A stretch of 32,956 nt of DNA. Source: Anaerosinus sp. (lineage in GTDB: Bacteria > Bacillota > Negativicutes > JARBTT01). The translations under genes were made by a program, and so were the position numbers. The DNA lies in assembly GCA_029240055.1 (NCBI GenBank), contig JARBTT010000010.1, positions 1-32,956 on the forward strand. The letters run 5' to 3'. The first letter of the stretch is position 1, and every line of letters begins with the position of its first letter. Positions 1 through 32,956 of this stretch are shown here, one piece after another. Under the pieces are notes generated by a model. That model did no database searches, was not told where the DNA came from, and was given only the letters and a program-made list of their open reading frames with translations.

Positions 1-1192
1 TCAGACCACTTTCAATAGACTGAGCCACTTCTACTTGCTTTGCAATTACTTTATTGGCAATAAACGTAGGGTCTGCGGCTCTCTGTGAATCTGGCTCTGT
101 TACAACTACTACATTTTCTGGTCTCACGAGCGAATTTAATATCCCCTCGATATCCTTATCTTTTAATATTCCCAGTAAAAACACAAGCTCCTTACCAGCA
201 AAATATTGATCTAAATTCGTTCGTAAAACAGTAGCACCAGCAAGATTATGTGCACCATCAAGTACGATTAACCGCTCTTCCTCATAAACCATTTCAAAAC
301 GTCCCGGCCAACAAACGGTAAGTAACGCATTATGAATTGCCTCACTTGTAATGCGTTTTTCACTATTGGCGAGAACAAGCGCTGTCATAATGGCAACAGA
401 ACTATTTTCAACTTGATGCTTACCTAATAGATTAAGCACATAGATCATTGCTACCCCCATCACATCGGCCGAAAATGTGATGTTTTGCTTATGACCTTCC
501 ATATTTTTGAACATACTTTCAAAATCTTCACCAGCAACAAAAACATCCGCACTTTTTTGTTCAGCAACTTTTTTAATAATCGTTAAGGCTTCATCTTTGG
601 CTGCAGTAATCACGGGAACTCCATCTTTAATAATCCCTGCTTTATGCTCAGCAATACCAGCAAGTGTTCCCCCACAACGGTCGGCATGTTCAAATGTTAC
701 ATTCGTAATCACCGAAACTTCCGGTATAATCACATTCGTCGAGTCTAACAAGCCACCCAAACCAACTTCAATCACTGCATATTCCACTTCCACTTTAGCA
801 AAATAGTAAAATGCAGCAGCCGTAATGACTTCAAACTGGGTTGGATTTTCTTCGCCTTCCTCAATCATTTGCTCTACAAACATACTTACATATGCAATGC
901 TATCGGCAAAATCTTGTTCGGTGATATTTTTCCCATTGACCTGCATACGTTCCGTATAAGATTCAAGATGCGGGGATGTGTACATCCCCGTTTTAATCTT
1001 GGCATTATTTAGAATCGCTGCAAGCATAATGGTCGTAGATCCTTTTCCATTTGTACCAGTCACATGAATAGTTTTATACTTATGTTGCGGATTGTCCATC
1101 AACTTCAGCAAATGGGTAATACGTACCAAGCCAAGCTTGATCCCAAATTGGTTCAATCCATCTAGATACGTTAATGATTCTTGATAAGTCAT
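1..1192 (-). CDS. folC: Bifunctional folylpolyglutamate synthase / dihydrofolate synthase, 3' end cut by window edge
   Basis: FolC adds glutamate to folates in the cytosol, which retains them in the cell; many bacterial forms also make dihydrofolate from dihydropteroate. I translated this frame by hand. It is open to the window edge (about 397 codons, no stop), which is why the ORF track omits it. It shows the Mur-ligase-type P-loop GTNGKGST at about residues 46-53, a GLGGLLDSTN segment and, further on, VLDGAHN, which starts the C-terminal domain. FolC proteins are usually about 430 residues, so only a short C-terminal part is missing. The ATG is preceded by AGGAATTGATAA. The start lies 14 bases after the valS stop, so the gene is probably co-transcribed with valS under the T-box. 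Confidence 0.95.
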   Translation of the reverse strand, partial: MTYQESLTYLDGLNQFGIKLGLVRITHLLKLMDNPQHKYKTIHVTGTNGKGSTTIMLAAILNNAKIKTGMYTSPHLESYTERMQVNGKNITEQDFADSIAYVSMFVEQMIEEGEENPTQFEVITAAAFYYFAKVEVEYAVIEVGLGGLLDSTNVIIPEVSVITNVTFEHADRCGGTLAGIAEHKAGIIKDGVPVITAAKDEALTIIKKVAEQKSADVFVAGEDFESMFKNMEGHKQNITFSADVMGVAMIYVLNLLGKHQVENSSVAIMTALVLANSEKRITSEAIHNALLTVCWPGRFEMVYEEERLIVLDGAHNLAGATVLRTNLDQYFAGKELVFLLGILKDKDIEGILNSLVRPENVVVVTEPDSQRAADPTFIANKVIAKQVEVAQSIESGL

Positions 1193-1206
1193 TTTATCAA
1201 TTCCTT

Positions 1207-3861
1207 TTATAAACTAGCCAAATATGCTAGTCGTTCATTAATCGCAGTACGCTTTTCTTCAAAGCCTTTTTGTTTTTCTTTTTCTTTTTCAATCACATCA
1301 GCAGGTACCTTGGCAACAAAGCCAACATTCGCCAATTTTCCACTAACACGTTGTAATTCTTTATCCAATGTAGCCAGTTCTTTATTGAGACGTGCTGTTT
1401 CTTTTTCTACATCGATCAAGCCTTTTAATGGCAAGTAAATTTCCACGCCATTAACTACAGCTGCCATCGCATTTTCAGGTTTACCCTCAGCTGCCTCAAG
1501 AACAGTAATTGGATCCGCAGCTGCTAATACTTTTAAATAACCAGCATTCACTTGCAAAACTTCTTGAAGTTCCTTGGAAGCAAATTGAAGGATCACTTCA
1601 CTTTTCTTACCAGGTGCAACATTGACTTCCGCGCGCATATTACGAATCGCTTTGATGATTTCCATAATCGTCGTCATATCTTGTTCCGCTTTTACATCTA
1701 TTTTACCAGTTTCATTTGTCGGCCAAGCAGCCACCATAATACTCTGACCTTCATGGGGAATATGTTGCCAAATTTCTTCTGTAATGTAAGGCATAAATGG
1801 ATGTAATAACTTTAACGTATGTTCAAGTACATAGCAAAGTACATATTGTGCTATTTGCCGTTCTTTGACCGCTTCTTTATTATATAGCCGAGCTTTTGCC
1901 ATTTCGATATACCAGTCACAGAATTCATTCCAGATGAAATCGTAAAGAGCGCGGCCAGCTTCACCAAGTTCAAATTTTTCTAAATTATTCGTTACTTCTG
2001 TTACTGTTTTAGCGTAACGACTAAGAATCCACTGATCAGCTAATGTATACTCTGCTTGGCTTGGTTTAAAATTTTTATCAAAGCCTTCTAAATTCATCAA
2101 TACAAACCGTGAAGCATTCCATAATTTATTGGCAAAATTACGCGTAGCTTCTACACGCTCCCAATAAAATCGCATATCGTTTCCCGGAGTATTTCCAGTG
2201 ATTAGCATGAAGCGAAGTGTATCTGCACCATATTTCTCGATTACTTCTAATGGATCGATGCCATTACCGAGTGATTTACTCATTTTACGCCCCTGGGAAT
2301 CGCGAACAAGTCCATGAATAAAGACATGTTTAAACGGAATCTCTTTGCCAAATTCTAAGCCCATCATAATCATTCTAGCTACCCAGAAGAAAATAATATC
2401 ATATCCGGTTACAAGCACACTTGTCGGATAGAATTGTTTTAATTCTGCTGTTTCTTCCGGCCACCCCATCGTTGAAAACGGCCATAAACCTGAACTAAAC
2501 CAAGTATCAAGAACATCTTCATCTTGATGCATAGTTTTTCCACATTTTGGGCAACTATGCAAATCATCACGTGATACCACGGTTTCACCACATTCATCAC
2601 AGTACCAAGCTGGGATGCGATGCCCCCACCAAATTTGACGAGAAATACACCAATCACGAATGTTTTCTAGCCAATTGATATAAATTTTAGTAAAACGTTC
2701 TGGAACAAATTTAATTTCCCCCGAAGTAACAGCATCCATTGCTGGCGCTGCCAGTGATTCCATTTTCACGAACCATTGTTTTGACACCATTGGCTCCACT
2801 GTAGTATGGCAACGTTGGCAATGACCAACGGCATGTGCATGGTCAACAATTTTCACTAAATTGCCCAACTCTTTTAAGTCCGCAATAATTTGTTTACGAC
2901 ATTCATAGCGATCCATACCTTTATATTTACCAGTATTATCTGCCATGGTGGCATTATTATTTAATACGATGATTTGTTCTAAATTATGACGTTGACCCAT
3001 TTCAAAGTCATTTGGATCATGCGCTGGTGTTACTTTTACAGCCCCGGTACCAAAGCTAGGATCAACATATTCATCAGCAAAGATTGGAATTTTTCTATTC
3101 AAAATTGGTAAAATTAAGTTTTTACCGATTAAATTCGTATAACGCTCATCTGTCGGATGTACTGCAACCCCACTATCACCCAGCATAGTTTCCGGACGCG
3201 TTGTCGCAATTTCAACATATTTATCTGTTCCTTCTATTTGATAACGAAGGTGATATAAATGCCCTTCACTGTCTTCATGCTCTACTTCGATATCACTTAG
3301 CGCTGTGTTACAACGAGGACACCAGTTTGTAATGCGATACCCTTGATAAATTAAATCTTTTTCATAAAGGCTAACAAAAACTTCACGAACCGCTTTTGAG
3401 CAGCCTTCGTCCATAGTAAAACGTTCCCGCTCCCAATCACAAGAAGCACCCAAACTTCTCAATTGCTTCGTAATTTTACTACCGTATTGATGTTTCCATT
3501 CCCAAACTTTTTCAATGAATTTCTCGCGTCCCAAGTCGTAACGAGATATACCTTGTTCTTTTGCTAGCATTTCTTCAACTTTAATCTGCGTTGCAATACC
3601 AGCATGGTCAGAACCTGGCATCCATAATGTATTGTAGCCTTGCATTCTACGCCAACGAATTTGAATATCTTGCAGCGTGTTATCAAGCGCATGCCCCATG
3701 TGTAATTGACCAGTTACATTCGGTGGTGGTATAACGATACTGAACGGTTGTTTGTCTTCTTCTACTTCCGCATGAAACAACTTATTTTCTTCCCAAAAAG
3801 CATACCATTTCTTTTCAAATGACTGTGGATCATACACAGTCGGAATATTTTTTTCTTCCAT
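1207..3861 (-). CDS. valS: Valyl-tRNA synthetase
   Basis: ValS charges tRNA-Val with valine in the cytosol and edits mischarged threonine. The protein is a full-length class I synthetase of 884 residues. The N-terminal [17 protein letters not shown] carries the HIGH-type motif (HMGH, about residues 54-57), and [10 protein letters not shown] carries the KMSKS loop. Between them are the CP1 editing insertion ([17 protein letters not shown]) and Cys pairs typical of a zinc site (CPRC, CDEC, CPKC). A charged C-terminal segment ([17 protein letters not shown]) matches the ValRS coiled coil. A GGAGG lies 11 bases before the ATG. The gene follows a T-box leader and terminator, and folC follows 14 bases after its stop. 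Confidence 0.98.
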
Positions 3862-3888
3862 TTACACCCAAGCCTCCAAATTTAAATC

Positions 3889-3931
3889 AAAAATAAAAAA
3901 ACTCCCCCGTCCTAAAAAGGACGAAAGAGCT
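3889..3931 (-). terminator. T-box terminator hairpin upstream of valS
   Basis: Minus-strand CTCTTTCGTCC and GGACGGGGGAG form an 11-pair stem with three G-U pairs, followed by a run of T. The hairpin lies directly downstream of the T-box sequence, as expected for the alternative terminator fold. Confidence 0.9.
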
Positions 3932-4145
3932 AACTTTCGTGGTACCACCTTAACTTCTTTTACAAATCACAAGTATTTGCAAAACTCGACCGCAATAACG
4001 CTGCGCTTGCGATTATGCCTACTTTAGCGTTCAGCATAATAACTCCGAGGCTACCTTCCGTTATATTTACTGAGAAACCTTTCAGCCAAGGGCTTCCTCT
4101 CTAAACAGTCAAAATATTAACGTACTCTTCTCTTCATCGTTTTTA
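3889..4145 (-). promoter_or_regulatory. T-box leader riboswitch (tRNA-Val sensing) of valS-folC
   Basis: On the minus strand this region has the order expected of a T-box. It begins with a Stem I start (GATGAAGAGAAGAGTA). A distal Stem I segment rich in GGAAGCC and CTGAAAGG follows. The T-box AAGGTGGTACCACG is at 3938-3951, and a terminator hairpin comes last. The best specifier is GTA (valine) at 4052-4054, inside GAAGGTAGCCTCGGAG, which resembles the usual specifier surroundings. The TGGT in the T-box would pair with an ACCA tRNA 3' end. Uncharged tRNA-Val should therefore favour the antiterminator and expression of valS-folC. The family call is strong; the specifier choice was made by eye. 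Confidence 0.93.
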
Positions 4146-4157
4146 AATATATGAAAT

Positions 4158-4187
4158 AATATACAGCTTTTTATACCTACTTGTCAA
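4158..4187 (-). promoter_or_regulatory. Sigma-A-type promoter of the valS T-box transcript
   Basis: The minus strand has a perfect -35 TTGACA (4182-4187) and a -10 TATATT (4158-4163) separated by 18 bases. The expected start lies just before the first conserved T-box stem. Confidence 0.8.
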
Positions 4188-4196
4188 TAGTGGTCT

Positions 4197-4220
4197 TAAA
4201 AATGAGCTGCATAGCAGTTC
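4197..4220 (-). terminator. Possible intrinsic terminator after the 52-residue ORF
   Basis: Minus-strand GAACTGC-TAT-GCAGCTC forms a short stem with one mismatch and is followed by ATTTTTAA. It sits 22 bases after the small ORF's stop and overlaps the upstream edge of the valS promoter region. The stem is weak, so confidence is limited. Confidence 0.4.
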
Positions 4221-4242
4221 CATCAAAGCAAGAATCCTTAGT

Positions 4243-4401
4243 TTATGATTTTGTTTTTAACAAACTTTCAAGATCTCTAATCATATGCAAATGCGTTTCA
4301 AATTCTAAATCATTATTGTCATGATTCAATTGCTGCCTTAATAAGGATATTTGTTGTTGTATCTTTTTTCTAGTGTTTGAACTATTTTTAGCCTCACTCA
4401 T
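4243..4401 (-). CDS. Small helical protein of 52 residues, possibly Spo0E-like
   Basis: I do not firmly recognise this protein. The ORF-track start at 4509 is wrong, because that extension runs through a tRNA-Leu and its terminator. The ATG at 4401 has a clear AAGGAGGT 7 bases upstream, giving MSEAKNSSNTRKK followed by a predicted amphipathic helix pair (QISLLRQQLNHDNNDLEFE, then MIRDLESLLKTK). The size and the spacing of its two helices recall Spo0E-family aspartyl phosphatases, but the family's SQELD signature is replaced by IRDLE, so the link is only a guess. It stands alone between the tRNA terminator and the valS promoter. Confidence 0.6.
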   Translation of the reverse strand: MSEAKNSSNTRKKIQQQISLLRQQLNHDNNDLEFETHLHMIRDLESLLKTKS

Positions 4402-4435
4402 TCGTAAACCTCCTTTTGGTAACGATCTGATAATA

Positions 4436-4466
4436 TACAAAAACCTCTGTGATTTCTCACAGAGGT
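4436..4466 (-). terminator. Intrinsic terminator of tRNA-Leu
   Basis: The minus strand reads ACCTCTGTGA-GAAA-TCACAGAGGT followed by TTTT. This is a perfect 10-pair stem with a GNRA-type tetraloop, 13 bases after the CCA end of tRNA-Leu. Confidence 0.92.
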
Positions 4467-4479
4467 CATAAATTTCAAA

Positions 4480-4562
4480 TGGTGCGGGTGAAGGGACTTG
4501 AACCCCCACGGTTACCCGCCAGATCCTAAGTCTGGTGCGTCTGCCAATTCCGCCACACCCGC
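4480..4562 (-). tRNA. tRNA-Leu (anticodon UAG)
   Basis: The minus strand folds as a class II tRNA. The acceptor stem is GCGGGTG/CACCCGC, the D-arm contains GGCAGACGC, and the anticodon stem-loop is CCAGA-CTTAGGA-TCTGG with anticodon TAG. A variable arm (GCGGGTAACCGT) and the T-loop GGTTCAAGTCC follow. The CCA end is encoded. A consensus promoter precedes it and a terminator follows. Confidence 0.97.
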
Positions 4563-4594
4563 ATGTGACAACGTTACCGTCAATCGACTTTTAT

Positions 4595-4623
4595 ATAGTA
4601 TCATAAGGGTTCTATGATGTCAA
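4595..4623 (-). promoter_or_regulatory. Consensus promoter of tRNA-Leu
   Basis: The minus strand carries TTGACA (4618-4623), a 17-base spacer and TACTAT (4595-4600), placing the start about 25 bases before the tRNA 5' end. Confidence 0.9.
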
Positions 4624-4633
4624 ATACTTTTGT

Positions 4634-5125
4634 CTATCCTTCGTTCGTTTCAGCTGCACCGAGGTCTTTTAGCATTTGTTCGGTAATGTCTTCTTCTGAA
4701 TACAGCTTGATTCCACGCTGACTAAGTAGCGCTGCTGCTACGCCTTGCCCTACTATTTTCGTACCACTAAAAGTACCATCATAGATTTGGTGAACACCAC
4801 AAGAGGGGCTGCGCTCTTTTAAAATAGCAGCTTTAACACCATATTGCACAGCGATTGTCAACAATGTTTCCGCCCCAGTAACAAAGTTCATGGTCACATC
4901 ATCGGCAAGCTTGCTCATTATTTTTGCAGTTCCAGCCAAAACCTCTTGGCCACTTCCATTGATAATTTCCGCAGGTGGACGCGGAATTGGGAGTTTTCCC
5001 AAACACTCTGGGCAAATGGCAATAAAATTTCCCTTTTGATTATATTTCATCAAAAGTTCATGCGCATCTGCGCCTCCGTTATACCTTACCTTATGGCCTA
5101 CTAAACACGCACTAACTAAAATCAT
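4634..5125 (-). CDS. DUF523 family protein, TudS-like (predicted Fe-S desulfidase)
   Basis: This is a 163-residue protein of the DUF523 family. Characterised relatives (TudS) remove sulfur from thiouracil using a [4Fe-4S] cluster held by three cysteines. The N-terminal SACLVG supplies Cys7. The block CPECLGKLPIPRPPAEI (about 38-54) supplies Cys38/Cys41 and the family's PRPP signature. SPSCG supplies Cys109. All candidate cluster ligands are thus present and the length is typical. Its ATG lies 13 bases after the exonuclease stop, so the two are probably one transcript. The actual substrate here is unknown; salvage or repair of thiolated uracil is inference from the family. Confidence 0.85.
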   Translation of the reverse strand: MILVSACLVGHKVRYNGGADAHELLMKYNQKGNFIAICPECLGKLPIPRPPAEIINGSGQEVLAGTAKIMSKLADDVTMNFVTGAETLLTIAVQYGVKAAILKERSPSCGVHQIYDGTFSGTKIVGQGVAAALLSQRGIKLYSEEDITEQMLKDLGAAETNEG

Positions 5126-5138
5126 TTCAATCCCTCAC

Positions 5139-5696
5139 TTATAGCTTGAAAATTTTAATAGGTAATTCAATTTTATGTGCTAGTTGTGTAAAATTAGTTA
5201 CCTTCAATTCTTTTCCCGCCAACAACGCAATCGCTGCACAAGTCCTTGCATCATCCAATGCATTGTGATGGTTAAAATCAATGTTAAAGTACTGACCAAG
5301 CGTGCCTAGTTTATGGTCTTCGAGCTGCGGCCAAACCTTTCTCGCTATACTTACCGTACAAAAATGTTGGAACTTCGGTGGTTCTAGCTGATACTCATTG
5401 ATACAACCTTTTAACACACTCATATCAAAACTCGCATTATGCGCAATAACTATTTTATTATCCAAACAAGGCTTTAAGTCCCGCCAAATCGCCGCAAAGG
5501 TTGGCTTATCACGGACATCATTTGGCGTAATCCCATGGATTTGAATATTCGTATAATTAAACTCCATGCGCGGTGGCTTGATCAAGGCATAATAAGAGTC
5601 AAATATTTTTCCATCTTTCACTTCAACAACAGCAACACTACAAGCACTATTTCGTTTACTGTTTGCCGTTTCAAAATCTATTGCAACAAAATTCAT
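5139..5696 (-). CDS. DEDDh 3'-5' exonuclease (DnaQ / Pol III epsilon-like)
   Basis: This 185-residue protein is a stand-alone RNase T/DnaQ-fold exonuclease. The metal-binding residues are visible: Asp7 and Glu9 in AIDFET, Asp91 in HNASFD, and His144 with Asp149 in HNALDD (the DEDDh form). IHGITPNDV also matches the family. It lacks the C-terminal alpha-binding tail of a true replicative epsilon subunit and any helicase or polymerase domain, so its role in proofreading, repair or RNA processing cannot be fixed. It has its own promoter and is probably co-transcribed with the DUF523 gene. Confidence 0.88.
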   Translation of the reverse strand: MNFVAIDFETANSKRNSACSVAVVEVKDGKIFDSYYALIKPPRMEFNYTNIQIHGITPNDVRDKPTFAAIWRDLKPCLDNKIVIAHNASFDMSVLKGCINEYQLEPPKFQHFCTVSIARKVWPQLEDHKLGTLGQYFNIDFNHHNALDDARTCAAIALLAGKELKVTNFTQLAHKIELPIKIFKL

Positions 5697-5742
5697 AGCT
5701 GTATTACCTTTCTATATCACTTACATCATTTATACCTAAATT

Positions 5743-5771
5743 ATTGTAACGCATACGCGATAGTGTCGCAA
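5743..5771 (-). promoter_or_regulatory. Promoter of the exonuclease-DUF523 pair
   Basis: The minus strand shows TTGCGA (5766-5771), a 17-base spacer and TACAAT (5743-5748), about 45 bases before the exonuclease ATG. Confidence 0.7.
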
Positions 5772-5801
5772 TAAAATTTTATAATCTATATAAAATCATA
5801 G

Positions 5802-5838
5802 AAAAGAGGCTATTACATTTTTCTTCTGCAATAGCCTC
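5802..5838 (-). terminator. Intrinsic terminator of nfnAB
   Basis: Minus-strand GAGGCTATT and AATAGCCTC form a perfect 9-pair stem followed by TTTTCT. It begins about 20 bases after the nfnB stop. Confidence 0.85.
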
Positions 5839-5857
5839 CAAATTTCTATTCAACCAA

Positions 5858-7261
5858 TTACGCACGTTTTTCTTTTAAATATTGATCAATCGCAACTGCA
5901 GCTTTTTTACCTGCTCCCATTGCAAGAATAACGGTTGCAGCGCCTGTTACAATATCACCACCAGCGAATACACCTGGTTTACTCGTTGCACCAGTTTCCT
6001 CATCGGCAATAATATTGCCGTGTTTGTTGGTCTCAAGACCAGGCGTGGTTGATTGCACTAATGGATTTGGACCCTGACCAATCGCAATGACAACCGTATC
6101 CACCGCAAGTTCAAATTCTGAGCCTTCAATTGCTACTGGACGACGACGACCAGACGCATCAGGTTCACCAAGTTCCATTTGAATACATTTTAGTCCCTTA
6201 ACCCAACCTTGTTCGTCGCCAACAACAGCGACTGGATTATTTAACAACTTAAAATCAATGCCTTCATCTTTTGCATGATGTACTTCTTCTAAACGAGCTG
6301 GTAGTTCCGCTTCACTACGACGATACACAATATATACATGCTCTGCACCTAAACGAAGTGCTGTACGCGCTGCATCCATTGCTACATTGCCACCGCCAAC
6401 GACAGCAACATTTTTACCAACATGAAGTGGTGTTGCATGATTAGGGAATTTATACGCTTTCATTAAATTACAACGCGTTAAAAATTCATTTGCTGCATAA
6501 ACGCCATTTAAGTTTTCGCCAGGAATCCTCATGAAATGAGGCAAGCCTGCACCAGTAGCAATAAATACAGAATCGAAACCTTCTTCTTCCATCAATTCAT
6601 CTATGGTAACCAATTTACCAACAACTGAATTGACTTCGATTTTCACACCAATTTTACACAAATTATCAATTTCAGTTTTTACAATTTTATCTTTAGGAAG
6701 TCTAAATTCAGGAATACCATAAGATAAAACGCCACCAGCTGTATGAAGTGCTTCAAAAATCGTAACTTGATAGCCAAATTTCGCCAAATCACCAGCTGCT
6801 GCAAGACCAGCAGGGCCAGACCCAATAATCGCTACTTTCTGGGCATCAGGAGCGTATTCAATCGGTTGAATCGTTTCCCCTTGTCCCATAGAATAATCCG
6901 CAACAAATCGTTCTAAACGACCAATCGCCACTGATTCACCACGTTTTGCCAAAATACAATGTTTTTCACATTGTTCTTCTTGCGGGCAAACACGTCCGCA
7001 TACTGCCGGTAAGCTATTCACACTTTTTATTTCTGTTAATGCCTCTTCAAACTTGCCCTCTTTGACATGACTAATAAAGGCTGGTATATCTATTTCTACT
7101 GGACACCCTTGGCGGCACAATGGTTTTTTGCAATTCAGACAGCGCTCTGCCTCTGCCATTGCAGTTTCTTTACTATAGCCTAGAGTAACCTCATCAAAAT
7201 TTCTTGCCCGAACTTTTGGTTCCTGTTCTGGCATTGCATGTTTTGTTAATGAGAGTGACAT
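5858..7261 (-). CDS. nfnB: NfnB-type large subunit of NADH-dependent ferredoxin:NADP+ oxidoreductase (GltD-like)
   Basis: The large subunit of NfnAB uses FAD and two [4Fe-4S] clusters. The complex couples NADPH oxidation to reduction of NAD+ and ferredoxin, reversibly. Seen here: CLNCKKPLCRQGCP (Cys 41, 44, 49, 53) and CGRVCPQEEQCEKHC (Cys 88, 92, 98, 102), then FAD site IIGSGPAGLAAAGDLAKFGY, NADP site VVGGGNVAMDAARTALRLGA, and C-terminal GGDIVTGAATVILAMGAGK. I prefer the ATG at 7261, which has AAGGAGG 9 bases upstream; the track's 15-residue extension lacks a ribosome site. This gives 467 residues and a 16-base overlap with nfnA. A stand-alone glutamate synthase small chain is the alternative, but the nfnA partner makes Nfn much more likely. 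Confidence 0.92.
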   Translation of the reverse strand: MSLSLTKHAMPEQEPKVRARNFDEVTLGYSKETAMAEAERCLNCKKPLCRQGCPVEIDIPAFISHVKEGKFEEALTEIKSVNSLPAVCGRVCPQEEQCEKHCILAKRGESVAIGRLERFVADYSMGQGETIQPIEYAPDAQKVAIIGSGPAGLAAAGDLAKFGYQVTIFEALHTAGGVLSYGIPEFRLPKDKIVKTEIDNLCKIGVKIEVNSVVGKLVTIDELMEEEGFDSVFIATGAGLPHFMRIPGENLNGVYAANEFLTRCNLMKAYKFPNHATPLHVGKNVAVVGGGNVAMDAARTALRLGAEHVYIVYRRSEAELPARLEEVHHAKDEGIDFKLLNNPVAVVGDEQGWVKGLKCIQMELGEPDASGRRRPVAIEGSEFELAVDTVVIAIGQGPNPLVQSTTPGLETNKHGNIIADEETGATSKPGVFAGGDIVTGAATVILAMGAGKKAAVAIDQYLKEKRA

Positions 7262-8109
7262 TGACAGTCGCCTCCTTGTTTTTTTGCTTGATTGGCACAA
7301 TGACATTCATGCGCCGCCTCTTGCGTTTTATACATACGTTGCCGGGACATCAGCCCAGCAAAATCTACTTGATGAGCATCAAATTCAGGACCATCCACAC
7401 AAGCAAATTTACTCTCATCACCAACTTGTACCCGACAGCCACCACACATACCAGTGCCATCCACCATGATTGGATTTAAACTAACAAGGGTTTTTATCCC
7501 ATATGGACGTGTCGTTTCAGCAACACTACGCATCATAACAACAGGGCCAATCGCAATAACTGTACTTATTTCCATTCCAGAGTCAATTAACATTTTCAAT
7601 TGATCGGTTACAAACCCTTTATGCCCTTTAGACCCGTCATCTGTCGTGATATATACTTCATCATTCACAGCATTCATTTCTTCTTCTAGAATCAAAATAT
7701 CTTTATTTCTCGCACCCATAATGGAAATCACATGATTACCCGCTTGCTTCATCCCACGAGCAATCGGATAAATCGGCGCTACACCAATACCGCCACCAAT
7801 ACAAATCACATTACCCATTTTTTCAATGTGCGTTTTTTTGCCTAATGGTCCAACTAAATCTAAGATACTATCACCTTCGCAAAAACTACCAAGCTGTTTT
7901 GTTGATGCACCAACTTCTTGGAATATAATTGTAATCGTACCTTTTGCGCGATCGAAATCAGCGATAGTGAGCGGTACTCTTTCTCCTTCTTCATCCGTGC
8001 GCACAATAACAAACTGACCTGGCTCAGCTTTTTTCGCAATACGAGGTGCTTCTAATTCAAAAAGCAATACCCCTTGCGACAATTCTTTTTTTGTAAGAAT
8101 TTTATACAT
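7246..8109 (-). CDS. nfnA: NfnA-type small subunit (FAD / [2Fe-2S], ferredoxin-NADP reductase-like)
   Basis: The small Nfn subunit holds FAD, binds NAD(H) and carries a [2Fe-2S] cluster. Seen here: the FAD motif RVPLTIAD near residues 45-52, nucleotide motif GGGIGVAPIYPI, and near the C terminus DGTGMCGGCRV...FACVDGPEFD. The latter fits a cluster with three Cys and one Asp, as described for Nfn. At 287 residues it is near the usual length. The last 22 residues form an unusual Cys/His-rich tail (HECHCANQ, then CQCHSH). A dihydroorotate dehydrogenase electron-transfer subunit has the same fold, but the downstream nfnB argues against that. An AGGAG motif precedes the ATG. Confidence 0.92.
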   Translation of the reverse strand: MYKILTKKELSQGVLLFELEAPRIAKKAEPGQFVIVRTDEEGERVPLTIADFDRAKGTITIIFQEVGASTKQLGSFCEGDSILDLVGPLGKKTHIEKMGNVICIGGGIGVAPIYPIARGMKQAGNHVISIMGARNKDILILEEEMNAVNDEVYITTDDGSKGHKGFVTDQLKMLIDSGMEISTVIAIGPVVMMRSVAETTRPYGIKTLVSLNPIMVDGTGMCGGCRVQVGDESKFACVDGPEFDAHQVDFAGLMSRQRMYKTQEAAHECHCANQAKKQGGDCQCHSH

Positions 8110-8165
8110 TTGTTCACGCTCCTAAAGAAATATCTCTAAAACACCTTCAATGTTTTACCAAATAT

Positions 8166-8194
8166 ATTATATCATAGAATGTACTAAATTTCAC
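8166..8194 (-). promoter_or_regulatory. Probable promoter of nfnAB
   Basis: The minus strand has a perfect -10 TATAAT (8166-8171) and a weaker -35 GTGAAA (8189-8194) at 17 bases, about 55 bases before the nfnA ATG. The poor -35 could mean an activator is needed. Confidence 0.6.
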
Positions 8195-8254
8195 ATTATG
8201 ATAATTATTTTTTATTAAATTATCTTCCATTTATAAAGAAAACTATGCACTAAA

Positions 8255-8299
8255 AAAAATAAAAGCGCAGTCGGAATCAATCATCCAAACTACGCTTTT
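8255..8299 (-). terminator. Intrinsic terminator after metF
   Basis: Minus-strand AAAAGCGTAGT and ACTGCGCTTTT form an 11-pair stem (one G-U) around a 17-base loop, followed by TATTTTTTTT. It begins 8 bases after the metF stop and closes the tatA-to-metF transcript. Confidence 0.85.
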
Positions 8300-8306
8300 A
8301 CTTTCT

Positions 8307-9053
8307 TTATTTATGAAAGGCCCCTGTTAAATATGGCAATAAATTAGTTTTTATCGGCATAAGGTAAATATTTGCATCATTATTTTTAACAAAATTCATT
8401 GTTTTTCTCGCAAAATCAATATTCCACTCTAACGTCGGTTTAAAATTGCGTGGGAAAATTACATTGTTCTTAGTTTCCCAGTAGTTTACAGAGCGTTCCG
8501 ACATCACTGGTGATACTCCCCAATAAACTTCCCTACCTTCAAGCATCTCCGCATACATTTCCATATACCGCAAATCAAAAAATGGCTGTGTGAAAAATCC
8601 AGCGGCACCAGCTTGAACTTTGCGTCTGATATTATATTCTTCTTGGCGCATGCTGCTGCGATATTGATCAATCCCGGCATAAACTTTAATATGTGGCAAT
8701 TCATCACGGAATTTGCGAATGACATCCGTACTTACTGTAGGATATATTTTTCGCGTCATATCTTGTGGTGGATCACCAGCGATCACAAGAACTTCATTGA
8801 TGCTATTTTCCACTAAAAATTTTGCCATTGGTAATGGTTTATCTAAATTAATATCAATGGCTCTAATATGAGGCATTGTATTTTCATAGAAATTTTTCGC
8901 AATTTTTGCGCCTTCCCAACTACGAACATCATATCTTAATAATTCCGGCACGTTGATGACATCAATACAATCAAAGTTATCCTTTAATACTTGTAATTCT
9001 TCATTGATTGCTGCTTCATCACGCGGTACTAATTCAACAGAAATTCTAACCAT
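8307..9053 (-). CDS. metF: Short, divergent methylenetetrahydrofolate reductase (MetF family)
   Basis: MetF-type reductases turn 5,10-methylene-THF into 5-methyl-THF with FAD in the cytosol. Here VELVPR at the N terminus carries the Glu that aligns with the catalytic FEFFPP Glu of classical MetF. VIAGDPP matches the flavin region, and KVQAGAAGFFTQPFFD matches the conserved AGA.F.TQ.FFD block. The protein has 248 residues, shorter than the roughly 290 of typical MetF. The ORF-track start is a TTG abutting the GGAGG; I chose the ATG at 9053, which has the GGAGG at 6 bases. It is the last gene after folD and fhs, which supports a role in the folate C1 branch. No MetV partner is in the window. 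Confidence 0.82.
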   Translation of the reverse strand: MVRISVELVPRDEAAINEELQVLKDNFDCIDVINVPELLRYDVRSWEGAKIAKNFYENTMPHIRAIDINLDKPLPMAKFLVENSINEVLVIAGDPPQDMTRKIYPTVSTDVIRKFRDELPHIKVYAGIDQYRSSMRQEEYNIRRKVQAGAAGFFTQPFFDLRYMEMYAEMLEGREVYWGVSPVMSERSVNYWETKNNVIFPRNFKPTLEWNIDFARKTMNFVKNNDANIYLMPIKTNLLPYLTGAFHK

Positions 9054-9086
9054 ATTCAACCTCCCTATGAAAGTAAAAGCTTTCTT

Positions 9087-10757
9087 TTAGAATAAGCCAG
9101 TAATTTTCCCATCATTTGTAATATCCATTTTTTCCGCTGCTGGAACTTTTGGTAATCCCGGCATTGTTAAAATATTACCAGTCATTGCAACAATAAAACC
9201 TGCACCAGCGGCAATCTTAATTTCACGAACTGTAATTTTAAAGTCGGTTGGACGACCAAGTTTTGTTTGGTCATCTGTAAACGAATATTGTGTTTTCGCC
9301 ATACAAATCGGTGTATTCGTAAGTCCAAGCTCCGTCAATTCTTTGATCGTTTTCTTAGCTGCTGCCGTATAGTTTACACCGTCAGCACCATATATTTCTC
9401 GGGCAATGATTTCAATTTTTTCCTCAATCGTTGCCTCTACATCATATAAATATTGAAAACTACTTGGCTTTTCCGTAGCCGCCATTACTTTTTTCGCAAG
9501 GTCTACGCCGCCTAAGCCACCTTTTGCCCATACTTCAGAAATTGCAACTTCTGCACCCATTTCATTACATTTTGCTTCTACAAATTTCAATTCATCTTCA
9601 GTATCTGTAGGAAATGCATTAATGGCAACAACTGTTGGCAAACCAAATTTTTTCATATTTTCAATATGCTTTGTTAAATTTGTGAGTCCAGCTTCTAGTG
9701 CTGCCATATCAACAGTAGCAAGTTCTGATTTTGCCATACCACCATGCATTTTTAAAGCGCGTACAGTTGCTACGAGAACAACCGCATCCGGCTTGATCCC
9801 AGCAAAACGACATTTGATATCTAGAAACTTTTCAGCCCCAAGATCAGCCCCAAATCCGGCTTCCGTAACGACAACATCGGCTAATTTAAGCGCAAATTTC
9901 GTAGCCATAATACTATTACAACCATGCGCAATATTGGCAAATGGGCCACCATGAACAAAGGCAGGCGTACCTTCTAATGTTTGTACTAAATTTGGCTTAA
10001 TCGCATCTTTAAATAACAACGTGAGTGCACCAGTTACATTTAATTCTTTTGCTCTAATTGGTCTACCGCCATAGGTATAGGCAACAATGATTTTACCAAT
10101 ACGTTCTTTCATATCATCTAAATCTTTTGCTAAGCAAAGGATGGCCATCATTTCTGAGGCTACAGTAATATCAAAACCAGTTTCCCGTGGAATACCATGT
10201 GCCTTGCCACCCATACCACAAACAATATTACGTAATGCACGATCATTTAAATCGACAACACGCCGCCATGTAACTCGGCGATTATCAATCTGTAGTTCAT
10301 TCCCTTGTTGCATGTGATTATCGATTACCGCTGCAAGTAAATTATGCGCGGAAGTAATCGCATGAAAATCACCAGTAAAATGAAGATTGATATCCTCCAT
10401 TGGCACAACTTGCGCATAACCACCGCCAGCTGCGCCACCTTTCATTCCGAAACATGGTCCAAGCGATGGTTCACGAAGCGTAACAATAGATTTCTTGCCA
10501 ATTTTGCGAAGAGCATCACTTAGTCCCACACTAGTAGTAGTTTTACCTTCTCCTGCAGCAGTTGGATTAATAGCACTCACTAAAATTAATTTACCATTTT
10601 CATTTTCTTTGATACGATCCCATGTAGACAAAGAAACTTTAGTCTTAAAACGACCATATAATTCTAGTTCTTCTTCGGGAATATCTAATTGTTTGGCGAT
10701 ATCAATGATTGGTTGAATCACTGCCTCTTGCGCTATTTCAACATCACTTTTCATCAT
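9087..10757 (-). CDS. fhs: Formate-tetrahydrofolate ligase (10-formyl-THF synthetase)
   Basis: Fhs makes 10-formyl-THF from formate, ATP and THF; it feeds purine synthesis and, in acetogens, the methyl branch of the Wood-Ljungdahl pathway. The 556-residue length is typical. The N-terminal P-loop [12 protein letters not shown] (about 65-76) is followed by [19 protein letters not shown] and [10 protein letters not shown], hallmark blocks of the family, and by [13 protein letters not shown]. Two adjacent ATGs are possible; the second, one codon later, is better spaced from AGGAGG. The gene lies 47 bases after folD and 33 bases before metF, without a terminator between them. Confidence 0.97.
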
Positions 10758-10804
10758 GGACCTCCTAAATATAAAGCTTATTTATCAACGAGTGAACTAA
10801 ATCA

Positions 10805-11668
10805 TTATTTCTTTAATTGGATGCGCGCAGCTTTTACCGTATTATGCATCAGCATTGCAATTGTAAGCAAACCTACACCACCAGGAACTGGCGTAATCGC
10901 ACCTGCTACTTCTTTTACCTGTTCAAAATCAACATCACCCACTAATTTTTTAGGAGCAATACGATTAATCCCTACATCAATAACAACTGCACCTGGTTTT
11001 ATCATTTCAGCAGTTACAAAATTTGGTTTGCCAATTGCTACCACTAAAAGATCCGCTTCTTTTGTAACACTTGCTAAATCTTTCGTCCAAGAATGACATA
11101 CGGTAACCGTAGCATTACGCGATAATAGTAAATTAAACATTGGTTTGCCAACGATATTACTCCGACCGATGATGACGGCATGTTTACCTGCAATATCGAT
11201 ACCAGCAAGCTCCAACATTTTAATACAGCCAAGTGGAGTACACGGCACAAGATGTTCTTGACCGATGGATAACTTACCAACATTCACCGGATGAAAACCA
11301 TCAACATCTTTGTCAGGATCAATAAAATTCAAAATTTCTGCTTCATCGGCACTCATATGCTTGGGAAGCGGCAATTGAACTAAGATGCCATGAATGTTTT
11401 CAGCTTGGTTAAGCTCGGCAATTTTATTTAACAATTGTTCTTTGGTGCTATCCGCTGGCATTTCTATCACTTCAGAATACATCCCAACATCACCACAAGA
11501 ACGATGCTTATTTGCAACATAAACTCTTGATGCTGGATTTTCACCAACGATAATGACAGCCAATCCAGGTGTCACACCAAATTCTTCTTTTAATGCTACA
11601 ATATCATTTTTTACAGTTTCTTTTATTTGATTGGCAAACACTTTGCCTTCCAATATTCTAGCTGTCAT
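10805..11668 (-). CDS. folD: Bifunctional methylene-THF dehydrogenase / methenyl-THF cyclohydrolase
   Basis: FolD interconverts 10-formyl-, methenyl- and methylene-THF, normally with NADP(H), in the cytosol. The 287-residue protein has the catalytic pair Tyr50 and Lys54 in RVYVANKHRSCG, the conserved VQLPLPKH and DVDGFHPVN blocks, the nucleotide site GRSNIVGKP, and the C-terminal TPVPGGVGLLT. The track begins at a GTG; I chose the ATG at 11668 (MTARILEGK), 6 bases after GAGG. It starts 54 bases after ubiA and precedes fhs. NADPH use would link it to the nearby NfnAB, which is inference. Confidence 0.96.
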   Translation of the reverse strand: MTARILEGKVFANQIKETVKNDIVALKEEFGVTPGLAVIIVGENPASRVYVANKHRSCGDVGMYSEVIEMPADSTKEQLLNKIAELNQAENIHGILVQLPLPKHMSADEAEILNFIDPDKDVDGFHPVNVGKLSIGQEHLVPCTPLGCIKMLELAGIDIAGKHAVIIGRSNIVGKPMFNLLLSRNATVTVCHSWTKDLASVTKEADLLVVAIGKPNFVTAEMIKPGAVVIDVGINRIAPKKLVGDVDFEQVKEVAGAITPVPGGVGLLTIAMLMHNTVKAARIQLKK

Positions 11669-11722
11669 AGTTAACCTCACTCATCATTTATTGTTCTATG
11701 CTATCAACATATTTCTGTAGCA

Positions 11723-12571
11723 CTACAAAACAAGGCTTGCAAATGTAAATAGAAATACGGAAATACCAACAACACCATTACGCATAAAATATACTTGTGT
11801 TACTCTTGATAGATCATTTGCACTAACAATCGAATGTTGATAAACAAGGGTAATCATCGCAATCAGAACCCCAATATAATAAATTGAGGCTAACTTTAAA
11901 AGCACACCAACAGTGATAAAGCAAATAATGCTAATTAAATGCATTAGCTTGGCTATTTTCAGTGCCCCTGCTACCGTAAAACGAGTTGCCATAGAATTTA
12001 GGCCATGCTCTTTATCAAACTCAACATCTTGACAACCATAAATCACATCAAAACCTGCAATCCAAACAGCAACAGCAGTGCCAAGACAAAGAATCGGCAA
12101 AGACAATTCGCCCTTTACGGCAACCCAGCCACCAATTGGTGCCATCGCTAATGCTAATCCAAGTACCAAATGACAATAAGGGGTAAAGCGTTTCATATAG
12201 GGATAAATCACAAACGGAAAAACTGCAATTGGTGCAACTTTTACACAAATTGGTGCTAAATGTAAAGTCGCTATAGTAAAGACAAGAAAACTAACAACAA
12301 TTAAGGCAATTGCTTCCCAACGTTTTACTTCCCCTGTCACCATCGGACGTTTTGTAAACCGCGGATGAATTTTATCATATTTTAAATCAATAAGATTATT
12401 TAATGCCATAGCCGCACTACGTGCGCCGATCATGGCAATCGTAATCCAAATAATATTTGACCAAGTAGGAATACCATCAGTTGCCAAAAATGCACCCATA
12501 TAAGCAAACGGTAATGCAAAAACTGAATGATGCAAGGCCATGTTATTCACGTGAGCTGATAGCTTACTCAA
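11723..12571 (-). CDS. ubiA: UbiA-family prenyltransferase (menaquinone biosynthesis, MqnP-like)
   Basis: This is a membrane prenyltransferase that attaches a polyprenyl chain to an aromatic acid. Both Asp-rich motifs are present: NNLIDLKYDKIHPR and DVIYGCQDVEFDKEHG. About eight or nine hydrophobic segments are visible, and the N-terminal HHSVFALPFAYMGA is typical. I chose the TTG at 12571 (MSKLSAHVNN), preceded by AAGGA and overlapping the ubiD stop by 8 bases; the track's ATG at 12598 lacks a ribosome site. The UbiA-UbiD pair without other ubiquinone genes, in an anaerobe, fits the futalosine route to menaquinone (MqnP/MqnL). That assignment is inferred from context. Confidence 0.88.
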   Translation of the reverse strand: MSKLSAHVNNMALHHSVFALPFAYMGAFLATDGIPTWSNIIWITIAMIGARSAAMALNNLIDLKYDKIHPRFTKRPMVTGEVKRWEAIALIVVSFLVFTIATLHLAPICVKVAPIAVFPFVIYPYMKRFTPYCHLVLGLALAMAPIGGWVAVKGELSLPILCLGTAVAVWIAGFDVIYGCQDVEFDKEHGLNSMATRFTVAGALKIAKLMHLISIICFITVGVLLKLASIYYIGVLIAMITLVYQHSIVSANDLSRVTQVYFMRNGVVGISVFLFTFASLVL

Positions 12572-14024
12572 GACCAAGTTCCTTCCACTTATTATCAACT
12601 ATCTTTTTAACATCTTCTGTCATTGTTATTTCATCTGGCCATTCACGGTTGTTTCCTTCTGACGGCCAAGTTTTCGTCGCATCAATCCCGACTTTTGTTC
12701 CCCAATTTGGCATTGGTGAAGAATGATCAAGGACATCAAGCGGTCCGTCAACCATGACGATATCACGTCTTGCATCAATGTTATTGAATACACGCCACCA
12801 AACCTCTTTTGTATCTTGTACATCAACGTGTTCATCTACGATGATAATCATTTTCGTAAACATCATTTGTCCCATGCCCCAGACTGCATGCATTATTTTT
12901 TTTGCATGTTGAGGGAAAGATTTTTTAATAGAAATCATCGCACAGTTATGAAATACACCTTCAAGTGGTAAATTTATATCGATAATTTCAGGCATCTGCA
13001 TTTGTAAAAACGGCAAGAAAATACGTTCTGTTGCTTTCGCAATATAACAATCCTCCATTGGTGGTTTACCAACAATCGTTGATAAATAGATTGGATTTTT
13101 GCGATGCGTAATGCAAGTAATATGAAATACTGGATAGTTATCCGCTAGAGAATAATAGCCCGTATGATCGCCAAACGGACCTTCCCGTCTCAATTCATCC
13201 AACATTACATAACCTTCTAAGACAATCTCACTATGTGCTGGCACTTCAACATCTACGGTTTCACATTTGATCATTTCTACTGACTTCTTACGAAGCATCC
13301 CTGCGAATACCATTTCATCAATATCGCGTGGTAGTGGCGCAGTAGCTGCATACGTTAACACTGGATCAGTACCAATAGCAACGGCAACTTCAATACGATC
13401 TTTCCCCAATTCTTTGTGCTCGCGGAAGTTTTCAGCACCATTTTTATGTATATGCCAGTGCATACCAGTTGTTTTATCATCATATTTTTGCAGGCGATAC
13501 ATTCCCACATTACGTTTACCAGTTTTTGGATTTTTCGTAAACACCAATGGCAGTGTAATAAACTTACCACCATCATCCGGCCAACATTTTAGAATTGGAA
13601 ACTTGTCCAACGAAGGTTGATCTTTGATGATGACTTCTTTACAAGGACCATTTTTTACATACTTAGGAAAATTAATAGCACGTTTTGCTGTTGGAATGAT
13701 ACTCAATAAGTCTAATTTATTTTTCAAAGAAATATAAGGCAATTTTAAAATTTCTCTTATTTCATCGGCAACATCATCGACTTTTTCTACACCAAAGGCA
13801 ATTGCCATACGTTCCATACTACCAAATGCATTCATAAGAACAGGCATATCATAGCCTTTTACATTTTCAAATAACAATGCAACATTTTTATCGCCTTCCA
13901 TTTTTGAAACGCGATCCGTAATTTCCGTGATTTCTAATTCGCAATCAACTGGTGTTGCAATACGCTTCAATAAACCACGGTTATCTAATTCTTCAATAAA
14001 TTCTCTTAGATCCTTAAAAGCCAC
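12564..14024 (-). CDS. ubiD: UbiD-family prenylated-FMN decarboxylase (menaquinone biosynthesis, MqnL-like)
   Basis: UbiD enzymes decarboxylate aromatic or polyprenylated acids with prenylated FMN made by a UbiX. The 486-residue length is normal. Family blocks seen are TGMHWHIHKNGAENFREH, and LRREGPFGDHTGYYS, which carries the catalytic Glu and the Arg/Asp network. The start is GTG with a weak GAGGGG 10 bases upstream, 20 bases after the tatC stop. The gene is translationally coupled to ubiA, so both probably act on the same quinone precursor. No ubiX is in the window. A role on some other aromatic acid cannot be excluded. Confidence 0.92.
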   Translation of the reverse strand: MAFKDLREFIEELDNRGLLKRIATPVDCELEITEITDRVSKMEGDKNVALLFENVKGYDMPVLMNAFGSMERMAIAFGVEKVDDVADEIREILKLPYISLKNKLDLLSIIPTAKRAINFPKYVKNGPCKEVIIKDQPSLDKFPILKCWPDDGGKFITLPLVFTKNPKTGKRNVGMYRLQKYDDKTTGMHWHIHKNGAENFREHKELGKDRIEVAVAIGTDPVLTYAATAPLPRDIDEMVFAGMLRKKSVEMIKCETVDVEVPAHSEIVLEGYVMLDELRREGPFGDHTGYYSLADNYPVFHITCITHRKNPIYLSTIVGKPPMEDCYIAKATERIFLPFLQMQMPEIIDINLPLEGVFHNCAMISIKKSFPQHAKKIMHAVWGMGQMMFTKMIIIVDEHVDVQDTKEVWWRVFNNIDARRDIVMVDGPLDVLDHSSPMPNWGTKVGIDATKTWPSEGNNREWPDEITMTEDVKKIVDNKWKELGLE

Positions 14025-14044
14025 GCCTCAAGCGCCCCTCTCAA

Positions 14045-14815
14045 TTACTTTTTCAAAATAAATCTAACAATAATAATACTAATTTCATATAGCAAGATAA
14101 TTGGCACTGCAATCATCGTTTGCGAAAACATATCTGGTGTTGGCGATATCACTGCTCCAATGACAAAGGATAAAAAAATAAGCATCCTTCTTTGTTTCCG
14201 CAAAAAAGTTGATGAAACCAAACCAATTTTTGCTAAAACCATAATGACCAATGGTAACTCAAAAATAAAACCAAACGGCAGTAAAAATGCGACTACAAAA
14301 TCCAGATACTTTCCAATGGAAAGCAACGGCTGCAAATCAGCACTGGCAAAGCCTAAGAAAAACTTAATACCTGCCGGTAAAACAAAATAATAAGAAAATG
14401 CTATTCCTGTAAAAAATAAAAGCACCGATGCCGGTACTAATATTCCAATTGTAGCTTTCTCCTTTGGCGTAAGTGCGGGTAAAAAGAAAACCCATACATT
14501 GTACAAAATTACTGGTAAACTAATTAAAAATCCAGAAAATAATGACACTTTTAAAAAAGTGAAAAAGGCTTCTGCTGGTTGCATATAATATAATTTACCT
14601 GCCGGTGCAGTAATGAAATGTACGATGTCCTCTACAAAAAAATAAGAAATAGCACTACAAATACCAATCGCAATAAATGAACTAATTAACCTAGTCCTTA
14701 ATTCATCCAAATGCCTAAGCAATGACATATTGCCCTGTTGCTGCTCCTCGATCTGCTTTGGCGTGCGATCCTCCACATACTCTTCATAAGTCGTCTCAGT
14801 TGTCTCTTCTGACAT
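14045..14815 (-). CDS. tatC: Sec-independent protein translocase TatC
   Basis: TatC is the receptor of the twin-arginine translocase and binds RR signal peptides at the cytoplasmic membrane. The core begins with MSLLRHLDELRTRL and contains six hydrophobic helices, with the family blocks FFTFLKVSLFSG, LPALTPKE, and FELPLVIMVLAKIGLVS. An acidic extension of about 29 residues (SEETTETTYEEYVED) precedes the core. The ATG at 14815 has GAGG 8 bases upstream and lies 10 bases after tatA. An internal ATG at 14728 with AGGG upstream would give the usual TatC length, so the start is uncertain. Confidence 0.95.
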   Translation of the reverse strand: MSEETTETTYEEYVEDRTPKQIEEQQQGNMSLLRHLDELRTRLISSFIAIGICSAISYFFVEDIVHFITAPAGKLYYMQPAEAFFTFLKVSLFSGFLISLPVILYNVWVFFLPALTPKEKATIGILVPASVLLFFTGIAFSYYFVLPAGIKFFLGFASADLQPLLSIGKYLDFVVAFLLPFGFIFELPLVIMVLAKIGLVSSTFLRKQRRMLIFLSFVIGAVISPTPDMFSQTMIAVPIILLYEISIIIVRFILKK

Positions 14816-14825
14816 CAATCAAACC

Positions 14826-15068
14826 TCACTTTACTTCTGGCTTAGTAGGTTCGCTTTTTACAGTTTCATTTTTTACAGGTTCACTCTTCGTTTCTGCTTT
14901 TGTAACATTGGTTGGTTCATCATTACCCATAATTCCTGAAGTAGCTTTTTTAAATTCATTTAAACTTTTTCCTACTGCTCTTCCCACTTCTGGTAATTTT
15001 CCTGGGCCAAATACCACCAATCCAATAATTAAAATCAAGATTAATTCAGGCATACCAATACCAAACAT
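14826..15068 (-). CDS. tatA: Twin-arginine translocase subunit TatA (copy 1, long tail)
   Basis: TatA forms the protein-conducting assembly of the Tat system. The ATG at 15068 has GGAGG 8 bases upstream; the track's 118-residue form is an artefact of an open upstream frame. The 80-residue protein has a short N-terminal transmembrane helix (PELILILIIGLVVFG), the hinge [14 protein letters not shown], an amphipathic helix (KSLNEFKKATSG), and a low-complexity tail built from SEP/TK-type repeats (TKSEPVKNETVKSEPTKPEVK). It has its own likely promoter and runs straight into tatC. Confidence 0.94.
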   Translation of the reverse strand: MFGIGMPELILILIIGLVVFGPGKLPEVGRAVGKSLNEFKKATSGIMGNDEPTNVTKAETKSEPVKNETVKSEPTKPEVK

Positions 15069-15101
15069 AATAAAAACCTCCATTTTTCTACATTCAATTC
15101 T

Positions 15102-15130
15102 ATTATACAATTTCACTAATAAAAACACAA
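15102..15130 (-). promoter_or_regulatory. Probable promoter of the tatA-tatC-ubiD-ubiA-folD-fhs-metF series
   Basis: The minus strand has a perfect TATAAT (15102-15107) with TTGTGT (15125-15130) at 17 bases, between the terminator after tatA copy 2 and the tatA copy 1 start. The -35 is weak. Confidence 0.6.
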
Positions 15131-15151
15131 CGAAACATAAATATATATAAT

Positions 15152-15187
15152 AAAAAATTGTCCTTGTAATAAACAAAGACAATTTTT
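15152..15187 (-). terminator. Intrinsic terminator between the two tatA genes (possibly bidirectional)
   Basis: The minus strand reads AAAAATTGTC, a loop region with an inner TTGT/ACAA pairing, then GACAATTTTTT. The A-rich left arm means it could also act on the plus strand. It starts about 19 bases after the stop of tatA copy 2. Confidence 0.8.
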
Positions 15188-15205
15188 ACAAAGAATAAAT
15201 CTCAA

Positions 15206-15397
15206 TTATTTTGTTTCTGTTTTATTAGATTCCTCTTTTGTTGGCTCACTGCTCTTCGGCTGTCCATAAAGAGCCTTTTTAAATTCATTGATACTATTAC
15301 CAAGCGATTTGCCAAACTCAGGCAACTTACCCGGTCCAAAGAAAACTAATCCAATAACTAAAATAACAAGTATTTCCGGTATACCAATACCATGCAT
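15206..15397 (-). CDS. tatA: Twin-arginine translocase subunit TatA (copy 2, short)
   Basis: This second TatA has 63 residues: a short transmembrane helix ([15 protein letters not shown]), the hinge [14 protein letters not shown], an amphipathic helix ending [10 protein letters not shown], and a short charged tail. GGAGG precedes the ATG. It lies 48 bases after the polyprenyl synthase stop and is followed by a terminator, so it is probably transcribed with that gene rather than with tatC. Both copies are closely similar through the helix and hinge and differ in the tail. Neither looks like a TatB. Confidence 0.94.
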
Positions 15398-15445
15398 AAT
15401 GAACTACCTCCATTCTATAAATTCATAAAAATTTTAATAGAACAA

Positions 15446-16417
15446 CTAAAATTCTCTCATCGCAATAAACTCTGCTATAGTTACATAGGTTTCTCTAATT
15501 TCTTCTGGAATAGAGTTTGGCAATACATTACGTGCTTTATCTAAGTATTCTTGCACTTTAGCATAAGAATATTCTATCGCATCCGTTGCATGAACGATTT
15601 CAAGACCACGTTTCAACATCTGTTCGTCCATGTCACGAGTCATAACAATTGTTCGTAGCTCTTCGGCATCAGGACTTACACTAAGCGCATGAATCACTGG
15701 TAATGTCACAATTCCTTGTAAAATATCATTGCCAGCTGGCTTACCAATTTGTGCAGAAGTCGCAGTTAAATCAAGGATGTCGTCCGTAATTTGAAATGCC
15801 ATACCAATGGCATACCCATATTCACGCAAAGCCTCTACTTCTTCTTCATTCAACCCTGTAACAAGTCCGCCAAGTTGACAACTCGCCGCAATGAAATTGG
15901 CAGTTTTTTTAGCAATACGATCATAGTATTCTGCCTTATCTTCTGAGGCTTTAAATGTTTCCTTATTTTGAATAATTTCGCCTTCACTTAAATCACAAAT
16001 GATATCAGATAGAATAACCATAACCTGGCCACTATAACCATTTTTTGCGACTAAGGAAAATGCTTTGGCAAATAAGTAATCACCACTCAATATGGATAAT
16101 TGATTGCCCCACTTTGCATTGGCTGTTGCGATTCCCCGCCTTGTCGCCGCACTATCAATCACATCATCATGCACCAACGTCGCCATATGAATCATTTCAA
16201 TCGCCACTGCAAGCGGCATGGCATTCTTGCCTTCCATTTCCTTACAACGCGCAGCCAAAAAATAAAGAGCTGGACGTAATCTCTTTCCGCCCGCCTCTAC
16301 CAAATGAGTTCCTATATTCGTAATTAATTCTATTGGTGAATATATGACAGAAAGCATTTCTTCTTCTAAATCTTCTAAATCTTTTTCCACAATATTAAAC
16401 ATAGAGTTTTTCGACAA
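15446..16417 (-). CDS. hepT: Long-chain trans-polyprenyl diphosphate synthase
   Basis: This cytosolic enzyme builds the isoprenoid side chain of quinones from farnesyl or geranyl diphosphate and IPP. Both Asp-rich motifs are present: LVHDDVID (Asp 84-88) and ITDDILD (Asp 212-216); GGKRLRPA and GDYLFAKAF also match. Small residues just before the first DDxxD fit a long-chain product, but the exact length cannot be read. The start is uncertain: the track uses a GTG at 16426; I prefer the TTG at 16417, with AGGTG upstream, giving 323 residues. Its place beside ubiA and ubiD supports menaquinone tail synthesis. The symbol is by analogy. Confidence 0.9.
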   Translation of the reverse strand: MSKNSMFNIVEKDLEDLEEEMLSVIYSPIELITNIGTHLVEAGGKRLRPALYFLAARCKEMEGKNAMPLAVAIEMIHMATLVHDDVIDSAATRRGIATANAKWGNQLSILSGDYLFAKAFSLVAKNGYSGQVMVILSDIICDLSEGEIIQNKETFKASEDKAEYYDRIAKKTANFIAASCQLGGLVTGLNEEEVEALREYGYAIGMAFQITDDILDLTATSAQIGKPAGNDILQGIVTLPVIHALSVSPDAEELRTIVMTRDMDEQMLKRGLEIVHATDAIEYSYAKVQEYLDKARNVLPNSIPEEIRETYVTIAEFIAMREF

Positions 16418-16447
16418 ATTTATCACCTACAAGCTAAATCTCTTAAT

Positions 16448-16476
16448 ATTCTACACTATAATAAACTATTTAGCAA
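16448..16476 (-). promoter_or_regulatory. Probable promoter of the polyprenyl synthase-tatA pair
   Basis: The minus strand has TTGCTA (16471-16476), 17 bases, then TAGAAT (16448-16453), about 30 bases before the gene start. Confidence 0.6.
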
Positions 16477-16601
16477 TTAATATCCACTGATTTAACTTTG
16501 TTTATTTTCTTAATATTTGCCAAGCAACTCATTTTCATACATTTGAAAAATGCGTTAGAAATTTAGTTCAATGTATTGACATTTTCATGACTCATTTAAA
16601 G

Positions 16602-16631
16602 TTTGAGGACGAGCAAATACTCGTCCTCAAA
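16602..16631 (-). terminator. Strong hairpin after mfrE, probable terminator
   Basis: The minus strand reads TTTGAGGACGAG-TATTTG-CTCGTCCTCAAA, a perfect 12-pair stem 10 bases after the mfrE stop. The T run lies on its 5' side and only CTTTAAATG follows, so it is not a textbook intrinsic terminator. It could also be an mRNA-stabilising 3' end. Confidence 0.6.
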
Positions 16632-16641
16632 AAAAAGATTA

Positions 16642-17499
16642 TTATTTGATCTTTTCTACCGCTGAAATATGGCGATTAATTCCCATATCCTCTTTACTCA
16701 TGCCCATTGCAAGACCAATTAATTGTGGTAAATGAAGTACTGGAATTTCTACTTTTGATTTTACTGCGGCTCTACCTTCAGGTTGATACATATCAAGCTG
16801 CATTTGACAAAGTGGACATGGCGTAACCATCATATCAGCGCCTGCTTTTGCTGCACTATCAACAGCTTCACCAGTCACTGTCATAACATCTCTTTCTGCT
16901 GTAAAAAATGCATGGAAACCACAGCATTTTAATTTGAAATCAAACTCTACTGGTGTTGCACCTAAAATACTGATAATTTTCTCTAGCGATTCTGGATTTT
17001 TACCATCTTCATAGTTCATAACTTTAGGTGGACGAAGTAAGTGACAACCATAATACCCAGCTACTTTTACCCCTTTTAATGGTTTTGTAATTTTTCCTTC
17101 AAACACATTTGGATTAGAAGCAAGTACCCATAATAAATGGGTTATTTCTGACGTTCCTTTATATTCATAGCCTGACTTTGCTAAAATTTCATTCACTTTT
17201 GCTTTTAAATTTTTATCACTATCTAATTTCGCTTTAGCTTGACGTAGCTCTAGTGTACAGGTATTGCATACCGTCATAATTGGCAGTCCCATACCTTCTG
17301 CAATCGCCATATTACGAGCATTGATAGCAATTAACGCTAATTCATCTACCCCTTGTGCATGAGAAGCACCACAGCATGTCCAATTAGGAATTTCAACTAA
17401 TTCTATACCAAGAGCAACTGCTACCTTTTTAGTTGCCATATAAGCTTCTTTAGCTGCACCTTCTAATACACAGCCCGGAAATAATGCATACTTCATCAT
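16642..17499 (-). CDS. mfrE: MfrE/SdhE subunit with two CCG domains (HdrB-like)
   Basis: This is the membrane-associated subunit of class E succinate/fumarate:quinone reductases, where two cysteine-rich CCG domains bind Fe-S clusters and pass electrons between the quinone and the iron-sulfur subunit. Domain 1 has Cys10, Cys42-Cys43 in TCCG, and Cys78/Cys81 in CNTC. Domain 2 has Cys152, Cys192-Cys193 in KCCGF, and Cys228/Cys231 in CPLC. So both CX(n)CCGX(n)CXXC sets are complete. No transmembrane helix or signal peptide is evident. The ATG overlaps the mfrB stop (ATGA). HdrB of methanogens is the other family with this fold, but the neighbours settle the call. Confidence 0.92.
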   Translation of the reverse strand: MMKYALFPGCVLEGAAKEAYMATKKVAVALGIELVEIPNWTCCGASHAQGVDELALIAINARNMAIAEGMGLPIMTVCNTCTLELRQAKAKLDSDKNLKAKVNEILAKSGYEYKGTSEITHLLWVLASNPNVFEGKITKPLKGVKVAGYYGCHLLRPPKVMNYEDGKNPESLEKIISILGATPVEFDFKLKCCGFHAFFTAERDVMTVTGEAVDSAAKAGADMMVTPCPLCQMQLDMYQPEGRAAVKSKVEIPVLHLPQLIGLAMGMSKEDMGINRHISAVEKIK

Positions 17500-18440
17500 T
17501 CTGCCTCCTTCGCATTTTTAAGAATATCACGTATTTTATTGATTTCTGGATTCACTGGAACTTTTTCAAATGGATCTAATTTTCCAGTTTTCATCAATCG
17601 CATTGCAAAAGGAGCCCGAAGTGCCGCTGCTACTAACCCTTCAGATTGAATAGAAAGTTTAGACTCATCTAAACGACCAGTATTATAAATATCATCATAA
17701 AGCGCTTTCGCGTGGTTTGCTCCAACGCTACTTGTTAAGCCAAGTTTGAAAGTTGCTTCGTGTAATTTTTCAATTGCTTCTGCTGGCTTAAGTCCTTTTG
17801 GACAGTTTGCCGTACATTCTTGACATTTCATACATTTCCACAAACCTGCATCAATTACAGCTTGCAAATGCTCTTTAGGATCTCTACTCCGTGAATCTAA
17901 TACAAGTTTTGCAGCTTTTACAAAAGTAAATGGATCTAAGAAATCTTTTTCATCAACTGTACTCTTATTGCATTCAGACACACAAGCCCCACATAAGATA
18001 CAGCCTGCATATTCATCATATTTTTTGAAATCAGCAATAGATTGTTTACAACCTTTTTCTGGGCTAAATTCTTTTTTCGGGTGAAGGGATGGTTTGATTT
18101 TTTTCATTCGATCAAATTTAGGATCCCAGTCTACGATTAAATCACGAAGAACTTTAAAGTTCCCTAAAGGTTCAACCGTAAGTGTTTCCGATTTATATCT
18201 TTTTACTAGATCTTCAACTAAGACTTCACAGGCAAGTTCTGCATTACCATTGACTCTAACTGCACAAGCGCCACAGATACTAGAACGACATGAAGCGGTA
18301 AACGATAATGTCGGATCTTGCATAGCTTTTATTTCATTCAATGCTTCTAAAATGGTCATTCCTTTTTTAAGCTCAACTTTATACTCTTGTACCCATTTTT
18401 TATCAGCTACTGTACGATGTATGTTTAATGTAATTGCCAT
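17496..18440 (-). CDS. mfrB: Fumarate reductase iron-sulfur subunit (MfrB, class E)
   Basis: This subunit relays electrons between MfrE and the flavoprotein. The N-terminal ferredoxin domain has the [2Fe-2S] set Cys51, 56, 59 and 71 (CRSSICGAC...AC). The C-terminal domain has two cluster motifs, CILCGACVSEC (Cys 147, 150, 153, 157) and CMKCQECTANCP (Cys 203, 206, 209, 213). At 314 residues it is longer than classical FrdB/SdhB (about 240) because of a C-terminal extension after the last cluster. It has no signal peptide, so if it is exported it must travel with MfrA. The ATG lies 2 bases after the mfrA stop, with AAAGGA inside the mfrA end. Confidence 0.94.
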   Translation of the reverse strand: MAITLNIHRTVADKKWVQEYKVELKKGMTILEALNEIKAMQDPTLSFTASCRSSICGACAVRVNGNAELACEVLVEDLVKRYKSETLTVEPLGNFKVLRDLIVDWDPKFDRMKKIKPSLHPKKEFSPEKGCKQSIADFKKYDEYAGCILCGACVSECNKSTVDEKDFLDPFTFVKAAKLVLDSRSRDPKEHLQAVIDAGLWKCMKCQECTANCPKGLKPAEAIEKLHEATFKLGLTSSVGANHAKALYDDIYNTGRLDESKLSIQSEGLVAAALRAPFAMRLMKTGKLDPFEKVPVNPEINKIRDILKNAKEAE

Positions 18441-18442
18441 GA

Positions 18443-20278
18443 TTAGTACGTCCTTTCTGCTGGTTTAAATTTTGTAATAACAACATCACGATATTCCGTT
18501 TTAAATTCATCGCCAACTTTGCTGATAATTGTATGTTTTAAGAAGTTCTTATCATCACGTTTAGGGAAATCTTTACGAGAATGACCACCACGACTTTCTT
18601 TACGTGCAATCGCCCCCATAATAATCGCCTTAGATACTAATAACAGATTACCTAACTCGATATAATTCATAAATGCAGTATTATAATTACGGCTCGCATC
18701 ACCAACATAGCAAATTTTATATTCTTTGATTAAATCATCAATTTCTTTTAACCCTTCTTGTAATTGATTTTCTTCACGATAAACTCCGGCTTTAAACCAC
18801 ATTGAAGCTGCCATTTTATCACGAAGTTCTACAACTCTAGGCCCGCTCGTTCTTGCTGTTACTTCTTCAAATGTTTTATTCCATTTAGCTAAAGCTGCAT
18901 TTAAAGCTTCTTTGTCGCCAACATAACCAACTTTTTTTGCATATGCTGGCGCACCAATACCAGCGGTTTTACCAAACATAAGAACTTCACTTAAAGAATT
19001 TGCTCCTAAACGATTTGCTCCATGAATTGATACGCAAGAACATTCACCTGCAGCAAACACGCCTGGCACTTTAGTAGCACAAGTTTTATAATCAATAACA
19101 TCTATCCCACCCATGGAGTAATGGCAAGAACACCGAATCGGCACTGGTTTTTCTGTAATATCTACGCCTTCAAAACGTAATGATAAGTCATAAACTTGTC
19201 CTAAACGTTCTTTAATAATTTCTTTTGGAATATGTCTAAAGTCTAGGTATACAGCGGCATTCAAGCCTTCGCCAATACCACGTCCTTCGCTGATTTCTGT
19301 TTCAATCGAACGTGCAACAATATCACGTGTTGCAAGTTCCATTTTGTCTGGTGCATATTTTTTCATAAAACGTTCACCATTTTTATTTAATAAGTATGCA
19401 CCTTCGGAACGACTTGATTCTGATAATAGCACCCCATTAATTGCAAGGCCTGTTGGATGGAATTGCACCATTTCTGGATCTTTAAATGGAACACCAATAT
19501 TTAAACATGCCGCGATTCCATCACCAGTGGAACTATATGGGTTAGTTGTACGAATCCAATAAGCACGACCATACCCACCAGTGGCTACGATAACCGTTTT
19601 TGCCGGTACTGAAACAATATTACCACTACGCATATCTACAGCAATAACACCACTTAATTTTTCATCTTTTACAACAATTTCAAGCATTTGACACTCTGAA
19701 ATCATTTCAACATTTTGTTCTAAACATTGTTCAAATAATGTATGTACAGTAGCAAGCCCAGATTCATCGGCATAATAAGCAGCACGTGCATGGGAGCTGC
19801 CACCCATTTTACGTTGATGGAAAGAACCATCTTCTTGACGATGGTATGGATAACCATAGTAATCCATTTCATATATAATTTTTCCTGCATTTTCCGCAAA
19901 ATACTCTACAGCATCTTGGTCACATAAATAATCTCCACCTTTTACAGTATCAAAAGCATGTGATTCAGGTGTATCTTTAGAATCTGTTACACCTGTGCAA
20001 CCATTCATCCCACCTTGCGCCATTGTTGTTGCCGAACGAGTTGGAATCAACTTCGTCATAATTGCAACCTTAATATTTTTATCCTTTGCAGCTTCTAACG
20101 CCGCACGCATACCAGCGCCACCACTACCAATAATAAGGACGTCATATAATGCTGTACCTTTTTGTACGGCTGCAGGGATATTGTTACCCTGCCACTCAAA
20201 ATAAGTACCAGCTGCAACTGCTGCTCCAACAGCTACACCAGCCTTGATAAAGGTACGTCTTGATATCTGTTCTGCCAT
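18443..20278 (-). CDS. mfrA: Tat-exported fumarate reductase flavoprotein (MfrA, class E)
   Basis: This 611-residue flavoprotein reduces fumarate to succinate. The ATG at 20278 has GGAGG 8 bases upstream; the track's TTG start overlaps that site. The N terminus is a twin-arginine signal: SRRTFIK (residues 6-12), then a hydrophobic stretch AGVAVGAAVAAG. FAD binding is shown by IIGSGGAGMRAALEAA. The position that holds the flavin-linking His in FrdA/SdhA (RSHT) is RSAT here, Ala83, so FAD should be bound non-covalently. Wolinella succinogenes MfrA likewise has an Ala (Ala86) and is Tat-exported. Catalytic residues are kept: His274 (HPTG), Glu292, Arg323, His386 (HYSMGG), Arg423 (GANRLG). I infer an extracytoplasmic methylmenaquinol:fumarate reductase. 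It leads mfrB-mfrE. Confidence 0.95.
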   Translation of the reverse strand: MAEQISRRTFIKAGVAVGAAVAAGTYFEWQGNNIPAAVQKGTALYDVLIIGSGGAGMRAALEAAKDKNIKVAIMTKLIPTRSATTMAQGGMNGCTGVTDSKDTPESHAFDTVKGGDYLCDQDAVEYFAENAGKIIYEMDYYGYPYHRQEDGSFHQRKMGGSSHARAAYYADESGLATVHTLFEQCLEQNVEMISECQMLEIVVKDEKLSGVIAVDMRSGNIVSVPAKTVIVATGGYGRAYWIRTTNPYSSTGDGIAACLNIGVPFKDPEMVQFHPTGLAINGVLLSESSRSEGAYLLNKNGERFMKKYAPDKMELATRDIVARSIETEISEGRGIGEGLNAAVYLDFRHIPKEIIKERLGQVYDLSLRFEGVDITEKPVPIRCSCHYSMGGIDVIDYKTCATKVPGVFAAGECSCVSIHGANRLGANSLSEVLMFGKTAGIGAPAYAKKVGYVGDKEALNAALAKWNKTFEEVTARTSGPRVVELRDKMAASMWFKAGVYREENQLQEGLKEIDDLIKEYKICYVGDASRNYNTAFMNYIELGNLLLVSKAIIMGAIARKESRGGHSRKDFPKRDDKNFLKHTIISKVGDEFKTEYRDVVITKFKPAERTY

Positions 20279-20356
20279 AAATAGCACCTCCAAAATTATT
20301 TAAAACACCCAAATTTCCCCCAATAGATACTTATGTCATATTCGTTACATAAATTT

Positions 20357-20385
20357 AGTCTGAAACATTAAAAACATTTCAGACT
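20357..20385 (-). repeat. Inverted repeat in the mfrA leader (AGTCTGAAA / TTTCAGACT)
   Basis: A perfect 9-base inverted repeat, AGTCTGAAA-N11-TTTCAGACT, lies about 80-107 bases upstream of the mfrA ATG. It could be an operator or an RNA hairpin; no T run follows that would make it a clear terminator on either strand. Confidence 0.75.
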
Positions 20386-20470
20386 ATTCAAACCTCAATA
20401 TCGTTGTTCTTAAATAACTAAAATTTATTTTAATCATAGAAAAAATTTATCTATTTATCAAAAACAAATC

Positions 20471-20494
20471 AATCTTATTTTTTCACTTAAGATT
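20471..20494 (-). repeat. Inverted repeat near the mfrA transcription start (AATCTTA-N10-TAAGATT)
   Basis: A perfect 7-base dyad with a 10-base spacer lies just downstream of the predicted mfrA -10, centred roughly 25 bases after the expected start. This is a usual place for a repressor operator or a 5' mRNA hairpin. Confidence 0.65.
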
Positions 20495-20513
20495 ACGAAA
20501 TATGACAATCTAA

Positions 20514-20542
20514 ATATTAGCATTATTTACTCAGTCTTTCAA
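20514..20542 (-). promoter_or_regulatory. Probable promoter of mfrABE
   Basis: The minus strand carries TTGAAA (20537-20542), a 17-base spacer and TAATAT (20514-20519). This predicts a leader of about 230 bases. A weaker alternative (TTGATT/TAAATT, 17 bases) occurs slightly downstream. Confidence 0.6.
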
Positions 20543-20642
20543 TACACCTAGCTATACTTAAAAATTATGAGACTTATAAGAAAACATTATAATAAATTTA
20601 ATTTATTATTTATGTCCGATAAATATCACATTTTTATAACAA

Positions 20643-20683
20643 AAATACCGAGAACACTTTTTTATTAAAACATTTTCAGTATT
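20643..20683 (-). terminator. Weak terminator-like hairpin after lysR
   Basis: Minus-strand AAATACTGA and TCGGTATTT (one G-U) can pair around a loop of about 23 bases, followed by TTG. It lies directly after the lysR stop. The long AT-rich loop makes it doubtful. Confidence 0.4.
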
Positions 20684-20685
20684 TT

Positions 20686-21621
20686 TTAACTATTTTTTTT
20701 ACCTGCTTGAATAATTTCCTTTGTCAACTCAATAAACGCTACTGCTGCTTTTGATAATTGCACATCTTTTTTGTAAGCAGTAACTAAACTCCGTGGCGGT
20801 ACAGGCTCTGACAAAGAGAAATAATATGGATTATGTTCTAACTTATTATACAAAGCTAACGTATCTGTAACTAACGTTGCCCCAACTCCTCCAGCAACAA
20901 GCGCCTGTGCCGAAATTAAACTATGGGATTGTAGTATAATTTTAGGCTCAAACTTTGCCCGCTCACAAAGCTCAAAAAATATCTCACGCATTTTCCGACG
21001 ATTTTTCATTACAATAAACGGCTCATCGATAAGCTTTGAAAAATCAATCGGCGGAAACGGTAACGATTGTGGTAATTTTGCCGCAGCACGACTGAACGAA
21101 TGTTTCGATGGCAAAGCCACCAAAATTTCTTCATCATCAATTTTTACATAGTCCAATTCATGATGTAACAAAGGCAAATAGACTAACGAAAAATCAGTAG
21201 CACCACTTAACGCATATTCCTGTAATTCAACGGTATTTCCTTCTATTAAAGAAATATCAATTCCAGGAAACCGTTCGCAAAACACAGGCAACACGCGTGG
21301 CAATAAATAAGAAGTGCGAGAATGTGAACTACCAATCGTCAGATGGCCTCGCTTTAACTCCGACATGTCTTCTATTTGTTGGATTAATTCTTTTTTTATA
21401 TCTTGAATTCGTTTTGCTTCATTTATGTATAATTCGCCTGCAAAAGTTAGTGTTAAAGGATTTGTACGACGATCAAACAATTCTACACCCAATTCATTTT
21501 CAACCTTTTTTATACATTGGCTCAATGACGGTTGCGTCACATACAGTCTTTTTGCTGCCTGTGAAAAACTTCGTTCCTCAGCAACTTTTAAAATATAATT
21601 AATATCGCGTTCATCAATCAT
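20686..21621 (-). CDS. LysR-family transcriptional regulator
   Basis: This 311-residue protein has the N-terminal LysR winged helix-turn-helix (FSQAAKRLYVTQPSLSQCIKKVENELG, about residues 19-45), a linker helix, and a two-lobed periplasmic-binding-protein-like effector domain starting near TIGSSHSRTSYLLPRVLPVF. GGAGG lies 9 bases before the ATG. The ligand is unknown. It lies between the amino-acid exporter upstream and mfrABE downstream, all on the same strand, so either could be its target; there is no divergent partner to point to. Cytosolic DNA-binding is expected from the family. Confidence 0.93.
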   Translation of the reverse strand: MIDERDINYILKVAEERSFSQAAKRLYVTQPSLSQCIKKVENELGVELFDRRTNPLTLTFAGELYINEAKRIQDIKKELIQQIEDMSELKRGHLTIGSSHSRTSYLLPRVLPVFCERFPGIDISLIEGNTVELQEYALSGATDFSLVYLPLLHHELDYVKIDDEEILVALPSKHSFSRAAAKLPQSLPFPPIDFSKLIDEPFIVMKNRRKMREIFFELCERAKFEPKIILQSHSLISAQALVAGGVGATLVTDTLALYNKLEHNPYYFSLSEPVPPRSLVTAYKKDVQLSKAAVAFIELTKEIIQAGKKNS

Positions 21622-21639
21622 CGCAAAACACCTCCTCGA

Positions 21640-21657
21640 ACAAATAGCGACAAATAG
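21640..21657 (-). repeat. Helically phased direct repeat upstream of lysR (ACAAATAG x2)
   Basis: ACAAATAG occurs twice with a 10-base period (21640-21647 and 21650-21657), between the lysR -10 and its ribosome site. It might be an autoregulatory site; it could also be chance in AT-rich DNA. Confidence 0.5.
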
Positions 21658-21666
21658 TTACGTATC

Positions 21667-21696
21667 ATTATAATCTATTGCTTTAGTAAATTACAA
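21667..21696 (-). promoter_or_regulatory. Probable promoter of lysR
   Basis: The minus strand has a perfect TATAAT (21667-21672) and TTGTAA (21691-21696) at 18 bases, about 45 bases before the lysR ATG. Confidence 0.65.
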
Positions 21697-21806
21697 GATA
21701 ATTCAGTCTATTATGAGGAAATGGGCAACTGTATAACCCACAGCTTCCCTTCTATCATAATATTTTTTATCAGTAATAAAGCGATAAAACAATCATTACT
21801 TCATTA

Positions 21807-23069
21807 TTATATTCTTAGTGCATTTCTTTGCTTCATCATATATTCTATAATATAAAATACTCCGATTAAGGCTACTACATATACACTTTTCCACCCTAAT
21901 GATAAGAAGATCAAACTACAAAACAGCGTTGAAACAACAGCCATATATTTTTTATATCCTTCAAGCAATACAATTCCTGCTATAGATGCCAATAAATAAA
22001 TTGCAATAAAAACACTATTTGCATAAAGAATAAGTTCATCTATATTGATATTGAACACATATTTTAATACAATCGTCACCGTTGCCAAACCGTAACAAAC
22101 AATCAATGCATTCACAGGCATACCATTCTTATTCGTAATTTTAAAACGTTCATTTACTGCCCCAGTAATACTCATTGCATAAATCATTTTTGAAAAACTT
22201 ATTAGATATACATTCACTGCTGCTAAAGCAGCAAAAAAAGCCATAATTGCAACAAAAACTTTACCCGAGTGACCAATCAATAAATCAAACAAAGCTACGA
22301 TATAATTTGAATTCAGAGCTTCACTACCATAGGTATGAAATTTCAATACGATAAGACTTAATAAAATACAAATTCCACCAACAATAAATAGACTAATCAA
22401 TATGGTAAGCGGAAATTCGCGTTCGACATTTTTAAAATCACCAGCGATATGAACCACAGCTTCAATACCGACAAAGCACCAAAAAACTAATGAAATCGTT
22501 GTCTTAATCAATGAAATGTCACCGAAATTCATTTTTATAACCAAGCCAGATACTACATCAACTTTTGTAAACGCTAAAATAATCAGTGTCACAAGAATCC
22601 CAACAATAAACACTGAAACAAAAGATTGCATTTTACTGGCAAACTGTAGTCCGTATAAATTAATACAAAACAATCCTGCAAGCATCGCTATACAGACCGC
22701 GAAAATCTGCCATTGACTACCACCCCAAATAGCACCAATGTAACTTGCACCTGTAATCACAATAATCGGCGGACAAATTGGCAATGCCGATAAATATAAC
22801 CACGATGTAAACTTTGCAAATTTTTCACCAAAAGATTGTTTTATAAAATAGGCAGTTCCGCCTTCACTAGGATATTTCGCGCCAAGATTACTAAACGTAA
22901 AGGCAACCGGTACCACACATAAAATAGTAAGGATCCACGCTATAATAGATTTATTCCCAGCAAGATCTGCTGCAATTGCTGGAATTATAAAAATACTCGA
23001 ACCAAGCAATGTTGATACTAAAATCCCCACACCTTGATATACATTTAAACACTTATTTGTTCTTGACAT
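21807..23069 (-). CDS. yjeH: APC-superfamily amino-acid transporter, YjeH-like exporter
   Basis: This inner-membrane transporter of 420 residues has about 12 hydrophobic segments. It resembles Escherichia coli YjeH, an exporter of methionine and branched-chain amino acids, along its whole length. Examples are GVGILVSTLLGSSIFIIPAIAA near the N terminus, YPSEGGTAYFIKQSFG, LVFWCFVGIEAVVHIAGDFKNVEREFP in the middle, and ILYANSVFIAIYLL near the end. The substrate here is inferred, not shown. GAGG lies 8 bases before the ATG. The gene has a strong promoter with a palindrome in its spacer and is followed by lysR. Confidence 0.88.
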   Translation of the reverse strand: MSRTNKCLNVYQGVGILVSTLLGSSIFIIPAIAADLAGNKSIIAWILTILCVVPVAFTFSNLGAKYPSEGGTAYFIKQSFGEKFAKFTSWLYLSALPICPPIIVITGASYIGAIWGGSQWQIFAVCIAMLAGLFCINLYGLQFASKMQSFVSVFIVGILVTLIILAFTKVDVVSGLVIKMNFGDISLIKTTISLVFWCFVGIEAVVHIAGDFKNVEREFPLTILISLFIVGGICILLSLIVLKFHTYGSEALNSNYIVALFDLLIGHSGKVFVAIMAFFAALAAVNVYLISFSKMIYAMSITGAVNERFKITNKNGMPVNALIVCYGLATVTIVLKYVFNINIDELILYANSVFIAIYLLASIAGIVLLEGYKKYMAVVSTLFCSLIFLSLGWKSVYVVALIGVFYIIEYMMKQRNALRI

Positions 23070-23151
23070 AATAATAACCTCATTTCAAAACCACAAACAT
23101 TAATTTATTTTGTTTTAAGCTTAAACACCGTTGTTTTTTACGGCACTTGTT

Positions 23152-23180
23152 ATTATATGCTTTTTGTATACAAAATTCAA
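23152..23180 (-). promoter_or_regulatory. Promoter of the YjeH-like gene
   Basis: The minus strand shows TTGAAT (23175-23180), a 17-base spacer and a perfect TATAAT (23152-23157), about 80 bases before the ATG. Confidence 0.8.
23162..23175. promoter_or_regulatory. Perfect 14-base palindrome in the promoter spacer (probable operator)
   Basis: TTTTGTATACAAAA is fully self-complementary and fills the space between the -10 and -35 elements. A repressor bound there would block RNA polymerase. The TGTATACA core has the GT-N2-AC form common for GntR/FadR-type regulators. No GntR gene is in the window. Confidence 0.7.
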
Positions 23181-23218
23181 TATATTTAATTTAAAAATTA
23201 AGTTATATAGCGCTAAAT

Positions 23219-23254
23219 ATAAAAAATGCAGAGGCAATCATTGCCTCTGCATTT
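23219..23254 (-). terminator. Strong intrinsic terminator of ahbAB
   Basis: The minus strand reads AAATGCAGAGGCAA-TGA-TTGCCTCTGCATTT followed by TTT. This is a perfect 14-pair stem about 45 bases after the ahbB stop. Confidence 0.95.
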
Positions 23255-23301
23255 CAAAATAATAACTATTTTATGAGTTCAACCTTAAATAATGAATATT
23301 A

Positions 23302-23769
23302 TCACTCACAAAAATAACGCATACTTGTTTTTTTCCACTCTTTTAAGCTATATAGCATTGTTTTTTCCGTTAAGTTATTTTGCTCGGCAATTTTATTTGC
23401 TATTGCTTCACATTCCTCGCGACTGTGTCCGTGAATCATCGTATACACGTTATACGGCCATCCAGGCATAGTATTGCGATCATAACAATGCGATATGGAC
23501 GGACTGGTCGCCATCAAAGTTGCCACTTCTTCTAGACGACTTTCTGGAACGATCCACGCACATAATGCGTTAGCTGCATAGCCAACTTCACGATGCCTAA
23601 GTACTGCCCCCATCTTACGAATTTGACCCGACCGTTTATATCTTTTTAATCGTTCAATGAGTTCTTCTTGTGTAATGCCAATTTGCTGCGCTAACACTTG
23701 ATAAGGTTCTGCCACCAATGGAAATTCATCTTGCATAGCTCTTATTATTTTTTTATCTAATTCATCCAT
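23302..23769 (-). CDS. ahbB: Siroheme decarboxylase subunit AhbB (AsnC/Lrp-like)
   Basis: AhbA and AhbB together decarboxylate siroheme to 12,18-didecarboxysiroheme, the first step of the siroheme-dependent heme pathway of anaerobes and archaea. Both have an AsnC/Lrp fold. This 155-residue subunit has an N-terminal helix-turn-helix-like part (LDKKIIRAMQDEFPLV), RKMGAVLRHREVGY, and then SHCYDRNTMPGWPYNVYTMIHG (about 93-114), the family's His/Tyr block. The track's GTG start abuts the ahbA stop; I chose the ATG at 23769 with AGGTG upstream. A plain Lrp-type regulator is the alternative, but the tandem pair and WPYN block favour AhbB. The A/B labels follow convention and could be swapped. Confidence 0.85.
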   Translation of the reverse strand: MDELDKKIIRAMQDEFPLVAEPYQVLAQQIGITQEELIERLKRYKRSGQIRKMGAVLRHREVGYAANALCAWIVPESRLEEVATLMATSPSISHCYDRNTMPGWPYNVYTMIHGHSREECEAIANKIAEQNNLTEKTMLYSLKEWKKTSMRYFCE

Positions 23770-23778
23770 TGCTTTCAC

Positions 23779-24231
23779 CTACTTCAACTTAAACTGAACG
23801 CTAACTTTATACTTACGGTTAGCCTTCAAACTTATTAAATTTTCAACTCCAGGTAAATTACGTATGTCAGCTAAAATCTTATCTTGTGTTTCTAAATCTG
23901 GAGTAAGTAACGTAAACCACAAATTAAAATCGCCTTCACGTTCATAATTATGCGTAACGCCAGGATATGTATTGATTGCGCTAGCTACACTTTCCATATA
24001 GCCATTTGTTACCTTAGTTGCAATCAACGTGCCAGCATAGCCAAGTTTCGTAGAATCAAAAAATGGACCAATCCTTCTTAAATAGCCTTGTTCTTTCAGT
24101 TCTGTTAATCGATTGATGACCACTGTCTCATCCGTTCCTAAAACTTGTGCTAAATCAGCAAAAGGACGCTTACTAATTGGTAATTCTGTTTGTAGAATAT
24201 TTAACAATTCCTTATCAAAAGCTGTTAACAT
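23779..24231 (-). CDS. ahbA: Siroheme decarboxylase subunit AhbA (AsnC/Lrp-like)
   Basis: This 150-residue partner of AhbB has the same AsnC/Lrp architecture: an N-terminal helical part (DKELLNILQTELPISKRPF), then RRIGPFFDSTKLGYAGTLIA and VTHNYEREGDFNLWFTLL (about residues 92-109), the conserved siroheme-decarboxylase block with His94 and Tyr96. AAGGAG lies 8 bases before the ATG. It directly precedes ahbB. Later pathway genes (ahbC, ahbD) and siroheme synthesis genes are not in the window, so the route to heme, or possibly heme d1, cannot be followed here. Confidence 0.85.
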   Translation of the reverse strand: MLTAFDKELLNILQTELPISKRPFADLAQVLGTDETVVINRLTELKEQGYLRRIGPFFDSTKLGYAGTLIATKVTNGYMESVASAINTYPGVTHNYEREGDFNLWFTLLTPDLETQDKILADIRNLPGVENLISLKANRKYKVSVQFKLK

Positions 24232-24285
24232 TATGTCGCTCCTTCTTTGTATAATACGACAACCACGATAAAAATTATTTACATA

Positions 24286-24315
24286 AATAAGAGACAGTTA
24301 TAACTGTCTCTTATT
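24286..24315 (-). terminator. Perfect 30-base palindrome, probable terminator of lon-engB
   Basis: AATAAGAGACAGTT-AT-AACTGTCTCTTATT is fully self-complementary and lies 10 bases after the engB stop. In RNA it would form a hairpin of about 12 pairs, followed on the minus strand by TATG and then TAAATAATTTTT, which is only moderately U-rich. It may act in both directions. Confidence 0.75.
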
Positions 24316-24325
24316 ATCCCTTGCT

Positions 24326-24949
24326 CTATTCTACCAAAACACTACCAATAACGTCAAGTAAAAATGAACGTCCTTCACTTTTCACTGATGAATACGGTAA
24401 TACATCTAAATCTAGTACACCTAATGTCTTTTTAATTAACATAATATTCTTTTGCACTTGATTTTTACTTAACTTATCTGACTTTGTTGCAATAATGAGT
24501 ACTGGCAAATTATTTTTTACCAACCATTTAAACATATCAACATCACTAGGCATTGGTTCATGCCTAATATCAATGAGCTGACAAACAAACTGCAGGCGCT
24601 CTGATTTTAATAAATATTCATCTATAAACTTAGACCAGCGACTACGATTTTCTTTCCCCGTCTTCGCATAACCATAACCAGGTAAATCTACTAGATAAAA
24701 ATCTCTGCGTTCTTCTTCCTCTGGCATTTTCGCACTTAATTCGTAAAAATTAATCGTTTGTGTTTTACCTGGCGTACCACTTACTCTCGCCAAGCCACCA
24801 ATACGAGTTAGAGAATTAATCAAAGAAGACTTACCAACATTAGACCGACCAATAAATACAATCTCTTTTAAATCTCGCTCTGGATATTGATCCACCCTCA
24901 CGGCTGATGCAATATATTTTCCCTGTGTTATAATTATTTCTTCATTCAT
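24326..24949 (-). CDS. engB: Ribosome-biogenesis GTPase EngB (YsxC/YihA)
   Basis: EngB is a small essential GTPase needed for assembly of the large ribosomal subunit. All G motifs are visible in 207 residues: G1 GRSNVGKSS (34-42), G2 Thr in [13 protein letters not shown]3 DLPGYGYA, G4 TKSDK, G5 SSVKSEG. The GYGYAKT element after G3 is typical for the family. Its ATG overlaps the end of lon by 8 bases, so translation is probably coupled; the lon-engB order is common in bacteria. Confidence 0.96.
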
Positions 24950-27260
24950 TTTCCTTCACCAATGCACATTCTAAAACTTCATCCATATGCTCCACTAATA
25001 CAAATTCTAAATTACGTTTCACGTTGTTTGGAATTTCATCCATATCACGTTTATTTTCTTTTGGTAAAATAATCGTTTTAATCCCTATCCGATGTGCTGC
25101 TAATACTTTTTCTTTCAGTCCACCGATAGGTAGTACCCGACCGCGTAAAGTAATCTCGCCTGTCATTGCGACATCACTACGCACTTTTTTACCAGTCAGC
25201 GCTGACACAACAGCGGTCGCCATCGTAATCCCGGCAGATGGACCATCTTTAGGAATTGCCCCTTCTGGTAAATGGATATGAATATCTTGTTTTTCATAAA
25301 AATCATTTGGAATATGAAGTTCTTCCGCCCGACTTCTAATATAACTCATACCTGCTTGCGCTGATTCACGCATGACTTCGCCCAATTGTCCTGTTAAAAT
25401 TAACTTCCCCTTACCTTTTAATATGGTAACCTCTGTCGGAAGTACATCACCACCAACTTCAGTCCAAGCAAGACCTGTACTTACACCCACTTGATGATTT
25501 TCTTCCGCCTTGCGGTGGTTATACTTAGCTGCACCAAGGAATTTATGCAAATTTTGCGATGTTACTTTTACTGCTTTTTTATCATTTTGCACAATTTGGC
25601 GTGCCACTTTACGACATACCGTTGCAATAGTACGTTCCAAGCTCCGTACACCTGCTTCACGTGTATATTCGGCAATTAATTTTTGAATGGTGTTATCTGA
25701 TAATGTTAACTGTTTCTTAGTTAAACCATGTTCGCTCAATTGCTTTTCTACCAAATACCGTTTGGCTATTTGCACTTTTTCTTCCTCGGTATAACCTGGG
25801 ATATTAATAATCTCCATGCGATCACGGAGTGGCCGAGGTATATTATGCATACCATTTGCTGTCACAATCCATAACACTTTGGACAAATCATATGGTAGCT
25901 CAATATAATGGTCACTAAAGGTGTTATTTTGTTCTGGATCTAATACTTCAAGTAACGCTGCTGATGGATCCCCTTTAAAATCTGCATTCATCTTATCAAT
26001 TTCATCTAATAAAAAAACTGGATTTTTAGAACCAGCTGTTTTCATTCCTTGAACAATTCGACCAGGCAAGGCACCTACATAAGTGCGACGATGACCGCGT
26101 ATTTCCGCTTCATCACGTACCCCTCCTAATGAAACACGAACGAAGTTACGTTCCATTGCTCTTGCAATTGAACGTGCTAGCGACGTTTTTCCCACACCAG
26201 GCGGCCCAACTAAGCATAGGATTGGCCCTTTCAGATGATCAGCAAGTTTTCTGATCGATAGGTATTCTAAAATACGCTCTTTGACTTTTTCTAAGCCATA
26301 ATGATCCGTATTTAAAATTTTTTCTGCAATACCGATATCCAATCTATCTTCGGTTAATTTATCCCACGGCAAAGACAATATCCAATCAATATAGGTACGA
26401 ATTACGCCAGTTTCTGCCGACATACTCGACATTTTTTCTAAGCGACCAATTTCTTTATCGATTTTTTCTTTCACATTGTCAGGATAAGTGCCTTCTGCTA
26501 GGCGTTTCTTATATTCTTCTATTTCACTTGTTTTATCATCTTTATCACCTAGTTCTTTTTGGATGGCTTTTAATTGTTCACGCAAATAATATTCTTTTTG
26601 GGTTTTTTCCATTTGTTTCCTTACACGACCACTGATTTTGCGTTCAATTTCTAAGATTTCCATTTCACGACTGATAATCTCACAAACTTTTTCCAGACGA
26701 TCTTTAATACTGATCGAATCGAGCAAAGCTTGCTTATCTTCAATTTTAAGTGATAAATGACTAGCAATGAGATCACACAGACGCCCTGCTTCTTCAATCA
26801 CAACCACCGATACCAGCGTCTCTGGCGGAATTTTTTTGCTAAGCTTCACCCATTGTTCAAATTGATTCACTACCGCCCGCATCAAAGCTTCGACTTCTAA
26901 AGATTCCTCTTGGGTATCTTCATAAATATCGATTTCCACTTCATAGTAAGTGTTATGATCCATATAGCTCTTAATTTTGGCCCTATTTAACCCTTCTACT
27001 AACACCCGAATGGTTCCACCCGGTAACTTTAATAATTGTTTTATTTCAGCAACGGTACCAATTTCAAAAATTTCATCTTTGGTTGGATTGTCAATTCCTG
27101 CATCCTTTTGTGCTGATAACATAATCATTCTATCTTGTACCATAGCTTCTTCTAACGCCGCTATAGATTTTTCACGACCTACATCTAAATGTATAATCAT
27201 ATATGGAAAAACCATGATTCCCCTTAATGGCAATAATGGTATCTTACGATTTTTAATCAT
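24942..27260 (-). CDS. lon: ATP-dependent protease Lon (LonA)
   Basis: Lon is a soluble AAA+ serine protease that degrades misfolded and regulatory proteins. The domains appear in order: an N-terminal substrate domain ([15 protein letters not shown]), a coiled-coil middle ([24 protein letters not shown]), the AAA+ core with Walker [10 protein letters not shown] near residue 350 and Walker [11 protein letters not shown], then the peptidase domain. The peptidase Ser is in PKDGPSAG, and the paired Lys comes 43 residues later in GGLKEK, the normal spacing. I chose the ATG at 27260, 7 bases after GAGGAGG, giving 772 residues; the track starts eight codons upstream within the ribosome-site region. 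Confidence 0.97.
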
Positions 27261-27371
27261 CAAACCGCCTCCTCGTTCTCTCACCTTATCTTAGTTTCAA
27301 CTTTAGTTATCCTAAATATTCTTATATTCTTAAAAGAGTGGCTAAAATCCTTTAAATTTACCAAGAATAAC

Positions 27372-27433
27372 AAAAAAATAGCTAAATATCGCCAGAAAAA
27401 TTCCAAATCAGAATATTTTCAGTCCTATTTAGC
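27372..27433 (-). terminator. Probable terminator of lonB
   Basis: Minus-strand GCTAAATA and TATTTAGC form the outer stem, with a second imperfect pairing (GAAAATATTC with GAATTTTTC) inside. TATTTTTTTG follows. It lies about 25 bases after the lonB stop. The long interior makes the fold less certain than the T run. Confidence 0.6.
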
Positions 27434-27457
27434 AATCATATCTCTTTTAAAACTGCG

Positions 27458-29149
27458 CTAGATATGTACCGTCGCACTTGCTGCTGTTAATAAATCTGGT
27501 TGTGGTACTTTTGTTTTTATACATTCTTGCGCATGATTCGATATGGATGATTCTGCAATCGCTTCCTCTAATGTTTCAATTCCGATGATTTCTATCCCAT
27601 AGTTTCCATATAACATCTGCATATTTCCCTTGGGAATCAAAACCTTGCGGGCTCCAGCCTGCTTAGCCGCACTAATTTTAGCACTTACACCACCAACAGG
27701 ATGAATCAACCCACGAATCGAAATTTCACCCGTCATCGCTACTGTATTATCGATGGGAATTTGATTAATTGCGGAATAAATCGCAATCGCGATACTCACA
27801 CCAGCCGAAGGTCCATCAACAGGCCCAGCACTGGGAAAATTAACATGAACATTATATTTTTTAAAATTAATTTCATACTGATTTGCTAGTACTGTAATCA
27901 CATTTTCTACCGATTCTTTTGCCATACTCTTACGACGAACCGTGTGCCCTGGTGAAGTGATTTCTTCCTCATCAACCACACCTGTAACAATCAAGGTACC
28001 AGCCCCAAATTTATTTTCTACGGCACAAGCTTCTACTTCCATCATCGCGCCCAAATTTGCTCCATATACAGCCAGTCCATTCACAAAACCAATTTGCGGT
28101 TTTGGCGCAATTTTTTTATCACACCTTGGATTGTACTGGCCAAAGTTTACAACCCATTCTACGTCAGCGGCTTTTACAGTACTAGCCCCTTCATTTATTG
28201 CTACACCAGTGGCTATTTGTACGATATTTACAGCATCCCTACCATTCATTGCATAATTTTGAATCACTTCAATTGCTTTCTCTTCGAAATCAAACGATAT
28301 TTTCCGAAAAGCATTGCGAGCAATCACAGCCACCTCTTCAGGAAGCAACTGGCGGAAAAATATTTCAACACACCTCGATCGAATAGCTAAAGGTATTTCC
28401 TGCGGAAGTCTAGTCGTAGCTGCTACAAGTCGAAAATCCGCTGGCAGTCCATTCTGAAAAATATCGTGAATATAATTTGGTATATTAGTATCCTCACTAT
28501 TATAATAGGAACTTTCTAAAAAGACTTTACGATCTTCTAGTACTTTTAGTAGCTTATTCATCTGAATATGATGCAACTCACCTATTTCATCAATAAACAA
28601 AATACCGCCATGTGCCTTCGTCACTGCTCCAGCCTTGGGTTGTGGAACCCCAGCAATACCGAGAGCACCTGCGCCTTGATAAATTGGATCATGCACAGTT
28701 CCAATGAGCGGATCAGCAATGCCGCGTTCATCAAATCTAGCCGTTGTAGCATCCATTTCAATAAACTTAGCGTCTCTGGCAAATGGAGACGTTGTATAGC
28801 GTTTTGCTTCTTCCAATACCAATCGCGCAGCCGCAGTTTTTCCGATACCCGGTGGCCCATATATGATAACATGCTGTGGATTCACTCCACATAACGCTGC
28901 CCGAAGAGCTTTAATCCCTTCATCTTGTCCAATGATTTCATAAAAATGACTCGGTCTTGTTTTTTCTGATAACGGCTCCGTTAAGGAAATTTCACGAAGT
29001 TTTTGAAGTTTCTCCATCTCCTTTTTTGATTCGCGATTGACAGCACTCTTATTTCCTTGCTGTGATTTAAGCAATGAGAAGAAATATAGACCTATGACGA
29101 TAACAAAAAATAATTGGATAAACGTGATCGCATTAACTGCATAATCCAA
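27458..29149 (-). CDS. lonB: Membrane-anchored Lon-type protease LonB
   Basis: This 563-residue AAA+ protease lacks the LonA N-terminal domain. It starts with one hydrophobic helix (FIQLFFVIVIGLYFFSLL, about 10-27) that should anchor it in the membrane with its catalytic part in the cytosol. Walker A GPPGIGKT is at 98-105; Walker B is GGILFIDEIGEL. The peptidase Ser448 is in VDGPSAG and Lys491 is 43 residues on, as in active Lon enzymes. The start is TTG with GGGGG 9 bases upstream. In Bacillus subtilis the homologous LonB is forespore-specific, so it may mark a spore-forming lineage; no sporulation promoter was identified here. clpX lies upstream and lon downstream. Confidence 0.94.
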   Translation of the reverse strand: MDYAVNAITFIQLFFVIVIGLYFFSLLKSQQGNKSAVNRESKKEMEKLQKLREISLTEPLSEKTRPSHFYEIIGQDEGIKALRAALCGVNPQHVIIYGPPGIGKTAAARLVLEEAKRYTTSPFARDAKFIEMDATTARFDERGIADPLIGTVHDPIYQGAGALGIAGVPQPKAGAVTKAHGGILFIDEIGELHHIQMNKLLKVLEDRKVFLESSYYNSEDTNIPNYIHDIFQNGLPADFRLVAATTRLPQEIPLAIRSRCVEIFFRQLLPEEVAVIARNAFRKISFDFEEKAIEVIQNYAMNGRDAVNIVQIATGVAINEGASTVKAADVEWVVNFGQYNPRCDKKIAPKPQIGFVNGLAVYGANLGAMMEVEACAVENKFGAGTLIVTGVVDEEEITSPGHTVRRKSMAKESVENVITVLANQYEINFKKYNVHVNFPSAGPVDGPSAGVSIAIAIYSAINQIPIDNTVAMTGEISIRGLIHPVGGVSAKISAAKQAGARKVLIPKGNMQMLYGNYGIEIIGIETLEEAIAESSISNHAQECIKTKVPQPDLLTAASATVHI

Positions 29150-29247
29150 TGAAAAAAGCCCCCTTTTTCAATAATAAAATCCAATCGTTACATTTCTATT
29201 ATTGACGAAGAAAGCTTTTTTATCCGCAAAAATTTTGGTGATTGATA

Positions 29248-29275
29248 GAAAAAACGGAAGGCAAATGCCTTCCGT
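29248..29275 (-). terminator. Strong intrinsic terminator of tig-clpP-clpX
   Basis: The minus strand has ACGGAAGGCA and TGCCTTCCGT as a perfect 10-pair stem with a two-base centre, followed by TTTTTTC. It begins 3 bases after the clpX stop. Confidence 0.95.
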
Positions 29276-29278
29276 AAA

Positions 29279-30538
29279 TTATGCAGATACTTCTTTTTTA
29301 TTTTTGGTTTTAACAGTCGTCAAATGAGGTTCTTCGTTATTTAAAACAGCTTCTTTTGTTATGGTGCATTTTGACACATCAGTTCTCGATGGAACTTCAT
29401 ACATAACATTACACATAACTGATTCAATAATAGACCTAAGTCCACGTGCACCAGTATTGCGTTTCAAAGCTTCTTTTGCAATTGCTTGCAGTGCCTCATC
29501 ATCAAACTCAAGCTTCACATTATCCATTTCAAGGAACTTCTGATATTGCTTCACAAGAGCATTTTTCGGTTTAACTAAAATGCTAACAAGTGTAGATTCA
29601 TCTAATGCATCGAGTGTTACCACTACAGGTAAACGACCAACAAACTCTGGAATTAAACCGATTTTTAGTAAATCGCCTGGAAGCACGGATTTTAAAACTT
29701 CTCCAATTTTCTTTTCGTCTTTACTTTTAATTTCAGCACCAAAGCCTAATGTTTTCGTACCAGTACGTGCACTAATGATCTTTTCAATACCATCAAAAGC
29801 ACCACCACAAATAAATAATATATTGGTCGTATCAATTTGAATAAATTCTTGGTGAGGGTGTTTGCGCCCACCTTGTGGAGGAACACTAGCAACTGTACCT
29901 TCTAAGATTTTAAGTAATGCTTGTTGTACGCCTTCGCCAGAAACATCTCTCGTGATCGAAGGATTTTCTGATTTGCGTGCAATTTTATCGATTTCATCAA
30001 TATAGATGATACCTTTTTCAGCTCGCTCTACATCATAATCAGCCGCTTGGATTAATTTTAAAAGAATGTTTTCAACATCTTCCCCAACATACCCTGCTTC
30101 TGTTAATGAAGTAGCATCTGCAATTGCAAATGGTACATTCAAGATCTTAGCCAAAGTTTGTGCAAGTAACGTTTTACCGCTACCAGTAGGTCCCAGCATT
30201 AAAATATTAGATTTTTGCAAGTCTATATCATCTATTTTAGAACCGATATTGATTCTTTTATAATGATTATAAACTGCTACTGCTAAATTTTTCTTTGCTG
30301 CATCTTGACCAATCACATATTGATCTAATATATCCTTAATTTCTTTTGGTTTGGGAACTTCCTTTAGTTCGACTTCGACATCACCACTAAACTCTTCCTC
30401 AATTATTTCATTGCAAAGCTCTATACATTCATCACAAATATAAACTCCAGGGCCCGCAACTAACTTTTTCACCTGTTCTTGTAATTTACCACAGAACGAA
30501 CACTTTAGTTGACCTTTTTCATCCCCAAACTTTAACAT
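29279..30538 (-). CDS. clpX: ATP-dependent Clp protease ATP-binding subunit ClpX
   Basis: ClpX unfolds tagged or native substrates and feeds them to ClpP. The 419-residue protein has the N-terminal zinc-binding domain with Cys13, 16, 35 and 38 (KCSFC, CDEC). Walker A GPTGSGKT is at 116-123, followed by the pore loop GYVGED and Walker [11 protein letters not shown]. The ClpP-docking loop is LGF. Sensor and lid elements include [15 protein letters not shown] lies 5 bases before the ATG. It starts 12 bases after the clpP stop, and the transcript ends at the terminator just after clpX. Confidence 0.98.
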
Positions 30539-30550
30539 GTTATCACCTCT

Positions 30551-31156
30551 CTATTTAGGGCTATCAGTCTTATCAGCTGGACGAGTAATGACTTCGTCAA
30601 TAAGACCATATTCTTTAGCTTGCTCACTAGACATGAAATAATCGCGCTCCGTATCCGCTTGTACTCTTTCACGCGGTTGCCCAGTGTGACTCACTAAAAT
30701 GTCATTGCCAATTTCGCGTAAACGGAGTATTTCTTTGGCTTGAATCTGGATATCCGTAGACTGTCCTTGTGCCCCACCTGACGGCTGGTGAATCATAATG
30801 CGGGCATATGGAAGTGCATAGCGTTTTCCCTTTGCACCTGCTGTTAAGAGCAATGTTCCCATACTTGCCGCTTGCCCTAGGCAGATGGTTGAAACATCTG
30901 GTTTTATGTATTGCATAGTATCATAAATAGCAAGACCAGCTGTTACTACACCCCCTGGGCTATTAATGTATAAATGTATATCTTTATCTGGATCTTCCGA
31001 TTCTAAGAATAACAATTGTGCAATAACAACATTTGCAACATTATCATCAATTGGGCCACCAATAAATACGATACGATCTTTTAATAAACGGGAATAGATA
31101 TCATAAGCGCGTTCGCCGCGATTAGACTGTTCTACTACCATAGGTACATAATTCAT
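30551..31156 (-). CDS. clpP: ATP-dependent Clp protease proteolytic subunit ClpP
   Basis: ClpP forms the double-heptamer serine protease chamber that works with ClpX. The catalytic triad is visible: Ser98 in [11 protein letters not shown], His123 in MIHQPSGG and Asp172 in ERDYFMS. INSPGG forms the oxyanion/substrate region. The length of 201 residues, including a short leader that is usually cleaved in the family, is normal. GGGGTG precedes the ATG. The gene lies 34 bases after tig and is co-directional with clpX. Confidence 0.98.
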
Positions 31157-31190
31157 AAACTCACCCCGGTTATAAATTTAACCACAATGA

Positions 31191-32477
31191 CTATTCAGTA
31201 ATACTATCAACAATCAATTTGGCAGCTTTTTTACGTTGGATAGTTGCTACTAAATCGCCAATGCGACCTTGTTCTTGAATAATTTTTTGAACTTGCCCAG
31301 CTGTAGCTCCATAAGATTTTGCCATAAGTTCGATTTCACCTTGGATATCAGCTGCTTCCACTTTTACTTCCTCAACTTTCGAAACCGCTTCAAGCATTAA
31401 ATCAGTTTTCACATTAATAATAGCAGTTTCATGATAGTTTTCACGAAGTTTAGCCATATCAAGCTTAGCATATTCTAAGTACTGTTCTAATTTAAGGCCT
31501 TGATTTTGTAAGCTAATGCTTAACTCTTCAATCATATGACCAATACGATTTTCAACCATTACTTCTGGAATATCAACAGTCGCATTATCACTTGCTAATT
31601 TAATAGCAGCGGAGCGCATGTCGTTTTCAGCTTTTTGTTTTGCAGTTGTTTCTAATTTATTCTTGATGTCTTCTTTTAATTCATCAACAGTGTTAAATGC
31701 ACTTGTTTCTTTCACAAATTCATCATTTAACGCTGGAAGTTCTTTACGTTTTACATCATTTACTTTTACTTTAAATACTGATGCTTTACCAGCAAGATTT
31801 GGAGCATGATATTCTTCTGGGAATGATACGTTTACTTCACGTTCTTCGCCAGCTTTTGCACCAATTAATTGTTCTTCAAATCCTGGAATAAAGCTACCGG
31901 AACCGATTTGCAACGGATAACCTTTGCCTTCGCCACCTTCAAATGCAACGCCATCTACGAAACCTTCAAAGTCGATTACTGCGAAATCGCCATCTTGGAT
32001 TTCAGCCCCTTCAACAATTACCATTTTAGCAGCGTTTTCTAGCATTTTATTCACTTGCGCGTCAATTTGTTCATCAGTAACTTCTACAGCAGTTTTTTCA
32101 ACTTTTAACCCTTTGTAATCACCAAGAGTGATTTCAGGCTTTGCTGTGATTGTTGCTTTGAATACTAAATCTTTATCTTCTTCTAAAACGACAACATCAA
32201 TTTTAGGATTTCCCACTGGTTCAAGATTTTGTTCTGTTAGAGCTTGGCTGTAAGCTTTTGGAGCGACAATATCAAATGCTTCATCTAAAATTGCTTGTTT
32301 ACCAATACGGTTTTCAATCACTTTACGTGGAGCTTTTCCTTTACGGAAACCAGGGATATTTATTTTATTAGCAAGTTTAGTGTAAGCCTTTTCAATCGCT
32401 TTACCAATCTCTACTTGTGGTACTTCCAATTCTAAAACAACTTGATGATTGTCTATTCTTTCCGCAGTAACTTTCAT
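31191..32477 (-). CDS. tig: Trigger factor (ribosome-associated chaperone / peptidyl-prolyl isomerase)
   Basis: Trigger factor binds the ribosome exit tunnel and shields new proteins. The 428-residue length is typical. The N-terminal ribosome-binding loop GFRKGKAP is at residues 43-50. The FKBP-type middle domain contains GDFAVIDFEGFVDGVAFEGG and SFIPGFEEQLIGAKAGEER. The C-terminal chaperone arms are rich in charged helices. AGGAGG lies 11 bases before the ATG. It leads the tig-clpP-clpX operon, a widespread order. Confidence 0.98.
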   Translation of the reverse strand: MKVTAERIDNHQVVLELEVPQVEIGKAIEKAYTKLANKINIPGFRKGKAPRKVIENRIGKQAILDEAFDIVAPKAYSQALTEQNLEPVGNPKIDVVVLEEDKDLVFKATITAKPEITLGDYKGLKVEKTAVEVTDEQIDAQVNKMLENAAKMVIVEGAEIQDGDFAVIDFEGFVDGVAFEGGEGKGYPLQIGSGSFIPGFEEQLIGAKAGEEREVNVSFPEEYHAPNLAGKASVFKVKVNDVKRKELPALNDEFVKETSAFNTVDELKEDIKNKLETTAKQKAENDMRSAAIKLASDNATVDIPEVMVENRIGHMIEELSISLQNQGLKLEQYLEYAKLDMAKLRENYHETAIINVKTDLMLEAVSKVEEVKVEAADIQGEIELMAKSYGATAGQVQKIIQEQGRIGDLVATIQRKKAAKLIVDSITE

Positions 32478-32588
32478 TTATACTGTGACCTCCTGTTTTT
32501 CATACAATAAATTTAAATTTTGTGGCTTACCATTAAACTTATCTCAATTACCTAAATTTAACCAAAAGCCTAATACGCCATACAATGC

Positions 32589-32617
32589 ATAATACCATAA
32601 TTATCATTTAAAAACAA
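32589..32617 (-). promoter_or_regulatory. Possible proximal promoter of tig
   Basis: The minus strand has TTGTTT (32612-32617), 17 bases, then TATTAT (32589-32594), about 110 bases before the tig ATG. Confidence 0.45.
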
Positions 32618-32636
32618 GTATTCTGCTTACTTATCT

Positions 32637-32665
32637 ATTATACACAAAATCGGTAAAATGCACAA
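32637..32665 (-). promoter_or_regulatory. Possible distal promoter of tig
   Basis: The minus strand has a perfect TATAAT (32637-32642) with a weak TTGTGC (32660-32665) at 17 bases. The -35 overlaps the T run of the tRNA-Gly terminator. Confidence 0.45.
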
Positions 32666-32691
32666 AAAAACCTAGCAAAATTTGCTAGGTT
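32664..32691 (-). terminator. Intrinsic terminator of tRNA-Gly
   Basis: The minus strand has AACCTAGCAAA and TTTGCTAGGTT as a perfect 11-pair stem followed by TTTTTG, 10 bases after the tRNA CCA end. Confidence 0.93.
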
Positions 32692-32701
32692 AAATTTTTA
32701 G

Positions 32702-32776
32702 TGGAGCGGAAAACGAGATTCGAACTCGCGACCCCCGCCTTGGCAAGGCGATGCTCTACCGCTGAGCTATTTCCGC
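32702..32776 (-). tRNA. tRNA-Gly (anticodon GCC)
   Basis: The minus strand folds as a tRNA. It has acceptor GCGGAAA/TTTCCGC, a D-arm with AGCTCAGCGGTAGAGCA, anticodon stem CGCCT/AGGCG around GCC, T-arm GAGTTCGAATCTC, discriminator T and an encoded CCA. Confidence 0.97.
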
Positions 32777-32797
32777 ATGTCCTTTAAAACATTAGTA

Positions 32798-32826
32798 ATT
32801 ATATCCTAGTTTTTATACTTTGTCAA
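32798..32826 (-). promoter_or_regulatory. Consensus promoter of tRNA-Gly
   Basis: The minus strand shows perfect TTGACA (32821-32826) and TATAAT (32798-32803) at 17 bases, about 20 bases before the tRNA 5' end. The 130 bases from 32827 to the right edge are AT-rich, and I see nothing else in them. Confidence 0.93.
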
Positions 32827-32956
32827 CACTTCGCAAAAAAATTCTATTTTTTTATAAAAAATCACGCATACTGAAATATAAATAAACAAATTCTGGTCGT
32901 ATTTTTCTCTTTGAATGAAGCACTTTTCATACTTTTGCAGCATAGAATATTTACTA

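Follow-up and report, generated by a model that had tools for sequence, protein, structure and literature searches.

A Tat-signal-bearing class E complex II of Anaerosinus sp. is a probable outward-facing menaquinol:fumarate reductase

The closest described systems are the MfrABE complexes of Wolinella succinogenes and Campylobacter jejuni, which are of the SdhABE type (PMC2680327). W. succinogenes MfrA has a Tat signal and Ala86 and lacks succinate oxidation (PMC2680327), as the initial annotation had stated. The window (the whole stretch of 32,956 nucleotides analyzed) contains a set of genes that shares with these complexes the order mfrA-mfrB-mfrE; a Tat signal that only the flavoprotein carries; an alanine at the flavin site; an iron-sulfur subunit with an extra cysteine; a CCG subunit with ten cysteines; and the dicarboxylate site. 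However, the sequences of its signal and linker are different, and it has Gln instead of Glu near the FAD. It also falls below all three cut-offs for methylmenaquinol:fumarate reductase (MFR), forms a separate Tat clade and occurs without a detected methylmenaquinone methyltransferase. In addition, tat and menaquinone genes lie next to the window operon, and some relatives of the window type carry a lipobox-like cysteine.

Three other systems were compared. Class E complexes of the non-Tat, alanine-bearing type from Veillonella, other Negativicutes and Desulfovibrionaceae (loci L005, L006, L008, L072-L080 and L082-L089) have the same subunits and flavin-site alanine, with about 48-58% identity in MfrA, but no Tat signal was seen on any subunit and no tat genes adjoined the operon at the loci inspected. 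The class B-type quinol:fumarate reductase FrdAB found in Tat-bearing relatives belongs to the same fumarate/succinate flavoprotein family, but has the His-linked FAD motif RSHS, an adjoining probable cytochrome b subunit and no signal, and would be cytoplasmic. Shewanella FccA, a periplasmic flavocytochrome c fumarate reductase, has in common with the predicted window enzyme export, non-covalent FAD and fumarate reduction, but it carries a haem domain where the window complex has iron-sulfur and CCG subunits, and its similarity is only distant.

The genes, motifs, predicted fold, conservation, tree and neighbourhood of the locus were established here. The class E complex II genes occupy 16642-20278 on the minus strand. 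The features are as follows:

18443..20278, minus strand: mfrA-like flavoprotein of class E complex II, 611 aa, with Tat signal (TIGR01812, NF042982, PF00890, PF02910, PF10518)
20186..20278, minus strand: Tat signal region, MfrA residues 1-31, with SRRTFIK and hydrophobic helix 7-26 (PF10518, model pLDDT, conserved N-termini)
20030..20032, minus strand: Ala83 codon, at the flavin-linking His position of FrdA/SdhA (alignment with E. coli FrdA His45)
17496..18440, minus strand: mfrB-like iron-sulfur subunit, 314 aa (TIGR00384 208 bits, cut-off 88; NF042952 331 bits, cut-off 600)
16642..17499, minus strand: mfrE-like anchor/quinone module, 285 aa (PF02754 twice; NF042965 348 bits, cut-off 500)
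16602..16631, minus strand: stable hairpin 3' of mfrE (-20.6 kcal/mol, z -6.7)
20686..21621, minus strand: LysR-type regulator upstream of mfrA, on the same strand (PF00126/PF03466; synteny)
15446..16426, minus strand: polyprenyl diphosphate synthase, HepT-like (PF00348; TIGR02748 295 bits, below cut-off)
15206..15397, minus strand: TatA-like protein 1, 63 aa (matches window TatA)
14826..15182, minus strand: TatA-like protein 2 (NF011430 83 bits, cut-off 62)
14045..14818, minus strand: TatC (TIGR00945 205 bits, cut-off 133)
12564..14024, minus strand: UbiD-family menaquinone (futalosine pathway) decarboxylase (TIGR03701 641 bits, cut-off 496)
11723..12598, minus strand: UbiA/MqnP-like menaquinone prenyltransferase (TIGR01475 283 bits, cut-off 181; MqnP models below cut-off)

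The start codon of mfrA is ATG, giving 611 residues; starting at the in-frame TTG upstream of it, at 20293, would lengthen the protein by five. MfrA scored 694 bits against TIGR01812, above the cut-off of 567. The hairpin behind mfrE, which is not followed by a strong T run, is a possible end of the mfrABE transcript. Matches to sigma-70-like promoters were no more frequent than expected by chance. A LysR-type regulator gene also lies 5' of mfrA in genome G003 and at many Selenomonas loci. The true start of TatA-like protein 2 is probably an internal ATG, and the HepT-like synthase probably serves the quinone side chain.

The initial annotation had described a class E complex with mfrB and a double-CCG mfrE downstream, and this was confirmed. 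PF02754 matched MfrE twice, and MfrE has exactly ten cysteines. The third cluster of MfrB has four cysteines (203, 206, 209 and 213; CMKCQECTANC), which, with the ten cysteines of MfrE, fits class E. The locus thus has the flavoprotein, the iron-sulfur subunit with the extra cysteine, and the CCG-domain anchor in place of a haem anchor that characterize class E complex II of the SdhABE type.

The N-terminus of MfrA (MAEQISRRTFIKAGVAVGAAVAAGTYF) scored 26.4 bits against the Pfam model TAT_signal (PF10518; cut-off 22.7), so the Tat signal proposed for the 611-residue protein, SRRTFIK followed by a hydrophobic helix, is present. By chance, [STND]RRx[FL][LIVM] would occur within the first 35 residues with a probability of about 3e-4; 24 other window proteins were checked, and all lacked the motif. 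In the AlphaFold model of MfrA, residues 1-31 were the only segment with pLDDT below 50 and contained a single helix (7-26). MfrB and MfrE have no signal peptide at their N-termini. The twin arginine was retained at all close-relative loci inspected (n=89) except L087, whose N-terminus is odd, and the hydrophobic stretch behind it was also conserved. The signal on the flavoprotein was retained across Selenomonadaceae, Sporomusa and Propionispira, among them the cultured species Propionispira raffinosivorans, Selenomonas ruminantium and Sporomusa silvacetica.

It is quite improbable that this stretch is no export signal and that MfrABE is cytoplasmic like its non-Tat relatives. Non-Tat relatives with the identical three-gene set do occur in the same class, and the window protein has no clear signal cleavage site. 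Against this stand the conservation of the twin arginine and hydrophobic stretch and the genes next to mfrABE: tatA-tatA-tatC and menaquinone genes adjoin it in the window, in G003 and in two Propionispira; tat and menaquinone genes surround it in G015; and a partial set occurs in Schwartzia succinivorans. Such genes were absent near mfrABE at all non-Tat loci inspected. Of 53 distinct sequences with a Tat signal, 13 also end that signal with a lipobox-like Gly-Cys, with 7 changes on the tree; L042, L007 and L086 are lipobox-bearing examples. Furthermore, six Tat-bearing relatives hold a separate, signal-less FrdAB of the His type, so MfrABE does not simply serve as the cytoplasmic enzyme there. 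The Tat signal, together with the adjacent tatA-tatA-tatC and the lipobox-like Gly-Cys of some relatives, suggests that MfrABE is exported in the Tat-bearing Negativicutes. Two explanations for the non-Tat relatives were rejected: they do not simply lack a Tat system, since TatC was found in 76/76 genomes, and inspection of N-termini showed that MfrB and MfrE do not carry the signal instead. The host, a relative of Selenomonas and Sporomusa, encodes Omp85/BamA and therefore has an outer membrane and a periplasm, in keeping with the diderm host claimed initially.

The RSAT motif reported in place of RSHT is real: in the alignment, Ala83 of MfrA corresponds to His45 of E. coli FrdA (numbered with Met). 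The accompanying idea that this alanine is a partner trait of export did not hold. The non-Tat relatives carry it too, and across the sequences compared the alanine is no mark of export. In 2009, the only complex II enzymes known to have lost this histidine were those of C. jejuni and W. succinogenes (PMC2680327); the present comparison indicates that the loss is widespread beyond these two species. By the published parallel of W. succinogenes MFR and His mutants of FrdA/SdhA, Ala83 would go with lost succinate oxidation (PMC2680327).

The dicarboxylate-site His, Arg and Glu and the FAD fold of complex II flavoproteins were all found in MfrA. The active-site residues H274, E287, R318, H386 and R423 were conserved relative to E. 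coli FrdA, and among the dicarboxylate-site residues of E. coli FrdA that were tested, only Thr245 differs, being Ser in MfrA. The solved fold closest to the MfrA model was E. coli FrdA (TM 0.86). These residues support a fumarate-competent active site. Some fumarate-reductase-like flavoproteins use other substrates, the distant relatives include a solved urocanate reductase, and the sequence cannot reveal the exact acceptor. An exported enzyme using one or more other small unsaturated acids, or a mixture, is nevertheless highly improbable in view of the conserved dicarboxylate site.

At the FrdA Glu49 position, window MfrA has the SdhA-type residue, Gln88, whereas the enzymes of Campylobacterota MFR and Desulfovibrionaceae have Glu. 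E. coli enzymes with Gln at this position are biased towards succinate oxidation. Gln88 is thus a point against the fumarate-reductase direction and calls for caution. The PDB contains an entry titled for FrdA E49Q. Under routine annotation the operon would encode an SdhABE succinate:quinone reductase that runs towards succinate oxidation, with which complex II homology and Gln88 agree. However, the covalent histidyl FAD of an oxidizing succinate dehydrogenase has no linking residue here, and both published mutants and MFR tie loss of that histidine to lost succinate oxidation. In addition, the relatives are anaerobes with menaquinone genes, and the Tat signal would separate the enzyme from cytoplasmic succinate. 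The oxidative assignment is extremely improbable.

The initial annotation had likened the window protein to W. succinogenes MfrA, a methylmenaquinol:fumarate reductase, and had proposed a tree to see whether the two group together. Neither identity with MfrA in that function nor a grouping with Campylobacterota MfrA was supported. The NCBIfam MFR equivalogs NF042982 (MfrA), NF042952 (MfrB) and NF042965 (MfrE) gave 685, 331 and 348 bits against cut-offs of 1100, 600 and 500, while Campylobacterota MFR flavoproteins scored 1144-1199 bits with the MfrA model. In the MfrA tree, the window protein sat apart, and Campylobacterota MfrA was sister to the non-Tat Desulfovibrionaceae (support 100/100); the same sister grouping appeared with MfrB+MfrE (99/97). 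A single Tat clade was rejected (p-AU 2.5e-47 for MfrA; 0.025 for MfrB+MfrE). From the sister grouping and this rejection, outward orientation probably arose twice, here separately from Campylobacterota MFR.

A search that combined a full-length control protein with the six MKMT motifs from the literature found the MenK/MqnK-type methylmenaquinone methyltransferase in 7/7 MFR-bearing Campylobacterota (positive controls). It was found in 0/25 Tat-bearing Negativicutes (host G000 and 24 other genomes), where G000 is a MAG of 84% completeness and a methyltransferase or second fumarate reductase missing there alone is weak evidence. The only radical-SAM matches in the host were HemW. The sole Negativicutes match to the methyltransferase, L260 (G321), lacked its motifs and resembled HemW. 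PF06969 (HemN_C) was dropped as a probe since the positive controls failed, with no second match in MFR-bearing Campylobacterota. The 7/7 against 0/25, together with the menaquinone genes at the locus, makes ordinary menaquinol, not 8-methylmenaquinol, the likely electron donor.

A reading of the complex as a genuine 8-methylmenaquinol:fumarate reductase, an ortholog of W. succinogenes/C. jejuni MfrABE with equal function and a Tat signal from a common exported ancestor, is therefore unlikely. The shared gene order, Tat signal, alanine and ten-cysteine anchor are in its favour, as is the MFR model being the best NCBIfam match by score for MfrB and MfrE and second for MfrA. The scores far below the cut-offs, both trees, the rejected Tat clade, the missing methyltransferase and the Glu/Gln difference near the FAD all count against it. 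The best reading is that the window enzyme is MFR-like, yet without 8-methylmenaquinol specificity, and widespread in Selenomonadaceae and Sporomusa.

The mfrABE operon can be interpreted, with a probability of roughly 0.7, as encoding a class E complex II that is an outward-facing menaquinol:fumarate reductase. Export, direction, quinone donor and assembly order are predictions in the following scheme. MfrA would fold with non-covalent FAD in the cytoplasm and bind MfrB, with one 2Fe-2S and two 4Fe-4S clusters, and MfrE, with two CCG modules. The Tat signal of MfrA would take the whole complex over the inner membrane, with the signal-less MfrB and MfrE riding along. Outside, electrons would pass from menaquinol through MfrE and MfrB to the FAD of MfrA, which would convert periplasmic fumarate to succinate. 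The fumarate may be extracellular or arrive via a Dcu exchanger; Dcu is present in the host genome.

The evolutionary reading slightly favoured here is that outward fumarate respiration arose at least twice, when a His-less cytoplasmic class E enzyme acquired a Tat signal in Campylobacterota and, independently, in Selenomonadaceae/Sporomusa, where it would work on ordinary menaquinol and some members would be tethered as Tat lipoproteins. Three traits known jointly in MFR, namely non-covalent FAD, export and methylmenaquinol use, are now separable. Covalent FAD was apparently lost before the others arose, with export and methylmenaquinol use as separate additions. No description of an exported fumarate reductase in Negativicutes was found in the open-access literature, which does not prove absence. 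Selenomonads are important rumen users of hydrogen and fumarate (PMC6776011). If the twofold origin is true, fumarate reduction in Sporomusa and in selenomonads of the rumen and mouth would be periplasmic, and some species would have a cytoplasmic fumarate reductase as well. If a selenomonad fumarate reductase faces outward, added fumarate would be usable as an electron acceptor without import, and energy yield and the route to succinate would depart from the usual cytoplasmic scheme.

Three genes for a class E complex II are consecutive on the minus strand of the window, which is one entire contig of a 2.86 Mb metagenome-assembled genome (MAG, 84% complete), and their ends overlap or almost touch:

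18443-20278, minus strand, mfrA, flavoprotein (611 aa)
17496-18440, minus strand, mfrB, iron-sulfur subunit; four-Cys third cluster, C203-C206-C209-C213 (CMKCQECTANC)
16642-17499, minus strand, mfrE, anchor; two CCG domains, exactly ten Cys

The window MfrA was identified as a complex II flavoprotein by TIGR01812 (above cut-off), and the solved fold nearest to its predicted structure was E. coli FrdA (TM 0.86). In the alignment, the residues matching E. coli FrdA His233, Glu246, Arg288, His356, and Arg391 were retained, and the Thr245 position was Ser. Ala83 aligned to FrdA His45 (numbering including Met), confirming the Ala at the flavin-linking position proposed by the initial annotation. 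The double-CCG mfrE proposed beyond mfrB was also found; its ten Cys and the MfrB cluster are the class E marks described for Wolinella succinogenes (PMC2680327). In a Schwartzia MAG (L067:6974-9790), MfrA and MfrB share one reading frame, which may be explained by either a fusion or an erroneous frameshift. Elsewhere in the window, adjoining genes at 23302-24231 matched siroheme decarboxylase AhbB and AhbA above cut-off, and a spore-type LonB protease (27458-29149, above cut-off) was flanked by lon and clpX.

The N-terminus of the window MfrA, MAEQISRRTFIKAGVAVGAAVAAGTYF, passed the Pfam Tat-signal model (26.4 bits versus a cut-off of 22.7), so the predicted Tat motif is real. By chance, an N-terminus of 35 residues with this composition would contain such a motif with a probability of about 3e-4, and the motif was absent from all 24 other window proteins checked. 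In the AlphaFold model (22 aligned sequences, mean pLDDT 84.8), residues 1-31 were the sole segment with pLDDT below 50, with a helix at 7-26. MfrB and MfrE had no signal peptides, as expected if both ride along with MfrA. An Omp85 protein is encoded by the host, indicating that an outer membrane exists. TatC was present in 76/76 genomes checked and does not tell the Tat-bearing from the non-Tat group.

In the window, in G003 (the genome with the closest MfrA, 91% identical, among those compared), and in two Propionispira, mfrABE was followed by tatA-tatA-tatC and menaquinone genes. Another genome (G015) had tat and menaquinone genes on both sides, and Schwartzia succinivorans had a partial version; none of the non-Tat loci inspected had this neighborhood. 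The two adjacent tatA-like genes before tatC (window 15206-15397 and 14826-15182) were paired in Propionispira and G003 as well. mfrE and the gene after it are separated by a strong hairpin, which suggests separate transcripts, and thus a neighborhood rather than a demonstrated operon.

Gly-Cys ended the hydrophobic stretch in 13 of the 53 distinct Tat-bearing MfrA sequences; each Cys found there was preceded by Gly, with seven character changes on the tree. Most matched the general lipobox pattern, with AYLGC forms a poor match (lipobox-like: loci L007, L012, L040, L042, L056, L067, and L086; weaker: L037, L039, and L093). These motifs suggest Tat-exported lipoprotein forms among some MfrA relatives and count toward export, since a lipobox is of use only after export. 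The window MfrA has no signal-end Cys.

The host's relatives among the genomes compared share no rank below class with it; several of them correspond to named Sporomusa, Propionispira, and Selenomonas genomes, which makes Negativicutes the probable class. A close MfrA homologue was found in 97/300 genomes drawn from the host's class, only some with the N-terminal extension. In a scan of named genomes, Tat-bearing homologues occurred in Propionispira, Sporomusa, Selenomonas, Mitsuokella, Schwartzia, and Centipeda, and non-Tat homologues in Veillonella, Solidesulfovibrio, and others. One Campylobacterota genome (G098) had two mfrABE copies (L194 and L195), both flavoproteins scoring above the cut-off for 8-methylmenaquinol:fumarate reductase (MFR).

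A flavoprotein tree of 59 sequences was built with IQ-TREE after removing the Tat signal. Flavoproteins with Ala or Thr at the flavin-linking position formed one group (99/97). The proposed grouping with Campylobacterota MfrA was not recovered: the window MfrA fell in a distinct clade of Tat-bearing Negativicutes (100/100), and Campylobacterota MfrA was sister to non-Tat Desulfovibrionaceae (100/100). Forcing all Tat sequences together was 102 log-likelihood units worse (p-AU 2.5e-47). The MfrB+MfrE tree concurred (Campylobacterota with Desulfovibrionaceae, 99/97; Tat-together p-AU 0.025). Two Tat gains take two steps, and one gain requires at least two losses on top. Separate gains in Campylobacterota and Negativicutes are therefore likely but not proven, because the order of three subgroups is unsettled and a single Negativicutes clade was not rejected (p 0.47). 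The nearest kin of Campylobacterota MFR, the non-Tat class E complexes of Desulfovibrionaceae (L082-L089, L114, and L115), scored about 865 bits with the MFR model, above Tat-bearing Negativicutes.

As stated in the initial annotation, the W. succinogenes MFR has Tat export, Ala86, and no detectable succinate oxidation; in A86H, FAD becomes covalent and succinate oxidation is still absent (PMC2680327). Ala is not a companion trait of export, as it occurred without a Tat signal in 12/12 non-Tat Negativicutes of the Ala group and 5/5 Desulfovibrionaceae in the tree. Two non-Tat class E loci of Negativicutes (L017 and L187) have Thr (RSTT). Gln (RSQT) was found in L094, L097, and L099 (Patescibacteria/Peregrinibacteria) and L100-L112 (Campylobacterota), and His in Coriobacteriia and other Campylobacterota homologues. 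The 2009 view that, among complex II enzymes, His is missing only in Campylobacter jejuni and W. succinogenes SdhABE (PMC2680327) no longer holds.

A MenK/MqnK-type methyltransferase, which acts on menaquinone, was present in 7/7 MFR-bearing Campylobacterota genomes; six of the seven proteins had all six published motifs (two slightly relaxed), and the seventh had four. At E 1e-30, none was found in 25 Tat-bearing or 18 non-Tat Negativicutes, two Desulfovibrionaceae, or one Coriobacteriia genome. The lone weak match in this survey was rejected for missing motifs. Among host radical-SAM matches, HemW alone was of this kind. Plain menaquinol would therefore be the better guess for the electron donor.

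Fumarate reduction is favored as the direction by the loss of the flavin-linking His together with an intact dicarboxylate site. Gln at the position equivalent to Gln88 of the window MfrA favors succinate oxidation in E. coli enzymes, and this analogy would caution against a firm direction; Ala-type Negativicutes also have Gln, and Campylobacterota MFR and Desulfovibrionaceae have Glu. Six Tat-bearing relatives also encode a His-type FrdA and FrdB adjoining a probable cytochrome b subunit, so two fumarate reductases would coexist on opposite membrane sides, as in W. succinogenes. In the incomplete host MAG, the only such flavoprotein seen besides MfrA was an L-aspartate oxidase-like protein. 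A DcuA/DcuB-type carrier was found in 21/24 Tat-bearing versus 6/16 non-Tat genomes, counts affected by kinship.

The proposal of an outward-facing fumarate reductase like MfrA stands for the class E marks, the Tat signal, and the intact site, but the complex differs from MFR in model cut-offs, tree position, and methyltransferase. Its function should resemble that of MFR. The window mfrABE is a real, conserved, widespread variant of class E fumarate reductase, probably exported and probably menaquinol-dependent. Its interest lies in the likely separate origin of export and in the prospect that selenomonads would carry out some of their fumarate respiration beyond the cytoplasm.
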